A DNA stretch of 64,000 nt from Coriobacteriia bacterium (lineage in GTDB: Bacteria > Actinomycetota > Coriobacteriia > Coriobacteriales > Eggerthellaceae). Both the position numbers and the translations under genes were made by a program. The stretch's first letter is position 1, and every line of letters begins with the position of its first letter. This document shows, piece by piece, positions 1 to 64,000 of the stretch. The notes under the pieces were generated by a model. The model was given only the letters and a program-made list of their open reading frames with translations, searched no databases and had not been told where the DNA came from. Location of the stretch: the NCBI GenBank assembly GCA_030530215.1, contig JAUMVJ010000003.1, forward strand, positions 1 to 64,000, written 5' to 3'.

Positions 1-331
1 CTTTGCTTCTTTTTATATTGATATCTACAGCGGGAGACCCATCTTTGCTCCCACTGACCTGACGCATTGTAAAAACGGTTCCATCTTCCATGATAGTTTT
101 CCATGCGCCTTGAGCTAGCTCTTCCTCGTAGCCCCCATAAGCTGCTAAATCATAAAATTCTCTTGCGGTTTCTAGAGGATTTTCCGAAGCCAGGTTTCTT
201 ACATGGCTACTTGAACTTAATCCCTTTTCCCCGAAATACCCTTTACTAAAAGGAAAAAGAGAAATTAAACTTTCAAAATTTTCCTTAGTACAATGATAGG
301 TCTCGGAACCACCTTTATACGCGTGACCCAT
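1..331 (-). CDS. Unknown protein, N-terminal part (runs off the window)
   Basis: An open frame begins at an ATG at 331 and runs leftward without a stop to the window edge, giving at least 110 residues. A GAGGTG ribosome site lies just upstream of the ATG. The start overlaps the end of the DUF4417 gene by 17 bases, so the two are probably co-transcribed and translationally coupled. The protein begins MGHAYKGGSETYHCTKENFE and contains a GSPAVDINIK segment. To my recollection this kind of segment occurs in small proteins or toxin-like tails of Gram-positive bacteria, but I cannot confirm that. Base composition is AT-rich, unlike the genes from 2600 onward. No function is assigned. Confidence 0.7.
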   Translation of the reverse strand, partial: MGHAYKGGSETYHCTKENFESLISLFPFSKGYFGEKGLSSSSHVRNLASENPLETAREFYDLAAYGGYEEELAQGAWKTIMEDGTVFTMRQVSGSKDGSPAVDINIKRSK

Positions 332-1007
332 TATGTTCACCTCGCTCCAAGTGAACAGTCTTGGTCCAGTCTAAATAACAATGGAAATTAGTCTTATTCT
401 CTAGGTTCTTAAAAATTCGCTTCGGCATAGAACCGTGGACAATAACGTCTGTTGGCGTCAACACTTCAAGCATCCTAATAAGGCCCTCACGAAAGTCGTC
501 TTGCTCTTTATAGGAATTCGAAGTGCCATAAGGACTTATAGCTACTATGGATTCTTTTGGAGCCCCTATAAAACAATAGTCGTAACTCTTCTTATCACTC
601 CATCTAATATTGCAAATAACAGGAATACCGGCCTTTTGCAAACGAAAACCAACGGCTCGATTGAAATAGGTGTTCGTAGCTTGAAGGCAATTAACTTGCC
701 CTGTCAAAAGAGAGCAATCGGGCGTAAGAACACCGTCGAAATTTCTTAAAATCTCAATGTGAGAATCTATGTCAGTAATTATTGAGGAAAACTTATCGTC
801 GTATTCATAAAAATGAACATAGCCACGCGTATTCCCCTTTTTTAGTTCAGATTTTGCTTTGCTAAATGGAATTAGGCGCGAAGGAATTTCGGCGTTCCCC
901 AAATTCATAAGCTGGGGTATGCCCATATAGCCGCAAAAGCAGGCTCCATCAACAAGGTCAGGGTAGAACCCATCATCAATTTTTGATTTTGATTTTTTAC
1001 TATTCAT
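315..1007 (-). CDS. DUF4417 domain protein
   Basis: A 230-residue protein of the DUF4417 type, recognised from the N-terminal segment with PQLMNLGNAEIPSRLIPFSK, the central FDGVLTPDCSL stretch and the later ICNIRWSD and GSMPKRIF motifs. The family is common on mobile elements and its biochemical role is not known. I chose the ATG at 1007 because an AAGGAGA site lies 6 bases upstream; the frame could open at 1064 but has no ribosome site there. The gene overlaps the next gene downstream by 17 bases. It is AT-rich, which suggests transfer or an accessory region. Confidence 0.75.
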   Translation of the reverse strand: MNSKKSKSKIDDGFYPDLVDGACFCGYMGIPQLMNLGNAEIPSRLIPFSKAKSELKKGNTRGYVHFYEYDDKFSSIITDIDSHIEILRNFDGVLTPDCSLLTGQVNCLQATNTYFNRAVGFRLQKAGIPVICNIRWSDKKSYDYCFIGAPKESIVAISPYGTSNSYKEQDDFREGLIRMLEVLTPTDVIVHGSMPKRIFKNLENKTNFHCYLDWTKTVHLERGEHNGSRV

Positions 1008-1141
1008 ATTTCTCCTTAGTAGCTTTTCAGCTAGGCGAGACAAAGCCGCCCAAGACCCATGCATTTGATCGATAGACTGAAAATAAGGAGATATGTCATA
1101 ATGATTTTGGAAAGAGAAGTCATTATGGCTATCTCGCTTAG

Positions 1142-1190
1142 CCGTAGATAATTTGTTGCACCAAGTTATCTACGGCTTATTTATTATTCA
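1142..1190 (+). terminator. Hairpin with T-rich flank
   Basis: An 11-bp perfect inverted repeat (GCCGTAGATAA at 1142-1152 with TTATCTACGGC at 1167-1177) is followed on the plus strand by TTATTTATTATTC. It would stop a plus-strand transcript and may also act as a boundary between the two minus-strand genes. A shorter repeat, CATAATGA/TCATTATG, sits just to the left at 1099-1127. No plus-strand gene that would use the terminator is convincing. Confidence 0.5.
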
Positions 1191-1205
1191 ATAACTTCAA
1201 TATAC

Positions 1206-1598
1206 TCACTGTCGCCTATCCATCACCTCCGCCTCTTTCAAATCAAACATTAGAACATTTTCTTCCTCGTAATATTTGCCTATTATTTTCCAACTAGTTT
1301 CTTCAAGATTCCAATCCATTAACGTTTCGATGGTCATCCTTAAATCAGCATTATTCCATCTCACTCCATATGAAGTACTCCTTCCTTTTTTATAGAAAGC
1401 ACGATGTCCTTTTGCGTCTTTCTCGCAAGGCACAATCGCAAAACGCTTGTTTTCTTTATCAATCATTGCGCATACATAGCTCGGGCAACCCATCTTTTCA
1501 ACTACGGTTTTATTAAAGGCAATACCATTTTTTGTAACCGAAATACTAGGAACACCAGTCACGGCATCGATCACTTTGAATCCATCTAAAAGCCCCAA
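1206..1598 (-). CDS. Hypothetical protein, 130 residues, TTG start
   Basis: I do not recognise the family. The protein begins MGLLDGFKVIDAVTGVPSIS and ends with a charged tail. It is rich in aromatic and charged residues, with no signal peptide or membrane segment, so it is probably a small cytoplasmic protein. The start is a TTG at 1598 preceded at about 6 bases by a near-perfect AAGGAGG site, which decides the start. It lies alone between AT-rich intergenic stretches, in the same accessory-looking block as the DUF4417 gene. Confidence 0.65.
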   Translation of the reverse strand: MGLLDGFKVIDAVTGVPSISVTKNGIAFNKTVVEKMGCPSYVCAMIDKENKRFAIVPCEKDAKGHRAFYKKGRSTSYGVRWNNADLRMTIETLMDWNLEETSWKIIGKYYEEENVLMFDLKEAEVMDRRQ

Positions 1599-2170
1599 GG
1601 GAACCTCCTTAAGTAATTTACACTATTAATTTTAAATCTATCTCATAGTACCACCTATTACGTAATTAATTATTGTGACCGTTTCTCAGATCTTTCTTTT
1701 TTATTTCATCTTTTTCCTAATAAGGCACATTTCATATATGAAAACAAATAAGATTTTTAATTACTTGCTCTACTAAGCCACATTCCTTTATCTTTATTTT
1801 TAATGAAAAATAAAGATAATATAAACACGGAATATAAGAGATATTTTGATAGAAGACGCTTAAAAAGTTTCACGTGAAACGCTCTAAGCGTTTTCAAGCT
1901 ACTTCTGCAATTTAATCGATTCGAAGAAAATATTTGCGCTGTCCAGAAGTCGATAGACGCTTCCTTGCCCAAGCGGCATCTTGGCTAGATTGGTTGGGAA
2001 GCTTTAAAACGTTAACATGGTCTTCGATCACCGCAATCAGCATCATCCAAGCTCGCCCACCCGTCGACGTTCCTAAAAATTTCCTTTGATGCGTAAGGGC
2101 CTGAATCAATGCGCAAAATTGTAAAAATATTCGAAATAGACGCAGGTCAGAAGGTATTTTAGAATTATTG
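1599..2170. other. AT-rich non-coding stretch
   Basis: No convincing gene. Two short minus-strand frames exist here (71 and 65 residues), but neither has a ribosome site or recognisable composition, and one contains the parS-like palindrome. The upstream part (1620-1700) is very AT-rich and probably holds the promoter of the 130-residue gene. The parS-like site and an adjacent 7-bp inverted repeat (AAACGCT CTA AGCGTTT, 1877-1893) are the only structured signals. Confidence 0.6.
1867..1880. promoter_or_regulatory. parS-like ParB binding site
   Basis: The 14-base perfect palindrome GTTTCACGTGAAAC matches the core of the widely conserved bacterial parS consensus (TGTTTCACGTGAAACA); only the two outermost bases differ. 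ParB (Spo0J) binds such sites and nucleates the chromosome segregation complex. parS sites cluster near the replication origin in most bacteria and can also mark plasmids or integrated elements. No parA or parB gene is in the window. Confidence 0.75.
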
Positions 2171-2218
2171 GTAAGGTGCTTTGCATCCGGGCAGCCCTAA
2201 AGAAAGGGGGTGCCGCCC

Positions 2219-2299
2219 ATGGACGTTCAGACCGTGATTGCCGTTTGCGCGATCTTCTCTGTTGTTCTTGGGATCGTTGAAGTAAGCAAGCGTCGCTAA
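2219..2299 (+). CDS. Small hydrophobic peptide, holin-like toxin candidate
   Basis: A 26-residue peptide, MDVQTVIAVCAIFSVVLGIV followed by EVSKRR. It is one membrane-spanning helix with a short positively charged C-terminus, the typical form of type I toxins. A strong AAAGGGGG site lies 8 bases before the ATG; an in-frame GTG at 2210 is also possible. Firmicutes genes annotated as putative holin-like toxin have the same arrangement: purine-rich ribosome site, about 30 residues and a hairpin shortly downstream. The inverted repeats described for the surrounding locus would control its translation. Function is inferred from architecture only. Confidence 0.55.
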   Translation: MDVQTVIAVCAIFSVVLGIVEVSKRR

Positions 2300-2346
2300 A
2301 TGCGATGCGGGCTTACGGAGAGGAGGTGTGAACTGCATCAAAGAAA

Positions 2347-2388
2347 GCTAAAAGCCAGGCCCAAATTCCACGGTGACCTGGCTTTAGC
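2347..2388. terminator. Two-way hairpin after the toxin-like peptide
   Basis: GCTAAAAGCCAGG (2347-2359) pairs with CCTGGCTTTAGC (2377-2388) with one bulged A, giving a stem that works from either strand. It follows the toxin-like reading frame by about 50 bases, as expected for the shared terminator of a convergent toxin mRNA and antisense RNA. A second strong ribosome-like site (AGGAGGTG) sits before it at about 2321-2328 but is followed by only a seven-codon frame. Confidence 0.5.
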
Positions 2389-2574
2389 AACTAAGATGCT
2401 GCCCGGATAGGCGGGGCACCCTTTATTTGGAGTATAGCCGAGCAAAACCGATGTAGCTTGAAGATTCCCCAAACTCCATAATTCACCGCTTGACCTAGGC
2501 TTGTGTTTAGATTCCAAATTCAACCGATGCGGGCTCTGCTGCTCATTTAAAGAACTGTTTACGAAAAAACGGTA

Positions 2575-2604
2575 TTGACGCGGGCGCGAAACGCGCGCTA
2601 TTCT
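2575..2604 (+). promoter_or_regulatory. Promoter of the trp operon
   Basis: TTGACG (2575-2580) and TATTCT (2599-2604) are separated by 18 bases, a good sigma-70-type promoter. The spacer contains the GC palindrome GCGCG AAA CGCGC, which may stiffen the promoter or bind a regulator. Transcription would begin near 2611, about 310 bases before trpE, leaving room for the T-box leader. Confidence 0.65.
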
Positions 2605-2610
2605 GCAGCC

Positions 2611-2921
2611 ATCACCTAAACCGTTGAGGCGGAAGTAACGGTGGTCGTGCACTCACAGAGAGTCCGGGGCGCTGGGATCCGGGCAGAACGCAAGCCATCA
2701 AATGGACCGCTGAGGGCGTGGGGAACCAGTTGAGCAATCAACCGAAGTATCCGCGACGTAAGACCAACGTTACTGGTCAGGAGCGTGATGGCGCTCCGCA
2801 AAGCGCACGAATCCTAGGCATTCGTGAATCAAGGTGGCACCGCGAGCTTTACCAAGCCCGTCCTTGTTTTCGTAAACACGAGCAAGGGCGGGCTTTTTGT
2901 TTCCCGCTCGGAAGGAGAGGG
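2611..2921 (+). ncRNA. T-box leader, tRNA-Trp responsive
   Basis: The T-box core AAGGTGGCACCGCG lies at 2831-2844. Stem I can be drawn: GCGG (2629-2632) pairs with CCGC (2707-2710) and GGTGG (2640-2644) with CCATC (2695-2699). These enclose a specifier loop with AAGTAAC on the 5' side (the usual AGUA loop E motif) and AAATGGA on the 3' side. The specifier is therefore UGG (2703-2705), the Trp codon. A terminator follows at 2854-2899. Uncharged tRNA-Trp would stabilise the antiterminator and allow trp expression. T-boxes controlling trp genes are established in Gram-positive bacteria. Confidence 0.93.
2854..2899 (+). terminator. Attenuator terminator of the trp T-box
   Basis: AAGCCCGTCCTTG (2854-2866) pairs with CAAGGGCGGGCTT (2883-2895) with one G-U, followed by a run of T. 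It lies directly after the T-box sequence and before the trpE ribosome site, so it is the regulated terminator of the leader. Confidence 0.9.
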
Positions 2922-4550
2922 ATGAAGCACGCGAGCGAACATACGCAAAATGCCAATGCCCCCGCAATCGAAGACCCTGCAGGTACGAAAACGGCGGACG
3001 CAGCAAACAGCGCCTTCGATATCATGCCGGTGAGCTGCGAGATTCTTTCGGACGAAGTTACCCCGATCACCGTTCTGCGCAAGATGCAAAAGGTGAGCAA
3101 GCACTGCTATCTGCTTGAGTCGGTGGAAGACTCCGTTGAGGGGCGCTACACCTTTCTAGGTTTTAACCCCAGCCTCGAGATCACCTGCAAAAACGGTCAC
3201 ATGAGCATCACCAAGCTCGACGAGCAGGCCTTCATCCCTGCCGAAATCTTGGCACTGGCGAACAACGGCACCGCACATCCCGAAGTCGGAGCTGCCTCCC
3301 CAACCAAAAACGAAACCGCCGTCAAAGGCACCAAGACCATCGAGTTCGAAACCACGAATCCCAACCTTGCGATCCGTGCGATTTTGAACGCTCACCGCAG
3401 CCCCAAGGCACCCGAGCTCCCCTCTTTCACCGGAGGCCTGGTCGGGTACTTCGCCTACGATTACCTGAAATACTCCGAGCCGAGCCTGCGTTTGGATGCC
3501 CGCGACGAAGAAGGCTTCAACGACGTCGACCTGATGCTTTTCGACAAGGTGATTGCCTTCGACAACGTACGCAAGAAGATCATCCTCATCGCAAATGCCC
3601 GCGTCTCGAAAGGCGCTGCGGGTATCAATCGTGCCAACAACGAGCTCGCCTGCATGAAGGAGCTCGTTCTTCACGGCGAAATGGCACCCTACAAACCTGG
3701 CCGCACGACGAGCGAGTATCGTAATCTCTTCGATAAACAAGGTTTTTGCGATATTGTCCGCCGCGCGCAGGAACGTATCAAGGAAGGCGACATCTTCCAG
3801 GTCGTGCTCTCCAACCGCCTTGACGCCGATTTCGAGGGCAGCCTAATGGATACCTACCGCACCATGCGCACCACCAACCCCAGCCCCTACATGTTCTTCT
3901 TCGCAAGCGACGATATCGAGCTGGCCGGTGCCTCGCCCGAAACCCTCGTCAAGCTCGAAAACGGCACCCTGCGCACCTTCCCCCTTGCAGGCACGCGCCC
4001 CCGCGGCGCCACGCCAGAAGAGGATGCGCGCATCGAAGCCGAACTTTTGGCCGACGAAAAGGAACTCGCCGAACACAACATGCTCGTGGATCTTGGCCGC
4101 AACGACATCGGCAAAATCTCGAAATACGGCAGCGTGAAGGTCGAGAAATACTTGAGCATCGAGCGCTTCAGCCACGTGATACACATCGGCTCCACCGTCA
4201 GCGGCCAGATTGCCGACGGGCTCGACGCCCTTGACGCCATCTCGTCGGTGCTGCCCGCGGGCACTCTTTCGGGCGCGCCGAAGATCAGCGCCTGCCAAAT
4301 AATCAACGACCTTGAGGATTGCAAACGCGGCGTGTACGGCGGCGCGGTGGGCTATCTCGATTTCACCGGCAACATGGACATGTGCATTGCCATCCGCCTG
4401 GTGTTCAAGAAGAACGGTAAGGTCTTCGTTCGCTCGGGAGCAGGCATCGTGGCCGACAGCGTGCCGGAAAGCGAATACCAGGAAACCATCAACAAAGCCA
4501 AGGCCGTCCGCGTTTCGCTTGACAAGGCGCAAGGAGGCATCGAGCAATGA
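2922..4550 (+). CDS. trpE: Anthranilate synthase component I
   Basis: TrpE (542 residues) makes anthranilate from chorismate with ammonia delivered by TrpG. The C-terminal chorismate-binding domain shows [25 protein letters not shown] and the [13 protein letters not shown] block, all family hallmarks. The N-terminal domain contains LLESVEDS, the usual site of tryptophan feedback binding. The frame stays open upstream through the leader, but the ATG at 2922 has a GAAGGAGAG site and follows the attenuator, so I start there. A poorly conserved stretch of about 35 residues precedes the conserved part. The stop overlaps the trpG start by 4 bases (ATGA), indicating coupling. Confidence 0.95.
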
Positions 4551-6289
4551 TCGCCATCATAGACAACTACGATTCCTTTACTTACAACCTCTACCAGTTC
4601 ATCGGCTCGATCGACCCCGACATCAGGGTTTTCCGCAACGACGAGATAAGCCCTAAGGAGCTGCGCAAGCTAGACCCCGACCATATCGTCATAAGCCCCG
4701 GGCCGGGCAAGCCAAGCGAGGCAGGCAGGTGCATCGACATCATCCGCGAGCTTGGCCCCGACTACCCCATCCTTGGAGTTTGCCTTGGCCATCAGGCCAT
4801 TTGCGAAGCCTACGGTGCGCGCGTCGGTTATGCCGAGCGCCTGATGCATGGCAAGCAAAGCACGGCAAATCGCGAAAACAGCGTGCTGTTCTCGGGCTTG
4901 GCGCCGCGCTTCAAGGTTGCCCGCTACCATTCCCTGGCGGCCGACAGGAACAGCATCCCCGACTGCCTGCGCGTGACGGCGCGTACCGATGACGGCGAAA
5001 TTATGGCAGTGCAACACAAGCGCTTCCCGACCTTCGGCGTGCAGTTTCACCCCGAAAGCATCATGACGCCCGACGGCGCAACCATCATCGCAAACTTCCT
5101 GGCAGTCCAGCGCCCGGGCGGGCCGAAGTTCCCCACTCGGCCAAACGCGCACACCGCAGCCACCACCCCCGAAAGCCCAAACGAATCCGGCAACCCCGGT
5201 ACTACGCCGACAACATCAACAAATCCCCTGACCAAAAGCAACAAACAAAGTCAAGCAAAGGAGCACAGCATGATTCAGGAAGCCATCTTCAAAATCGTCG
5301 ACAAGCAAGACCTCAGCTACGACGAATCCTACGCCGTGATGAACGAGATTATGTCGGGTGAGACCTCGCCCACGCAGACCGCGGCCTTCCTGGCGGCGCT
5401 TTCCACCAAGAGCACCAAGGCCGAAACCATCGATGAGATTGCAGGTTGCGGTGCTGCCATGCGCGATCAGGCCGAGCACCTGAATTACGACGCGCCCCTG
5501 TTCGAGATCGTCGGCACCGGCGGCGACAAGGCAGGCAGCTTCAACATCTCAACCACCGCGGCCATGGTCATCGCGGCCGGCGGCGTGAAGGTGGCCAAAC
5601 ACGGCAACCGCGCAGCCAGCAGCAAGTGCGGCACCGCCGACGTGCAGGAAGCTTTGGGCGCAAACATCAACCAAGACCCCGAGCTCTGTGCAAAACTCCT
5701 TGATGAAGTTGGCTTTTGCTTCTGCTTTGCACAGAAATACCACCCCGCTATGCGCTACGTGGGCGCCATCCGCAAAGAGCTGGGCATCCGCACGGTCTTC
5801 AACATCCTAGGCCCCTTAACCAACCCCGCTGGCGCCACCAAGTTCTTGCTCGGCGTATACGACGAGAGCCTAGTACAGCCCCTGGCCGAGGTATTGAGCA
5901 CCTTGGGCGTTGAAGACGGCATGGTCGTGTACGGGCGCGCCGTGCTCGACGAGCTCTCAAGCGCCTGCGACACCGTGGTGTGTGAATTCCACAAGGGCTT
6001 CTACCGCAACTACGTGATCAAGCCCGAGGATTTTGGCCTACCCCGTTGCTCCAAGGAAGACCTTGAAGGCGGCGACCCCGAGGAAAACGCCGCTATCACC
6101 CGCGGCATCCTGGACGGCAGCATCACCGGCCCCAAGCGCGACACCGTGCTCATGAGCGCGGGCGCCGGCCTCTACCTGAACGGCAAAGCAGATTCGCTTG
6201 AACAGGGCGTTCTTCTTGCTCAGAGCCTGATTGATTCCGGCGCGGCACTTGCAACGCTCGAAAAGTACATCGAAGTGTCTAACAGCTAA
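4547..6289 (+). CDS. trpGD: TrpG-TrpD fusion: anthranilate synthase glutaminase / anthranilate phosphoribosyltransferase
   Basis: Residues 1-188 are a class I glutaminase with the catalytic triad Cys79 (GVCLGHQ), His168 and Glu170 (QFHPES). Residues 242-580 are a full-length anthranilate phosphoribosyltransferase with [17 protein letters not shown] and KHGNRAASS. The two are joined by about 50 residues rich in Pro, Thr, Asn and Ser, with no stop codon. At the junction an AAAGGAG site lies 6 bases before an in-frame ATG (5270), so free TrpD (339 residues) could also be made. The fusion order is that known from enterobacterial TrpGD. It supplies steps 1 and 2 of tryptophan synthesis. Confidence 0.93.
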
Positions 6290-6357
6290 CTGGCGCCACC
6301 CCGCCACAGGCGCACCGACCGAATCCCAAACCGCAAACACCCCGCTTAGGATCGCCC

Positions 6358-7170
6358 ATGACCACCATTCTTAACACCATCGCCGACGCTACCGCAGCGC
6401 GCGTGGAGCGCGAGCAGGAACGCATGAGCCTGGCACACTTGAAGCAGCTCATCGGCATCGCCGAAAGCAATGGCTCGCAGCTCGGCGACGGAAAACGCTT
6501 CTTCGATGCCCTGCAAAAGCCCGGCCTCAGCTTCATCTGCGAGGTGAAAAAGGCCAGCCCCAGCAAGGGGATCATCGCCGAGGACTTCCCGTACCTGCAG
6601 ATTGCGCGTGAATATGAAGCCGCTGGCGCCGATTGCATCAGCTGTCTTACCGAGCCGCAATGGTTCATGGGCAGCGACCAGATCTTCCTCGACATTCGCC
6701 GCGCCGTTAGCACTCCTATGATCCGCAAAGACTTCACGGTAAGCGAGTACCAGATCTACCAAGCGCGCCTGATGGGCGCCGACGCGGTGCTGCTCATCTG
6801 CTCGCTTTTGGATTCCGCGACGCTCAAAGCCTACCTGAACCTTACCCATGAACTGGGCATGGTCGCGCTCGTGGAGACGCATGACGAGCAGGAAATCGAG
6901 CAAGCCCTTAAGGTCGGCGCGCGCATCGTCGGTGTGAACAACCGCAACCTCAAAGATTTCAGCGTCGACTTTGGCAACGCACAGCGCCTGCGCAAGCTGA
7001 TCCCTGAGGATTGCCTCTTCGTTGCGGAAAGCGGCGTGAAAACACCTGCAGACGTAAGCACCATCGCTGCGATGGGCGCGGATGGCGCACTTGTCGGCGA
7101 GGCGCTGATGCGCAGCACCGACAAGGCAGCCAAGCTTGCGGAGTTTCGCCTGGCTGCAAAGGAAGCGTGA
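6358..7170 (+). CDS. trpC: Indole-3-glycerol phosphate synthase
   Basis: TrpC (270 residues), a TIM barrel that closes the indole ring from carboxyphenylaminodeoxyribulose phosphate. The signatures are [13 protein letters not shown] with the catalytic Lys, [21 protein letters not shown] and LFVAESGV. The start ATG at 6358 is preceded by a weak ribosome site, and 68 bases separate it from trpGD. The 3' end lies 4 bases before the trpF ATG, so the two are tightly linked. Length is normal for a free, unfused TrpC. Confidence 0.95.
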
Positions 7171-7174
7171 GGCC

Positions 7175-9082
7175 ATGCCTACCAGCCCAAACACGCGGCC
7201 CAGCCTTAAGTTCTGCGGCATCTGCTCGCCCGACGACCTTGAAGCCGTGAATGAAATCGCCCCCGATTACGTAGGCTTCGTTTTCTTTGAAAAGAGCAAG
7301 CGCAAGGTGAGCTCCGATGAGGCTCGCTCCTTGCGAGCTGAAATCAACGACGAGATAAAGGCCGTTGGAGTCTTCGTCGATGCCGAGCCCACATTCGTTA
7401 CCCGCCTGTTCGAAGAAGGAACAATCCAGGTAGCGCAGCTCCACGGCAACGAGGACGCCCGTTACATCGAGCGGCTGCGATCCCTAACGCCAGCGCTCGA
7501 GATTTGGCAGGCATTCGAAATAGGATGCGCCGCCAATATAGAGGCCGCCAACAGGTCAAACGCCGACTTCGTCTTGCTAGACGGAGGCAAAGGCGAGGGA
7601 CGCACCTTCGATTGGGCGCTCCTTGGCAAGGTAGCGCGCCCCTTCGGCTTAGCGGGCGGGATGAACGTCGAAAACATCGGCCCCGCGTTGACGAACTGCC
7701 AACCGAGCCTTGTCGATGTGAGCAGCGGCATCGAATCCTCCCTGACGGACTCCCAGGGTAAACCGCGCAAGAGCGAAGTTTTGATGCAGCGCTTCATGCG
7801 CATAGTCGAGCAAAGCGCGACTCCCGCGCAAGCATCCACACAAACACCCATGCAAATATCCAAGAAAGGAAAACATATGACGAAGAACACCGCCCCTCAA
7901 AGCAATGGCCGCTTCGGCGTCCATGGCGGACAGTACATCCCCGAAACCCTGATGAACGCAGTGATAGAGCTTGAAGAAGCCTATGAGCGCTACAAAGATG
8001 ATCCCGAGTTCAAGGCGGAGCTCAAAGACCTGCTTGATAACTACGCAAACCGCCCCAGTCTTCTTTACTACGCCGAGAAAATGACGCATGACCTCGGTGG
8101 ATGCAAGATCTACCTCAAGCGCGAAGACCTAAACCACACCGGCGCACACAAGATCAACAACGCCCTTGGCCAAGCGCTCCTGGCAAAGAAGATGGGCAAA
8201 ACGCGCCTGATCGCCGAAACCGGCGCCGGCCAGCATGGCGTCGCAACCGCAACCGTCGCCGCGCTTCTTAACATGGAATGCCACGTGTACATGGGCGTCG
8301 AGGACATGGAGCGCCAGGCGCTCAACGTATACCGCATGCGCCTGATGGGCGCCGAGGTACACGGCGTCGATTCGGGCACCGGCACTTTGAAAGACGCCGT
8401 GTCCGAATGCATGCGCGAATGGACCAACCGCATCGACGATACGCACTACCTGCTTGGTTCCTGCATGGGCCCGCACCCCTTCCCCACTATCGTGCGCGAT
8501 TTCCAAAGCTTCATCGGCTATGAAATCATCGACCAATGCACCGAGAAGGAAGGGCGCCTGCCCGACTACGTTTTGGCCTGTGTCGGCGGTGGATCTAACG
8601 CAATCGGCACCTTCTATCCCTTCATCGAGCATGAAGGCACCACGCTTATCGGCTGCGAGGCGGCCGGTCGCGGCATCGACACCTTCGAAACCGCAGCCAC
8701 TATCAACACGGGCAGCCTAGGAATCTTCCACGGCATGAAATCTTATTTCTGCCAGGACGAATACGGTCAAATTGCCCCCGTGTACTCCATCAGCGCCGGC
8801 CTCGACTATCCCGGCATCGGGCCTGAGCACGCCTGGTTAAACGACACTGGTCGCGCGCAGTACGTGGCCATCACCGACGACGAAGCCGTTGATGCCTTCG
8901 AGTACCTAAGCCGCACGGAAGGCATCATCCCCGCAATCGAAAGCGCACACGCACTGGCCTACGCGATGAAGATCGCCCCAACGCTTCCCAAGGACAAGAT
9001 CATGGTCATCACGCTTAGCGGACGCGGCGATAAGGACTGCGTCGCCATGGCTCGCTACCGCGGCCAGGACATCTCGGAATAA
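7175..9082 (+). CDS. trpFB: TrpF-TrpB fusion: phosphoribosylanthranilate isomerase / tryptophan synthase beta
   Basis: Residues 1-210 are a phosphoribosylanthranilate isomerase ([11 protein letters not shown] with the catalytic Cys; VDVSSGIE near the end). Residues 235-635 are tryptophan synthase beta, with [13 protein letters not shown] carrying the PLP lysine (residue 92 of the TrpB part), [10 protein letters not shown] and [11 protein letters not shown] linker of about 25 residues rich in Ala, Gln and Thr joins them. At the junction AAGAAAGGA precedes an in-frame ATG at 7877, so separate TrpB (401 residues) could also be translated. The frame is open back to 7136, inside trpC, but the ATG at 7175 matches the family start. 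Confidence 0.92.
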
Positions 9083-9133
9083 GCCGAGCCCCGCCTCATC
9101 AAATTACCTTCCCTCAAAACCCAAGGAGTACCC

Positions 9134-9913
9134 ATGAACAAGAAACTCGCCGCGGCCTTCGCCGATGGTAAAGCCTTCATCCCCTTCGTCACCTGCGGAG
9201 ACCCGACGCTCGACACCACCCGCGAAGTCGTGCGCGCCATGGCCCAGGCCGGCGCAAAGGTAATCGAGCTCGGAATCCCCTTCAGTGACCCCACTGCTGA
9301 AGGTCCCGTTATCCAGGGAGCCAACCTGCGCGCGCTCGAAGGCGGTGTAGACACCGACAAAATCTTCGCCATGGCCGCCGAGCTCAACAAGGAGCTCGAT
9401 GTTGCCATGGTGTTCATGACCTACGGGAACGTGGTGTATCACTACGGAATTGAAAAGTTCGCTGAAAACGCAGCGCGCGCCGGCATGTGCGGCATCATCC
9501 TGCCCGACGTCCCCTACGAGGAAAAAGACGAGTTCGCCCCTGCTTTCGCCCAGCATGGACTCGATTTGATCTCGATGATCGCTCCCACCTCCGAGGATCG
9601 CATCAGCATGATCGTCCGCGAGGCAGAGGGTTTCATCTACCTGGTGTCCTCACTCGGCGTTACCGGAACGCGCAGCAAGATCACCACAGATCTGAGCAGC
9701 ATCGTTGCCAAGATCCGCGAGGTCACAGACACGCCCATCGCCATCGGTTTCGGCATCTCCGATGCGGCGGCGGCCCAATTCATGGCCGAAATAGCAGACG
9801 GAGCCATCGTGGGCTCCGCCATAGTGAAGATTATTGAAAAGGAAGGCACGCAGGCGGCAAAACCCGTTGGGGAATTTGTCGCGGGATGCGTTGCCGCCGT
9901 GAGCAAGGCCTAA
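9134..9913 (+). CDS. trpA: Tryptophan synthase alpha chain
   Basis: TrpA (259 residues) cleaves indole-glycerol phosphate and passes indole to TrpB. The N-terminus shows FIPFVTCGDPTLDTT, followed by ELGIPFSDPTAEGPVIQ and FIYLVSSLGVTGTR, all diagnostic; the catalytic Asp sits in CGIILPDVPYEEKD. An AAGGAG site lies 7 bases before the ATG. It is the last gene of the trp operon, 51 bases after trpFB, and meets the convergent membrane-protein gene 11 bases downstream. Confidence 0.96.
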   Translation: MNKKLAAAFADGKAFIPFVTCGDPTLDTTREVVRAMAQAGAKVIELGIPFSDPTAEGPVIQGANLRALEGGVDTDKIFAMAAELNKELDVAMVFMTYGNVVYHYGIEKFAENAARAGMCGIILPDVPYEEKDEFAPAFAQHGLDLISMIAPTSEDRISMIVREAEGFIYLVSSLGVTGTRSKITTDLSSIVAKIREVTDTPIAIGFGISDAAAAQFMAEIADGAIVGSAIVKIIEKEGTQAAKPVGEFVAGCVAAVSKA

Positions 9914-9942
9914 GGAAGGCGAGCTTACTCGCCCTTCTTCCC
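9914..9942. terminator. Possible shared terminator
   Basis: GGCGAG CTTA CTCGCC, extended by GGAA and TTCC flanks, forms a hairpin exactly between the convergent ends of trpA and the membrane-protein gene. T-runs are weak on both sides, so efficiency is uncertain. Confidence 0.4.
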
Positions 9943-10887
9943 GTCGTCTTCTGCTGCCGTACCCTCGTCGGTGGAGACGACGGGCTGTGCAGCCTCGAAG
10001 TCGGCGGCCTCAGCAGAGGCGGCCTCCACGGGAGCTTCGGCCTGTGCATACTGTGTGGGTTCAGCAACAGGCTGCTCCGCCGACGCGGGCTCGCTTGCGG
10101 CGGCAGGCTGCTCTGCCTGCACCGATGAAACGGAATCGGCAGCAGGCGCAACGGGTGCGGCTGCCTGGGCAGGGTCCGCATAAGGCTGAGCCGGAGCAAC
10201 GGGCTGACCATAAGGCTGCGCGGGCTGAACCGGCTGCCCCCAAGGAGCTTGGCCGAAAGGCTGAGCCTGACCAGCCTGCCCATACGGCGCACCAACAGGC
10301 TGACCATAAGGCGCCTGAGCATAACCAGGCTGCGCATAAGGTTGAGCCGGCTGAGCATACGGATACGCAGGAGCGGGGTAACCAGGGCCAACGAACATCA
10401 GCTCAGGATGAGCCTGCTGCTCGCACAGAACGCTGAAGGGAACCTTGCGCAACCTGTGCATGAAAACAGCGGAGATAATAAACAGAACGCCGGTGATCAA
10501 GTTGCCGTCCACCACGTTGATAGCGGCAAAAACAATGAAGAGGACGAACATGCGATTAAGGCGCTTCTCGTTCTTAAGGACGTTCATACCCTGGATGCCG
10601 ACAACCAAATTAAGCGCAGAAACGATGAGACTCAAAACAAACAGGACTGCGCCGATGATGATTGTGGAATGCAGCGCCTGAATGTCCGAGACCGTATCGT
10701 CCGGATAAGCCATGGCGCCATCGATGTCGAGCGAATCTACCGTAAAGGAACCCGACATCTCCGCACTCACGGCCGCATTGGCAACGGCGCACATGATGAG
10801 CGCAAAAACGGCGGCACCGATTCCAATTGCCGACAAAACCACGACCGCAATGTTCAGATTGCGGAGCGTCTTTAAATCCTTGAGCAT
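9925..10887 (-). CDS. Membrane protein with Pro/Gln/Tyr/Ala-rich tail
   Basis: A 320-residue protein of unknown function. The first 160 residues hold about four membrane helices (for example NIAVVVLSAIGIGAAVFALI near the start and FVLFIVFAAINVVDGNLITG later). The second half is a low-complexity tail built from variations on YAQP, PYGQP and QPVQPAQPYG, then an acidic Ala/Glu end finishing GKKGE. Such tails are common in actinobacterial membrane proteins and are probably cytoplasmic and disordered. I start at the ATG at 10887, preceded by GAAAGGAAA; the frame opens further upstream without a site. It stands alone, convergent with the trp operon. Confidence 0.8.
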   Translation of the reverse strand: MLKDLKTLRNLNIAVVVLSAIGIGAAVFALIMCAVANAAVSAEMSGSFTVDSLDIDGAMAYPDDTVSDIQALHSTIIIGAVLFVLSLIVSALNLVVGIQGMNVLKNEKRLNRMFVLFIVFAAINVVDGNLITGVLFIISAVFMHRLRKVPFSVLCEQQAHPELMFVGPGYPAPAYPYAQPAQPYAQPGYAQAPYGQPVGAPYGQAGQAQPFGQAPWGQPVQPAQPYGQPVAPAQPYADPAQAAAPVAPAADSVSSVQAEQPAAASEPASAEQPVAEPTQYAQAEAPVEAASAEAADFEAAQPVVSTDEGTAAEDDGKKGE

Positions 10888-10974
10888 GATTTTCCTTTCA
10901 TGGATGCAGGTGCGGCGCTTCTCTGCCGCACCTCGATTGGGCAATCATATCCCAGCTAAGCGGCCAGCAGGGCT

Positions 10975-11628
10975 TTAGGCGCCGCTCTTCAAAAACTTAT
11001 CGTACATCTGCAAACGCATAAGAATCTCGGAAGGGTCCACATCCTCGAACCGGGCAAGCCGAACAATCTGGATGCGTGCGACCTGCTGAAGCGCGTCAAC
11101 ATCGATACTCTCAGGGATCTCGCAGCCTTGATCCTTCATGCGGCATACCATCAAGATGATCGAGATCAAGCCGCTTACGGAATACTCGATCATCAAAAGA
11201 GACTCAAAGCTCAGCTCATGGCCTTCCTCGCACAGGATGTCTTTCCACATGTTGCGGATGATTTCCTTGATTTTGCTACTGACGATCTCCATACCGCCTT
11301 GGCTCGCAAGCAGATACAGATGACGAGTCATCTTGTTTTCAACCTGCGCGAGCAACAGCTCGGAAGAAGGGGTGGCAAGCATCCTGAAAATCAGATGAGC
11401 ATACGACTCATCTTCGCTTCCCATCAGGTCTTTTTCGATAACGCGGTAGAGCAGATCGTCCATATCCTTGAAGTGATAATAGAAGGTGCCGCGGTTACAG
11501 CCCGCCGTAGCCGAGACCATGCTGATGGTGATGTCCTTCACCATGTTGTCCTCGAGCAGCTTCCAATATGCCTCGTAAATACGATCAACAGCGCTGGGCT
11601 CGTTGGTGTCAATGCGTGGGCGTCCCAT
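10975..11628 (-). CDS. TetR/AcrR family transcriptional regulator
   Basis: A 217-residue regulator with an N-terminal TetR helix-turn-helix (ITISMVSATAGCNRGTFYYHF, residues about 35-55) and a divergent ligand-binding half. Its start lies 2 bases after the stop of the 1495-residue activase-type gene, so both are made from one mRNA and it most likely controls that transcript. The palindrome ATACA CGT TGTAT upstream of the operon (16224-16236) is a plausible operator. The ligand cannot be told from sequence. Confidence 0.88.
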   Translation of the reverse strand: MGRPRIDTNEPSAVDRIYEAYWKLLEDNMVKDITISMVSATAGCNRGTFYYHFKDMDDLLYRVIEKDLMGSEDESYAHLIFRMLATPSSELLLAQVENKMTRHLYLLASQGGMEIVSSKIKEIIRNMWKDILCEEGHELSFESLLMIEYSVSGLISIILMVCRMKDQGCEIPESIDVDALQQVARIQIVRLARFEDVDPSEILMRLQMYDKFLKSGA

Positions 11629-11630
11629 GC

Positions 11631-14600
11631 CTACTCACTTTCCTTTGGTGACGAATCGGAGTCCGCAGCGGCGCGGGCATTCATGATGAGCATCTGCAAA
11701 CGGTTCTCGATGTTGGCAAAGCTGACATCGGGGTCGTAATCAAGCGGAAGAATCTGCGCGTCAGGGTACATTTCCTTCAGGCGCTTGGCAATGCCGCGGC
11801 CAACCACATGGTTGGGCAAGCAGCCAAAGGGCTGCAGGATAACGAAGGCGCGGCAGCCCTCCTCGGCATGATGCAAGATCTCGCCCGGGATTAGCACGCC
11901 CTCGCCGGCGTCGAAGGTGTGGTGGATGATCGGATCGGACGCCTTCACCAGCTCGTCCATGCGCTTGGCAGGCTTATAGAGCGGATGCTCCTTGGCAATG
12001 CGATCACAGGCATCGTGAGCCAAATCGAAGAACTTGTCCTCAACGGCGAACATGGCCTTGTAGCTAAAGGGCTTGTTGAGCTTGTACTCCTTGACCTGGC
12101 GATCCTTGTAGAAGTACGACTTGCGAATGACGTCGGTCATGCGAGCCTCGATAACCTCGAGGCCGTTTTCCTCCAGATAAAGCTCGATGTCGTGATTGGC
12201 GCCAGGATGGAAATTGAGCAGGTACTCGCCCACGATCAAGACGGTCGGACGAGGATTGCTGCGATCGTATTCCACCTCTTGCATGAGCTTGAGCGCACGC
12301 TTGAACCCACGGCGCATTCCTTTGATGCCATGGTTGCTCAAGCCATCCATAATCAAATCGATTCCCTGATCGAAGGCCTTCTGCGTGCTGCCTTTCTCCA
12401 GCTCGTAGGGGCGGATCTTGCGAAGCAGCTCTTCCATCACGTCGATGACGGGAAGCGTGAAGGCGATGCGAATCGCCGCGGGCAAACTCATCTTGTAGCC
12501 AGGATGCAGGTTGTGGAAGTCGACATCGTCGTTGGTGACAATGGGAACCTGCGGATACCCGGCATCATCGAGCGCCTTGCGCGTTAAGGCCGCGTAGTGG
12601 GTCAGGCGGCAGTCGCCAATGTATTTTCCCTGGCAGATGGCAACTTTGTCCGGGTCATACTCGCCGGATTCCAGCGCCGCCAAGGCCTCGCCAATGACAA
12701 TTTGGCAAGGGAAGCAAATGTCGTTGTGCACGTACTTCTTACCCAGGCGAATAGCCTCCTCGCGTCCAACGGGAAGCGCTTGAGTTTTCAAGCCGTCACG
12801 GGCGAAGGCGGCGGCCATCAGCATGCTGAACGCATGGCTGGTGTTAGGCACCAGCAAGGTCTTTTCTTTAAGGTCGGCCTTGGTGAACTTTTGAGGATAC
12901 GGATCTTCAAGCTCATGAAGCTCAAGAGCCGCACAAGCTGCGCCACAAGCCGAGCAAGGGTTCTTCAGGGCAACTCCCGACTCAATCTCGCTGGTGCTCG
13001 GCAGGCCTCGGCGAGCGTTGACGCTTTCGATGAAGGAGCGCACGCGGATGCGCAGAGGGCCCTGGATATCTGACTCGTCGACCTTCAGGACCAGCGGCGT
13101 CTTGCCCGAAATCTCCTTGGATATGCGGATGATCTCGTCGGAAAGGTAGGCGTCGTGGCCGCAGCCGAAGCTGACGATCTGCACGTACTCCAGGTTCTCG
13201 CTTCGCGCCGATATCACCGCACTCGAAAGCATGCGCGCGTGGAAGTTGTTCACCACATCGATGAGCAAGTTGGAAAGATCAACCTCGTTACGCCCGGGGA
13301 CGCTATCGGCCGTAAGCACGGGAATGCCCAGCTCGGTGAAGAAGTGCGGCAGGTCGTGGTTGACCAGCGGGTCGTTATGGTAGGGGCGCCCCGCCAAAAC
13401 AACGGCGTAGCGGCCTTCCTTTTTCACCTCGTCCAAAACGCTTTCGCCCCAGGCCTCAAGCTCGTTGCGGAAGGCGTCGAGCGCGGCGTCGCCTTGGCGA
13501 ATCGCGTTGAGCGCCACCATGCGCTCGATTCCGAACTCCTTGTGCAGGTATTCGCCGAGCTGCCTATCGCGATCTTCGTAGGTGTACCAGTGGAACAAAG
13601 GCGACAGCATCGGAACGTCGAACTCGCGCTCGGTGTTGTCGGAATTCTGCATGACGATGGGGTATCCCTTAACAACAGCGCACATCGACTCCGAGGTTGA
13701 CATGGCGTTTTCGGAAGGAATGGTCGTCAAAATCGGATACCAGATGCGATCAACCTTGCGGCGCACCAAATCGCGCACGTGGCCATGCACCAGCTTCGCC
13801 GGGAAGCACACGGTGTCAGATGTAACCGCCGATAGGCCCTGTTCATAAATCTTGCGCGTGGAGGCACCGCTTACCACGACCTTGAAGCCGAGGCTCTCGA
13901 ACACCGCGCGCCAGAAGGGCAGGCGATCCCAGTAGGCCAAGACCCGCGGGATGCCAATGGTAATACCCTGGTCGTCGCACAGCTGCTCAACCGGGCGCTC
14001 CTTCAAAAGAAGGCGCTCGCGTACTTCATAAAGGTTGGGAACCTTTTGATCGTTCTTAAGAGCGGCGCGCACCTGCTCGCGAATCGCATCGTCGTGCGGG
14101 TCGCCCACAATCTCGCCGCGGGAGCAGCGATGCCCGGTCATCCAGGTGGTGCCGTCGCTGAAGATGGTGCGCGTGCGGTTACAGCGGTTGGAACAGAACG
14201 GGCACCTCAGATTCGTTTCCTGGGTATAGGTGAGCTTTTCGAGCGCCTCGAAGCCGATGAAGCTTGAGCGTTTGTTGCCGTCGGGACGGTTTTCCATCTG
14301 CTCTTTAACAAGCAGCGCCTCGCCGATGGCGCCCATGAGCCCCGGATACGGTGCACGCACGACCTCGCGGCCGGTGTACTGCTCAAGCGCGCGAAGCACG
14401 GCGTCGTTTTGGAAAGTGCCGCCCTGCACCACGATGCGCTTACCCAGCGAATCCAGGTTGCTTACGCGAATGACCTTGGTAAACACGTTCTCGATAATGG
14501 AGCGGCACAGGCCCGCCATAATGTCGTCGGGCGTTTTGCCGTTGCGCTGCTCGGAAACGATGGATGAGTTCATGAACACCGTGCAGCGGCTGCCAAGCAC

Positions 14601-16118
14601 GGCGGGGTTCTTTGAACGGAAGGCCGCCTCCGCAATATCCTGTACTTTAATGCCCAGGTTGGAGGCGAAAGATTCCAAGAACGATCCGCAGCCCGACGAG
14701 CAAGCTTCGTTGACCACGATGTCGGTGATGATGCCGTTATCGAGCCAGATGGCCTTCATGTCCTGGCCGCCGATGTCCAAGATGAAGGTGGCGTCGGGCA
14801 CGTAGCTCGTCGCCGCATGAGCGTGCACCACGGTTTCCACCGTGTGATGGTCGGCGTGAAGCGCCTGGGCAAACAGCAGCTCACCGTAACCGGTAGTGCC
14901 AACGCCCGCAATCTCGAGCTCGGTGCCCGCGGCCTGGTACTTCGCGTGCATATCGAGCAGGGCCTGCTTCAAAATCGCCAGGGGCTCGCCCTCGTTCGAC
15001 GCGTAGAAGCTATCTATAAGCAAGCCGTCCTCATCGATGAGGGCGAACTTGGTGGTGGTGGAGCCGGAATCGATGCCCAAATACACCTTCAAAGGCCGGC
15101 CGGGGTCGCGATGCGCGCGGACCTTCTTCGGCTCGTGGCTTGCCAGGCCCAAGCGATGGCGCACCTCGAAACGTTCACGCTCCGACCTATCGGCGAACAA
15201 AGGCTCGGCCACCGGCCCCGTCGCCATGCCCGCATGCAGGGCACCTACGCAGGCCAGCGCCGCCTCCCCGTTCTTGAATCCTGGCTCGTCGGCGAACGGC
15301 GTCTCCAAAGAAAGCGCCGCACCGTAGGCCACGATGGTCTCGGGATGCTCAGGGATGATGACGTCTTCGGGCGCAAGCTCCAAGCGCTCAGCGAAGACCT
15401 GAATAAGCCGGGGGTTGAAGGTAAGGGGGCCGCCCTCGAATACCACCGGCGGATTGATGTCCAAACCCTGGGCCAAGCCGCCGATGGTCTGCTTGGCCAC
15501 GGCGTGGAAGGCGGAAAGGGCGATGTCGGATTTAGGAACACCCTGGTTGAGCAGGGGCTGAATGTCGGTTTTGGCATAAACGCCGCAACGCCCCGAAACG
15601 TCGTAGGTGGCGCTGCCCTGACAGGCAAGCTCGTTGTACTCCTCCACGGGAACCTTGAGCAAAGCGGCGATCTCATCGATGAAGGCGCCGGTGCCGCCTG
15701 CGCACGATCCGTTCATGCGCATGTCGTTTACCGCAAGCTGGCCGGTGCGCTCGTCTTCGCGGAAGAACACCATCTTCGCATCCTGACCGCCCAGTTCGAT
15801 GGCACAGCGCGCCGTTGGATGCAAAGCGGCAACGGCTTGGGCGTTCGCCACCACTTCTTGCACGAAGGGGATGCCTGTGGCCTTGGCCAGAGACTCGCCA
15901 CCACTACCGCACAGAGCAACCCTCCAGGCGCAGGCGCCGAAACGCTCGGCAACCTCGGCCAGAGCCTCCTTCAAGCTTTCGGCCTGATGCGCGTTATGGC
16001 GCTTGTAACGGGAATACAAAACAGCGCGGGACGACGGGTCCAGCACCAGAAGCTTGGTAGTGGTCGAGCCGACGTCGACTCCGATATGGATGACCGAAGG
16101 CAGGGCGTTCGATGTCAT
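11631..16118 (-). CDS. Giant acyl-CoA dehydratase activase-related protein
   Basis: A 1495-residue protein related to activators and components of 2-hydroxyacyl-CoA dehydratases and benzoyl-CoA reductases. Two ASKHA ATPase modules occur in tandem. The first has VDVGSTTTKLL, GGQDAKMV and GSCAGGTGAFID. The second, from about residue 345, has GIDSGSTTTKFALID, IGGQDMKAIW and EACSSGCGSFLES. The Cys residues of the CAGGTG and CSSGCG segments resemble those holding the [4Fe-4S] cluster in HgdC-type activators. The C-terminal half is a DUF2229/HgdB-like region with further Cys motifs (RCPFCSNRCNRTR, NPCSACGAACAA). The substrate is unknown. An AAAGGTGG site precedes the ATG at 16118. Confidence 0.88.
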   Translation of the reverse strand: MTSNALPSVIHIGVDVGSTTTKLLVLDPSSRAVLYSRYKRHNAHQAESLKEALAEVAERFGACAWRVALCGSGGESLAKATGIPFVQEVVANAQAVAALHPTARCAIELGGQDAKMVFFREDERTGQLAVNDMRMNGSCAGGTGAFIDEIAALLKVPVEEYNELACQGSATYDVSGRCGVYAKTDIQPLLNQGVPKSDIALSAFHAVAKQTIGGLAQGLDINPPVVFEGGPLTFNPRLIQVFAERLELAPEDVIIPEHPETIVAYGAALSLETPFADEPGFKNGEAALACVGALHAGMATGPVAEPLFADRSERERFEVRHRLGLASHEPKKVRAHRDPGRPLKVYLGIDSGSTTTKFALIDEDGLLIDSFYASNEGEPLAILKQALLDMHAKYQAAGTELEIAGVGTTGYGELLFAQALHADHHTVETVVHAHAATSYVPDATFILDIGGQDMKAIWLDNGIITDIVVNEACSSGCGSFLESFASNLGIKVQDIAEAAFRSKNPAVLGSRCTVFMNSSIVSEQRNGKTPDDIMAGLCRSIIENVFTKVIRVSNLDSLGKRIVVQGGTFQNDAVLRALEQYTGREVVRAPYPGLMGAIGEALLVKEQMENRPDGNKRSSFIGFEALEKLTYTQETNLRCPFCSNRCNRTRTIFSDGTTWMTGHRCSRGEIVGDPHDDAIREQVRAALKNDQKVPNLYEVRERLLLKERPVEQLCDDQGITIGIPRVLAYWDRLPFWRAVFESLGFKVVVSGASTRKIYEQGLSAVTSDTVCFPAKLVHGHVRDLVRRKVDRIWYPILTTIPSENAMSTSESMCAVVKGYPIVMQNSDNTEREFDVPMLSPLFHWYTYEDRDRQLGEYLHKEFGIERMVALNAIRQGDAALDAFRNELEAWGESVLDEVKKEGRYAVVLAGRPYHNDPLVNHDLPHFFTELGIPVLTADSVPGRNEVDLSNLLIDVVNNFHARMLSSAVISARSENLEYVQIVSFGCGHDAYLSDEIIRISKEISGKTPLVLKVDESDIQGPLRIRVRSFIESVNARRGLPSTSEIESGVALKNPCSACGAACAALELHELEDPYPQKFTKADLKEKTLLVPNTSHAFSMLMAAAFARDGLKTQALPVGREEAIRLGKKYVHNDICFPCQIVIGEALAALESGEYDPDKVAICQGKYIGDCRLTHYAALTRKALDDAGYPQVPIVTNDDVDFHNLHPGYKMSLPAAIRIAFTLPVIDVMEELLRKIRPYELEKGSTQKAFDQGIDLIMDGLSNHGIKGMRRGFKRALKLMQEVEYDRSNPRPTVLIVGEYLLNFHPGANHDIELYLEENGLEVIEARMTDVIRKSYFYKDRQVKEYKLNKPFSYKAMFAVEDKFFDLAHDACDRIAKEHPLYKPAKRMDELVKASDPIIHHTFDAGEGVLIPGEILHHAEEGCRAFVILQPFGCLPNHVVGRGIAKRLKEMYPDAQILPLDYDPDVSFANIENRLQMLIMNARAAADSDSSPKESE

Positions 16119-16223
16119 AAATCCACCTTTATTAGTTCATATCATCCTTGCCCGTAGTGGCCCCGCATCGAGCTTCAACGGGGTAGGCGCATGGGATGAT
16201 CTACCTCTCGCAGAGCGATTATC

Positions 16224-16236
16224 ATACACGTTGTAT
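16224..16236. promoter_or_regulatory. Candidate TetR operator
   Basis: The perfect inverted repeat ATACA CGT TGTAT lies about 106 bases before the activase-type gene, in the only AT-rich part of the divergent intergenic region. It overlaps a TATAAT-like box on the plus strand (16234-16239) and a GATAAT-like box on the minus strand. TetR proteins usually bind short palindromes overlapping promoters, and a TetR gene ends this operon. The assignment is inference. Confidence 0.4.
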
Positions 16237-16358
16237 AATTTTTTTGAACAGATGGTTTTAAAGCGCCCTAATGTTTCCGCAATATTTCCATCTATTCTTA
16301 AAAATGCCTACAGGAGCTATTACCTGCGCGTTGGAAAGTGTGAGACACTCTACAGCCC

Positions 16359-17216
16359 ATGAAGAAGACCGATACATACCACACTAACGAATCCCCCCTT
16401 GACGAAAGCCAGCTTGCCTACGCGAGCGCAGGCAACACAAGCGTGCAAGGCTCTCAGGTTCAAGAGGGAAAACAGCCCACCACGCTGCGCGAGGCCCTGG
16501 AGGAGCGTCGCGCCAGCCGTCACGCCCACCAGACAGACGACGGACTTATCGAGCTCAGCTTCTACAACCTGTTCTGGATTTTCATGGTCGCAAGCTTTGT
16601 TGGCCTGTTCTTGGAAACCATCGTCAGCTATCCCATCGACGGCATCTGGAAAGACCGCGCCGGCTTTGTGTGGGGCCCGCTTTCACCTATCTACGGCGTG
16701 GGTGCCGTGCTCATGACCGTCGGCCTAAACGGCATGAAGGGCAAAACGGCACTGCACACCTTTGCCTTTGCGGCCCTGCTTGGAGGCGCCTTCGAGTTTT
16801 GCGCCGGCTTTTTCTTTGAGGAAGCTTTCGGCATTGTGGCCTGGAGCTATGAAGGGCAGCCCTTCAATCTGATGGGCCACACTTGCCTTGGCATCGCCCT
16901 TGTCTGGGGTGCGCTCGGGCTCATTTGGACACGCATGCTGCTCCCTTTGACTATGGACGTAATCGCGCTCATCCCAACGCGCATCGCCTGCGGACTCACC
17001 GCAGCAGCCACTATCTTCATCGTAGCCGACATCGTGCTCACCTTAGGGGCCTTCAACTGCTGGTTCGAGCGCAGCGCAGGCGTTGAAGTAAGCACGCCCG
17101 TGCAGGAATTCTTCGACCAGAACTTCGGCGACGAATTCATGCAGGAGCGCTTCCAAACCATGAGCCTGTACCCCGAAGTCGCCACGCGCGATGCCCAAAG
17201 CGCAAGCGAGGCGTAG
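16359..17216 (+). CDS. CmpB-type membrane protein (putative ABC transporter permease family)
   Basis: A 285-residue membrane protein that resembles the family annotated as putative ABC transporter permease (ABC_trans_CmpB). The diagnostic part runs from FWIFMVASFVGLFLETIVSY through KDRAGFVWGPLSPIYGVGAV to the later AWSYEGQPFNLMGHTCLGIA. About five to six membrane helices follow a hydrophilic 70-residue N-terminus that is probably disordered. The family has no proven transport function. The start ATG at 16359 lacks a clear ribosome site. The stop is 3 bases before the mnmA ATG, implying co-transcription. Confidence 0.82.
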   Translation: MKKTDTYHTNESPLDESQLAYASAGNTSVQGSQVQEGKQPTTLREALEERRASRHAHQTDDGLIELSFYNLFWIFMVASFVGLFLETIVSYPIDGIWKDRAGFVWGPLSPIYGVGAVLMTVGLNGMKGKTALHTFAFAALLGGAFEFCAGFFFEEAFGIVAWSYEGQPFNLMGHTCLGIALVWGALGLIWTRMLLPLTMDVIALIPTRIACGLTAAATIFIVADIVLTLGAFNCWFERSAGVEVSTPVQEFFDQNFGDEFMQERFQTMSLYPEVATRDAQSASEA

Positions 17217-17219
17217 CGC

Positions 17220-18518
17220 ATGGACGAAGTCATCCTTCTTAACCCCGACGCCGACGGTACGCCGCGGCAGGGCGCGCACGGCAGCGGCGCGGTTCAGCTG
17301 TCCCATGGGGGCGCGCCGCATGACAACGATGCGCCCGTAAACCCCGAGTGCCTCTACTGCGCCAATCCCTGCGGCGCCGGCAGCAGCCTTTCGTTCGGCA
17401 TCGAACCGGGCATCGATGTGCCAGCCAACGAAGGAAAGGTAATCGCTGCGATGAGCGGCGGCGTGGATTCATCGGTTGCCTGTGCCCTTTTGCACGAGGC
17501 AGGCTTCGAGGTCATCGGCGTTACCATGCGCCTGTTCGATTACGATCAGCTGGCCAACGCCGAGCTCGAGGCAATGAACCAATCCTGCTGCTCGCAAAAG
17601 GACGTCGAGGATGCCCGCAGCGTATGCTGGAGCATGGGGCTCGATCACTTTGCCTTCAACTTCACCGACCGCTTCGAAGCCGACGTCATGGACAAGTTCT
17701 GCAAGTCCTACCTGGTTGGCGAGACTCCCAACCCCTGCATCGATTGCAACCGCTTCCTCAAGTTCACCGCGCTGCAACGCCGGCGCGGGCAGCTTGAGTA
17801 CGACTACGTGGCAACGGGCCATTACGTACGCCGCGCCTACGACAAAGAAACCGGCCGCTACCTGCTCAAAAAAGGCTTGGATCCCAAGAAGGACCAAAGC
17901 TATGTCCTGTACGGAATGACCCAAGATCAGCTCAAGCACACGCTTTTCCCCTTGGGTGAGCTCACCAAAGAGGCAACGCGCGAAATCGCGCGACGCCATG
18001 GCTTTACCACCGCCGAAAAGGCCGAAAGCCAGGATATCTGCTTCGTCCCCGACGGCGACTACGCCGCCTTCATCCAAAAGCACGAGGGTTCGCTGCCCTG
18101 TGGCGGCCCCATCGTCTTGGAGGACGGCACCGTGGTGGGACAACACATCGGACTTGTGCACTACACCCCTGGTCAGCGCAAAGGCTTGGGCGTTGCCTGG
18201 AGCGAGCCTTTGTATGTGCTTTCCAAAGACATCCCCAACAACACGCTCGTGGTGGGGCCGGCGTCGAGCCAACACGTAAGCAAACTTTGGGCCGACGACG
18301 TGAACCTTATCAGCGTGGAGAATCTGCCGCACCCCACCGCCGTCACGGTTAAGGTGAATTACCGCGCCAAGGAAGTGCCCGCACTTGCCCAGATGAAGAA
18401 AGGCGAGCTTGTCGTCGAATTCCTAGAGCCCATCCGCACCTGCGCCACCGGCCAGGCGGTCGTGCTTTATCAAGGGGACTTGGTGGTCGGCGGCGGCACC
18501 ATCCGTCGCTACGAGTAG
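17220..18518 (+). CDS. mnmA: tRNA-specific 2-thiouridylase MnmA, extended N-terminus
   Basis: MnmA thiolates U34 of Glu, Gln and Lys tRNAs using sulfur relayed from a cysteine desulfurase. The PP-loop is AMSGGVDSS (residues 77-84). The two catalytic cysteines lie in TPNPCIDCNRF and SQDICFVPDG, and the HYTPGQRKGLG block is present. At 432 residues it is about 60-70 longer than usual. The extra N-terminus contains CLYCANPC (Cys44, Cys47, Cys51), a possible metal or Fe-S site. No good alternative start exists before the PP-loop, so the extension is probably real. It converges with larE, 6 bases apart. Confidence 0.93.
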   Translation: MDEVILLNPDADGTPRQGAHGSGAVQLSHGGAPHDNDAPVNPECLYCANPCGAGSSLSFGIEPGIDVPANEGKVIAAMSGGVDSSVACALLHEAGFEVIGVTMRLFDYDQLANAELEAMNQSCCSQKDVEDARSVCWSMGLDHFAFNFTDRFEADVMDKFCKSYLVGETPNPCIDCNRFLKFTALQRRRGQLEYDYVATGHYVRRAYDKETGRYLLKKGLDPKKDQSYVLYGMTQDQLKHTLFPLGELTKEATREIARRHGFTTAEKAESQDICFVPDGDYAAFIQKHEGSLPCGGPIVLEDGTVVGQHIGLVHYTPGQRKGLGVAWSEPLYVLSKDIPNNTLVVGPASSQHVSKLWADDVNLISVENLPHPTAVTVKVNYRAKEVPALAQMKKGELVVEFLEPIRTCATGQAVVLYQGDLVVGGGTIRRYE

Positions 18519-18524
18519 CCTTCC

Positions 18525-19316
18525 TTAAAGAAGCTCGTTCAAGCTGCCTGTGCGATATCCCTCCAGGTCAAGCGCCACATAGGCAAAACCGAGCGCCTTG
18601 AGCTTAGGCACCACTTCCTCACGGTGGCTCGCAATCTCGGGAATCTGCGCCGACGGCACCTCGATGCGCGCGATCTCGCCATGCACGCGCACGCGCACGT
18701 AGCCAAAGCCCGCAGCATGCAAAATCTCCTCGGCCTTGGCCACGCGCTCAAGACCTTCCGCCGTGATGGTGTCGCCGTAGGGAAAACGGCTTGCCAGGCA
18801 AGCGGCACTCGGCTTATCCCAGGTGGGAAGCCCTAACTCGCGCGAGTAAGCGCGAATTTCCTTCTTGGTCAAACCCGCCTCAAGCAAAGGGCTTTTCACC
18901 TCGAGCTCCTTGAGCGCCTTGGTGCCGGGACGATAATCGGATAAGTCGTCAAGGTTGGAACCATCCACCACCACGCTGCCGGGCAGAGCTTCGGCGGCCA
19001 CTTGTTTTACCTCGGCGAACAGAGCTTTCTTGCAAATGTAGCAACGGTCGGGCGGATTTTGTGCAAAACCGGGGAACTCGAGTTCGTTGGCTCGAACCAC
19101 CAACTGCGCAATCCCCTCTTCCTTTGCCCACTTCTCGGAGGCAAGAAAATCCGACTCAAGGTTTAAAAGCGAACGCGAGGTGATGGCAATAGCATTGCTG
19201 CCCAGTTCGTCGTGAGCGACCTTAAGCAGAAACGTGGAATCAACGCCTCCGGAATAGGCCACGGCAACCTTGCCGTAGCCGCGAAGGATGCTTTTGAGCT
19301 GAGAGAGTTTGTCCAT
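18525..19316 (-). CDS. larE: ATP-dependent sacrificial sulfur transferase LarE
   Basis: LarE (263 residues) donates sulfur to the pyridine dithiocarboxylate precursor of the nickel-pincer cofactor of lactate racemase and related enzymes. The PP-loop is AYSGGVDSTFL (residues 20-30). The DRCYICKK segment and ACLASRFPYG (the position of the sacrificial cysteine in characterised LarE) are both present. No larB, larC or larA is nearby, so the cofactor genes would have to lie elsewhere, or the protein may serve another thiolation. It sits beside a thiol and cysteine gene group, in the same orientation. Confidence 0.88.
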   Translation of the reverse strand: MDKLSQLKSILRGYGKVAVAYSGGVDSTFLLKVAHDELGSNAIAITSRSLLNLESDFLASEKWAKEEGIAQLVVRANELEFPGFAQNPPDRCYICKKALFAEVKQVAAEALPGSVVVDGSNLDDLSDYRPGTKALKELEVKSPLLEAGLTKKEIRAYSRELGLPTWDKPSAACLASRFPYGDTITAEGLERVAKAEEILHAAGFGYVRVRVHGEIARIEVPSAQIPEIASHREEVVPKLKALGFAYVALDLEGYRTGSLNELL

Positions 19317-19415
19317 GAAGGCTCCCTTATCTATTCAATTTGCGATGCGTGTGTTGCGCTATTCAAACGCGCAAAACCAAAAACTAAATTCAGGCGCGAA
19401 CTAGGTGTAGTCGAT

Positions 19416-19850
19416 CTAGATGCAGTAATTGTTGATTGCGGCGACCGAGGAGTGATCAAGGACGTCCTGCAGGCTGATGCTTGAAAGGTACTCCTGCTGC
19501 ACATCGTGCAGACCCTTCCACACGTAAAACTCCATGCAGGGAGTGCCGAAGTTGCACTCGAAGGTGTCGCCCTGCAGGCACGATGCCGGGGCAATGCTGC
19601 CCTCGGTTACCTTGAGAATGTCCAAGATGGTGATCTTGCTTGCAGAATTGGCCAGGCGATAGCCGCCCTGAGCGCCGCGAACGGAGCGGATGAGCCCCGC
19701 CGAGGTGAGGCTGGGCACAATCTGCTCCAAGTACTTCTTCGAGATGCCCGTGATGCGCGAGATCTCCTTAAGGGAAACCAGCTCCTCGCCGTGGGTGGCA
19801 AGAAGAATCATCAGGCGAACTGCGTAGGTTCCTTTGGTGGAAATCTTCAT
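19416..19850 (-). CDS. Rrf2 family transcriptional regulator
   Basis: A 144-residue regulator with the Rrf2 winged helix: MKISTKGTYAVRLMILLA, then ISRITGISKKYLEQIVPSL and the GAQGGYRLA wing. Three cysteines (Cys91, Cys99, Cys105 in CLQGDTFECNFGTPC) are spaced much like the Fe-S ligands of IscR, so it may carry a cluster or sense thiol status. It follows the glutamate-cysteine ligase gene by 9 bases and shares its transcript. cysK lies further upstream in the same direction. A CymR/IscR-like role in sulfur supply is a reasonable inference. Confidence 0.9.
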   Translation of the reverse strand: MKISTKGTYAVRLMILLATHGEELVSLKEISRITGISKKYLEQIVPSLTSAGLIRSVRGAQGGYRLANSASKITILDILKVTEGSIAPASCLQGDTFECNFGTPCMEFYVWKGLHDVQQEYLSSISLQDVLDHSSVAAINNYCI

Positions 19851-19859
19851 GTTCGCCTC

Positions 19860-21200
19860 CTAGTTCCCAAATGCCGGGACGCCGAGCCTGTTCGCGAGCA
19901 CCGTGCGCTCCGATTCCGAATCGATATCCTTGATGCTACCCCAATTCTTGTGCAATGCGTACTCATGAAGTTCATCAAGGTAGCTTGCTTCGTCGGCGGC
20001 GAGCGCTTGCGCGGCCAAAGAGAACAAAAGCTCGATCCAGGCCACCAGGGAATACCCATAGCACCTAGCGTTGAAGCCATCCTTGAAAATAGATTCGACG
20101 GCGGCGTCAATATCGGCCTTGCCGATGGGCCAAATGCCGTCCTTCACGCCCAGGACGCTCTCGATGGCGGCCAGGCTTTCCTCGCTGTAGAAAAGACCCT
20201 TCACCAAAGAGGTGTAGCCGGCCATAATGGCGGCGGGCAACGAGTCGGCAGGGCGAATCTCGACAAAACGCTTCAGGCGCACGTCGGGCCAGAACATCGA
20301 AAGCACGTGCTCAACATCGGCCTTGCTCATGGGCGCGTCCGCATACAAGTCGGCGGCCACCTTGCCTTCATCGGCACGCAGAGCGGGCGAGCTTGGATCG
20401 TCGGCGGCGGGGCGGGTAACGAAGATAGGGCGCGTGCCCATGATCCAATCAACGTAGCTGCCCACACCAAAGCCTTCGTCAAAGAGCCCCGGCACAACGC
20501 CGCAACGCAGAGAATCTACCTGCCGCCACAAGTCAAAGCGGGCGATGGGACGCTTGATGTCCTCGGCTTCGAAGACCGTGGTGCCGTCGGCAATCACCGC
20601 CAAAATCGGGGCAAGCGCGTTGGCAACGCGCATCTTACGGACAGCATCGGCCTCGTCGTGAAAATCAACGGAGACCTGCGTTGAGGCACTGGCGCGCATC
20701 ATGCGATGGCCCACCGTGCCAATTACGGTGAAATATTCATCCATGAAGGCGTAGCGACGCTTAGGGATAAGCGTCAAATCGAAAGCCTTCTTGGTGGGAT
20801 GATAGCCACCGTGGACAAGCTTCATATGGTGCTCGGCAAGGAAGGGATCGATGCGATCGCGAAAACGCTGATAGGCGGCAAGAACATCTTCCACCTTGGC
20901 AAAAGGCGCGATGCTTATCTCAACCTGCGCCGCCGGCTCGAGCGTGATTGATCCGTCCTCGGATGCCAAGCCAAGCAAGTCGCCTTCATCGTTGCAAAAA
21001 CGCTCCGGATAATACTGGCTCAAGTGCTCCAGGATGTCGGCAACGCCCGGCTGTCCATCGCGCCCGCGATAAGTCACGTCTTCGCCGTTGCTGGTTACCA
21101 CGAAATGCTCAACCTCAACACCGAGCTTGTCGCACACCTCGTGCGCGCCCTTGAGGATGTAGTCGATTACCGCTTGACGGTTCTGAGCCTTGTAATCCAT
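19860..21200 (-). CDS. Glutamate-cysteine ligase family protein
   Basis: A 446-residue enzyme of the GCS2 type (GshA/EgtA-like), which joins glutamate and cysteine through the gamma-carboxyl. The signals are GVEVEHFVVTSNGEDVTYRG, the SITLEPAAQVEISIAP active-site segment, MMRASASTQVSVDF and FVEIRPADSLP. No gshB is in the window, so the product may be gamma-glutamylcysteine itself or a precursor of another thiol. I choose the ATG at 21200 with a GAGGGG site; the frame is open to 21296 without support. It forms an operon with the Rrf2 gene. Confidence 0.85.
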   Translation of the reverse strand: MDYKAQNRQAVIDYILKGAHEVCDKLGVEVEHFVVTSNGEDVTYRGRDGQPGVADILEHLSQYYPERFCNDEGDLLGLASEDGSITLEPAAQVEISIAPFAKVEDVLAAYQRFRDRIDPFLAEHHMKLVHGGYHPTKKAFDLTLIPKRRYAFMDEYFTVIGTVGHRMMRASASTQVSVDFHDEADAVRKMRVANALAPILAVIADGTTVFEAEDIKRPIARFDLWRQVDSLRCGVVPGLFDEGFGVGSYVDWIMGTRPIFVTRPAADDPSSPALRADEGKVAADLYADAPMSKADVEHVLSMFWPDVRLKRFVEIRPADSLPAAIMAGYTSLVKGLFYSEESLAAIESVLGVKDGIWPIGKADIDAAVESIFKDGFNARCYGYSLVAWIELLFSLAAQALAADEASYLDELHEYALHKNWGSIKDIDSESERTVLANRLGVPAFGN

Positions 21201-21333
21201 AACCCCTCGATTCATCGAAAAGCGGCACGCCACCCAGGCGGCCTTGCCCTCGATCTGTTCGTCTTTTGAAGAAACAGGATACTGCACTTGGCGCATAGCA
21301 CCAGGCAGGCAGGCGCTTTACGCACAAAATGCA

Positions 21334-21365
21334 AAGGCCGACCGAGCATAAACCCGGCCGGCCTT
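21334..21365 (-). terminator. Terminator of cysK
   Basis: AAGGCCGACCGAG (21334-21346) pairs with CCCGGCCGGCCTT (21353-21365) with a few mismatches, just after the cysK stop. Read on the minus strand the stem is followed by a short T-containing flank. It separates cysK from the ligase-Rrf2 operon. Confidence 0.6.
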
Positions 21366-21383
21366 CGCGAAGCGAAGAGAGGA

Positions 21384-22313
21384 CTAGAAGTTGAACATAG
21401 CGGTGGAGAGGTAACGCTCGCCGGTATCGGGGAGGATAACGACGATGTTCTTGCCGGCGAATTCGGGGCGCTCGGCAATCTTCTTCGCAGCGGCAACGGC
21501 AGCACCGGAGGAAATGCCTACCAGCAGGCCTTCCTTGCCAGCGAGCTCGCGGCCGGTTGCGAAGGCTTCTTCATCCTCGATGGGAAGGACTTCGTCATAG
21601 ATGGAGGTGTCCAGGGTGTCGGGAACGAAGCCAGCGCCAATGCCCTGAATCTTGTGGGAGCCGCCGTGGCCCTCGGAAAGGACGGGGGAACCGGCAGGCT
21701 CAACCGCGAAGATCTTGACGTCGGGGTTCTGAGACTTCAGGTAGCGGCCAACACCAGTGATGGTGCCGCCGGTGCCAACGCCTGCAACCAGCGCGTCGAC
21801 CTTGCCCTCGGCGTCTGCCCAGATCTCGGGGCCGGTGGTTGCCTCATGGATTGCGGGGTTAGCAGGGTTGGTGAACTGGGAGGGGATCAAAGAGTTGGGA
21901 ATCTCGGCGGCAAGCTCGTCGGCCTTGGCGATGGCGCCCTTCATGCCCTTTGCTCCGTCGGTCAGAACCAGCTCGGCACCGTATGCCTTCATGAGGTTGC
22001 GGCGCTCAACCGACATGGTCTCGGGCATGGTGATGATGATACGGTTGCCGCGTGCGGCAGCCAGAGCGGCCAGGCCAACGCCGGTGTTGCCGGAGGTAGG
22101 CTCAATGATGACGGTGTCGGCGTTGAGTGCGCCCTTTGCCTCGGCTTCGTTGAGCATGGCCTTGGCAATGCGGTCCTTAACGGAGCCGGCGGGGTTAGTG
22201 CGCTCGACCTTGGCAAGAATCGTTGCCTTAAGGTCGTTGTTTTTCTCGAAGTTGGAAAGCTCGAGCAGCGGGGTGCCGCCGATGAGTTCTGCAACGTTCT
22301 TCTTGATAGCCAT
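21384..22313 (-). CDS. cysK: Cysteine synthase A (O-acetylserine sulfhydrylase)
   Basis: CysK (309 residues) makes cysteine from O-acetylserine and sulfide with PLP. Lys46 in PAGSVKDRIA is the PLP lysine. The TSGNTGVGLA substrate loop, GTGGTITGVGRYLK phosphate loop and GISSGAAVAAA motif are all intact. AAAGGAAG precedes the ATG. A structured leader of about 100 bases and a CCTA-N9-TAGG repeat lie upstream, so expression is probably regulated, with the nearby Rrf2 protein the obvious candidate. Confidence 0.96.
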   Translation of the reverse strand: MAIKKNVAELIGGTPLLELSNFEKNNDLKATILAKVERTNPAGSVKDRIAKAMLNEAEAKGALNADTVIIEPTSGNTGVGLAALAAARGNRIIITMPETMSVERRNLMKAYGAELVLTDGAKGMKGAIAKADELAAEIPNSLIPSQFTNPANPAIHEATTGPEIWADAEGKVDALVAGVGTGGTITGVGRYLKSQNPDVKIFAVEPAGSPVLSEGHGGSHKIQGIGAGFVPDTLDTSIYDEVLPIEDEEAFATGRELAGKEGLLVGISSGAAVAAAKKIAERPEFAGKNIVVILPDTGERYLSTAMFNF

Positions 22314-22328
22314 TTCGCTTCCTTTCTT

Positions 22329-22412
22329 GATCGGAGCTATGCACGCCCGATCGTCTGGCTGAGTCCCGCGCTGGTACGTGGGTGTTGTGCGGGGCGGGAT
22401 TTACACTCAGCC
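22329..22412 (-). ncRNA. Structured leader of cysK, candidate regulatory RNA
   Basis: The region between the presumed promoter and cysK can fold into two helices. The first pairs GGCTGAGTCCCGC (22357-22369) with GCGGGA (22394-22399) and CTCAGCC (22406-22412), leaving a 6-base bulge. The second, next to the ribosome site, pairs GATCGG (22329-22334) with CCGATC (22347-22352). I cannot match it to a known riboswitch class. It could be a regulatory leader or simply a stable 5' end. Confidence 0.35.
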
Positions 22413-22432
22413 CCTCTGTCGTTGGGCTAAAG

Positions 22433-22449
22433 CCTACTATTCCCCTAGG
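22433..22449. promoter_or_regulatory. Candidate Rrf2 operator before cysK
   Basis: CCTACTATTCCCCTAGG has arms CCTA and TAGG separated by 9 bases. On the minus strand it falls just downstream of a TTGCTA box that could be a -35 element of the cysK promoter. Rrf2/CymR proteins bind inverted repeats of about this size upstream of cysteine genes in Firmicutes. The link to the Rrf2 protein at 19416 is inference. Confidence 0.4.
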
Positions 22450-22550
22450 TTTTTAGCAATAAGAATTTTCAAAAAATTATGGCTGGCCAAGAATCACCTG
22501 GTCAGCCATAGATAATTGTTTCCCTTTGCCCGTCTATTTAAACCGCCGAG

Positions 22551-24047
22551 CTAGTCTTTTTCGTCTATTTCCTTAAGCTGGCGCATCAATTCTTCGCGCT
22601 TTTGGTCGCGCTCCTGCCGCAATTCCCGGTGCAGCTCCACGCGCCGCTGACGGCGCTCGGCCTTAGCCTGCTCTATCAGATCGTGACGCTTATGCTGCTT
22701 CTCCAGGCGTGCCTTGGCTTTGTCGACCTTGCGCTTACCGCGCTGGCTTTGCTCGACCAGATCCTCGTTCGCCAGCTCGGCAAAGGCAATGTGGTCGCCC
22801 ACGATGTCGGTAATATGACGCGGGTCCTGGGCCACTTCTTTAGCGGTCTCCACCGGATGAACGTCGGCAACGCGATAGGTAAGCTGAGCCAAAAGAGGCA
22901 TAACCAGCACCGTGATGGCGCCTGCTGCAACCAAAACCGAGGCCGTCTCGGAAGACATCGCGCCCGCCTTCGTGGCCACCGAGGTAACCGCCACAATCAA
23001 AGGCAGGGCGGTAGTGCAGTACAAAGCAACGCTCACGCGGTTGTGCGAAGACATCGTTTTGGTCTCGCGGTCAGTAGAAAGCGAAACATAAATGGGAACC
23101 GCGCGGATAATGAGCAAGGCGACGATGAAGCCCGCCAAAAGCAAGGGCTGGTCGAACACCGCCTTCAGATCGATCTTCGCGCCGGATACCACAAAGAACA
23201 CCGGGATGAAGAAGCCGAACGCGATGCCATCGAGCTTGTGCTCGAGGTCATGGTTGCCCGAAGGGATGATGTAGCGCAGAACGAAGCCCGCTGCGAAGGC
23301 GCCCAGCACCGCGTCCAAATCGAACACCGCTGAAAGCGCCACTAGGGCAACAAGTAGCAGCACCGTGACGCGCATGGTCGTCTGCGAAGTGGTGTTGGCG
23401 TTTTCCGCAAGGAAGCGATGGATCCGACTACCGGTTTTGCACGCCTTCGCAGGGATGACCGCGGCCAAAACCGCCACGGCGGCAAAAGCCAAAAGCACCA
23501 CGATGGTTTTCCACTCCGCGCGCGACGAAAGCAAAAGGGCCATGGCGATAACAGGCCCAAGCTCGCCCCAGGTGCCGTAGGCAAGAACGGAGTCGCCAAC
23601 ACGCGTATCGATGAGGTTTCGCTCCTTCAAAATGGGCATCAAGGTGCCCAGCGCCGTGGTTCCCAAAGCGATGGCCACAGCCACGCCGCCCAAATCGTTG
23701 AGCGAGAAATAAGGCGTCACCTGCGAGACCCCGGCAACCGCGGCAAAGCCCAAGGCAAGGCACACTAGCCAGGTGGCAAAACCACGTTTTCCCTGATGAC
23801 CGGTGATGTTTTTAGGGTCTATCTCAAAGCCGGCCAGCAGGAACAGGAAAGCCAGGCCCAACTCGGAAAGCAATTTGATGGAATCGGAAAGATCGATCAC
23901 GCCCGCCATGTTCGGGCCCAAAAGCGCACCCGCGATAAGCAAAAACACCGTCTCGGGGATGGGCTTTTTAGGGATGGAGTGCGCAATGATCGGGCATGCC
24001 GCCGCAACAAGCACGATGACGGCAAGCGATATCAGTTCTTCAGTCAT
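22551..24047 (-). CDS. Cation:proton antiporter, CPA2 family
   Basis: A 498-residue membrane antiporter with about 12 hydrophobic segments. The N-terminus has the CPA2 pattern: ISLAVIVLVAAACPIIAHSI, then PETVFLLIAGALLGP and LLSELGLAFLFLLAGFEID. The core has ALGTTALGTLMPIL and GAFAAGFVLRYIIPSG. The last 90 residues are highly charged and probably coiled-coil (KRKVDKAKARLEKQHKRHD onward) with no recognisable RCK domain. It exchanges Na+ or K+ for H+ across the membrane. The ATG with a GAAAGG site lies 18 bases after ybaK, so the two form an operon. Confidence 0.9.
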   Translation of the reverse strand: MTEELISLAVIVLVAAACPIIAHSIPKKPIPETVFLLIAGALLGPNMAGVIDLSDSIKLLSELGLAFLFLLAGFEIDPKNITGHQGKRGFATWLVCLALGFAAVAGVSQVTPYFSLNDLGGVAVAIALGTTALGTLMPILKERNLIDTRVGDSVLAYGTWGELGPVIAMALLLSSRAEWKTIVVLLAFAAVAVLAAVIPAKACKTGSRIHRFLAENANTTSQTTMRVTVLLLVALVALSAVFDLDAVLGAFAAGFVLRYIIPSGNHDLEHKLDGIAFGFFIPVFFVVSGAKIDLKAVFDQPLLLAGFIVALLIIRAVPIYVSLSTDRETKTMSSHNRVSVALYCTTALPLIVAVTSVATKAGAMSSETASVLVAAGAITVLVMPLLAQLTYRVADVHPVETAKEVAQDPRHITDIVGDHIAFAELANEDLVEQSQRGKRKVDKAKARLEKQHKRHDLIEQAKAERRQRRVELHRELRQERDQKREELMRQLKEIDEKD

Positions 24048-24065
24048 GTAAGCCTTTCATAAAGC

Positions 24066-24551
24066 CTAACGCGCCGTCAGGTCGGCCACGCCCACGGGGA
24101 TCGCCGCCTGAAGCGCTTCGAGCGTGGTTTGAATCTGCGCGCCCACGCGTCCGGCGCTGAACATAATCTCGTCGTAGAGTTCGGCGGACTCGTCGATGGT
24201 GGTGACGAACTGCTTCTTCATCCCCAAAGGAGAACAGCCCCCGTGCACATAGCCCGTCAAAGGCAAAAGTTCCTTCGACTTGATCATATGCACCGATTTC
24301 TCGCCAACGAAGGCGGCGGCCTTTTTCAAATCAAGCTCCTCGGCCACGGGAACCATGAACACATAGTGCTCGCCGGAGTGCCCCACCGTCACCAAGGTCT
24401 TGAACACCAGATCAGGGTCCTCGCCGCGCATCTGCGCTATCTCAACCCCCGACTTACCCTCGGCGCCCTCGAAGGAATGAAACTCATAGGGCATGCCCGT
24501 CCGTTCGATCTCGCGCACGGCGTTGGTCTTCTTCTCTTGCTTTTTCGCCAC
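24066..24551 (-). CDS. ybaK: Cys-tRNA(Pro)/Cys-tRNA(Cys) deacylase, YbaK type
   Basis: A 161-residue YbaK/EbsC protein that hydrolyses mischarged Cys-tRNA(Pro). It shows KTNAVREIERTGMPYEFHSF at the start, the DPDLVFKTLVTVG block with the conserved lysine, and TGYVHGGCSPLGMKKQF, the family signature. I start at the GTG at 24551, which follows GGAAGG by about 7 bases and gives the usual family length; the frame extends to 24599 without a ribosome site. Confidence 0.93.
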   Translation of the reverse strand: MAKKQEKKTNAVREIERTGMPYEFHSFEGAEGKSGVEIAQMRGEDPDLVFKTLVTVGHSGEHYVFMVPVAEELDLKKAAAFVGEKSVHMIKSKELLPLTGYVHGGCSPLGMKKQFVTTIDESAELYDEIMFSAGRVGAQIQTTLEALQAAIPVGVADLTAR

Positions 24552-24649
24552 GATGCAACCTTCCGATACGCGCACGGTCGAAGCCGCCCAACAACTCAAG
24601 CTTATATTACGTTATCCTTTATTGACACAGATTCATCTAAGGAAGCATC

Positions 24650-25651
24650 ATGCCCATCAGGATTCCCGATACTTTGCCGGCAACCGGCGTGCTTGAAAGC
24701 GAAAACATTTTCGTTATGACGGAATACCGCGCCATTCATCAGGACATTCGTCCGTTGCGCGTGCTTATCCTGAACCTGATGCCCACCAAAATCGAAACCG
24801 AGACGCTTATCCTGCGCAAGCTTTCCAACTCGCCTTTGCAGGTTGATATCGAGCTTTTGCGCACCGACAGCAATTCCTTCGACAACCAGATGGAACACAT
24901 GCGCGATTTCTACGTCACGCTCGACGAGATTCGCAACAAGCACTACGACGGCATGATCGTGACCGGTTCGCCCGTCAAAACGCAGAGCTTCGAAGAAGTG
25001 AGCTTCTGGCCTGAGCTTTGCGAGATTTTCGACTGGGCCAAAGAGCACGTGTTCAGCACCTTCTACATCAGCTGGAGCGCGCAGGCCGGCATCTACCATC
25101 ACTACGGCATAAAGAACCACCAGCTACCCGAGAAGAAACTGGGCATCTTCCCTCATCAGGTGGTCAAGCATTCTAGCCCGCTGGTGCGCGGCGTAAACGA
25201 CCTGGTTTGGGCGCCGCGCGCGCAGGCCGCCTTCATCAGCGCGGCCGACATCGAGGCGCATCCCGAACTTGAGCCCATCATCGTCGGCGGCTGGGAGGGC
25301 CTTACCAACTTCAAGGAATTGGCGGGCAACAGCGGCGCAAACGACGACGTTTACATCGCCAAGAGCACCGACAGTCGCCACTTCTTCGTGTTCGGCCACC
25401 CCGAATACGAAGCAGACACGCTCGCTCTTCAGTATCAGCGCGACCTTGAGGCAGGCAACGAAGCCGTAATACCGAAGAACTACTTCCCTGGCGACGACCC
25501 CACGGCAAAGCCCTGCGCGGTATGGCGCAGCGACGCCCAACTCATCTACACCAACTGGCTGAACTACTACGTCTACCAGGCAACACCCTACGATATAGAC
25601 TCCCTGACCATGGGCTTTCCTAACAAAGACAACGGACGCTTTTTGTTCTAA
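24650..25651 (+). CDS. metA: Homoserine O-succinyltransferase-like MetA, nucleophile Cys replaced by Ser
   Basis: A 333-residue MetA-family protein that would acylate homoserine at the first step of methionine synthesis. It has the N-terminal MPIRIPDTLPATGVLESENI, RVLILNLMPTK, GMIVTGSPVK and the GHPEYE motif carrying the catalytic His250 and Glu252. In characterised MetA the acyl-accepting nucleophile is Cys in the pattern CWGAQA. Here the segment reads FYISWSAQAGIYHHYG, so position 141 is Ser (codon AGC at 25070-25072). A ribosome site AAGGAAG precedes the ATG. Activity with a Ser nucleophile is uncertain; the rest of the protein looks intact. Confidence 0.9.
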   Translation: MPIRIPDTLPATGVLESENIFVMTEYRAIHQDIRPLRVLILNLMPTKIETETLILRKLSNSPLQVDIELLRTDSNSFDNQMEHMRDFYVTLDEIRNKHYDGMIVTGSPVKTQSFEEVSFWPELCEIFDWAKEHVFSTFYISWSAQAGIYHHYGIKNHQLPEKKLGIFPHQVVKHSSPLVRGVNDLVWAPRAQAAFISAADIEAHPELEPIIVGGWEGLTNFKELAGNSGANDDVYIAKSTDSRHFFVFGHPEYEADTLALQYQRDLEAGNEAVIPKNYFPGDDPTAKPCAVWRSDAQLIYTNWLNYYVYQATPYDIDSLTMGFPNKDNGRFLF

Positions 25652-25756
25652 GCGCTGGCTCCGGGCAAGCTTTAAGACTTCGATCTTCAAGGCGCCGCTA
25701 GGAATCGCGACCCTAGAACAAAGCCGCCAAACCTACCCCGTGCAAGATGAGCACAA

Positions 25757-25795
25757 AAAAGGTGCAGTCCAAACATGAGCTGCACCTTTTCGTTT
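25757..25795. terminator. Bidirectional terminator between metA and hom
   Basis: AAAAGGTGCAG (25757-25767) pairs perfectly with CTGCACCTTTT (25780-25790), with A-runs on one side and T-runs on the other. It can end both metA (plus) and the lysA-hom operon (minus). Confidence 0.88.
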
Positions 25796-25811
25796 TATAT
25801 GCCAGGCGCGC

Positions 25812-27092
25812 TTAGTCTACAACGCGGATGACGGAGGGGGCGCCGCCGGTGACGATGTCGAGACTCAAAATCTCGTCGATTGCATCGTTGATCTTACCCT
25901 CGTTGGCGGAGTGCGTGATGAACACCAAGTTCACGTCGTCGCGCTGCTTGTTGCCCATCTGCTGAACGGATTGCAGCGAAACCCCGTACTCAGAGAATAC
26001 CGTTGCCATCTTGGCCAGAACGCCAGGGCGGTCGGCCACGCGGAAGCGCAGGTAGTACTTCATTTCCAGGGTGGAGATATCCACAACAGGGCAGTTGTCG
26101 GGCACGGTGTAGCCGCCCAGAGCAGGAGCACCCTTTTCAAGACGACGAGCAATATCAACCACATCGCCCATCACCGCGGAAGCGGCAGGGCCGGCGCCGG
26201 CGCCTTCGCCGAAGAACATGGCCTCACCCACAGCGTCACCCGTAACGTAGATTGCGTTGTACACCCCGTTGACACTTGCCAGCTGATGATCAAGCGGGAT
26301 CATAGCCGGATGGACGCGAGCAACCACACCCTCGCCGCTACGCTCGGTGATGGCCAGAAGCTTCACGGCATAGCCCATGTCGTGCGCAGTGGATAGGTCG
26401 AGCGCACTCAAACGACGGATGCCTTCGGTATGCACCTGATCGATGGTGATCTTCACATTGAAGCCGATGGCAGCCAGAATCGCGATCTTGGCCGCAGCGT
26501 CGAAACCGTCGACGTCGGCGGTTGGGTCGGCCTCGGCGAAACCGTTGTCCTGCGCTTCTTTAAGTGCCTCGTCGTAAGAAAGGCCTGCTTCCATGCGCGT
26601 GAGCATATAGTTGGTGGTGCCGTTAACGATGCCGATGATCGAAGTGATGTCGTTAGCCCCCAAGGAATGCTTCAAGGGGCCGATGATGGGGATGCCGCCA
26701 CCAACGGAGGCACCAAATCCCAACTCAAGGTTGTTCTTATGGGCGAAAGCAGCAATCTCCTCGCCGGAAGACGCCATAACAGCCTTGTTGGCGGTAACCA
26801 CGTGCTTGCCGTTCTGCAGGGCCTCGGTGATCACGTCCTTGGCAATGCCGGTACCGCCAAACAGCTCGATAAGCAAATCAACATCGTCAGCCGAAACTAC
26901 CTCGCGGTAATCGGAGGTGAACAAAGAGCCCAGCCCGTGCGCCTCGGCCACTTCGGAGCTGCGCGAACAAATGCGCGTCAGCTGCAGGTCGATGCCGTAA
27001 CGAGACAGGAAATCATCGTGGTGCTTTTGAATGATGTCGATGCAGCCGGTACCAACGGTTCCGGTTCCGCACAAACCAACACGAATCGTCAT
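25812..27092 (-). CDS. hom: Homoserine dehydrogenase with ACT domain
   Basis: Homoserine dehydrogenase (426 residues) reduces aspartate semialdehyde to homoserine, feeding methionine and threonine. The NAD(P)-binding start is VGLCGTGTVGTG. The catalytic part shows NGKHVVTANKAVMA, GASVGGGIPII and GIVNGTTNYMLTRM. An ACT domain in the last 75 residues (YYLRFRVADRPGVLAKMATV) implies feedback control, usually by threonine. AGGAGG lies 6 bases before the ATG. It follows lysA by 45 bases in the same direction and faces metA, so the aspartate-family genes are grouped here. Confidence 0.96.
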   Translation of the reverse strand: MTIRVGLCGTGTVGTGCIDIIQKHHDDFLSRYGIDLQLTRICSRSSEVAEAHGLGSLFTSDYREVVSADDVDLLIELFGGTGIAKDVITEALQNGKHVVTANKAVMASSGEEIAAFAHKNNLELGFGASVGGGIPIIGPLKHSLGANDITSIIGIVNGTTNYMLTRMEAGLSYDEALKEAQDNGFAEADPTADVDGFDAAAKIAILAAIGFNVKITIDQVHTEGIRRLSALDLSTAHDMGYAVKLLAITERSGEGVVARVHPAMIPLDHQLASVNGVYNAIYVTGDAVGEAMFFGEGAGAGPAASAVMGDVVDIARRLEKGAPALGGYTVPDNCPVVDISTLEMKYYLRFRVADRPGVLAKMATVFSEYGVSLQSVQQMGNKQRDDVNLVFITHSANEGKINDAIDEILSLDIVTGGAPSVIRVVD

Positions 27093-27137
27093 TTGCTTCC
27101 TCCTAAAAACAAGGACCGATAAAACACGGGATGGAAT

Positions 27138-28499
27138 TTAATCAAGGTCGCAGGCCATAAGGTCGGCGTAGCTCTCGCGACGGGTAACCAGCTTGGCCTG
27201 ACCGTCCTTAACGAACACAATGCCGGGGCGGGTCTGGCCGTTGTAGCGGCTGCTCATGGAATGGCAATAGGCGCCAGTGCCGAACATGCACACGATGTCG
27301 CCCAGGTCGGGATCCTGGATGGAGGCGTTGGCGGCAACGGCGTCGCCGGACTCGCAGTGCTTACCCACCAGAGTGACGATCTTGGTGCGAGGCTGACCTG
27401 CCTTGTTGGCGATCACAGGCTCGTAATCGGAGCCGTAGAGCGCGGTACGGATGTTATCGGACATGCCGCCGTCGATGGCAACGATGTTGCGGATACCGGG
27501 CAGGGTCTTCAAGATGCCCACGGTATACAAAGTGACGCCGGGGGTTGCCGCGATGGAACGGCCTGGCTCGACTGCGATACGGGGCTCCTTCACACCATAC
27601 TCGGCGCAAAGCTCCTTGACCGCGGTGCAGGTGAGCTTGGCAAAGCTCTCGATCGTGGGAGGCTCTTCCTCGGCAACGTAGGCAATGCCCAAGCCGCCGC
27701 CCAAATCAAGACCCTCGATCTCGTAGCCGTACTCATCGTTGATGCGCTTGATGAACTGAATCATCACCTCGATAGCCTCGCGGAAGGAGTGCAGCGCGAA
27801 AATCTGAGAGCCGATGTGGCAGTGCAGGCCAGTAAGGCGCACGCCAGGGGTCTCAATCGCGGTCTTGACGCACTTGAAGGCAAAATCCTCGCGCATGGTA
27901 AAGCCGAACTTGGAATCCTCGCAGCCAGTGCGAATGAACTCATGGGTGTCGGCCTCGACGCCGGGGGTGATGCGCAGGTAAACGTCCTGCATAACGCCCA
28001 TTTCCTGTGCGATCTCGGAAATACGGCCAAGTTCGATTCGAGAGTCGACCACGATGCAGCCCACGCCGGCCTCGATGGCCTCGCGCAATTCTTGCGGGGT
28101 CTTGTTGTTGCCATGCACGATCACGCGCTTTGCAGGAAAGCCGGCAGCCAGAGCCACAGCCAGCTCGCCGCCGCCCGAAACGTCCAGGCACATGCCATGC
28201 TCAAGCGCCAACTTAACGATGGCCTTGTTCTGGAACGCCTTGGAAGCGTAAGCAACCTGGGCCTTTTCGCCGTAGTATTTCTTGAAGGACTGCACATATT
28301 CGTCCATGCGAGCTTCAAGATCGGCCTGGTCAAACACGTAAAGCGCCGTGCCGAACTCCTTGGCTACCTCAACCATGTCGCAGCCACCGATGAAAAGGTG
28401 ATCGTCCTTCACCTCGGCGGTCAAGGGCAGAACCTTGCCCAGTTCCATGGTGGTGCGGCCGTCGGCCTTCTTGTTCAAATCTGATGCAGGAAGTGACAT
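27138..28499 (-). CDS. lysA: Diaminopimelate decarboxylase
   Basis: LysA (453 residues) converts meso-diaminopimelate to lysine with PLP. The PLP lysine lies in AQVAYASKAFQNKA. HCHIGSQIF, the GGGLGIAY block, VEPGRSIAATPG and the C-terminal CMFGTGAYCHSM motif are all present. I use the ATG at 28499 (purine-rich AGAGAAGAA upstream); the frame is open to 28619 but that part is unlike the family. It is the first gene of a lysA-hom pair and is divergent from rlmH. Confidence 0.95.
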   Translation of the reverse strand: MSLPASDLNKKADGRTTMELGKVLPLTAEVKDDHLFIGGCDMVEVAKEFGTALYVFDQADLEARMDEYVQSFKKYYGEKAQVAYASKAFQNKAIVKLALEHGMCLDVSGGGELAVALAAGFPAKRVIVHGNNKTPQELREAIEAGVGCIVVDSRIELGRISEIAQEMGVMQDVYLRITPGVEADTHEFIRTGCEDSKFGFTMREDFAFKCVKTAIETPGVRLTGLHCHIGSQIFALHSFREAIEVMIQFIKRINDEYGYEIEGLDLGGGLGIAYVAEEEPPTIESFAKLTCTAVKELCAEYGVKEPRIAVEPGRSIAATPGVTLYTVGILKTLPGIRNIVAIDGGMSDNIRTALYGSDYEPVIANKAGQPRTKIVTLVGKHCESGDAVAANASIQDPDLGDIVCMFGTGAYCHSMSSRYNGQTRPGIVFVKDGQAKLVTRRESYADLMACDLD

Positions 28500-28637
28500 T
28501 TCTTCTCTTTCTTCGGCCCGCGAACAACGCGCGCGGGTTCTTTCGTATATCAGTTCAGTATCATAGCGGCTCATGGTTTTTCTCGCGTTACCATACGTAA
28601 ACAGTGCATTAATTTCCACGCGAAAGGGATATGCCCC

Positions 28638-29081
28638 ATGCTTCGAATCACCGTGTTCGCCGTCGGCAAACTTAAAGAGAAATTCTGGAAGGAAGCTTGC
28701 AACGAATACCTGAAGCGCCTGGGCGGTTACGCCAAGGTCGAAGTTCGCGAGCTGCCCGATTCCACGCGCGAGAAAGAAGGCGCGCTTTTAGCTGACGCGC
28801 TGCCCGAGCGCTGCCCCATCCTTTTGCTCGACATCAAAGGCAAAGAGCTCTCGAGCGAAGCCCTTTCGGCGCGCATCGACGAGCTCTCGCTTTCGGGCGA
28901 CAGCTACCTATGCTTCGTCATCGGCGGCAGCGACGGCGTCACCGACGAGATCAAGAAAATGGCCACCCAGCGTATCAGCTTCGGGCCTATCACCCTGCCC
29001 CACAACCTGGCACGCGTGGTCTTGTTAGAGCAGCTCTACCGCGCCATGAAGATCAGCCGCAACGAGCCCTATCACAAGTAA
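28638..29081 (+). CDS. rlmH: 23S rRNA (pseudouridine-1915-N3)-methyltransferase RlmH
   Basis: RlmH (147 residues) methylates pseudouridine 1915 in helix 69 of 23S rRNA using SAM; it is a SPOUT knot dimer. The AVGKLKEKFWKEACNEYLKR start, LLLDIKGKELSSE, CFVIGGSDGVTDEIK and ending EQLYRAMKISRNEPYHK are all typical. The ribosome site is AAAGGGA before the ATG. The stop lies 15 bases before the structured element at 29097. Confidence 0.97.
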   Translation: MLRITVFAVGKLKEKFWKEACNEYLKRLGGYAKVEVRELPDSTREKEGALLADALPERCPILLLDIKGKELSSEALSARIDELSLSGDSYLCFVIGGSDGVTDEIKKMATQRISFGPITLPHNLARVVLLEQLYRAMKISRNEPYHK

Positions 29082-29096
29082 CCGTCAACGCACGAA

Positions 29097-29272
29097 GCGC
29101 CACGTCAGGCGAAAGCCTTAAAGGGTTCGCTCTGAAATCCAAAAAGAGGATTCCGGAGGAATCCGCATAAAAATGCTGAAGGAGTGAGCGCATGAAGAAG
29201 CCCAGGTCGCTGACCTGGGCTTCTGAACAGCGGAACGGGCGATACCCGTAAGGCCTTCGCCTGACGTGGCGC
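29097..29272 (+). ncRNA. Multi-helix structured RNA candidate or palindromic element
   Basis: A 176-base segment closed by a 24-base inverted repeat with one mismatch: 29097-29120 against 29249-29272, beginning GCGCCACGTCAGGCGAA. Inside are CGCTC/GAGCG (29128-29132, 29186-29190), GGATTCC gga GGAATCC (29148-29164), GCAT aaaa ATGC (29165-29176), the 12-bp GAAGCCCAGGTC gct GACCTGGGCTTC (29197-29223) and ACGGG/CCCGT (29235-29249). Unpaired parts on the plus strand are A- and G-rich, as in folded RNAs. There are no target-site duplications or transposase. A short frame (29192-29251) with a GAAGGAG site also exists. The class is unknown. Confidence 0.5.
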
Positions 29273-29332
29273 AGCCGCGGGTGCTACATGCACGTGTCGA
29301 CCTGTTACCTGGGCGAGCGGCATGCCAAACAT

Positions 29333-29369
29333 CAAAAAAGGACGGCGCGCAATCGCACCGTCCTTTGAA
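29333..29369 (-). terminator. Terminator of the enoyl-CoA hydratase gene
   Basis: Read on the minus strand, AAAGGACGG and CCGTCCTTT form the stem, followed by TTTTTTG. It lies about 45 bases after the stop of the minus-strand gene at 29411. Confidence 0.85.
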
Positions 29370-29410
29370 GATCAGGTTGAAACCCAGAAGGCCTTTAGAG
29401 GCCTGGCACC

Positions 29411-30286
29411 TTACAGGTTGTTGAAGGTGTAGTTCTGGGGGTTGGCCTTCACGTCCTCGCGCAGCTTGGGGTTCATCTTCAGAACGCCGCGACGAGCATC
29501 CTCGGTCTGGGAAGCCAGAACCTGGTTGCGGTTCTCCATCTTGATCTGAGTGTCGAAGGAGTTGTCGAGGGAGGTCTGCAGGGACTCCTTGGTCATGCGC
29601 AGGCCGAAGGGAGCGGAGTTCTTGATCATCTGCTCTGCCATCTCGACAGCGGTCTCGATAGCCTGATCGTCGGCGACAACGCGGTTTGCGAAGCCCCACT
29701 CAAGAAGCTCTTCAGCGCCAATGCGGCGAGCGGTGGTCAGAACCTCGGTAGCACGAGCGAAACCGACGATGCGGGGCAGGTAGTAGGAACCGGACATGTC
29801 GGTACCGGTAAGAGCGATGTTGAGGTAGCCAGCCTGCATCTTGAAGGACTCGCCCAGGACGCGCAGGTCGCAAGCGCAGGAAAGGGAAAGGCCGCCGCCG
29901 ATTGCATGACCGGTAAGAGCACCGATGATGATCTGCGGGCAGTTGCGCATGTTGACAACCTGGTCGGAGCAGATGGTCTGCATGATGTAGAAGTCACGCT
30001 GAGCGCGGCCCATGTCCTCGGGAACGTCGAGGTTGAGGTCGTTCAGGTTGAAGCCGGCGCAGAAGGACTTGCCCTCGCCACCAAGAACGATGACGCGAAC
30101 GTCCTTGTCGTAACGGACGAGCTTCAGGTAGTCGTTGAAGTCACGCATCTGAGCGTAGGACATTGCGTTCAGGTTCTTAGCATCGTTGAACTTGACGATG
30201 TGAATCTGACCGCGAACCTCGATGTTGAGGCCCTCGAAGTCGTAGTTAAATTCGGGCAGATGGTATGCCTCCTGGTAAACGCTCAT
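29411..30286 (-). CDS. Enoyl-CoA hydratase/isomerase family protein
   Basis: A 291-residue crotonase-fold enzyme. The oxyanion-hole segments are GEGKSFCAGFNLNDL and ALTGHAIGGGLSLSCACDLR. The usual catalytic Glu region is followed by GTDMSGSYYLPRIVG, where the second crotonase Glu appears not to be conserved in the normal position, so the exact reaction (hydratase, isomerase or hydrolase) cannot be told. RRIGAEELLEWGFANRVV fits the family. GGAGGG lies 8-10 bases before the ATG. It stands alone with its own terminator, and no other beta-oxidation gene is nearby. Confidence 0.88.
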   Translation of the reverse strand: MSVYQEAYHLPEFNYDFEGLNIEVRGQIHIVKFNDAKNLNAMSYAQMRDFNDYLKLVRYDKDVRVIVLGGEGKSFCAGFNLNDLNLDVPEDMGRAQRDFYIMQTICSDQVVNMRNCPQIIIGALTGHAIGGGLSLSCACDLRVLGESFKMQAGYLNIALTGTDMSGSYYLPRIVGFARATEVLTTARRIGAEELLEWGFANRVVADDQAIETAVEMAEQMIKNSAPFGLRMTKESLQTSLDNSFDTQIKMENRNQVLASQTEDARRGVLKMNPKLREDVKANPQNYTFNNL

Positions 30287-30584
30287 TCGCGCTCTCCCTC
30301 CGTGTTTAGGGTGTTAAGTAAACAGGTAAATCGTATGTTTGCGCCCTTTGCAAGTCAAGAAAAGGAGCCCTCGGGATTGCCCGTTTTGTGGTCACTTTTC
30401 GCGATTTGTGGAAAAATTTTTCCATATCTCTACACGGCCTCCAAAACCTTGGCCAACCTTTCCTTCTTTTACGGGACAAAATCGAAGGAAAACGCCCAAG
30501 CCCATAGCACTTTAAGCTCCTAAGCCCAGGCAAATTGGCTATAGTTTCTTACTAAAAGCCATTGGACTGACTGGAGGGATGGAC
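30287..30584. other. Divergent intergenic region with two palindromes
   Basis: No gene. It contains TGTTTA-N10-TAAACA (30303-30324), close to the enoyl-CoA hydratase start, and the 16-base perfect palindrome TGGAAAAATTTTTCCA (30409-30424). These lie between divergent genes and may be operators, but I cannot name the regulator. Confidence 0.35.
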
Positions 30585-31175
30585 ATGGCAGATTTCTCAC
30601 CCACGCGTACCCATGCAAGCTGGAAGCCGCGCACCACGCTTTCCCATATCCCGTTTTTCATTTGCGAGGATTGCGGCCACGTATACGCCAACCTCGATGA
30701 CGCCAAGGAAATCGAACTCATCAACGACGGCGAGCGCTCGCTGCGCATCGATTTGCCCTACGGCCACGAGGCGGTGGCTCCCAGCTGCCACGGCAAGGAA
30801 ATGAAGCCTCTTGCTCCCATCAACTGGGAAGAAGTCGACGATCGCATCCACTTCGATTACAAGATCTTGGGCGGCTACAACAACAACTGCACCGAGATTT
30901 CCTGGAAGGTCGGCGAGCCTGGCTGCGAGCCCAAATGGTTTGCACTCAAGACTTTCACCGGCATGCAGATGAAGTACGTCCAGCCAAAGAAGTGGCCTCC
31001 CATCGTCTTTGCCTTCGCCGACGAAGACGCCTTTGCCTACTGCGATCGCAACCCCTGCTTGGAGTGCCAATTCCGCTGCAAGACGGGCATGGAGCTGTAT
31101 TGCTACGTTCCCAAGATCGGCCTGATCTGCCGCAGCATGGACCGCATCTCAATGGTGAAAGCGGGCCTGCGCTAA
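30585..31175 (+). CDS. Cys-rich desulfoferrodoxin-like protein
   Basis: A 196-residue protein. The N-terminus has a desulforedoxin-like knuckle (FICEDCGHVY) and about 35 residues later SCHGKEMKPL, which resembles the CCGKPM segment of desulfoferrodoxins. The second half (HFDYKILGGYNNNCTEISW to GMQMKYVQPKKWPP) has the length of the superoxide reductase beta-barrel, but the iron-binding His/Cys set is not clearly present. A Cys-rich end follows (CDRNPCLECQFRCKTGMELYC). It may bind iron or zinc. I prefer the second ATG, at 30585, 7 bases after GGAGG. It is monocistronic with its own terminator. Confidence 0.7.
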   Translation: MADFSPTRTHASWKPRTTLSHIPFFICEDCGHVYANLDDAKEIELINDGERSLRIDLPYGHEAVAPSCHGKEMKPLAPINWEEVDDRIHFDYKILGGYNNNCTEISWKVGEPGCEPKWFALKTFTGMQMKYVQPKKWPPIVFAFADEDAFAYCDRNPCLECQFRCKTGMELYCYVPKIGLICRSMDRISMVKAGLR

Positions 31176-31202
31176 AGAAGCTCGGACATCACATCAAAAA
31201 AT

Positions 31203-31240
31203 AAAGCTCCAAGGCATTGCGCCTGGAGCTTTCTTTTTAT
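31203..31240 (+). terminator. Terminator of the desulfoferrodoxin-like gene
   Basis: AAAGCTCCA (31203-31211) pairs with TGGAGCTTT (31224-31232), with GGC/GCC inside, followed by CTTTTTATTT. Confidence 0.88.
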
Positions 31241-31379
31241 TTGAAGAGGAATGGCACGAGTGCGGGCAGATACACGGGAATCGGGCTAGCGCGAGTCGGG
31301 CAAACATGCACGCATCGGACCGATGAGGGCGCGGATAGTCATTCGCACGCAGTTGATGAGCTACGGCAGCGCAGACGCC

Positions 31380-33761
31380 TTAGACCTTGCGCTTCCAACC
31401 GCGCAGGCGCAAGGCGTTGGTAACCACGCACACGCTTGAGAAGCTCATGCATGCCGCGGCAATCCAAGGGTTCAAGCTCAAGCCCGCCCAGATGAAGGCG
31501 CCGGCGGCGATGGGGATACACACAACGTTATACAAGAGTGCCCAGAACAGGTTCTGCTTGATGTTGCGCAAGGTCGCGCGTGACAAATCTAGAGCCGCGG
31601 GGACATCGCACAGGTCGTTGTGCATCAGCACGATGTCGGCAGCATCGATGGCGATGTCGGTGCCGGCACCTACCGCGATACCCACGTCGGCGCGCGCCAG
31701 GGCGGGCGCATCGTTGATGCCATCGCCCACCATGACGACCTTGCCCTCGTCCGACAGCTTACGGATGATCTCTTCTTTTCCTTGAGGCAAAACGCCTGCC
31801 ACCACTTCATCGATGCCCACCTGGTCAGCAATGGCCTTGGCGGTGCGCTCATCGTCGCCCGTGAGCATGACCGTTTTCAAGCCCATAGAGCCCAGCTCGG
31901 CAATGGCTTTGGCGCTTGTTTCCTTGGGCAAGTCGGCCACCGCCACCAAGCCGCGAACCTCATCGCCCCAAGCGAAGTAGAGAACGGTCTTGCCCTCAGA
32001 GGAAAGGCGCGCAGCCGTATCAGCGCAGTCGGCAACGGAAATCCCCTGATCAGCCATCAAGCGCGCGTTGCCTGCAAAGCAAACGATACCCTCGATCTCG
32101 GCTTTAATACCGCCGCCGGGAATCTGCTCGAAGGACCAGATGGATTCCTCCACCTGCGCTGCGGTGGGAGCTGCCTCATCGCAAGCCTGCCCTTCTTCCT
32201 GCGTATTCGTGGCACCAGAGGCAGAGGCGTCCGATCCACTGCCCGCAGCTTCCTCTTTGCACACCACACCCAAGTCGAAAGCGTAATCAACGATGGCTTT
32301 AGCCAAGGGGTGCTCGGAGCGCTTCTCGATTGCATAAGCGAAGAAGGCCAGCTGTTCTTTTTCCACGCCAAAGGGAACAACGTCGGTCACGCAGGGACTG
32401 CCGTTGGTAATGGTGCCCGTCTTGTCGAAGACGATGGTGCGCGCGGATTGAGCGGTTTCCAAGGCCTCGGCGCTCTTGATCAAGATGCCCTCGGTGGCAC
32501 CGCGCCCCGTGCCAACCATAATTGCAGTAGGCGTGGCCAGCCCAAGCGCGCACGGGCAGCTGATAACGAGCACGCTGATGCCGTGGTTGACCGCCGCAGC
32601 GAAATCGCCGGTGATCGCCCACCAAAGCACGAAGGTCACCAGCGCAATCGCGATGACAGCAGGGACGAACACCGCGCTGATGCGGTCGGCCAATCGCTCG
32701 ATGGGCGCCTTGGAGGAAGTCGCCTCGTCCACCAGGCGGATAATCCCCGCCAAGGTGGTGTCGGCGCCCACGCGCTCGGCCCTCATAGTGAACCAGCCGT
32801 TCATACTGGTGGTCGCACCCGTAACGGCACTGCCGGGGCCAACTTCAACAGGAACGCTTTCGCCAGTGATAACCGACTGGTCGATCGCAGCGGAACCCTT
32901 TACCACCACGCCATCCACCGGGACGCGCTCGCCGGCCTTCACCAGCAAAAGGTCGCCCGGTTTCACCTGTTCAACCGGCACTTCTTTTTCATGCTCACCT
33001 TCAAGAACCACAGCGCGCTTAGGCGAGAGGTCCATAAGCTTGGACAAAGAATCGGTGGTGCGGCCCTTTGCGCGCGCCTCGAAAAACTTGCCTAAGGTGA
33101 TTAGCGTCAAAATCATGCCTGCGGACTCGAAGTACATGTCCATCGCAGCCATATGCGCGCCGTCCAAGTCGCCCGCGCCCAGTGCCAGGCCCACGCGATA
33201 CATCGCCGCCACGCCGTAGACCGTTGAGGCCGTTGCACCAAGGGCAACCAGCGAATCCATGTTGGGGCTGCCGTGAACAAGGCTCGTAAAGCCCACGCGG
33301 AAGAACTTGAAGTTAACGAAGACGATGGGCAGCAAAAGCAAAAACTGCGTGAGCGCGAAGGTCATCATGTTCGCGTGGCCCAAAAACACGCTGGGCAGCG
33401 GCCAGTTGAGCATATGCCCCATGCTCAGGTAGAACAAAGGCACACAAAAGACGATGCTGATAATCAGGCGTGTGCGCATGCGCTTGGTTTCCTCTTGCGC
33501 CGCCTGCGTGGTCTTGTTCGCCTGCACAGGGCTTGCCTGATCGGTGCCGCCTTCTACCAAACTGGCACCGTAGCCGGCCTTCTTCACCGCAGCGCAAATG
33601 GCCTCGGTGGTTTCGGGCGCACCGTCGTAATCGACTTCCATCGAGTTCTTCAGCAGATTGACCACCACGTCATCAACGCCCGCAACGGCGCTGGTAACCT
33701 TCGTCACGCGAGCCGAGCAAGCGGCACAGGTCATTCCTGTAACGGTGAATTTCTTCTTCAT
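31380..33761 (-). CDS. copA: Copper-exporting P1B-type ATPase
   Basis: A 793-residue CopA-type pump that exports Cu(I). It has one N-terminal HMA domain with MTCAACSARV (Cys12, Cys15), eight membrane helices, the CPCALGLATP metal-site motif at about residue 402, the DKTGT phosphorylation site at about 445, HPLAKAIVDY and GDGINDAPALA. An unusual 40-residue Ser/Ala/Glu insertion with two Cys (CKEEAAGSGSDASASGATNT onward) lies in the nucleotide-binding domain. It follows csoR by 21 bases in the same direction, so the CsoR operator controls both. Confidence 0.96.
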   Translation of the reverse strand: MKKKFTVTGMTCAACSARVTKVTSAVAGVDDVVVNLLKNSMEVDYDGAPETTEAICAAVKKAGYGASLVEGGTDQASPVQANKTTQAAQEETKRMRTRLIISIVFCVPLFYLSMGHMLNWPLPSVFLGHANMMTFALTQFLLLLPIVFVNFKFFRVGFTSLVHGSPNMDSLVALGATASTVYGVAAMYRVGLALGAGDLDGAHMAAMDMYFESAGMILTLITLGKFFEARAKGRTTDSLSKLMDLSPKRAVVLEGEHEKEVPVEQVKPGDLLLVKAGERVPVDGVVVKGSAAIDQSVITGESVPVEVGPGSAVTGATTSMNGWFTMRAERVGADTTLAGIIRLVDEATSSKAPIERLADRISAVFVPAVIAIALVTFVLWWAITGDFAAAVNHGISVLVISCPCALGLATPTAIMVGTGRGATEGILIKSAEALETAQSARTIVFDKTGTITNGSPCVTDVVPFGVEKEQLAFFAYAIEKRSEHPLAKAIVDYAFDLGVVCKEEAAGSGSDASASGATNTQEEGQACDEAAPTAAQVEESIWSFEQIPGGGIKAEIEGIVCFAGNARLMADQGISVADCADTAARLSSEGKTVLYFAWGDEVRGLVAVADLPKETSAKAIAELGSMGLKTVMLTGDDERTAKAIADQVGIDEVVAGVLPQGKEEIIRKLSDEGKVVMVGDGINDAPALARADVGIAVGAGTDIAIDAADIVLMHNDLCDVPAALDLSRATLRNIKQNLFWALLYNVVCIPIAAGAFIWAGLSLNPWIAAACMSFSSVCVVTNALRLRGWKRKV

Positions 33762-33782
33762 AGCAACCTCATCGATTAAGGC

Positions 33783-34100
33783 TTACTTTGCAAAGCGCTT
33801 GATGAGCTGAACCATTTCCTCAACAACCTCGTCATCGCCCTGGCGGATCTGCTCTACCACGCAGGTTTGCATGTGGTCTTGCAGAATCATGAGCGAGACT
33901 TTGTGTATCGCGGCCTCGGCACCGGCAAGCTGAACGAGCACATCGCCGCAGTAACGGTTATCGTCGATCATCCCCTTGATGCCGTTAAGCTGGCCGATGG
34001 CTCGGTTCAAACGCTTTTGCAGGTTTTCCTGAAATTCGTCGCTTCGAGGGCTTGCCTTGTGCTTGCAGCAGCAATCCCCACCGTTTGGTTCGTGCACCAT
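33783..34100 (-). CDS. csoR: CsoR-type copper-sensing repressor
   Basis: A 105-residue all-helical repressor of the CsoR/RcnR family. The Cu(I) ligands are present: Cys51 in DNRYCGDVL, and His76 and Cys80 in QDHMQTC. The N-terminus carries an extra GGDCCCKHK cluster. The ATG at 34100 has AAAGGAAG upstream; the frame opens at 34166 but that would run through the operator. It releases DNA on binding Cu(I) and derepresses csoR-copA. Confidence 0.94.
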   Translation of the reverse strand: MVHEPNGGDCCCKHKASPRSDEFQENLQKRLNRAIGQLNGIKGMIDDNRYCGDVLVQLAGAEAAIHKVSLMILQDHMQTCVVEQIRQGDDEVVEEMVQLIKRFAK

Positions 34101-34125
34101 AATCTTCCTTTCATCTGCCCACATA

Positions 34126-34146
34126 ATATACCCCCAGGGGGTATAT
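34126..34146. promoter_or_regulatory. CsoR operator
   Basis: A 21-base palindrome with arms ATATACCCCC and GGGGGTATAT around a central A, 26 bases before csoR. GC-rich cores flanked by TA steps (TACCCC-N-GGGGTA) are the known CsoR boxes of Gram-positive bacteria. The right end, read on the minus strand, supplies a TATATT box, so bound CsoR would cover the promoter. Confidence 0.9.
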
Positions 34147-34297
34147 ACAAGAAGAAATCGGCGCATTTATAAAACAGCTATGCATCTTTTGCATATAAAA
34201 AAGAAGCGAGCTTAAATCACTAGTAGAATGAAATTTCTGAGCTCACGCATTGAAGCTCCTTGCATGTAGGCGAATCAGAGGGAAACGGACCGCAAAC

Positions 34298-36466
34298 ATG
34301 ACCTCCCCTTACGATCAAAACAACACCGGCAACAATCTTGACGCACCCAAAGCCGCCGGCGCCGCGCGCGAGCAACGCAGCAGCGAGCGCGTCTCGGTGC
34401 CGAGCGCCCGCGAGACGCTCGAAAAGGAAAGCCGCGCTTATTCCAGCAACCGCGGCACGGGATCCTGGGGCAACGAGTCCCCTTCCGAGCAACGCAACCG
34501 CGCCGAGGCCGCCAAGCAACTTGAGGATTACGACTTCATGGCACCGTTCCGCAAGCCGGGCGTGCCTGAATACCGTGTACGAACAAAAGACCAAACCCCC
34601 ACGCGCCGCTACGCGGATACTTCCTCCAACCACTATCAGGCAGCTGGCGGTGCCGAAGGCGAAAGGTCCGCGCGCCCGAGCGTTCGCCGCTCCTCCACTT
34701 CGCGGCCAAGCGTTCGCCGTGAACAGGAACGCAAGCAGCAACGAGCCGCGCGCCCCAAAGCGCGCCGCAGCTCCACCAGAGCAACCGATGGCGCAAACCG
34801 CGGCTTCGAAACTGAACACACCCCGGCAACCCCTGCAGCAGACGCGCAAAGCTACCAAAAGCGCGCCACCAGCCGTTTCAGCGCCGAAGAAGTCTCGAAG
34901 GGCATCCAAACGGTGCAAGATTATTCCATCGCCGCAAAAGACGGAGGCTCCACACGCGCATCGTCGCGCTACTCCCGCAACGACCAGCTAGCGCATAGCC
35001 GCTATCGCGACCTGGGCGAGCGCGAGGAAGAGCGCGCAGAGGGTGCCCGCGGCTTCGTCCAAGGTGCAGCCCATGCCGCCCGCACGGCAACCGAGCGCAC
35101 CCGCTTCGTCCCCATGGGAACACCGGGCACCGCCCCCAAAGACCACGGCCCCAACCCCTTCGCCACCGCGCGCAAGGCGATTATCGGCGCTGTAGCGCTT
35201 GTGGCCGTAGTGGCCCTAGGTGTCTTCGGCCTCCAAAACTGGGACGCCAACCGCCCCGTGCACATCACCTTGAACGACCAGGAAGTCAACGTCGAAGGCA
35301 ACCAGCGCTCCGTCCAGGGCCTGCTCGATGCCGGCACGGTCAACGTGTCCCCCGGCAACTACGTGGCCGTCGATGGATCCACCATCCGCTCAGGCGAAGG
35401 CTACCGCGCCACCGCCAAGATCAACGATGGCGACGTTGACGACCTTTCCACCCATCTGTACGAAGGCGATGTTGTCTCGGTAACCAACGGCGGCGACATC
35501 ATGGAGCCCTACACCGACTCCGACGAGAAAACAATCAAATACAAAACCACCATCGAAGGCTCCGGCCCGGTGCACATCTACACCTCCAAAGGCCAAAACG
35601 GCACCAAGGTAACCCGCACCGGTCAGGAATCGGGCAAAACCGCCGAGGTGGTTACCAAAGAAGCAAAGAGCACCGTGATGACCAAGTATCACGTCGACAC
35701 CAAGGGCGACAAAGTCATCTGCCTCACCTTCGACGACGGCCCTTGGCCCACCACCACCGATGAGATTTTGGATATCCTCGAGAAATACAACGCCAAGGCA
35801 ACCTTCTTCACCATCGGCCAGCAGATTGCCAACCACAACAGCAGCATCCAGCGCATGATCAACGACGGCGACCAAATCTGCACGCATACCTATGACCATG
35901 CGGCTGGCTCGGGCAAGGGCGTCAACATCACCTACATGTCCAACAGTGAGCAGAAAACCGAAATCGAAAAGGGATACTCCTGCATCAAGGAAGTCACCGG
36001 CACCGATGCAAGCACTGTGGTACGCCTACCCGGCGGCAACCTTAACGAAAAGACCGCCGACAACATCAAAGACCTCATCACCTGCGAGGCGGGCTGGAGC
36101 CTCGACACCATGGACTGGAGCAAGCCCGGCGCCGATCACATCTACAACGTGCTCATGCAGGCCGAGGGCGGCTCGATCATCCTCATGCATGACGGCGGCG
36201 GCGATCGCTCCCAAACGGTTGCCGGCCTGAAGAAGGCCCTGCCCAAGCTTGTTGAAGAGGGCTATTCCTTCATCACCATGGATGAGATGCTATCCAAGTA
36301 TCCCTACGATGGCGACATCGACGATTCCGCGAAGACCTCCAGCACCGAGTCCGCAGATTCCTCGAGCGACACCACTTCATCCGACAACTCGGCCGACAGC
36401 AGCGCCGATACCAGTGCGCAGGGCGACACGGGCGATAACACGGCTGCCACCAAGGAAAACGAATAG
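34298..36466 (+). CDS. Membrane-anchored polysaccharide deacetylase
   Basis: A 722-residue protein in four parts. Residues 1-290 are a basic, Arg/Ser/Ala-rich, probably disordered cytoplasmic region. Residues 293-313 are a membrane helix (AIIGAVALVAVVALGVFGLQ). An outer segment of about 160 residues resembles YabE/DUF348-type domains (HITLNDQEVNVEGNQRSVQG). The NodB domain from about 470 has TFDDGPW, HTYDH and RLPGGN, with HDGGGDRS near the end. A Ser/Thr/Asp-rich tail closes it. It probably removes acetyl groups from peptidoglycan or wall glycans. The ATG at 34298 has a weak site. The downstream terminator separates it from the two-component system. Confidence 0.88.
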   Translation: MTSPYDQNNTGNNLDAPKAAGAAREQRSSERVSVPSARETLEKESRAYSSNRGTGSWGNESPSEQRNRAEAAKQLEDYDFMAPFRKPGVPEYRVRTKDQTPTRRYADTSSNHYQAAGGAEGERSARPSVRRSSTSRPSVRREQERKQQRAARPKARRSSTRATDGANRGFETEHTPATPAADAQSYQKRATSRFSAEEVSKGIQTVQDYSIAAKDGGSTRASSRYSRNDQLAHSRYRDLGEREEERAEGARGFVQGAAHAARTATERTRFVPMGTPGTAPKDHGPNPFATARKAIIGAVALVAVVALGVFGLQNWDANRPVHITLNDQEVNVEGNQRSVQGLLDAGTVNVSPGNYVAVDGSTIRSGEGYRATAKINDGDVDDLSTHLYEGDVVSVTNGGDIMEPYTDSDEKTIKYKTTIEGSGPVHIYTSKGQNGTKVTRTGQESGKTAEVVTKEAKSTVMTKYHVDTKGDKVICLTFDDGPWPTTTDEILDILEKYNAKATFFTIGQQIANHNSSIQRMINDGDQICTHTYDHAAGSGKGVNITYMSNSEQKTEIEKGYSCIKEVTGTDASTVVRLPGGNLNEKTADNIKDLITCEAGWSLDTMDWSKPGADHIYNVLMQAEGGSIILMHDGGGDRSQTVAGLKKALPKLVEEGYSFITMDEMLSKYPYDGDIDDSAKTSSTESADSSSDTTSSDNSADSSADTSAQGDTGDNTAATKENE

Positions 36467-36517
36467 GCGCAAAGCCGATTCGACTTTAAGCCCTGTTTCA
36501 GCTTTATCGGTAAAATC

Positions 36518-36556
36518 AAGGATGTTCGGACACCTGTCCGAGCATCCTTTTTTCGT
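36518..36556 (+). terminator. Terminator after the deacetylase gene
   Basis: AAGGATGTTCGGACA pairs with TGTCCGAGCATCCTT around CC, with one mismatch, followed by TTTTTC. It is a strong hairpin between the deacetylase and the response regulator. Confidence 0.93.
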
Positions 36557-36587
36557 CCCGCTTCGCCCTGTTTGCAAAGGAGCTGCC

Positions 36588-37268
36588 ATGGAAGTGCTTA
36601 TCGCCGAAGATGATGTTCGCTTGGCGCAGGCCCTTGGCGCGATTCTTGAAGAAAACGATTATCAGGTCGACCTGGTGCACGATGGGCAAAGCGCGCTCGA
36701 TTACGGCGAGTCCGGCATTTACGACGTCATCATCTTGGACGTCATGATGCCCAAGATGAACGGCTTCGAGGTGGTAACTAAGCTGCGCCGCAAGGGCATT
36801 TCCTGCCCGGTGCTCATGCTCACCGCTCGCGCCGAGATTCCCGACAAGATCCGCGGCTTCGACTCCGGGGCCGACGATTACATGACCAAGCCCTTCAGCC
36901 CTTCTGAGCTGCTTGCCCATCTGCGCGCACTGCTGCGCCGCCAAGGCGAGGTGCACTTCGAAACCACCCAGGTTGGCAACCTGGAGCTCGACTTGGAAAA
37001 CCAGGACCTCAACTGCAACGGCAAGACCGTGCACCTGAGCCACAAGGAATTCCAACTCGCGCGCCTGCTGATGACCAACCACGACCAGATCCTGCCCAAA
37101 GACAGCATCCGCAACAAAATCTGGGGCGTCGATTCGCAGGCCGAAGACAACAACGTTGAAGCTTATGTATCCTTCTTGCGTAAGAAGTTCCGCTTCATCG
37201 GCGCCAACGTGCAAATCGAAGCGCTGCGCAAGCTCGGCTACCGCCTCTCGGTGAAAGACGAAGAATAA
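36588..37268 (+). CDS. OmpR-family response regulator
   Basis: A 226-residue regulator. The receiver domain has the acidic pair in IAEDDVRLAQ, phosphoacceptor Asp51 (VIILDVMMPK) and Lys in DYMTKPFSPSE. The winged-helix effector domain ends with VEAYVSFLRKKF and LRKLGYRL. AAAGGAG lies 6-7 bases before the ATG. Three bases separate it from the kinase gene, its partner. The stimulus is unknown; the neighbouring cell-wall deacetylase suggests envelope sensing, but a terminator lies between them. Confidence 0.95.
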   Translation: MEVLIAEDDVRLAQALGAILEENDYQVDLVHDGQSALDYGESGIYDVIILDVMMPKMNGFEVVTKLRRKGISCPVLMLTARAEIPDKIRGFDSGADDYMTKPFSPSELLAHLRALLRRQGEVHFETTQVGNLELDLENQDLNCNGKTVHLSHKEFQLARLLMTNHDQILPKDSIRNKIWGVDSQAEDNNVEAYVSFLRKKFRFIGANVQIEALRKLGYRLSVKDEE

Positions 37269-37271
37269 TCA

Positions 37272-38615
37272 ATGACGCTGTTCAAAGACAAATCCATGCT
37301 CGGAAAGCTGCGCAGCAAGTTCGTGGCTTTGAACATGGCGACGGTCGCGGTCGTGCTCGTCGTCGTCTTGGGCGGCATTCTTTTCTTCAACCACCAGCAA
37401 ACCCAGGCGCAGGTCGACGGCGCGCTTGACGAGGCACTTAAACCCTATGTCACCTATGCGCTCGAGCAATCGGGCGACATCAGCAAGTCCGACGCCGTCG
37501 ATATGGCTAAAAACGACCGCTCCAAAGTTGCATCGAGCATCGGTAACCGAGGCGACAAGGACTTAACGCCCATCGCGGTGTACAAAGTAAGCTCGGACGG
37601 ATCCTACAGCTACCTGTCCGATGCAAGTTCCGCGCGCTTGTCTGACTATATCCTTGAGGATGCCCTCACCGACACCATCCACTCCTCCGACTTCGACCAA
37701 AGCGCAAGCATCGTGCAGAAAAGCGAAGCTCTGGACGACCTGGGACTGTACTGCCACGTTGCCTTCATTGGCGACACCGCCTACGTCGCCTACGCCGACA
37801 TGAGCTCCATCCAAGGATGGCAGCAGCTCGCGGTGATCCTTGTTCTGGCAGGCTTGGGCGCGCTCGTCGTCTTCTTCGTCATCAGCCTGTACTTCAGCCG
37901 CTGGGCCCTTAAGCCCGTGGAGGAATCCTGGACGGCGCAGAAGAATTTCGTGGCGGACGCCTCGCACGAGCTGAAGACCCCGCTCACCGTCATATTGGCC
38001 AACACCTCGCTTGTGCAGAAGCACGCGGATTCAAGCGTGGCAAGCCAATCGCAGTGGCTCGAAAGCACCGAGCACGAGGCCAAGCGCATGCAGGGCCTGG
38101 TGGACGACATGCTCACCCTCGCGCGCCTTGACGAAGGCCTCCCCGAAAGCCATCAGTTCTCGCAGCTCGACCTTTCCACCATTGCTGAGGGCACGCTTCT
38201 GCAATTCGAATCGCTGGCCTGGGAAAACAACATTACCGTCACCGACCAGATTGAGGAAGGCATCGTTCTTCAAGGCGACGAGAGCAAGATCGACCGTCTG
38301 GTGAACACCCTGCTCGAGAATGCCTGCAAGTACGCCGGCAAGGGCGGGCAGGTCAATGTGCTTTTAAAAAAGGAAGGAAACCAGGCGCTGTTCAGCGTAT
38401 CCAATTCAGGCGCGCAGATTCCCGCCGAAGACCTGCCTCACGTATTCGACCGCTTCTACCGCGCCGACAAAGCGCGCACCCACAGCGACGCGGCCGGGCA
38501 TGGTTTGGGATTGAGCATCGCCGCGAAAATCGTCGAGGAGCATCATGGCTCCATCGGCGCGGCAAGCGATAACAAACTCACCGTCTTCACCGTCAAGCTT
38601 CCTTTAGGCAAATAG
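37272..38615 (+). CDS. Sensor histidine kinase
   Basis: A 447-residue membrane kinase. Membrane helices lie at about 19-40 and 186-207 and flank an extracytoplasmic sensor of about 145 residues with no recognised fold. The HisKA domain has His232 in ADASHELKTPLTVI. The HATPase domain shows LLENACKYAG (N box), FDRFYRAD (F box) and GHGLGLSIAAKIVEEHHG (G box). A HAMP domain is not obvious; the second helix leads almost directly to the His domain. It is transcribed with the response regulator. Confidence 0.95.
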   Translation: MTLFKDKSMLGKLRSKFVALNMATVAVVLVVVLGGILFFNHQQTQAQVDGALDEALKPYVTYALEQSGDISKSDAVDMAKNDRSKVASSIGNRGDKDLTPIAVYKVSSDGSYSYLSDASSARLSDYILEDALTDTIHSSDFDQSASIVQKSEALDDLGLYCHVAFIGDTAYVAYADMSSIQGWQQLAVILVLAGLGALVVFFVISLYFSRWALKPVEESWTAQKNFVADASHELKTPLTVILANTSLVQKHADSSVASQSQWLESTEHEAKRMQGLVDDMLTLARLDEGLPESHQFSQLDLSTIAEGTLLQFESLAWENNITVTDQIEEGIVLQGDESKIDRLVNTLLENACKYAGKGGQVNVLLKKEGNQALFSVSNSGAQIPAEDLPHVFDRFYRADKARTHSDAAGHGLGLSIAAKIVEEHHGSIGAASDNKLTVFTVKLPLGK

Positions 38616-38762
38616 GCGCAAGACAATGGGTCGCCTGATTGGCACCAGCCGCAAGCCGTGTGCCCAGCCCATAGACAGAGCCAAAGCATCTAATCCTGAA
38701 TAAAAAAGAAGCCAGCTCGCCCCGCCTTGCCCAAACCAGAAAACAAGCCTAGCCTAGCCTTC

Positions 38763-39350
38763 TTACTGTGCGACGCGCAGGCTCACATCGCGAATTGCCG
38801 CATCATAAATCAAGTGGCCGATCTGGGATTTCGAGATATCGCCCGGGTCCTGCAACCAGCGCGAGATCATGAACAAAGTCCCCGTGAGGGTGTATTCCAA
38901 AATCAAATCGATTTCTTGCTCGGAATGCTCGCCGGTATCGGCAACTACGTACTTGCGCCACAAGGGCTTAAGACCCTGCTTGAGTTTGATTAGAAACGAG
39001 GGGTCGCCCGTGTCGCTCAGCAAAACCACGATGTAGCGTTTATTCCGCTCGTAATAGGAAACGACTTCCGCCAACGCAGCAATACGCGCAAGTTTGGAGC
39101 CGTCGTCGGACAGGCGCTTCATGCACGATTCAACGCAGGCAACCATGCCCTGCAAAAAGCGATCCTCGATTATCTCCAAAAGCTGGTAGACATCCTGAAA
39201 GTGCAGGTAGAAGGTGCCGCGATTGTATCCGGCAAGCTCGCAAACCTGAGCGACCGTGATCTTCTCAATAGGCTTTTGCGCGTACAAACACCAAAAAGCC
39301 TGCTCGATGTCGGCTTTGGTGCGCTCGGTCTGTTGGGTGCGTTTCCTCAT
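38763..39350 (-). CDS. TetR family transcriptional regulator
   Basis: A 195-residue regulator with the TetR helix-turn-helix (ITVAQVCELAGYNRGTFYLHF, residues about 32-52) and a TetR_C-like second half. I start at the ATG at 39350; a TTG two codons upstream is possible, and neither has a clear ribosome site. It follows the ABC permease gene by 97 bases in the same direction and may be the last gene of the transporter operon, but no shared operator is visible. Confidence 0.85.
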   Translation of the reverse strand: MRKRTQQTERTKADIEQAFWCLYAQKPIEKITVAQVCELAGYNRGTFYLHFQDVYQLLEIIEDRFLQGMVACVESCMKRLSDDGSKLARIAALAEVVSYYERNKRYIVVLLSDTGDPSFLIKLKQGLKPLWRKYVVADTGEHSEQEIDLILEYTLTGTLFMISRWLQDPGDISKSQIGHLIYDAAIRDVSLRVAQ

Positions 39351-39447
39351 GCTCAAAACGATACCATGCCAAGCTCTTGCCCCTCAAACTCGCCCCGGCC
39401 TTGCACCCCAGGCCGCGCTTAGGCGCCCTTGCTTAGGAGCTTTGCCT

Positions 39448-40206
39448 CTACCAGCGCTGCCCCGCGCGGCGCCAGCGAGTAAGCCTGCGCTCGCACAGGT
39501 CGAAGAACAGGTAAATGAGCACGCCCAAAATGGCAAGCGCAATAATGCCTGCGAACATGCGCGGATAGTTGACCATCGCCCACGAGTTCATAATGAAATA
39601 ACCCACGCCGGTGGAGCCCGCAATCGACTCGCTGAAGAACAGAACAGCGATGGCGATGGCCGTGGAAACACGCAGGGTGGTGAAAAGCTCGGGCAAGGTG
39701 GCGGGCAAGATAACGTGGCGCCAAACGTCGAGTTTGCTTGCTCCCAAGCTGCGCACCGACTCGATCATGGGCTCGGGGATCGCCTTGGCAGCGTCGCGCA
39801 TGACCATAACCACCTGGAAGAAGATCGTCAAAGTGATAAGGACGATTTTCGGCGTGCCGCCCAAGCCGAACAAAACCAGCAAGATGGGCAGGATCACGAT
39901 CTTAGGCAGCGGATACAAGATGTACAAAACAGGCGCAAAGAGCGCATCGACCTTGCGCGAACGACCTAAGAACAAACCCAACGGCAGGCCGAGCGCAGTG
40001 CCCACCACCAGCGAGAACCCGACGCGGTGCAAGCTGATGCAGAAATCGGGCACCAAGGCCTCGGCGTAGCGGCAAAACACCGGAACTGTTTCCTGCGGCG
40101 TAGGGAAGGCGGGAGTATTTAAGGCAAGCGAACCAAACTCCCAAGCCGCCAGCACGAAAACAATGCCGAAAACATAGCAAAGTACCTGCTTGATAGCGTT
40201 ATTCAT
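39448..40206 (-). CDS. ABC transporter permease, SsuC/TauC type
   Basis: A 252-residue inner-membrane permease with about six helices and the binding-protein-dependent EAA-type loop (DAAKAIPEPMIESVRSLGAS followed by DVWRHVILPATLPELF). YPLPKIVILPILLVLFGLGG is typical of sulfonate, nitrate and thiamine-precursor importers. The ATG overlaps the end of the ATPase gene by 8 bases, so the two are coupled. It forms a transporter with the ATPase and lipoprotein encoded upstream. Confidence 0.92.
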   Translation of the reverse strand: MNNAIKQVLCYVFGIVFVLAAWEFGSLALNTPAFPTPQETVPVFCRYAEALVPDFCISLHRVGFSLVVGTALGLPLGLFLGRSRKVDALFAPVLYILYPLPKIVILPILLVLFGLGGTPKIVLITLTIFFQVVMVMRDAAKAIPEPMIESVRSLGASKLDVWRHVILPATLPELFTTLRVSTAIAIAVLFFSESIAGSTGVGYFIMNSWAMVNYPRMFAGIIALAILGVLIYLFFDLCERRLTRWRRAGQRW

Positions 40207-40993
40207 GCGTTGCCCCCTTTTCCTGCTCGGTAGCCTGCGCCACGCCCGCATCCAACAAGGAGCGCACCTTCTTACACCGCTCGAAGAACACATCGTCGCT
40301 GCGATAGGTTCGCGCACCCATTTCCGGGTTGTCCACAATCCCGAGCACACGCCCCGGCCTGGGCGACATGACCACAATACGCTGACCCAAGAACACCGCT
40401 TCCTCGATGGAATGAGTCACCAGAATCTGGCTATGCTTCGAGCTCTTCCACAGATCAAGCAGGGTATCTTGAAGCTCCTCGCGCATCAGCGCATCCAAGG
40501 CCGACAGAGGTTCATCCATTAAAAGAAGGTTCACATCCATGGCCAAAGCTCGCGCCAAGGCCAAGCGCTGCTGCATTCCTCCCGAAAGCTCCGCGGGATA
40601 GCGCTTCTCGAAACCCGCCAGGCCAACCTTCTTTAGGGCCTCGAGCGTACGGGCTTTACGCTCCGGCGCGACAACGTGGGCAATCTTCAGGCCCAACTCT
40701 GCGTTGGCAAACACCGATTTCCAGGGGAGCAGGCCGTAATCCTGCAAGATCAAAGCCGTGTCCGACCGAGGGCTTTTAAGTTCTGCGCCATCCAGGCTCA
40801 CCGTGCCCGAGCTCGGCTGCATCAAACCTGCGGCCAGGCGCAACAAGGTCGATTTTCCACAGCCCGAAGGCCCGATAATCGACACGGCCTCACCCGTCGC
40901 GAGCTCCAAGCTCAAGCCATCAAGCGCCCGCATGGTCGTTTGACCTGCGGAATCGGTGCGGTAATCAACCACAAGCTTATCGAATACAAGCAA
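40199..40993 (-). CDS. ABC transporter ATP-binding protein, SsuB/TauB type
   Basis: A 264-residue ATPase. Walker A is GPSGCGKSTLL, the Q-loop is in LILQDYGLLPW, the signature is LSGGMQQRLALARALA, Walker B is LLLMDEPLSALD, and the switch His is in LVTHSIEEA. This is the subfamily powering sulfonate, taurine and nitrate uptake. A strong hairpin (41019-41050) separates it from the upstream binding-protein gene, probably reducing its expression. Confidence 0.94.
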   Translation of the reverse strand: MLVFDKLVVDYRTDSAGQTTMRALDGLSLELATGEAVSIIGPSGCGKSTLLRLAAGLMQPSSGTVSLDGAELKSPRSDTALILQDYGLLPWKSVFANAELGLKIAHVVAPERKARTLEALKKVGLAGFEKRYPAELSGGMQQRLALARALAMDVNLLLMDEPLSALDALMREELQDTLLDLWKSSKHSQILVTHSIEEAVFLGQRIVVMSPRPGRVLGIVDNPEMGARTYRSDDVFFERCKKVRSLLDAGVAQATEQEKGATHE

Positions 40994-41018
40994 ACTGAAG
41001 CTCCTCTGTAAACAAGAA

Positions 41019-41050
41019 CAAGGACCAAGGCGTATTTGCCTTGGTCCTTG
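41019..41050 (-). terminator. Intra-operon hairpin between binding protein and ATPase genes
   Basis: A perfect 13-bp stem, CAAGGACCAAGGC with GCCTTGGTCCTTG and a 6-base loop, lies 23 bases after the lipoprotein stop. The T-run after it on the minus strand is short (TTCTTG), so it may act as a partial terminator or an mRNA stabiliser, giving more binding protein than membrane components. Confidence 0.75.
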
Positions 41051-41073
41051 ATTTTACTCAAGCAAACGGGTTC

Positions 41074-42057
41074 CTAGCTGCGGCCCTTGAAACAGCCGCT
41101 TTCCGCATCGTAGGTGATACCTTCGTCAAGGTAACCCTTCTTCTTCATCCAAGTAAGGACATTGTCGACCATCTTCTGCTCAGGAAGCTGGCAGATGGGA
41201 TACTCGCTGACCTCGTAGGTTTCAGCGATGGCATCGGAGAGATTGGCCTTCTCGGCAAGAAGGGATCGGTAATCGCTAGGGTTGGCGTTGATCTTCTCGA
41301 CCGCCTTGTTCCAAACATCCTTAAGAGCATCAAGCGTGTTCTGGCCGGCTTCATCGCTGACGAACTCGGAACGCACGATCATGACCGACTGAGAGATGTT
41401 CTCGCCCGTGGTGTCGTCGGCGACAACCGTAAAGCCGTTTGCCTCGCCCAAGGCCAGCAAGCTTGCAGGCAATGCTGCGGCCTTAACCTGGCCGGAAGCC
41501 ATGGACTCATAACGAACGGGAAGCTTCTGAAGTTCCTCTACCTTGATATCGTCCTCGTCCACACCAGCGTTTTCCATCAGCGTATCCATGACATACTCAA
41601 GAATGGTATTGGACCCAACGCCGATAGGCACACCCGCCAAATCCTTCAAGCTCTTGATGGAGCTGTCGGAGGTCATGATGCCGAAGCGGCCCTGCTTGGC
41701 GTCCATGCCCAAAGTAACCCAAGAAACCTGAACGTCGGTGCCGGAAGCATAGAGCGACGCCGTGACCATGGGATCGGTCATGGCAAGGTCGACCTCACCC
41801 GCGTTAACGGCGGCAATAAGCTCGGTGGCCGACTGGAAGGTGGTCACCGTGGCGTCGATGCCAGCGTCGGCGAACAGCGACTCGCTTTCGGCAACCCACA
41901 TGGGCAGGATATCCTCGGTGGCCAAGGTGCCGATGGTCACCGACTTGGTCTCAGAGCCAGACTTGCTCGAGGAATCGGTGCTTCCGCAGCCAGCCAGGGC
42001 AAGCACCAGGGCAAGCGCGGCGGTCATAACGGTCAGGCAAGCGATAAACCTTTTCAC
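41074..42057 (-). CDS. ABC transporter substrate-binding lipoprotein
   Basis: A 327-residue lipoprotein with a signal peptide and lipobox LALAGC (Cys24 lipidated), followed by a Ser/Lys linker. The body resembles NMT1/SsuA-type binding proteins: IGTLATEDILPMWVAESESL, then FQSATELIAAVNAGEVDLAM and GVPIGVGSNTILEYVM. Candidate ligands are sulfonates, nitrate-like anions or pyrimidine precursors. The GTG at 42057 has AAAGGAG 6 bases upstream; the ATG at 42072 lies within that site, so GTG is the likely start. Confidence 0.9.
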   Translation of the reverse strand: MKRFIACLTVMTAALALVLALAGCGSTDSSSKSGSETKSVTIGTLATEDILPMWVAESESLFADAGIDATVTTFQSATELIAAVNAGEVDLAMTDPMVTASLYASGTDVQVSWVTLGMDAKQGRFGIMTSDSSIKSLKDLAGVPIGVGSNTILEYVMDTLMENAGVDEDDIKVEELQKLPVRYESMASGQVKAAALPASLLALGEANGFTVVADDTTGENISQSVMIVRSEFVSDEAGQNTLDALKDVWNKAVEKINANPSDYRSLLAEKANLSDAIAETYEVSEYPICQLPEQKMVDNVLTWMKKKGYLDEGITYDAESGCFKGRS

Positions 42058-42371
42058 CTGAGCTCCTTTCATTCGTTTAATGCATAAATCTTCACCTCAT
42101 GCACGAATTAGCCTATTGGTGCCGAGCAAGGCTCGCAATGAACAATCGCCACGCGTGTGTCAACGTTAGCGAACACGCTAGGGCCTCAAGCTCTATTGGT
42201 TCTGTAAAAGCAAACGCTCACTGGGCAAACACTTGGTAAGCGAGGTCCAGATGCAGCCTATAATGAGGGACAACTACCACCGCAAGCTTGGCAACATACC
42301 GGCAGCGCGTGCCCTCTAACTTGGCAGCGCTCCACCACAGGCATAATGCGATCGAAGGAACAGGAGCATCC
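42058..42371. other. Divergent promoter region between the ABC operon and aroE
   Basis: About 310 bases without a gene. A TATAAT box at 42259-42264 on the plus strand may serve aroE, though no good -35 element is at the right distance. I see no riboswitch or clear operator. Confidence 0.45.
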
Positions 42372-43241
42372 ATGACCTCACGTATCACCGCACGAACAGG
42401 AGTCTGCTGCGTCTTCGGCGACCCCGTTAAGCACAGCTTCTCCCCCAAGCTTCACAACAAAGCCTTCACCAAAGCCGGGCTCGACTACGCCTACGTCGCC
42501 TTCACCGCCAACGAGCAGACGATCGGCGACTGCCTTACCGCCGTACGCACCCTGGGTATTCGCGGGTGCAGCCTTACCATGCCTAACAAGATTGCCTGCC
42601 TGCCCCACTTCGATCACATCGACCCAACCGCTCAGATGATCGGGGCCTGCAACACGGTCGTCAACGATGGCGGCGTGCTCTCTGGCTACAACACCGACGG
42701 TTACGGCATGCTCAAGGCTTTTGAGGACATGGGCGTCACCGTAAAGGGCAACAAGATGGTTCTTCTGGGCTTGGGCGGTGCGGGTTCGGCCGTTGCCATC
42801 ACTGCCGCGATGGATTACGAGCTGGGCGAGCTCGTTGTTTTCAATCGCGCGGGTGGCAAGTCCTGGGGTCACGCCGCCGAAACCGTCGCGCTCATCAACG
42901 AAAAAAGTTCTTGCAAGGCCCGCCTGTGCGACCTGAACGATCTTGACCTTCTTAAAGAAGAAATGGCTACAGCGCAGATGCTCGCCAACACCACTAACGT
43001 TGGCATGGCCGAACTCGAAGGCCAAAGCGTCGTCCCCGATGCCAGCTACTTCCCTGCCGGCATGGCTGTGCAGGACGCCATCTACTCGCCAGCGGAAACC
43101 AAGCTTCTCTCGCTTGCTAAGGAAGCCGGCTGCCAGTGCGCAAACGGCCTGTCCATGCTCTTCTACCAGGGCGCAAAACAGTTCGAACTCTGGACTGGCC
43201 AGCCCATGCCGCTCGAAGTTTCCGACCTGGAAATGGAGTAG
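42372..43241 (+). CDS. aroE: Shikimate dehydrogenase
   Basis: AroE (289 residues) reduces 3-dehydroshikimate to shikimate with NADPH. The substrate site has GDPVKHSFSPKLHN, the catalytic lysine in SLTMPNK and the Asp in NTDGYG. The nucleotide loop is LLGLGGAGSAVA. CSLTMPNK differs slightly from the usual NVT-P-K pattern, and a quinate/shikimate variant cannot be excluded. I start at the ATG at 42372 with CAGGAG 6 bases upstream. Shikimate supplies chorismate for the trp operon in this window. Confidence 0.93.
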   Translation: MTSRITARTGVCCVFGDPVKHSFSPKLHNKAFTKAGLDYAYVAFTANEQTIGDCLTAVRTLGIRGCSLTMPNKIACLPHFDHIDPTAQMIGACNTVVNDGGVLSGYNTDGYGMLKAFEDMGVTVKGNKMVLLGLGGAGSAVAITAAMDYELGELVVFNRAGGKSWGHAAETVALINEKSSCKARLCDLNDLDLLKEEMATAQMLANTTNVGMAELEGQSVVPDASYFPAGMAVQDAIYSPAETKLLSLAKEAGCQCANGLSMLFYQGAKQFELWTGQPMPLEVSDLEME

Positions 43242-43344
43242 CGCCAGCTGGCACAAAACATCGCCCAAGGAAAGCTTCTCAGCTCGCGGGTAGAGCCCAA
43301 AACTCGCCTTGTATATAACATGCAGAACTCAAAACCCCTGCCGC

Positions 43345-43392
43345 AACAACAAAAGCCTCGCTCCTCTGAAGGAGTGAGGCTTTTGTTGTTAA
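43345..43392. terminator. Bidirectional terminator between aroE and pyrE
   Basis: A 21-bp stem with a single G-U pair (arms 43345-43365 and 43370-43390, loop CTGA), with A-rich and T-rich bases at its ends. It serves both aroE and the convergent pyrE operon. Confidence 0.93.
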
Positions 43393-43467
43393 GCGAAATC
43401 GCAGACCATCCGACCGATCAACTCGACGTTGCGTGCTCGGACTTACTGCCACAGGAAGGAGCGCCGT

Positions 43468-44148
43468 TTATTCCTTAGCGCCGTACTGCTCGTAATAAGC
43501 GTCGATACTCTTCTTCATCTCATCGTCGATGAGCACCTTGCCCTGAACCTCGCGATTGTACAGGTACTCAGTGACCTCGGACATCGTAACGATAGCCGCC
43601 GTGGGGAAGCCGTACTTCTCGGAAACCTCGTCGCAAGCGCACTTCACTCCACCCTTGCCAACTTCTTGACGATTCAGGGAAACAATCAGGCCCTTAATCT
43701 CGATGTCGGCAGCCTCGGTGATGATAGGGTGCGTCTCGTCGATGGATTTACCGGAAGTCGTGACATCCTCAACCATAACCACGCGGTCGCCGTCCTGAAG
43801 AACGTGACCCAAGAGCTTGCCGCCCTCGCCGTGGTCCTTAACCTCTTTGCGGTTGGAGCAGTACTTAATCTCTTTACCGTAAAGCTCGTGGTAAGCCATG
43901 GCCGTAACAACCGACAGGGGGATGCCCTTGTAAGCAGGACCGAAGACCACGTCGAAGTCGTCACCGAAGTTGCCATGGATGGCGCGAGCGTAATACAGGC
44001 CCAAACGATGAAGCTGGTCGCCCGTGACATAAGCGCCGGCGTTCATGAAGAAGGGGCTCTGACGCCCGGACTTCAAGGTGAACGAACCGAACTTGAGCAC
44101 TTGGCTCTCAACCATGAACTCGATGAATTCCTTCTTGTACTCTTCCAT
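43468..44148 (-). CDS. pyrE: Orotate phosphoribosyltransferase
   Basis: PyrE (226 residues) joins orotate and PRPP to form OMP. It has FTLKSGRQSPFFMNAG at the start, FGPAYKGIPL and the PRPP loop VVMVEDVTTSGKS. I use the second ATG (44148), which is 6 bases after GGGAAAGG; the first ATG (44154) touches the site. It is the last gene of the rlpA-trkA-trkA-purB-pyrE series, 57 bases after purB. Confidence 0.95.
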   Translation of the reverse strand: MEEYKKEFIEFMVESQVLKFGSFTLKSGRQSPFFMNAGAYVTGDQLHRLGLYYARAIHGNFGDDFDVVFGPAYKGIPLSVVTAMAYHELYGKEIKYCSNRKEVKDHGEGGKLLGHVLQDGDRVVMVEDVTTSGKSIDETHPIITEAADIEIKGLIVSLNRQEVGKGGVKCACDEVSEKYGFPTAAIVTMSEVTEYLYNREVQGKVLIDDEMKKSIDAYYEQYGAKE

Positions 44149-44205
44149 GAGCATCCTTTCCCGTTTTGTTACGGGTGATTGTACGACATATAAGCCCTGA
44201 GTTTC

Positions 44206-45549
44206 TTAGAACTCCAAGCCCTCCAAACGATCGAATACGCGATCTTTGCGGGTCAAGAATGCCCAGGGGTCGAAGATCTCGTCGAGCTTGTCGGCAATGC
44301 CGGCGGCATCGGGGTCGGCCTCGATGCGCTCGCGATAGCTGGGGCCATCAACTGCCTGCTGAATATCGTCCCAAACCGCCATGGCGTTGCGCTGAACGAT
44401 AACGTAAGCCTCTTCGTTGGTAAGGCCCGTCTGAACCAGGGCAAGAAGAACCTTGGACGAGAAAATAAGGCCCTTGGTGCGCCAGAGGTTGTGCTCCATC
44501 TTGTTGGGATAGGTCTGCAGACCGTCAAGCATCCACTGCATCTTGCTGAACATATAGTCCAAGGCGATGAAGGAGTCGGCCAGGGCAACGCGCTCGGCGC
44601 CGGAATGCGAAATGTCGCGCTCGTACCACAGGGCCACGTTATCGTAGGCAACCTGGGTATTCGCCTTAACTACACGGGACAGGCCGCACACGCGCTCCGC
44701 AGTGATGGGGTTGCGCTTGTGGGGCATGGCAGAGGAGCCCTTCTGGCCTTTGGTGAAAGGCTCTTCGGCCTCGATGACGTCGGACTGCTGAAGCAGACGA
44801 ACCTGCATGGCGATGGATTCCAAAGTGGAAGCGGTCACGGCCAGCGCGGACATGGCGCCGGCATGACGGTCGCGAGCGATAACCTGAGTGGACAAGGGGT
44901 CAGGGGTAAGGCCAAGCTTCTCGCACACGTATTCCTCAACGAAAGGATCGATGTTGGAATAGGTGCCTACCGCACCCGAGATGGCGCCCGTTGCGCTTAC
45001 CTCGCGGGCCTGCTCAAGACGAGTCTGTGCACGCTTCAAAGCCCATGCCCACGATCCAAATTTCATGCCGAAGGTCATAGGCTCGGCATGGATGCCATGA
45101 GTGCGGCCGACGCAAAGCACGTCCTTCATCTCGAAGGCGCGGCGCTTACAAGTCTCGCCGAGCTGCTTAACATCCTCAAGAATGATGTCGAGCGCCTGGG
45201 TAACCTGATAGCTCAGCGCAGTATCGCCCAGGTCGGAGGAGGTCATACCGAAATGAATCCAGCGGCCAGGCTTGGGCTCGCCTTCAGGGATGTCGGCGTT
45301 GACGTAGTTTGCCATAACCGTTTTAAAGGCGATGACATCGTGATTGGTGACTTTCTCGATCTCGTCGATCTCGGGAACCGTGAAATTGGTATGCTCGCGG
45401 ATGTAGGCGGCTTCATCTTTAGTGATGCCGATCTGTCCAAGCTCGGCCTGAGCTTCGCAAGCAAGCACCTCGATTTCCTGCCAGATCTCAAATTTGTTCT
45501 GGAGTTCCCAAATAGCGCCCATGGCAGGGCGGGTGTAACGACCGATCAT
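44206..45549 (-). CDS. purB: Adenylosuccinate lyase
   Basis: PurB (447 residues) cleaves SAICAR and adenylosuccinate in purine synthesis. It shows MIGRYTRPAMGAIWELQNKF, RTHGIHAEPMTFGMKF (catalytic His) and the fumarase-superfamily signature KGSSAMPHKRNP. AAAGGGAC precedes the ATG. Together with purD and purA in this window it gives three purine genes on the minus strand, though in separate transcripts. Confidence 0.97.
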   Translation of the reverse strand: MIGRYTRPAMGAIWELQNKFEIWQEIEVLACEAQAELGQIGITKDEAAYIREHTNFTVPEIDEIEKVTNHDVIAFKTVMANYVNADIPEGEPKPGRWIHFGMTSSDLGDTALSYQVTQALDIILEDVKQLGETCKRRAFEMKDVLCVGRTHGIHAEPMTFGMKFGSWAWALKRAQTRLEQAREVSATGAISGAVGTYSNIDPFVEEYVCEKLGLTPDPLSTQVIARDRHAGAMSALAVTASTLESIAMQVRLLQQSDVIEAEEPFTKGQKGSSAMPHKRNPITAERVCGLSRVVKANTQVAYDNVALWYERDISHSGAERVALADSFIALDYMFSKMQWMLDGLQTYPNKMEHNLWRTKGLIFSSKVLLALVQTGLTNEEAYVIVQRNAMAVWDDIQQAVDGPSYRERIEADPDAAGIADKLDEIFDPWAFLTRKDRVFDRLEGLEF

Positions 45550-45564
45550 TAAAGTCCCTTTCCT

Positions 45565-46245
45565 TTAAAGCCCCTTGATAACACGACGTGCGAATTCGAG
45601 CTTGTCGGTATCTGCAGCCAAGATTACATGGTCGCCGGGAAGAATGCGAGTTTCCGTTCCCACGACCTCGATATCACCACCACGGTTCACCGCAACCAAA
45701 CGAATGCCGTCTTCAAAATGCTCATCCAGATCGAGGGCAGATATGCCCTTCTCGGAATCGTTTTTCTTGAACATGCGCGGCGTCATAACACTCTCGAGCG
45801 CCAAATCGTCGTTGGTCAAAGAAACGGCGACCGTCATCGATCCCACCGTTGCCTCTTCCTGAATCATGCGGGCGATAAGGCTAGTCGACGAGATGCACTC
45901 GATGCCCAAACGGCGGAAGATGCGCAGGTTCTTAGGGTTGTTGACGCGCGCAACGCAACGGGGAACCCGGTACAGACGGTCGGCAATCTCGCAAGCCGCC
46001 AGGTTGTCCTCGTCGCGGCCGGTAATGGCAACGAAGACGTCCGCCCGATGAACGCCGGCCGATTCCTGAACGGTGGTCTCACAACCGTCGCCGTTGATAA
46101 CCAGGATCGAACCGCGCAGCTCCTCGGAAAGATGCTTGGCAATTGCCGCTTCCTTCTCGATGATCGCAACATCGTTGCCATCACCCAGCAAAACGCCGGC
46201 AAGATACTGGCCGATTTTTCCACCACCTGCGATTACGACATACAT
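45565..46245 (-). CDS. TrkA/KtrA-type RCK potassium-transport subunit (second of two)
   Basis: A 226-residue cytoplasmic regulator with an RCK_N Rossmann domain (MYVVIAGGGKIGQYLAGVLL; the GGGKIG loop is degenerate relative to GxGxxG) and an RCK_C domain after about residue 140 ending in ILPGDHVILA. It gates a Trk/Ktr K+ channel by binding NAD(H) or ATP/ADP. The ATG at 46245 has an AGGTG site and is 2 bases from the preceding gene, a similar RCK protein. The pair may form a hetero-oligomer. No TrkH/KtrB channel gene is in the window. Confidence 0.9.
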   Translation of the reverse strand: MYVVIAGGGKIGQYLAGVLLGDGNDVAIIEKEAAIAKHLSEELRGSILVINGDGCETTVQESAGVHRADVFVAITGRDEDNLAACEIADRLYRVPRCVARVNNPKNLRIFRRLGIECISSTSLIARMIQEEATVGSMTVAVSLTNDDLALESVMTPRMFKKNDSEKGISALDLDEHFEDGIRLVAVNRGGDIEVVGTETRILPGDHVILAADTDKLEFARRVIKGL

Positions 46246-46247
46246 AG

Positions 46248-46907
46248 CTACACCTGCATGAGTCGGGAAAGCTTGCCCGACATCCCGTGACGTACAGCAA
46301 CCAGCACGCAATCGCCCTGGCGCAAAACCGACTTCGAGGTGGGCAAAGATGAAGATGAACCGTCGGCGCGCTCGAAGGCGCACACGCGGATGATATGGTC
46401 TTTTTGGATCTCGCCTACGGTGATGGAATCCTTGCCCGTCGCGCTTAGATCAAGCGCAAACTGCAGGATCTCGTAGTCGCCAAAGGTGGTGATGTGGTCG
46501 CCCACACCCGACATAACCTTCGAGAAAATCTCCTCGGCCACCAACGCGGTACCGCAGACGTAATCGATTCCCAGCTGAGAATACGTGCGCTCGTGGGCTA
46601 CGTTGTACAGGCGAGCGATGGCATTGGGAACGTCGTAGAGGCGTTTGGCAATCTCGACGCACATAAGGTTGGTGTTGTCGGATTGGGTAACCGAAGCAAG
46701 GAAATCGCATTCCTCGATGCCCGCATGCTGCAGCGTGGCCTCGTCGATGCCGGTTCCAACAATGGTCGATCCGTTGAAATCGCGGCCCAGCGAAGCGAAG
46801 GCCGATTCATCGCGGTCGATCACCGTGACGTTGTTGTCGTAGCTTGAAAGCATCGTGGCAAGCCGCGAACCAACTCGCCCGCAACCGATGACGATAACGT
46901 TGCCCAT
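46248..46907 (-). CDS. TrkA-type RCK potassium-transport subunit (first of two)
   Basis: A 219-residue protein with an RCK_N domain starting NVIVIGCGRVGSRLATML (intact GxGxxG) and an acidic Asp at the end of strand 2 (TVIDRDE), typical for NAD. An RCK_C domain follows, ending VLRQGDCVLVAVRHG. It is paired with the next RCK gene and lies 9 bases after the rlpA-like gene. It probably regulates K+ uptake by a channel encoded elsewhere. Confidence 0.91.
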   Translation of the reverse strand: MGNVIVIGCGRVGSRLATMLSSYDNNVTVIDRDESAFASLGRDFNGSTIVGTGIDEATLQHAGIEECDFLASVTQSDNTNLMCVEIAKRLYDVPNAIARLYNVAHERTYSQLGIDYVCGTALVAEEIFSKVMSGVGDHITTFGDYEILQFALDLSATGKDSITVGEIQKDHIIRVCAFERADGSSSSLPTSKSVLRQGDCVLVAVRHGMSGKLSRLMQV

Positions 46908-46916
46908 GAAGGCTCC

Positions 46917-47654
46917 TTAGGAAAGGAAGCGATAGCTTACGGTGCGCGTACCCCAATCGGAGACGGAATCAAAGCCGAAAGCCTTGTATACGCCGGGCGC
47001 CAAGTCGAGCGCGCGGCCGTACTTGGCAAAACCGCCGGTGTCGGTAACCGTCGCAATAACAACTTTGCCGTCGTAGCAGACCTCGGCAATCTGACCGAGT
47101 CGCCAAGACTCGCTCTCAGGAACGGCCACGGTAATACTCTCGGAACTCAGATCGATACCCGAAGCGGTGTCCGTCACACCGAAATTGCCCTTGCCGTCGT
47201 CGTTGTCGGCGATGGAGTAAGCGCTTGCGATCCCGCTCGACCAGGTGCCGTCAGATGTGTCGGGCGCGATATGCTTTGCGGTAGGAAGCGGATCAAGCGT
47301 GCAATACTTCTCGGCCATCTCGACTGCCAAATCATTGGTGCGATCGATGGCGATAGGCACAACCACGGGATCCGGATCCTCGACGGTAATAGTGCGCTGG
47401 GCACCCTTGGTAACATCCTCAACGTCAGTGACGTCAGAAACAGTTGTGGATTGGAAACGCTGAGAGGCATCGAGCTGCGTGGTGCTTGATTGATTTTGGC
47501 CGACACCGATGGTGGAGGAATCGACCTCGCTCGAACCTTGCGCCTTGGTTACCGCGCCAAGCGAAAGAGCTGCCAGCGCGAAAGCCACGACGACGGCGAT
47601 CAAGACGATGTTGAGCGCGCCACGCTTTCTTCTATGTGTTTTGGCTGCAGCCAA
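46917..47654 (-). CDS. Membrane-anchored RlpA-like double-psi beta-barrel protein
   Basis: A 245-residue protein with a basic N-terminus, one membrane helix at about 14-36 (ALNIVLIAVVVAFALAALSL) and a Ser/Thr-rich stalk. The C-terminal domain is an RlpA/3D type barrel (WSSGIASAYSI; then VTDTGGFAKYGRALDLAPGV; then SDWGTRTVSYRFL). The conserved Asp in RALDLAP is present. Related proteins cut or bind peptidoglycan outside the membrane. The start is a TTG at 47654 with GGAGGG 5 bases upstream, and no better ATG fits. A promoter and folded leader lie upstream; it opens the series leading to pyrE. Confidence 0.87.
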   Translation of the reverse strand: MAAAKTHRRKRGALNIVLIAVVVAFALAALSLGAVTKAQGSSEVDSSTIGVGQNQSSTTQLDASQRFQSTTVSDVTDVEDVTKGAQRTITVEDPDPVVVPIAIDRTNDLAVEMAEKYCTLDPLPTAKHIAPDTSDGTWSSGIASAYSIADNDDGKGNFGVTDTASGIDLSSESITVAVPESESWRLGQIAEVCYDGKVVIATVTDTGGFAKYGRALDLAPGVYKAFGFDSVSDWGTRTVSYRFLS

Positions 47655-47795
47655 AAACCCTCCGATGTCCTAGGCTCAATTAACCACCGATATCCAACGT
47701 GGTGGTTCTTCGCCTGTTTCCTTGCAGCATGTCTGGTTGGTTAATGTTGCGTGATGCAGCAAGGCTTGCAAGCCGGCATTGCGAAAATGCACAGC
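47655..47795 (-). ncRNA. Structured leader with competing helices before the RlpA-like gene
   Basis: The transcript of about 140 bases can form an 11-bp hairpin with one mismatch (CCTTGCTGCAT with ATGCTGCAAGG). It can also form a 7-bp hairpin AACCACC/GGTGGTT just before the ribosome site. The loop of the first hairpin contains ATTAACCA, which is complementary to TGGTTAAT in the second, so the two structures can compete or form a pseudoknot. I cannot match it to the c-di-AMP (ydaO) consensus or another known class. Confidence 0.35.
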
Positions 47796-47801
47796 AGATG
47801 A

Positions 47802-47830
47802 ATTATACCCCTAGCACCTATAGGCGCCAA
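47802..47830 (-). promoter_or_regulatory. Promoter of the rlpA-trkA-purB-pyrE series
   Basis: On the minus strand TTGGCG (47825-47830) and a perfect TATAAT (47802-47807) are 17 bases apart. Transcription would start near 47795, giving a leader of about 140 bases. It overlaps the end of the hypD region only by a few bases. Confidence 0.7.
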
Positions 47831-47837
47831 ATTGGCT

Positions 47838-48923
47838 CTACAGGTACCTAAAATATGCGGCGCAGGAGCCCTCCGAGGAAACCATGCAAGGGCCCACCGG
47901 GTTTTCCGGAGTGCACACACGACGGAACAACGGGCACTCGGCGGGGGTCATCATGCCGCGCAGCACGTCACCGCAACGGCAACCGCGCGGCTCCTGAGTG
48001 GGCTCGACCTCTGGCTCGAAGCGGCGGAAGGCGTCGAACTCAGCAAACTCGGGGCGCACTGCGTAGCCGGACCCGGGGATAGCGCCCAGCCCACGCCAGG
48101 TAGCATCCACGGTCTCGAACACTTCGTCGATCGCCGCAATTGCCACGGGGTTGCCCTCGGGCATAACGCCGCGGGCATAGGCAATCTCGATCTCAGCGCG
48201 ACCCTCGTGCAGCTGACGCATGAGCATCGCAATGCCTTGCAGCACGTCCACCGGCTCAAAACCGGTAATAACACCGGGAATCCCATACTTCTTGGCAAGG
48301 AACTCATAGGGCTTAGCACCGATGATCGTGGACACATGGCCAGGAAGGATGAGGGCGTCTATCTTGAGCTTGGGGTCAGAAACGATCGTTTCAAGAGCAC
48401 CCGGCATGTTCTTATGGGCAACGAAGACGCTGAAGTTCTTCAGGCCCAAGGCGCGGGCCCGCTTGATGGCCATAGCCACCAAGGGAGTGGTCGTCTCAAA
48501 GCCAACACCTACAAAAACAACCTGCTCATCGGGGTGTTCTTGCGCGTAGCGCAGAGCATCGAGCGGGGAATAGACGATGCGGATGTTGCGGCCTTCAGCT
48601 TGTTCCTTAAGAAGGCTCGAGGTGGAGCCAGGGACACGCGTCATGTCGCCGAAGGTGGTGATTGTTACCCCCGGGACGCGCGACAAAGCGATGACCGTGT
48701 CGATATCTTTGTTGGAAGTGACGCACACCGGGCAGCCAGGGCCTGAAGCCAGGCGCGTGCCCTCGGGCATCATCGTGCGCAGGCCGTTACGTGCGATGGC
48801 GACGGTATGAGTGCCGCAAACCTCCATCAAAGTAGCCTGCTCGGGCGCCCATTTCTGAATCGAATGGATAAGGCCGCGGGCAAGCTCGGGATCTTTAAAC
48901 TGATTAAGATCGGCGACCTGCAT
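47838..48923 (-). CDS. hypD: Hydrogenase maturation protein HypD
   Basis: HypD (361 residues) works with HypC in assembling the Fe(CN)2CO group of NiFe hydrogenases. It has the MEVCGTHTVAIARNG segment with the active-site Cys, SGPGCPVCVT, and GFETTTPLVA. The C-terminal Fe-S cysteines lie in RGCRCGDVLRG, AECPLFRRVCTPENPVGPCM and EGSCAAYFRY. GAGGGGC precedes the ATG, which is 2 bases after the hypC stop. hypA, hypB, hypE and the hydrogenase genes are outside the window. Confidence 0.96.
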   Translation of the reverse strand: MQVADLNQFKDPELARGLIHSIQKWAPEQATLMEVCGTHTVAIARNGLRTMMPEGTRLASGPGCPVCVTSNKDIDTVIALSRVPGVTITTFGDMTRVPGSTSSLLKEQAEGRNIRIVYSPLDALRYAQEHPDEQVVFVGVGFETTTPLVAMAIKRARALGLKNFSVFVAHKNMPGALETIVSDPKLKIDALILPGHVSTIIGAKPYEFLAKKYGIPGVITGFEPVDVLQGIAMLMRQLHEGRAEIEIAYARGVMPEGNPVAIAAIDEVFETVDATWRGLGAIPGSGYAVRPEFAEFDAFRRFEPEVEPTQEPRGCRCGDVLRGMMTPAECPLFRRVCTPENPVGPCMVSSEGSCAAYFRYL

Positions 48924-48925
48924 GC

Positions 48926-49162
48926 TTAGAGCCCCTCGACGTCGGCAAGCTCGGGAATCTCGCGAATCAAATCAAGGGTTTCCTGCGCATATTCCTCGGA
49001 AACGACTTCGATTGCGAAGCCAGCGTGAACCAAAACGAAATCGCCCACCTGAGCCGCAGGCGTCAAATCCAAAGAGCATTCACGCTTAACGCCCAAAATG
49101 TCGACGATGGCCAAATGGTCATCAGTGATCTCGGAAATCTGTGCGGGGATAGCCAGGCACAT
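48926..49162 (-). CDS. hypC: Hydrogenase maturation chaperone HypC
   Basis: HypC/HupF (78 residues) carries the Fe(CN)2CO unit to the hydrogenase large subunit through its N-terminal cysteine. The start MCLAIPAQIS with Cys2 is diagnostic, as is GDFVLVHAGFAIEVV. It lies between hypF (6 bases) and hypD (2 bases) in one transcript. Confidence 0.97.
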   Translation of the reverse strand: MCLAIPAQISEITDDHLAIVDILGVKRECSLDLTPAAQVGDFVLVHAGFAIEVVSEEYAQETLDLIREIPELADVEGL

Positions 49163-49168
49163 TATTCA

Positions 49169-51646
49169 TCACTCCTCTTCAAAAGGCTCGTGCGCATTCA
49201 ATGCTAACACTGCCTGTCCGTACGAAACGGACGCATCGCTCGGCGGAAGCTCACGGTTCAGAGCAACCGTGAAACCGAGCTCAATCAGCTTCGAAACCGC
49301 GTGCTCGCTTAAATAGCGGTTAAGGAAAACGCCGCCGCCCAAAGCGACCGTGGTCACACCGTAAACGTTGTACACCAGCTGCGCCGCCTGCAGGATCACC
49401 TGGACCATTGCATTATGGAAACGCTGAGCAATCAGCGCGGGCTCCGTACCTGCGGCAACATCATCAAGAATTGCCTTGAAGGCAGGAGCGGCGTCGAACA
49501 GCACCACCGAGGTGTCCTCGGCGGTGGAGCTTTCCGTTGCCGTGTTCTTTATCAAATCGATGGGGTAAGCCTCGTTGTTGGAGGGGTCCAAGCACCCCTC
49601 AGCAATGCCTTGGTGCACAAGTGCCTCAAGCAAGATGGCCGCTTCACCCTGATAAGTGGGCTTGCTGCACACGCCGGTAAGGGCGGCAACTGCGTCGAAC
49701 AGGCGCCCGACCGAGGAAGTCATGGGAGAATTGATGCCCTTTTCGATCATCTGCTCCAGAAGCTCGACGCTTGCGGACAGGCGATCGAGCAGCGGCTTGG
49801 CGCCAGGGTGATCAAGCAGGTCAAAAGCCCACAGCGCGCCGAAGGCGGTGCGATCGGGGTTCTTCACCGCTGCAGCCCCACCGGGCAAGGGGAAGTAGGC
49901 GAAATTGGCAAAGCGCTCGAAGGCCTGCAGGTTGCAAAGCAGCACCTCGCCACCCCAAATGGAACCATCGAAGCCATAGCCCGTGCCATCGAAGGCAATG
50001 CCGCACACAGGGCCAGCAAGCTTGTTCTCGCCCATCACCGACAAGATGTGAGCATGATGATGCTGGCATTCCAGCAAAGGAAGCTTCCGGGATTTTGCCT
50101 GTTCACGTGCCCATTTGCTCGGTAAATACTCAGGGTGAGCGTCGGCAACGAGCACCGTGGGGTTGAAATTCATCAAGCGCTCATAGAGCTTCATGGTCTC
50201 AAGCCAGGCATCGAAAGATGCGGCATCCTCCAAGTCGCCCAAATGCTGGGAGTTGAAGGCTTTTCCTCCGCGAGCGAAGGTGAAAGTATTCTTCTGCTCG
50301 GGGCCAGCAGCCAACACGCAGCGGTTGGCGGTAACCATATCGGCAAGCTGATGCGGCTCGGCGGCGGAACCCTCGGTGTCCGAGCCCGTGCCGGCAAGAT
50401 CTTGAGCGGAAGGCTCCAGGTTAAGCGGTGCGGGGGCATAGCCACGCGCACGGCGAACGAACTGGGTCACATAGCCCGCTTCGCCCAAGTCAAAGATCCT
50501 CAACACGGAGTCGTCGTAGCGGCTGATGATCTCGCGATTGTTGACCACGAAGCCATCGGCGATGGAACCCAGCTGGTCGAAAAGATCGGCCTCCGTCGTG
50601 ACGATGGGCATATCGTGCAAGTTGCCCGAAGTCATAACCAGCATGCCGCCGAAATCATTGACGATCAGATGCTGCAAGGGCGTTGCAGGAAGCATGACGC
50701 CCAGCTCGGGAAGCTTGTCGGCCAAGCCGACGGCAAAGCTCACGTCGGGGCGCTTCTTCAACAAGACGATCGGGCGCGCCGGATGTTCAAGCTGCTCGGC
50801 TTCCGCATCGTTCACCTGACAAAACTCGCGCACCTCATCAAGGCCGCCAAGCATAACGGCAAAAGCCTTGCCGTCGCGATGCTTGCGCGCGCGCAAGTTT
50901 GCCAAGGCCTGCTCGTTTGCGGCGTCGCATACCAGGTGGTAACCGCCCAGGCCTTTAAGCGCCAGAATGCCGCCTTCGCGCAAAAGCTCGACGGCAGCAG
51001 CGATGATCTTGTCGGAGGAATCGCGGTCGCTCGCCCACTCGATGTCAGTTAGAGCGGGGCTCTGCTCGGCGCGACGCACCCAACCGATCTGCGGCCCGCA
51101 ATCAAAGCACGCATCCGGCTGAGCATGGAAACGGCGATTGGAAGGATCGTCGTATTCGCCTTGGCATTCCGGGCACATCTTGAACGCACGCATGGAGGTG
51201 TTGGCGCGGTCGTAAGGGAGCTGCCGCAAAATCGTGAAACGCGGTCCGCAATTGGTGCAATTAATGAAGGGGTAGCGATAGCGACGGTTGCTCGGGTCGA
51301 ACAACTCCGACACGCAGGCGTCGCAGGTTGCCAGGTCGGGCGACACGAAGGTCGTCTCCAGCGAAGGAACGTCGTCCGAAAAATGAATTTCGAAGCTTTC
51401 ATAACCTTCCGGCTCAACTTCCTCGATGTCAATCTCCGACACCTGGGCTGCCGCTGGGGCTTCCTCGGAAACGCGAATGACAAAGCGATCAAGCTCGTCG
51501 GGGTCGCCCTCAACACGGATGAAAACACCCTCAACGGAGTTGAGCACCCAACCATTCAAGCCATGCTCGTGAGCCAAGCGGTACACGAAAGGCCTGAACC
51601 CTACACCTTGGACAATACCCTTAACCTGAACATGCAAAGCTTCCAT
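49169..51646 (-). CDS. hypF: Carbamoyltransferase HypF
   Basis: HypF (825 residues) makes the cyanide ligands of NiFe hydrogenase from carbamoyl phosphate. Domains in order: acylphosphatase (VKGIVQGVGFRPFVYRLA, residues 7-24); two zinc-finger pairs (CDACVSELFDPSNRRYRYPF to NCTNCGP, and CPECQGEYDDPSNRRFHAQP to CFDCGP); a YrdC-like domain (GILALKGLGGYHLVCDA); and a Kae1-like domain (VLVADAHPEY, CQHHHAH, GIAFDGTGYG, ALGGGVFLNRYL). It is complete and follows pgi by 11 bases in the same direction. A linker of about 40 Ser/Gly/Thr/Glu-rich residues sits between YrdC and Kae1 parts. Confidence 0.97.
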   Translation of the reverse strand: MEALHVQVKGIVQGVGFRPFVYRLAHEHGLNGWVLNSVEGVFIRVEGDPDELDRFVIRVSEEAPAAAQVSEIDIEEVEPEGYESFEIHFSDDVPSLETTFVSPDLATCDACVSELFDPSNRRYRYPFINCTNCGPRFTILRQLPYDRANTSMRAFKMCPECQGEYDDPSNRRFHAQPDACFDCGPQIGWVRRAEQSPALTDIEWASDRDSSDKIIAAAVELLREGGILALKGLGGYHLVCDAANEQALANLRARKHRDGKAFAVMLGGLDEVREFCQVNDAEAEQLEHPARPIVLLKKRPDVSFAVGLADKLPELGVMLPATPLQHLIVNDFGGMLVMTSGNLHDMPIVTTEADLFDQLGSIADGFVVNNREIISRYDDSVLRIFDLGEAGYVTQFVRRARGYAPAPLNLEPSAQDLAGTGSDTEGSAAEPHQLADMVTANRCVLAAGPEQKNTFTFARGGKAFNSQHLGDLEDAASFDAWLETMKLYERLMNFNPTVLVADAHPEYLPSKWAREQAKSRKLPLLECQHHHAHILSVMGENKLAGPVCGIAFDGTGYGFDGSIWGGEVLLCNLQAFERFANFAYFPLPGGAAAVKNPDRTAFGALWAFDLLDHPGAKPLLDRLSASVELLEQMIEKGINSPMTSSVGRLFDAVAALTGVCSKPTYQGEAAILLEALVHQGIAEGCLDPSNNEAYPIDLIKNTATESSTAEDTSVVLFDAAPAFKAILDDVAAGTEPALIAQRFHNAMVQVILQAAQLVYNVYGVTTVALGGGVFLNRYLSEHAVSKLIELGFTVALNRELPPSDASVSYGQAVLALNAHEPFEEE

Positions 51647-51657
51647 GGCAGGGCACC

Positions 51658-53373
51658 TTACATCTGCGCCAGGGTGTGGCGAATAGCCTTGGCAAGCGCG
51701 CGCAAAGTCATTGCGGAGTTATCGGGAAGATGCAGATAAACGGCGCGGCGGCCGCGCTCGTTCAAAACGGTGTAGTCACCCAGCGCCTGAGCCTTGGCAA
51801 GCTCGCCCAAGCTCGAAGCACGCTCGTCGGTCACCGGAATGTCCTGCGCTTCCTCGGAAGACAAAATCAGGAAAACGCCTTTGTTCATGCCGCCCTTTTG
51901 CAGCTGGCCAACCGAATGCAGGTAACGTGGGCCAATCTCAAGACAGGAAACAGTGCCGAAGCGGTCGGCCATAGCATGGCGGATTTCCTCCAAAGCCTCA
52001 CGGCGGCCTTCACCCGCGAAGGGCAAGAAAGCATTGATGCTGAAGAAATCGCCGGGGCGGATGCTCTCAAGCAGAACGCGCAGAGACTCGCCGATTGAAA
52101 GGCGCCAAAGATCGCCGCGCAGAGCGTCGGAAACGCAAACCTCAACCTGACCCAAGGGAATGCCGACCAAACCACCCTGAACGCAGGTAGGCTTGGGACG
52201 GCCTTCCTTCAAGATCTCAAGCACGCGAGTTTTGGCAACCTGAACGTCGGGCTGGTCGAAGGGGCACACCTTCATCAGATAGCCGAGCATCGCGGTGGCG
52301 TATTCCCACATTACGAAGTGGCCCACCAGATCGCCGACGCCGTCGACCTTGAAATCCATACGGGGGATGGTGGGGCTCACGAACTCGATGGAACGCGAGA
52401 AATTCTGACGCTCATCCCATAGGTCGGTTTTGGTGTTATACACGATGACCGTGCGATCGCCTGGATCAAAGGACAAGGTCAGCGGGTCAATCTCGATATT
52501 AGGAAGAATACCGTGGCCTTCTTTGCCTACCGATTCGGCGATAAGCTGCTCAACCCACAGACCCAAAACACGTCCGCGCTTAGGGCACAGGAAGCTGAAC
52601 TTATCGCGCCCAGCGCGCAGGTTGTCGTACAAAAAGGAAGCAAGCAGGACGGCCGGGTTGTCCAGCGAGTCCGTAGAGCAGATGCGCTCGGCCTCGGCGG
52701 CGCTCTCCATCAGGGTATGCAGCGGAATGCCCACCAAAGCAGCAGGGACCAAGCCGAACACCGACAAGGCGGAATAACGGCCACCCACGGTGGGCTCGCC
52801 CGAGAAAACCTTAGCCCAACCGCGCTCGTAAGCTTCCCTCTCCAATTCGGAGCCAGGGTCGGTAATAGCGATGAAATGATTCCCGATCTCGTCTTCAGGC
52901 AAGCTATCCGCCAAGAAATCAAGAATAGCCTTGGTAACGAGCGCAGGCTCAATGGTGCTTCCCGACTTAGAGGATTGCACAAACAAGGTGTGCTCAACAT
53001 CGATACCGGCCATGATGGTGCGAACGCGCGCAGGCGACACGGAATCAAGCGTGCGGAACTTAATGAGGTTCGAGTCGACCGAGTTGTACTTGGTCATCGT
53101 CATCGGTGCCTGAGTGGAGCCGCCCTGACCGATAAGAACCACGGTGTTCATACCGCGCAAGATCATCTCGTCGGCGAAAGCCTGAATCTCGTCGATTGAA
53201 TACGGTGGCTCGCTGGCCAGCGAAGTCCAACCCATGTAGTTCTTGGCGAAATCCTCCGCGTTCTCCGAAAAATCGTAGAGCGTATGGTCTTTCATGTTGA
53301 TGCGGCTGGCAACCTGCTCCTCAATAAGAGTGCTCGCGCTTTCGCACACATGTCCTGACTGATACGTAATCAT
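51658..53373 (-). CDS. Glucose-6-phosphate isomerase-like protein
   Basis: A 571-residue SIS-fold isomerase similar to the Pgi part of transaldolase-Pgi proteins: VVLIGQGGSTQAPMTMTKYN, VQSSKSGSTIEPALVTKA, EPTVGGRYSALSVFGLVPAA and WVEQLIAESVGKEGHGILP. No transaldolase domain is attached. It interconverts glucose-6-P and fructose-6-P. I start at the ATG at 53373 (AGAGG upstream); a GTG at 53391 is also possible. It leads a transcript that continues into hypF, hypC and hypD, an unexpected partnership. A strong hairpin lies about 70-100 bases upstream of the start. Confidence 0.88.
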   Translation of the reverse strand: MITYQSGHVCESASTLIEEQVASRINMKDHTLYDFSENAEDFAKNYMGWTSLASEPPYSIDEIQAFADEMILRGMNTVVLIGQGGSTQAPMTMTKYNSVDSNLIKFRTLDSVSPARVRTIMAGIDVEHTLFVQSSKSGSTIEPALVTKAILDFLADSLPEDEIGNHFIAITDPGSELEREAYERGWAKVFSGEPTVGGRYSALSVFGLVPAALVGIPLHTLMESAAEAERICSTDSLDNPAVLLASFLYDNLRAGRDKFSFLCPKRGRVLGLWVEQLIAESVGKEGHGILPNIEIDPLTLSFDPGDRTVIVYNTKTDLWDERQNFSRSIEFVSPTIPRMDFKVDGVGDLVGHFVMWEYATAMLGYLMKVCPFDQPDVQVAKTRVLEILKEGRPKPTCVQGGLVGIPLGQVEVCVSDALRGDLWRLSIGESLRVLLESIRPGDFFSINAFLPFAGEGRREALEEIRHAMADRFGTVSCLEIGPRYLHSVGQLQKGGMNKGVFLILSSEEAQDIPVTDERASSLGELAKAQALGDYTVLNERGRRAVYLHLPDNSAMTLRALAKAIRHTLAQM

Positions 53374-53444
53374 CTGTCTTGACCTCTTCACAACGTTGCT
53401 CGCACTCGCTTTTCCAGCGGTTTAGACGAGCAAGGTTTTCCGTA

Positions 53445-53476
53445 AATTTAAGCCACCTCATCAGGCGGCTTAAATT
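53445..53476 (-). promoter_or_regulatory. Perfect hairpin upstream of pgi
   Basis: AATTTAAGCCACC (53445-53457) pairs with GGCGGCTTAAATT (53464-53476) with one wobble, 13 bp with a 6-base loop. There is no T-run on either side, so it is more likely an operator or a 5' leader structure for the pgi-hyp transcript than a terminator. A shorter repeat, AACAAA-ACAG-TTTGTT, lies to its right at about 53535-53552, near the SDR promoter. Confidence 0.45.
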
Positions 53477-53602
53477 AAAACATCTGTTTTCAGCGCCTGC
53501 TGGCAAACATGCCGCCGACAGCTTTGTTAATTCTAACAAAACAGTTTGTTCGCGTGCATTTGTCTATACTTGATGTAAAGCACGAACGAAAGGAGTTGCT
53601 TC

Positions 53603-54391
53603 ATGGTTTCCTACGATTTTTCAGGTAAAACAGTCGTTGTCACTGGCTCCGCTCGAGGAATCGGGCGACGTTGCGCCGAAAAGTTTCTCGAAGCTGGGGC
53701 AAACGTTGCGCTATGCGGCCATTCCCCGCGCGACATCGATGCCCTGCTGAAAGAGCTTGAGCCTTTCACCCACGGCGAACACGAGCGTGTAATGTACGAA
53801 ACCTGCGACGTGGCCAGCATGGAGTCCATCAACGCCTTCCTAGAAGCTGTGGTGGAACGCTTCGATGCGCTCGACGTGCTTGTGAACAACGCCGGCATCT
53901 GGGAGGCAACGCCTGTCGGCGAAGTCACCGAGGACATGTGGCAGCGCAACATCGATACCAACCTCAAAAGCCAGCTCTTCGCCTGCGATTGGTTTGCTAA
54001 ATATCACAAGGAAAACGGTGGCGGCCAATCCATCGTAAACATCAGCTCGGTAAGCTCCATCCTCACGGGGCCAAACACGCCGCTCTACAACCTGTGCAAG
54101 GCCGGCACTAATTCGCTTACCCGCACCTATGCGCATGGCCTGGGCGAACTCGGCATCAACGTTAACGCTGTGGCCCCCGGCTCCATCGCAACCGACATCA
54201 ACAAGGCCACCTATTCGGATCCTAGTGCGGAGAAGGCTATGTGCGATTCGCTGGTTATGGGAAGGCGCGGCGTCACCGACGACATCGCCAATGCCGTGCT
54301 GTTCCTGACAAGCGAGGAAAGCAACTACATCACTGGGCAAGTGATCTTCGTCGACGGCGGCTGGACCTTGCAGCAAGCCCCCAGGAAGTAA
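53603..54391 (+). CDS. Short-chain dehydrogenase/reductase
   Basis: A 262-residue classical SDR. The cofactor loop is VTGSARGIGRR, NNAG is in DVLVNNAGIWEA, the catalytic Ser lies in NISSVSS, and the YxxxK pair is YNLCK. GSIATDI and FVDGGW complete the family. The substrate cannot be told; it is related to FabG-like and sugar/sterol dehydrogenases. AAAGGAG precedes the ATG by 7 bases. It is a single-gene unit, divergent from pgi and closed by its own terminator. Confidence 0.93.
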   Translation: MVSYDFSGKTVVVTGSARGIGRRCAEKFLEAGANVALCGHSPRDIDALLKELEPFTHGEHERVMYETCDVASMESINAFLEAVVERFDALDVLVNNAGIWEATPVGEVTEDMWQRNIDTNLKSQLFACDWFAKYHKENGGGQSIVNISSVSSILTGPNTPLYNLCKAGTNSLTRTYAHGLGELGINVNAVAPGSIATDINKATYSDPSAEKAMCDSLVMGRRGVTDDIANAVLFLTSEESNYITGQVIFVDGGWTLQQAPRK

Positions 54392-54521
54392 AACAAGCCA
54401 AGCTGGCGATTGCGCATGGCTTAAGCTCGAAGATACCCAGTCACAAGCTGCCGAAAGCGTAACGGGCAAACGAACAAGGCTCTTACAAGCTTTACGTCAA
54501 TAAACCACAGCCCCGAACATG

Positions 54522-54557
54522 AAAGGGAGCTCAGCCTGCTGGCCGAGCTCCCTTTGT
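54522..54557. terminator. Bidirectional terminator between SDR and surface-protein genes
   Basis: AAAGGGAGCTC (54522-54532) pairs perfectly with GAGCTCCCTTT (54545-54555). It lies between two convergent genes and fits both. Confidence 0.88.
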
Positions 54558-54580
54558 TCATCGCTTATTTAGCAGACTGC

Positions 54581-56812
54581 CTAGCGCCTTGCGCCGCGGA
54601 ACCTGCGGCTAGCGAAGAAGGCGCCGAAGGCTGCAAGTGCTGCAACAAAGGCTGCGCCCATTGCGAACTGGGCGAAATCACCCGTCTGTGGAGTTGCGGA
54701 ATCGCTGCTCGTATCGGAGCTGCTATCGGATTCGTTATCGGAGCTGTCCTTGCTGTCGGCATCGGTGTCCGCAGAGGAATCAGCCTCGGTAATGGTAAGC
54801 TCGCCCGTCACGTTGAGCGTGTAGTTCTTGGTGACGTTAAGCTCGTCGTTGATGACGTCCCAGGTGTACTCGGAAACCTCGTTGTAGGTGCCGGGCTCGG
54901 TGCCCCTGATCTGAGCGTTGAAGAGGTTCAACCTGTCGCCGTCCACAAGGCCAGTGACTTTGGAAGCATCGATGTTAAAGGCCTGTTCCTTGCCGTTGTA
55001 AACAAGGGATGCGGAATCGTTGAGCTCAAGTGCGCGCTTCTCGATAGTCAAAGAGCCATCGGTGACCTCGAAGCTAGGTGCGAAGTTGGAGTCGTTACTG
55101 ACGAAGGACTCTTTGGTCAAGCCCATCTCGTAAGTTCCCGCATTAGTGCCCTTGGCCTCGGCGATTGCACCCTCAGCCAAAGCAACTTTATCCGCAGAGT
55201 AAAGGCTTGCCTGATCACCCTCGATTCCGGTCACTTCAAAACCGGAGATAGCCTGCTCACCACCATTGTAGGTCTGAGTGTCGGTGTTGCCCTTGATGCT
55301 AACGGTCACCTCGGCGGGCTTGATGGTAAGCACACCGTCGGCAACCTTGAAGGTGACATCGAAGTTAGAATCGGCATTAGCGAAAGAATCCGCGGTCAGA
55401 CCCATATGCCAAGTGCCGGCCTGGTTAGCCTCGACGAAAGCAGTTTTACCGTCCTTAAGAACCACATTTTTCTCTTCGTAGAGGCCTTCTTTGACGCCAT
55501 GGATTTTCGTCACCTTAAATTTAGAGATCTGATGGTACTGACCATCATAATCTACGATATCGGAACTACCTTCAACGTAAGCGGTCACTTTAGCTGGAGT
55601 AACCTTAAGCGTGTAGCTGGCCTCTGCCTTTTTCTTGAAGTTTGGGTTAGTTGCACGTACATAAACGGTAACTACATCTTCAGTAACATCCTTAACCGTA
55701 GGCACAGTAGTAGACCAGTTATCACCATCGGTAGAGTACTCAATGGTAGTGCCCTCGGTTTGGCTAGCTACAGCGGCATCGCCATGGGACTCGCCGTCAT
55801 AGCAACCTTCATAGTCAGTTCCTGAAACGCTCAGAGTATCCAATGGCTGAATGGTGTAGGTCCTGGTTTCCTTGACATAGCTGGAATATTTGCCAATACC
55901 GTAAACTGTTACCTTAATCTGACCTGCGCTTTTGAAGTCGTCGGTATCCTTCCCGTCGCGGGAATAAGAAACCCTATAGTCGGCGCCTTCAACGAGCTTC
56001 TCGCCGTCGGGACTTTGAGTAGTTTGCATGCCGGTAACGACGGGCTCCCACTTATGGTCATTCCCATCATACGTGACGTAAGGATCAGGGGTGCTTACAG
56101 CAACATTCTCTTGGAGTATCAGTGTTTTGGTGTAATCAGTCCAACCTCCCGACCACTTGATCGTGAAGTTGTACCGTCCCCTATGGTTTTCGTCGATCGC
56201 GGGAAAGTTATCACCTTTGTTGAAAAAACTAAGTGTTGTAAATTCATTGCCCCCGTCATATACATGAACAGTACTCCACTTCAAGCTGAACATGCTGTCG
56301 ATCTCGTCGTAGACATTGCCTTTTGTCATCTGACTCCAGTACTTGAAGTAAACCGAATCCTCGTCGTTCAAGCTGGCAGCCGCTATGCCGTCTTCACTGG
56401 ACTCCTCGGAGGAACCTTCCTCGCCGGATTCCTCTGAATCACCTTCTTCACTGGAAGGGTTAGCCGTGTCGGTCAGGCTGACAGCCGCTACGCCCTCTTC
56501 GGCGGACTCACCAGCAGAGGAATCATCCCCATCGCTAGATCCCTTTTCTGCGGTAGCATCATCACTTGTGTTGGAATTTGCAGCATCGCTGGAGCCCTTG
56601 TTAGCAGCAGCGTCACCGCTTGCACTGGAATCTGCACCCTCGGTGGAGGTGCCTTCACCCTGATCGCTCTGCTGCTCTTGGCTTGCATCGCTTTGAGCTT
56701 CATCGCCTTCGGCCCAGGCGCTAATGGGCATTAAGCCAATCACCAGTGCAAGTGCGAAGAAAGCAGTCAGCAAGCGTTTTGCCAACGATAGCTGCGCTTC
56801 GGTTGTATTCAT
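54581..56812 (-). CDS. Cell-surface protein with MBG-type repeats and TPQTG sorting signal
   Basis: A 743-residue secreted protein. The signal peptide (AKRLLTAFFALALVIGLMPI ending SAWA) is followed by about 110 low-complexity residues rich in Ser, Asp, Glu and Ala. The middle contains a unique domain and then tandem Ig-like MBG/YDG repeats (YDGQYHQISKFKVT, then YNGGEQAISGFEVTG, each ending near DGVLTIKPA or DGSLTIEKRA). The C-terminus is a sortase signal: TPQTG, a hydrophobic helix, then RRFRGARR. TPQTG replaces the usual LPxTG. The ATG at 56812 has GAAGGG upstream. It is probably wall-anchored and may act in adhesion. Confidence 0.88.
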   Translation of the reverse strand: MNTTEAQLSLAKRLLTAFFALALVIGLMPISAWAEGDEAQSDASQEQQSDQGEGTSTEGADSSASGDAAANKGSSDAANSNTSDDATAEKGSSDGDDSSAGESAEEGVAAVSLTDTANPSSEEGDSEESGEEGSSEESSEDGIAAASLNDEDSVYFKYWSQMTKGNVYDEIDSMFSLKWSTVHVYDGGNEFTTLSFFNKGDNFPAIDENHRGRYNFTIKWSGGWTDYTKTLILQENVAVSTPDPYVTYDGNDHKWEPVVTGMQTTQSPDGEKLVEGADYRVSYSRDGKDTDDFKSAGQIKVTVYGIGKYSSYVKETRTYTIQPLDTLSVSGTDYEGCYDGESHGDAAVASQTEGTTIEYSTDGDNWSTTVPTVKDVTEDVVTVYVRATNPNFKKKAEASYTLKVTPAKVTAYVEGSSDIVDYDGQYHQISKFKVTKIHGVKEGLYEEKNVVLKDGKTAFVEANQAGTWHMGLTADSFANADSNFDVTFKVADGVLTIKPAEVTVSIKGNTDTQTYNGGEQAISGFEVTGIEGDQASLYSADKVALAEGAIAEAKGTNAGTYEMGLTKESFVSNDSNFAPSFEVTDGSLTIEKRALELNDSASLVYNGKEQAFNIDASKVTGLVDGDRLNLFNAQIRGTEPGTYNEVSEYTWDVINDELNVTKNYTLNVTGELTITEADSSADTDADSKDSSDNESDSSSDTSSDSATPQTGDFAQFAMGAAFVAALAAFGAFFASRRFRGARR

Positions 56813-56904
56813 ACATATACCCTTCGATGTGCATTTTTGCATCAATGAAAAAGGGTAAATTTTTTTTTTGAAATTACAAGGGTTTAAATTGAGCCGTAAC
56901 AATA

Positions 56905-56935
56905 AAAAACGCCCTGTTTTACAGGGCGTTTTTGA
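56905..56935. terminator. Terminator downstream of tRNA-Phe
   Basis: AAAAACGCCCTG (56905-56916) pairs with CAGGGCGTTTTT (56922-56933) around TTTTA. It ends the minus-strand tRNA transcript just after the tRNA 3' end and separates it from the surface-protein gene. Confidence 0.92.
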
Positions 56936-56941
56936 ATTTAA

Positions 56942-57017
56942 TGGTGGTCGGAGGGGGACTTGAACCCTCGACACGCGGATTTTCAATCCGCTGCTCTACC
57001 AACTGAGCTACCCGACC
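56942..57017 (-). tRNA. tRNA-Phe (GAA)
   Basis: A 76-base cloverleaf with encoded CCA. The acceptor stem is GGTCGGG/TCCGACC, the D arm is GCTC-AGTTGGTA-GAGC, the anticodon arm is GCGGA-TTGAAAA-TCCGC with anticodon GAA, and the T loop is TTCAAGT. The T stem is GAGGG/CCCCC, which leaves one A-C mismatch at pair 50-64. The other stems pair fully, counting one G-U at the base of the acceptor stem. It lies between purD and the surface-protein gene on the same strand. Confidence 0.97.
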
Positions 57018-57136
57018 ATCGGTGCGCTTTGCGCGAGTAGTTATAATACGCAAAGCTCACATGCGCGTCAAGAAAGTTTTTCTTTCCAACGCTTGATTGC
57101 TGCCACACGATAAAACTAGTGCTGCAGCTTTAGGCA

Positions 57137-58426
57137 CTACGCCCAAGCGCTACGACCGCGCAGCGCCTTTGCGGCAATGTCGCGACGATACTGCTTGCCT
57201 TCGAAATCGATCAGATCAACCGCTGCATAGGCCTGGTTGCGTGCTTCTTCAAAGGTGTCGGCAAGCGCAACCACGTTAAGAACACGGCCTCCGCTCGTAA
57301 CAAGCTCTCCCGCTTCGTTAAGCTTCGTGCCCGCATGGAAAACCTTCACGCCATCAAGCGCTTCGGCGGCGTCAATGCCGGTAATGAGCTTGCCCTTTTC
57401 GTAAGAACCGGGGTAGCCGGCACTTGCCAGCACAACGCTTACCGCCCATTTATCCGACCAAGCAAGCTTGATATCTTCAGGTCTGCCCTCAGCTACGGCA
57501 AGCATAACCTCAACCAAGTCGGACTCCAGGCGAGGCAGAACAACCTGCGTCTCAGGGTCGCCGAAACGTGCGTTAAATTCAACGATCTTGGGGCCCTGCG
57601 CGGTGAGCATGAAGCCACCGTACAGGCAACCGCGGTAATCGAGCTCGAACTCGGCCTTGGTGGCCTCGGCGGCGCGCTGCATGATAGCCTGCATCGATTC
57701 CAGCTCTTCAGCGATTGCAATGGGAACGGGAGAATACACGCCCATGCCGCCCGTGTTCGGACCAAGATCACCATCGTAGGCACGTTTATGATCCTGCGCG
57801 GGAGCCATCGGATGCGAAACGCCATTGGAAACAAAAGAAAGCATGGAGCACTCGGGGCCCTGCATGCATTCCTCGATTACCACACGCGCGCCAGCTGCAC
57901 CAAAGCCGCCATCGAAGCAATTACGAACTGCGGCAAGCGCCTCCCCAACAGTTTCGGCAACAACAACGCCCTTGCCCGCTGCCAGGCCATCCGCCTTGAC
58001 GACGATGGGAGCGCCCTGTTCCTCCACATAAGCGCAAGCCGCATTAGCATCATCGAAAGTTGCGTAGGCCGCGGTGGGGATATTGTTGCGCGCCATGAAA
58101 CGCTTGCTGAAATCCTTGGAGCCTTCAAGCTGAGCACCCTCGGCACTGGGACCGAAAACCGCGATACCTGCCTTGCGCAAAACATCGGCAACGCCTGCAA
58201 CCAAAGGAGCCTCGGGGCCGATGACTACCAACTCAACTTTATGATCCTGGGCAAATGCCAGTACCTCCTCGCCGGATTCGGCATTAACGCCCGAAACATT
58301 GGTGGCGAACGAAGAGGTTCCGCCATTGCCAGGAGCGACGAAAAGCTCGGAACAGCGAGGGGATTTTGCCAAGGCCCACGCGATGGCATGCTCACGGCCG
58401 CCGCTGCCCAAAACAAGGATATTCAT
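57137..58426 (-). CDS. purD: Phosphoribosylamine-glycine ligase
   Basis: PurD (429 residues), the second enzyme of purine synthesis, is an ATP-grasp ligase. [60 protein letters not shown] and [18 protein letters not shown] are all present. GAAGGGA lies 8 bases before the ATG at 58426; the frame extends to 58465 without support. A terminator separates it from purA upstream. Confidence 0.97.
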
Positions 58427-58483
58427 AGCTTCGTCCCTTCTTGCAGGAATCCTCAAGCCCAACATACGGGCCCCTAAAAAACA

Positions 58484-58512
58484 AAGGTGCCCTTAGCTAG
58501 GGCACCTTACTT
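58484..58512 (-). terminator. Terminator of purA
   Basis: AAGGTGCCCT (58484-58493) pairs with AGGGCACCTT (58499-58508). Read on the minus strand the stem is followed by TGTTTTTTAG, a clear terminator between purA and purD. Confidence 0.9.
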
Positions 58513-58515
58513 ATA

Positions 58516-59838
58516 TCAATACTCGAACGACCAGTTACGGTAAATGGTCGCATCGCGCTCGGGCGCCACAGAGATCATCGTGATGGGAGCACCAACGAAG
58601 TTCTCTACATACTCAATGTAGCGCTGAGCATTTTCAGGGAGTTCCTCGAACGTGCGGCATTCGGAGATATCGACACCCTTCCAACCAGGAAGCTCCTCGT
58701 AAACGGGCTTAGCGTGGAAAAGAACCGACTGCTGCATGGGGCAGTAGTCGTAACGCTTGCCCTCGTGCTCGTAGGCCACGCAAACCTTGATGGTGTCGAA
58801 CTCGGACAACACATCGAGCTTAGTTAGCGCAATGTCGGTTAGGCCATTGACGTCGACGGCGTATTTGCCGATAACCAGGTCGAGCCAACCGCAGCGGCGC
58901 TTGCGGCCAGTGGTCACGCCGTATTCATGGCCAGCGGAACAAAGGAGTTCGCCCACCTCGGCCTCAACGCCCAGGCCGCCGTTCTCGGGGAACAGCTGCT
59001 CGGTGGGGAAGGGACCACCGCCCACGCGCGTAGTGTAAGCCTTCATGATGCCGATAACCTTGCCGATGGCCATGGGGCCCACGCCGGTACCGATAGGTGC
59101 ACCGCCGGAAGAGCAAGAGCTCGAGGTCACATAGGGGTAAGTTCCATGGTCGATGTCGAGCATGGTTGCCTGAGCGCCTTCAAACAGGATGTTCTTACCG
59201 GCACGCTTAGCCTCAGCCAAAAGCTGGGTGGTTTCGGCCATGAAGGGCTTCAGGATCGTGGCATAGGGCAAGTACTCGTCGCAGATCTCGTCCACTGTAT
59301 AGGTATGAATGCCGTAGATCTTGTCGAGGATGGGGTTTTTCTGAGCCAGGGCGGCCTCGAGCTTCAAGCGGAAAATCTTTTCGTCCATCAAGTCCTGAAC
59401 GCGGATGCCCTTACGTGCGGCTTTGTCCTGATAGCAGGGGCCGATGCCGCGTTTGGTGGTGCCGATGGAATTCTTACCTAAGCTCTTCTCGTCGGCGCCG
59501 TCCAAATCCTTATGATAAGGCATGATCAGGTGCGCATTACAGCTGATTTTAAGGTTTGAGCAGGAAATACCCTCGGCCTGGAGCATTGCCATTTCCTTAA
59601 CCAGGGCGCCGGGGTCGATAACCACGCCATTGCCGATAACAGGAACGGCGTTTTCGTACATCACGCCAGACGGCATCAGGTGAAGAGCAAGCTTAGTGTC
59701 GCCATGAACCACCGTATGGCCGGCGTTGTTACCGCCGCCATAACGGACCACGTAATCGTAATGGCTGGCAATGAGGTCGGTGATCTTACCTTTTCCCTCG
59801 TCACCCCACTGGGTACCCACCAAAACCGTACTAGGCAT
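58516..59838 (-). CDS. purA: Adenylosuccinate synthetase
   Basis: PurA (440 residues) joins IMP and aspartate using GTP. The P-loop-like start is LVGTQWGDEGKGKITDLIA, followed by VVRYGGGNNAGHTVVHG, SIGTTKRGIGPCYQDKAARK, LFEGAQATMLDIDHGTYPYV and TGRKRRCGWLDLV. GAAAGGAAT lies just before the ATG. Conserved and complete. Confidence 0.98.
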   Translation of the reverse strand: MPSTVLVGTQWGDEGKGKITDLIASHYDYVVRYGGGNNAGHTVVHGDTKLALHLMPSGVMYENAVPVIGNGVVIDPGALVKEMAMLQAEGISCSNLKISCNAHLIMPYHKDLDGADEKSLGKNSIGTTKRGIGPCYQDKAARKGIRVQDLMDEKIFRLKLEAALAQKNPILDKIYGIHTYTVDEICDEYLPYATILKPFMAETTQLLAEAKRAGKNILFEGAQATMLDIDHGTYPYVTSSSCSSGGAPIGTGVGPMAIGKVIGIMKAYTTRVGGGPFPTEQLFPENGGLGVEAEVGELLCSAGHEYGVTTGRKRRCGWLDLVIGKYAVDVNGLTDIALTKLDVLSEFDTIKVCVAYEHEGKRYDYCPMQQSVLFHAKPVYEELPGWKGVDISECRTFEELPENAQRYIEYVENFVGAPITMISVAPERDATIYRNWSFEY

Positions 59839-59969
59839 GTTTTATTCCTTTCGGTCACGTTGATGAGCCGAAGCGTGCAAACTTCTTTCGTGGCCACGAC
59901 GCTTTGCAAGCGCCTTTCATCAACGAACAAAGGGGCTGCCAAAATGCCCCCAATGACTAGGAAATGATA

Positions 59970-62210
59970 CTACAGTTCAATATGGTTGACCGAAGGTTCT
60001 AGCGAAGAAAACAGCTTGACCACCTCTGGGTGGCAGGTGAACAAAATCACCTGGCGGCGCTCGGCCAACTGAGCCAAAGCACGCGCTGCGCCGGCTCGAC
60101 GCTTTTCATCGAAATTAACCAAAATATCGTCGCACATGACTGGCAGTTGCTTACCAACCGCGTCGGCGGTGAGCAAAAGCGCGATGCGCAAGGAAAGATA
60201 AAGCTGCTGGCGGGTGCCCATCGAAAGATGCTCAGGGCGCTCCACCGCAAGGAGGGCGTTCGCGACCCGAATGGCGCCGTTGGCATCCATGGAAACCTTG
60301 CGCCACGCGCCTTCGGTCATAAGCTCCAAAAGCTCAGAAGCGCGGCGGTAAACCTCGGGCTGCGAGACCTTTTCCCAATCGGCAATTGCACGCTTCAAAC
60401 TCACACGAGCCAAAAGAAGGCAGGCTAGCTGACGCTCAGCTTCCTTCAGGTTGGTCCTTACTCGATTGAGCTCAAGTTTATCGGCATCAAAATCCCAGCT
60501 GGAAAGTGCGGAATTCAACTTTTCTTTAAGTTCGCCGGTGCGCTGGCTGGTTTCCTGGGAGACCTGGATAACGCGCTTCCTATCGGCAGTTAGACGCTCT
60601 ACTATGACGTCAAAACCCTCAGGGGAGGCATCAGCGGGGAGCTTGTATGCCGCGCACAGCTCCGACCTGCCCTTATGCAAGAGGTCAAGCTCCTCTTCAA
60701 GTGATTGGATTTGAAGCTTGGCAGCCTTGCTCGTTTGGGCACAGGTAAGCCTATCCTGTTTGCCTTGCTGCACGTTGGCAAGCAACTCGCGGGCACGCTT
60801 GATGCTGCCCGCGGCTTTAGATAGATGGTGGGCGGAAAGATAGGTTTCGACCTTTGCCTGTTGATCATCAAGCTCACGCTGGCATTCCGCCAGCATCAAG
60901 GAGTCCTGGCGTTTAACCCATTCAGCCTTTTTCAAGCGATCGTTCATCTCATCTTCAACGCGACTTGGCTTGAAATTGGTTGCAAAGCCGGCAATGCAGA
61001 TAAACAAAGCACCTATCAGCATGACCGAAGAACCGGCGAGGGCCGTCATGGTCGGTTTGGCCATAGCGCGCATAACGAACCAAGCGCAAATAGCAAGCAT
61101 CACCAAAGAAACAACGACGGACAAAACCAATCTGACTCTTCGTTGACGCTTGGCGCTTTGGCGTTCCTTAGTGAAGTCGGGGTCGCTTGCAAGCGCCTCA
61201 TAGGCCAGGCGGCTGGCTGATTCGTTTTTCTTGGCGATGTCGAAGGCGTGCTGAGCACGGTCGAGGCTTGCCTGCTGCTCGGACAGACCCTCTTCCAAGC
61301 GGAACATCTCGGCCTCGCTTAAAGAGGCAAGACGATACTGGTCGCTCTCTTGGGGATGGCGAAGTTTTTCGGTCGTTTCCTTTTCAAGGGAACGCGCCTC
61401 GGCAAGCCTTCCTTCTAGCTCCTGCGCACGTTCATCAAGGTCACGCAAACGATTCTGCGCATTGCGCGTTTTTTGAATCTCGTCGTTTAGGTCTTCCTGG
61501 TTTTGCGCCAATGAATCCATGCGAGGAGCAAGCTCATCGAGCTGCCTTTGATCGGAAAGGTAAGATTCCGACTGATCGGCACCTTCGCGCACGCGATTTT
61601 TCAGGCGAAGCTCGGCAGCGCGCAGGTTGGGAATGCTGTTAGGGCGCTGCGCCGATCTGGACATAAGCACATGAATTTCCGAATCGATTTCGGACAAAGC
61701 CTGAGCAGGCGATGCACCCGTGCCGGAACCAGCGGTGAGCAGATGAGCAGTAACCTCGTCATGGCTTTTAAGGTCAAGGAGCTCGTCCGAGGTGAGCAAG
61801 AACATCGTGTCGTAGGTGTCGGCGTCGATGTCGGACAAAACCCCGTACTCGTCGTTAAGCTCGTCGGTGTTTTTTGTGCGCTTGAGCTCAGTTGTTTCAC
61901 GCGTGTCGGAATCGGTGAAGAAAAGGCTTCCCACGCGCTCAGCTGATTCGGGTTTGTACGAATTAGCGGAAGCGCGCGAACGGGGCCATCCGAACAAAAC
62001 GCCACGAACAAGCTGGTTAACGGTGGTTTTACCCGCCTCGTTGGGGCCATAAACCAGGTTCAAACCCAGCTTGAAAGGCCCTATCACACGATTGGCGAAG
62101 GCACCGAAGCTCGTAAGCTTCACGTATTCCAAGAACACCGGGTTCGCATCGGTTTGAAGAGTGCGCTCGTTTTTATTTTTGCCGGCTGCGGCTTTATTTC
62201 CCTTTCCCAT
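59970..62210 (-). CDS. SMC-like ATPase, YhaN/SbcC type
   Basis: A 746-residue coiled-coil ATPase. Walker A is YGPNEAGKTTVN (from about residue 55). Long coiled-coil arms follow (about residues 190-330 and 400-600) with two membrane-like hydrophobic stretches between them (VRLVLSVVVSLVMLAICAWF and ALAGSSVMLIGALFICIAGF), a known feature of YhaN. The C-terminal signature region is LSMGTRQQLYLSLRIALLL and Walker B is LPVMCDDILVNFD. The ATG at 62210 gives an 8-base gap after the nuclease gene. It probably acts with that gene as a DNA-end processing complex like Rad50-Mre11. Confidence 0.9.
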   Translation of the reverse strand: MGKGNKAAAGKNKNERTLQTDANPVFLEYVKLTSFGAFANRVIGPFKLGLNLVYGPNEAGKTTVNQLVRGVLFGWPRSRASANSYKPESAERVGSLFFTDSDTRETTELKRTKNTDELNDEYGVLSDIDADTYDTMFLLTSDELLDLKSHDEVTAHLLTAGSGTGASPAQALSEIDSEIHVLMSRSAQRPNSIPNLRAAELRLKNRVREGADQSESYLSDQRQLDELAPRMDSLAQNQEDLNDEIQKTRNAQNRLRDLDERAQELEGRLAEARSLEKETTEKLRHPQESDQYRLASLSEAEMFRLEEGLSEQQASLDRAQHAFDIAKKNESASRLAYEALASDPDFTKERQSAKRQRRVRLVLSVVVSLVMLAICAWFVMRAMAKPTMTALAGSSVMLIGALFICIAGFATNFKPSRVEDEMNDRLKKAEWVKRQDSLMLAECQRELDDQQAKVETYLSAHHLSKAAGSIKRARELLANVQQGKQDRLTCAQTSKAAKLQIQSLEEELDLLHKGRSELCAAYKLPADASPEGFDVIVERLTADRKRVIQVSQETSQRTGELKEKLNSALSSWDFDADKLELNRVRTNLKEAERQLACLLLARVSLKRAIADWEKVSQPEVYRRASELLELMTEGAWRKVSMDANGAIRVANALLAVERPEHLSMGTRQQLYLSLRIALLLTADAVGKQLPVMCDDILVNFDEKRRAGAARALAQLAERRQVILFTCHPEVVKLFSSLEPSVNHIEL

Positions 62211-62218
62211 GGTGCGCC

Positions 62219-63469
62219 TCAATCCAACAAATCCAAAACGATGGTCTTCGAGCGCTCGAGCATCTTCTCGGGTTTCAAGCGCACATTCATAGGAGTGCCC
62301 AAGCCCAGCTCCTCGCATTCGCTTTCGAGGGCGGCAGCGGTGGCAGCCGGGTCTGCAGCCATGCTGTCGATGGTTTCAAGGAAAAGCGCCGAGAACAAGC
62401 CTTCCTGCCTTAATTTCTGTTCATCAGTGGGCAGCTGAGTCTCGTTGCTGATTTCATCCACATAAAAGAAGGGAAAGCCCTCGTTCACCGAATGGCGTAA
62501 ATCCTCGACAAGCTGATCGGTCAAACGCCTATGCAAATCGGTGCGACCCACCAGCTTCACGCGGAAAATCATTTCCTTGGCATGGGAATTCGAGTTAAGC
62601 GCAAACTGCTTGTTGATAATGAGCTCGCGAATTTCGGAAATAGTCGCGCAATCCGAAACGTCGATCTTGAATTTTTGCCATTCGATGACCGCCGTGCTAA
62701 TAAATTGCACATGCGGCGCGGCACCTTCTGTCAACGTGACCTTGAGCACGCCATGAGGACCAACCTCCTGCGCGGCCCTGCCTTGCGGGGCGCCCGAGTA
62801 AGCGATGTAGGGATGCTCAACGCTAGGCAGCGCCCGGAAATGATGAACATGCCCAAGCGCCCAATAATCAACGCCGCGCGCGTAGAGGCTCTTAGGGTTA
62901 ACTGGCGCGCGCGTGGGATCGATGTCCAAGCCGGAATGCATAACCCCCACCATGAAAGGTGCGGTTTTGTCAGTTGCTTGCTCCGCAGAAAGGCGATCAA
63001 TCCCCTCTGAAATATCCTCATCGCCAGGGAAAGAGGCATTCAAAAAGCCGCGACCTCCCAGCAAAGCCAAAGTCTCTCCTTCTTTCTCAAAAGCGAAGAA
63101 GGATGCTTTCTCGGCGGAAAACCAGTGCATGTTGGCGGGCAGGATGGAGTAATCATCATCCCAGCTCACGTAAGGGTCATGGTTTCCGTTGCAAAAGTAA
63201 ACCGGGATCGAGGCCTGGTTCAAGCGCTCCATCCCCGCTACGAACATGCTGAAATCGCGATAGCTCGGATGCGAGTTATCGAACAAATCGCCTGGCATTA
63301 CCACGAAATCAACTGTTTCGTTAAGCGCAAGATCAACAAGCTTCTCGAATGCAGCAGCCACGGCGCGCATCATCTTTTCTGACCACTGCTCTGACGAGGT
63401 GCGCAAACCCTTAAAGGGCGCACCGATGTGCAGGTCGGCTGCATGGATGAAAGTGACCTGGCGCGGCAT
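62219..63469 (-). CDS. Metallophosphoesterase, YhaO/Mre11-like nuclease
   Basis: A 416-residue calcineurin-like phosphoesterase of the SbcD/YhaO type. Metal-binding motifs are FIHAADLHIGAPFKG, VVMPGDLFDNSHPS, YFCNGNHDPY, GVMHSGLD and WALGHVHHF. The C-terminal part is the less conserved capping region. It is the nuclease partner of the SMC-like ATPase encoded immediately downstream. It begins 9 bases after the dnaB stop, so it may be read from the dnaB transcript. Confidence 0.92.
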   Translation of the reverse strand: MPRQVTFIHAADLHIGAPFKGLRTSSEQWSEKMMRAVAAAFEKLVDLALNETVDFVVMPGDLFDNSHPSYRDFSMFVAGMERLNQASIPVYFCNGNHDPYVSWDDDYSILPANMHWFSAEKASFFAFEKEGETLALLGGRGFLNASFPGDEDISEGIDRLSAEQATDKTAPFMVGVMHSGLDIDPTRAPVNPKSLYARGVDYWALGHVHHFRALPSVEHPYIAYSGAPQGRAAQEVGPHGVLKVTLTEGAAPHVQFISTAVIEWQKFKIDVSDCATISEIRELIINKQFALNSNSHAKEMIFRVKLVGRTDLHRRLTDQLVEDLRHSVNEGFPFFYVDEISNETQLPTDEQKLRQEGLFSALFLETIDSMAADPAATAAALESECEELGLGTPMNVRLKPEKMLERSKTIVLDLLD

Positions 63470-63478
63470 AGCTGAATC

Positions 63479-64000
63479 CTAGTAATTCGAGTCGTCGAAG
63501 AAATCGCCGAACTTGGTGAATTCAGGAATGAAGGTGAGCTTGATGTCTTTGGTTGCACCGTTACGATGCTTGGCAACGATGAGCTCTGCGGTTCCCCAGT
63601 CGGGGCGCTTGTCCGATTCAGCCTCGGCCTCGGAAGTGGAACGGTCGATGAACATAACGATGTCGGCGTCCTGCTCGATGGAGCCCGATTCACGCAGGTC
63701 GGAAAGCATGGGGCGTTTATCGCCGCGCGTTTCGACCGAACGGGAAAGCTGAGACAAGGCAAGAATGGGAACGTTGAGCTCCTTTGCCAAAACCTTCAAG
63801 CCACGGGAAATTTCCGCGACTTCTTGGTTACGGTTGTTGGGATGGGGGATAACGGGCTGCATCAGCTGTAAGTAGTCGATGATGATGATACCGCGCTCGA
63901 TGTCGCGCATTTCGCGACGTGCCTTCGTGCGCAGTTCGGTAAGCGTGAGCGAAGGGGAATCGTCGATATAAAGGTCGCAATTGGAAAGCGAGCCGGAGGC
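63479..64000 (-). CDS. dnaB: Replicative DNA helicase DnaB, C-terminal part
   Basis: The last 173 residues of DnaB; the gene continues beyond the right edge. Visible are LTLTELRTKARREMRDIERG, the Walker B-like IIIIDYLQLM, VAEISRGLKVLAKELNVPIL, ALSQLSRSVETR and SDLRESGSIEQDADIVMFID, followed by the IVAKHRNGATKDIKLTF arginine-finger region. DnaB unwinds DNA at the fork and is often encoded near the origin in Gram-positive bacteria. Confidence 0.97.
   Translation of the reverse strand, partial: ASGSLSNCDLYIDDSPSLTLTELRTKARREMRDIERGIIIIDYLQLMQPVIPHPNNRNQEVAEISRGLKVLAKELNVPILALSQLSRSVETRGDKRPMLSDLRESGSIEQDADIVMFIDRSTSEAEAESDKRPDWGTAELIVAKHRNGATKDIKLTFIPEFTKFGDFFDDSNY

Follow-up and report, generated by a model that had tools for sequence, protein, structure and literature searches.

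A large, highly structured interspersed repeat behind rlmH and its relatives in Eggerthellaceae

The element behind rlmH

The window analysed here is a stretch of 64,000 nucleotides from a Coriobacteriia bacterium of the family Eggerthellaceae. In this window, the gene rlmH ends with a stop at position 29081, and a structured element (29097–29272) starts 15 nt past it. A hairpin terminator (29337–29366) lies downstream of the element, outside it, and mainly serves the converging gene. The locus comprises the following features, in order of position.

28638–29081, + strand: rlmH (gene annotation), the immediately upstream gene, sense to the element
29094–29097, + strand: GAAG foot at the 5′ base of the outer stem (from the sequence)
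29097–29272, + strand: whole element (fold, self-matches, covariation; 173 bits to covariance model R1)
29097–29120, + strand: 5′ arm of the outer stem P1 (fold, self-matches, covariation)
29123–29132, + strand: 5′ strand of P2, GGGTTCGCTC (fold, paralogue comparison)
29148–29164, + strand: P3 hairpin with triloop, GGATTCC-GGA-GGAATCC, 7 pairs (fold, loop census)
29165–29176, + strand: small hairpin GCAT-AAAA-ATGC; in some copies an alternative pairing GCT/AGT
29184–29236, + strand: conserved arm with two G.A-rich internal loops (alignment, pair counts)
G29184-C29236, T29185-A29235 and T29193-A29227, + strand: pairs of the conserved arm, around which the loops lie
29196–29224, + strand: P5 hairpin with triloop, AGAAGCCCAGGTC-GCT-GACCTGGGCTTCT, 13 pairs, exchanged as a block among copies
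29237–29247, + strand: 3′ strand of P2, GGGCGATACCC (fold, paralogue comparison)
29249–29272, + strand: 3′ arm of P1; in relatives GGAC follows directly
29337–29366, − strand: hairpin resembling an intrinsic terminator, beyond the element and belonging to the converging gene

In a self-comparison, 29097–29120 matches the reverse complement of 29249–29272 at 23 of 24 positions; P2 is stacked upon the outer stem P1 formed by these arms. A first, sequence-only reading of the window had described terminal inverted repeats of 24 bases with one mismatch, inner hairpins of 12 and 7 pairs, and a location between rlmH and a terminator. Its coordinates prove exact and its location correct; the 7 pairs are those of P3, while P5 has 13 pairs and not 12.

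The element outfolds every dinucleotide shuffle (200 per comparison) on either strand and with either RNA or DNA parameters, with z values for the two strands of −9.7 and −10.5 as RNA and of −9.0 and −8.6 as DNA. Read on the − strand, P3 together with a U-rich run (29138–29147) resembles an intrinsic terminator for − strand transcription. When the window was searched against Rfam 15, the gathering score was reached by a tRNA only and never on the element, where sub-threshold matches were at chance level and none was credible; this excludes the raiA motif, put forward in the sequence-only reading, and the element belongs to no Rfam family. No promoter-like site was seen for the element.

Copies, covariation and a conserved core

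Around 15 copies of the element are present in its own genome (a 1.47-Mb draft, 64% complete), with core identities of 79–92%. Several are found downstream of genes encoding repetitive surface proteins, and others follow the TyrRS gene and rlmH. The outer stem and P5 differ wholesale among these copies yet remain paired. Across 14 paralogues, 97% of cells are paired, compared with 88% in column shuffles and 34–47% in slid controls, and double-sided changes affect 25 of 53 pairs, compared with 13 in shuffles.

Three further observations concern the surroundings of individual copies. Five own-genome copies (C19_2105, C6_100, C3_3115, C19_11325 and C3_6371) are immediately preceded by a palindromic block of ∼75 nt (GGCCCATTTCGC...GCGAAATGGGGC). 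Partial tandem duplications of the 3′ half of the element follow some full copies (L030, at C19 17691–17749; L034; L081, at 5325). At L009 (3278–10938) and L010 (2379–17396) there is an array of divergent surface-protein genes of 613–1471 aa, whose products share a C-terminal domain ending ...VNGKTYYSxWSxKKAVKTK and most of which are followed by a copy of the element; this array may be a recombining adhesin repertoire.

A first covariance model, built from the own-genome copies, identified relatives in two of four genomes of the sampled genus and in 24 of 138 genomes of the bacterial family. With a second model, used for the wider search, 34 of 396 Coriobacteriia genomes were positive, belonging to 18 genera, all of them Eggerthellaceae. 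There are 1–17 copies per genome, and the distribution is patchy, with near-complete sister genomes or species devoid of copies. When 84,980 named genomes were scanned with a pattern, the matches fell in Adlercreutzia, Gordonibacter, Anaerotardibacter, Enteroscipio, Curtanaerobium and Eggerthellaceae or Coriobacteriia MAGs, and identical elements tie these named loci to members of the family found with the models; the sole matches outside Coriobacteriia, in a Thermoleophilaceae (L092) and a Deltaproteobacteria (L100) sequence, fit the pattern, but model R1 found no element in them and they were taken as chance. The same pattern found no element in IMG/VR viral contigs, and homologues were found neither in phages searched with the window copy nor in plasmids searched with an Adlercreutzia copy. 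We found no literature on such repeats in Eggerthellaceae. The resulting data set holds ∼100 unique copies.

In all, the unit consists of an outer stem of 17–50 bp that closes an invariant, multi-branched core, with ∼120 nt of branched interior. The core combines three hairpins with an arm that carries two G.A-rich internal loops, and its invariant junction runs in the order CUCUGAACAC, P3 with a C(GNA)G-type triloop, then AUGCAUGAAGSAGYGMAGCGCAYGA-P5-GARCAGCGGARCGG. P5 varies in size, from GCGAAGC in Adlercreutzia up to ∼36 nt elsewhere. The commonest loop is C(GAA)G, found in 30 P3 and 24 P5 hairpins of those parsed, whereas the classic stable RNA tetraloops (GNRA, UNCG) are rare and GNA triloops take their place. 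The core has the look of a small open reading frame behind AAGGAG-N7-ATG, a candidate that was rejected, as ACG replaces the ATG in a sizeable fraction of copies and elsewhere an early stop cuts the frame short.

Few pairs were recovered by RNAalifold from a MAFFT alignment of 53 sequences, because the stems differ in length, and pair counts from this alignment were used for the junction only. There, alignment columns Y103-R169 are U-A in 30 sequences and C-G in 23, and Y112-R160 are U-A in 35 and C-G in 18, both without exception; the two pairs (T29185-A29235 and T29193-A29227 in the window copy) occur in all four U-A/C-G combinations, and each adjoins conserved G.A oppositions. Over 83 parsed unique copies, one of the pairs is C-G in 46, U-A in 36 and U-G in 1, and the other is U-A in 44 and C-G in 39, amounting to one wobble in 166 observations. 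These switches between U-A and C-G at the junction, together with the double-sided changes among the paralogues, indicate that the fold of the element is under selection. Compared across copies, it is kept by compensatory changes and by changes of whole blocks. This massive covariation bears out the idea that the interior is under selection. That the element is a chance palindrome or an artefact has a negligible probability, as every shuffle folds less well and covarying homologues are found in 18 genera.

Dispersal and placement of the copies

Adlercreutzia copies that are 93–98% identical are found in unrelated flanks, and about seven pairs of them match exactly from stem −1 to +4, with the boundaries A/stem...stem/GGAC. 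Since the matches end at the outer stem while the flanks are unrelated, the outer stem bounds the dispersing unit, and judging from these alignments the copies disperse as that unit; dispersed copies with defined ends in unrelated flanks are one mark of a non-autonomous MITE. Other Adlercreutzia pairs match only from +17 to −17, which implies a simultaneous exchange of the outermost 17 bp of the stem on its two sides.

Near the base of the stem, a strict GTAG is present in 21 of 90 copies, and GGAC follows the stem in 28 of 90, each in several genera. The window copy has the foot GAAG; GTAG occurs in two other copies of its own genome and in many relatives. One locus contains the element in two genomes of the genus Adlercreutzia, while seven congeners have an element-free intergenic region of 168–217 bp there, a comparison between different species (72–94% identity) in which the insertion includes other repeat modules. 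In both occupied genomes, the stop of the upstream gene is the TAG of the GTAG foot. TAGCG flanks one insertion on both sides, the left TAGCG belonging to the element's own foot, and no clear target duplication was seen at the insertions. The rlmH site is uninformative for such a comparison, as synteny is lost downstream of rlmH in congeners. Orthologous copies are found at the same site in different species in two cases (L042/L062 and L054/L113), a retention that could reflect a host function.

Other interspersed intergenic repeat modules of Adlercreutzia (GTTTGGTTCCC-rich; CAACCGCGCGCAAGGCCGAAGGCCGAGCAAGCGGGAGCGG) adjoin the element and form mosaics with it (L132 4900–5400 and homologous places in L070, L081, L091 and L122). 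At these places, one species has, and another lacks, a segment of 436 bp that lies between direct repeats of 45 nt.

The sequence-only reading had weighed a large non-coding RNA against a miniature inverted-repeat element and favoured RNA, with near-identical genomic copies and target duplications as the observation that would speak against it. Its view of the structure is upheld; the element is multicopy and covaries in relatives, and the near-identical dispersed copies exist in relatives, though no clear target duplication was seen. Its lean towards RNA fares less well: dispersed copies, precise boundaries at the outer stem, patchy distribution, the occupied and element-free site, head-to-head pairs and insertion near stops in either orientation shift the genome-wide evidence towards a miniature inverted-repeat element and make a role as RNA the less likely one.

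Copies are placed close to gene ends. In 89 of 97 copies, the 3′ end of the element lies no more than 250 nt from the end of an open frame on the other strand, the commonest distance being 7–46 nt; sense genes on the 5′ side end at more variable distances. These counts rest on a home-made gene caller. Most copies are antisense to the gene in front of them; the window copy is sense to rlmH. Most are single; close pairs are all arranged head to head (L021, L049, L050, L064, L081, L091, L121; G022, G065, G067, G126). In individual cases, copies lie behind groEL in one genus (L054, L113, L041, L059), with the groEL TAG stop within the outer stem in L054 and L113; the element adjoins rlmH in a second genus as well (L158, genus g29); and in L044 (1368–3155) it falls inside the open frame of an FtsH-like gene, close to the gene's 3′ end, and seems to lengthen the C-terminal tail.

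This tight placement behind stop codons would suit a device selected by the host for the 3′ end of the preceding gene, either a terminator (P3 and U run) or a hairpin that blocks exonucleases. The U-rich run after P3 on the − strand is present in the window and strong in Adlercreutzia-type copies, and an element with such a run, read antisense, could end the preceding transcript. The run, scored as at least six A in the relevant 8 bases, is nevertheless found in only 26 of 86 scored copies, whole lineages without it keep the same placement, and a terminator needs no element of 170 nt with an invariant core. We regard a 3′-end device as an improbable explanation of the family.

RNA, DNA and known repeat systems

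A structured non-coding RNA, either free or in an mRNA 3′-UTR, with many copies each transcribed with its neighbour and a core that binds a protein or ligand, would account for the strong covariation and the invariant junction, both seen in new RNA classes, and for copies directly behind genes. Conserved G.A-rich internal loops are common in RNA. On the + strand, P1 has 45 G-T but only 20 A-C oppositions, again as in an RNA. On the other hand, most copies are antisense to the preceding gene, with their 3′ end 7–46 nt from its stop, no promoter-like site is present, the hairpins are capped by GNA triloops rather than GNRA or UNCG tetraloops, and the copies are dispersed in number with unit boundaries. 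Moreover, a helix that evolves as RNA normally passes through G-U intermediates, and wobble pairs are nearly missing at the variable pairs: P5 has 5 G-T, 5 A-C and 306 Watson-Crick pairs among 317. Taken together, we consider a non-coding RNA rather unlikely, and the element resembles small mobile DNA more than an ordinary non-coding RNA gene.

The sequence d(GCGAAGC) forms an extraordinarily stable DNA mini-hairpin (PMC4686876). GNA triloops of this kind (GCGAAGC) and the avoidance of wobble hint at folding as DNA, without proving it. The fold of the + strand accommodates G-U/G-T slightly better, and the asymmetry between G-T and A-C in P1, if real, would mark the + strand as the folded one.

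REPs of the GTAG super-family measure 20–40 bp, with a stem of 5–13 bp and a loop of 2–20 bp (PMC3733652); they carry a GTAG foot, are extragenic, form head-to-head doublets and provide TAG stops (PMC3733652; for REPINs, PMC3116915). With REP/BIME and REPIN sequences the element shares, in part of its copies, a GTAG-type foot on a palindrome, further an extragenic position near stops with the occasional supply of the TAG, an inverted head-to-head arrangement where two copies lie close together, many dispersed copies and an inferred single-stranded DNA fold (PMC3733652, PMC3116915). It differs in its size of ∼170 nt, about five times that of a REP, in its long outer stem (17–50 bp) and branched invariant core, in a foot that is often degenerate, in having 1–17 copies rather than hundreds and in the absence of a RAYT association. 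Because its size and core fall outside the REP definition, the element would work like a REP without being one.

For a REP proper, mobilised by the Y1 transposase RAYT, speak the GTAG foot, the head-to-head doublets and the provision of TAG stops, whereas the size and the branched core are far beyond the REP range (PMC3733652). Furthermore, a search of 38 genomes for Y1/RAYT (PF01797) revealed no association: the enzyme is missing from several copy-rich genomes (G005, G009, G033 and others) and present in copy-free ones, and the 12 Y1 loci examined have no element within 1.5 kb. This makes a REP proper very improbable. A reverse transcriptase as helper (of a retron or group II intron derivative) was likewise rejected, since PF00078 is absent from most copy-rich genomes and its presence is unrelated to copy number.

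ERIC/RU-1, YPAL/RU-2 and Correia/NEMIS sequences are intergenic repeats of 100–200 bp with long stem-loops near genes (PMC2229807). The element is like them in size, intergenic position and long stem-loops (PMC2229807), but lacks 5′-TA-3′ termini, a visible target duplication and a recognised transposon relative; its core evolves by compensatory change and includes a G.A-rich arm that is invariant. With raiA and the large non-coding RNA classes of Rfam 15 it has in common a large multi-helix structure and an occurrence in anaerobic Gram-positive bacteria; unlike them, it has no Rfam match and is multicopy and dispersed. Integron attC sites resemble it in that the folded strand is antisense to the preceding gene, just past its stop; copies of the element, in contrast, lie behind core genes, with no cassette exchange seen, and integron consensus boxes are not apparent in it.

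On balance, the element probably represents a new family of structured repeats scattered through Eggerthellaceae genomes: a giant REP-like, non-autonomous element of mobile type that would move as a folded single strand and survive behind stops. The unit would be recognised as a folded single strand, probably of DNA given its triloops of the C-GNA-G minihairpin type and near-absent wobble pairs, and moved by a putative enzyme supplied in trans. It would persist at the least harmful positions, immediately after stops, and may secondarily act as a 3′-end hairpin or, in about one third of copies, terminate transcription of the antisense-facing gene. Transposition, recognition of single-stranded DNA and the trans-acting enzyme are all inferred. 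Several observations run against this reading: the orthologous copies at the same site, the G-T excess in P1 (as in RNA or in a single folded strand), a strict GTAG in only 21 of 90 copies with GAAG in the window copy, and the failure of RAYT to track the element.

More tentatively, the family might represent a new class of single-stranded DNA element, in which a DNA fold of ∼170 nt, branched, rich in G.A and delimited by the element's outer stem, would be recognised and moved by a putative ssDNA-processing enzyme of Eggerthellaceae, and in which hairpins would be swapped as whole blocks, so that pairing persists without wobble intermediates.

The family adds a large, highly structured repeat to gut actinobacteria, one with no counterpart in Rfam or in the literature we found. 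Its ∼100 unique copies offer a direct test of whether the fold was selected as RNA or as DNA, a test made possible by the near-absence of G-U intermediates at the variable pairs. If the fold was selected as DNA, a putative mobilising enzyme should exist; if as RNA, the element would define a new class of RNA, represented by as many as 17 loci in a genome.
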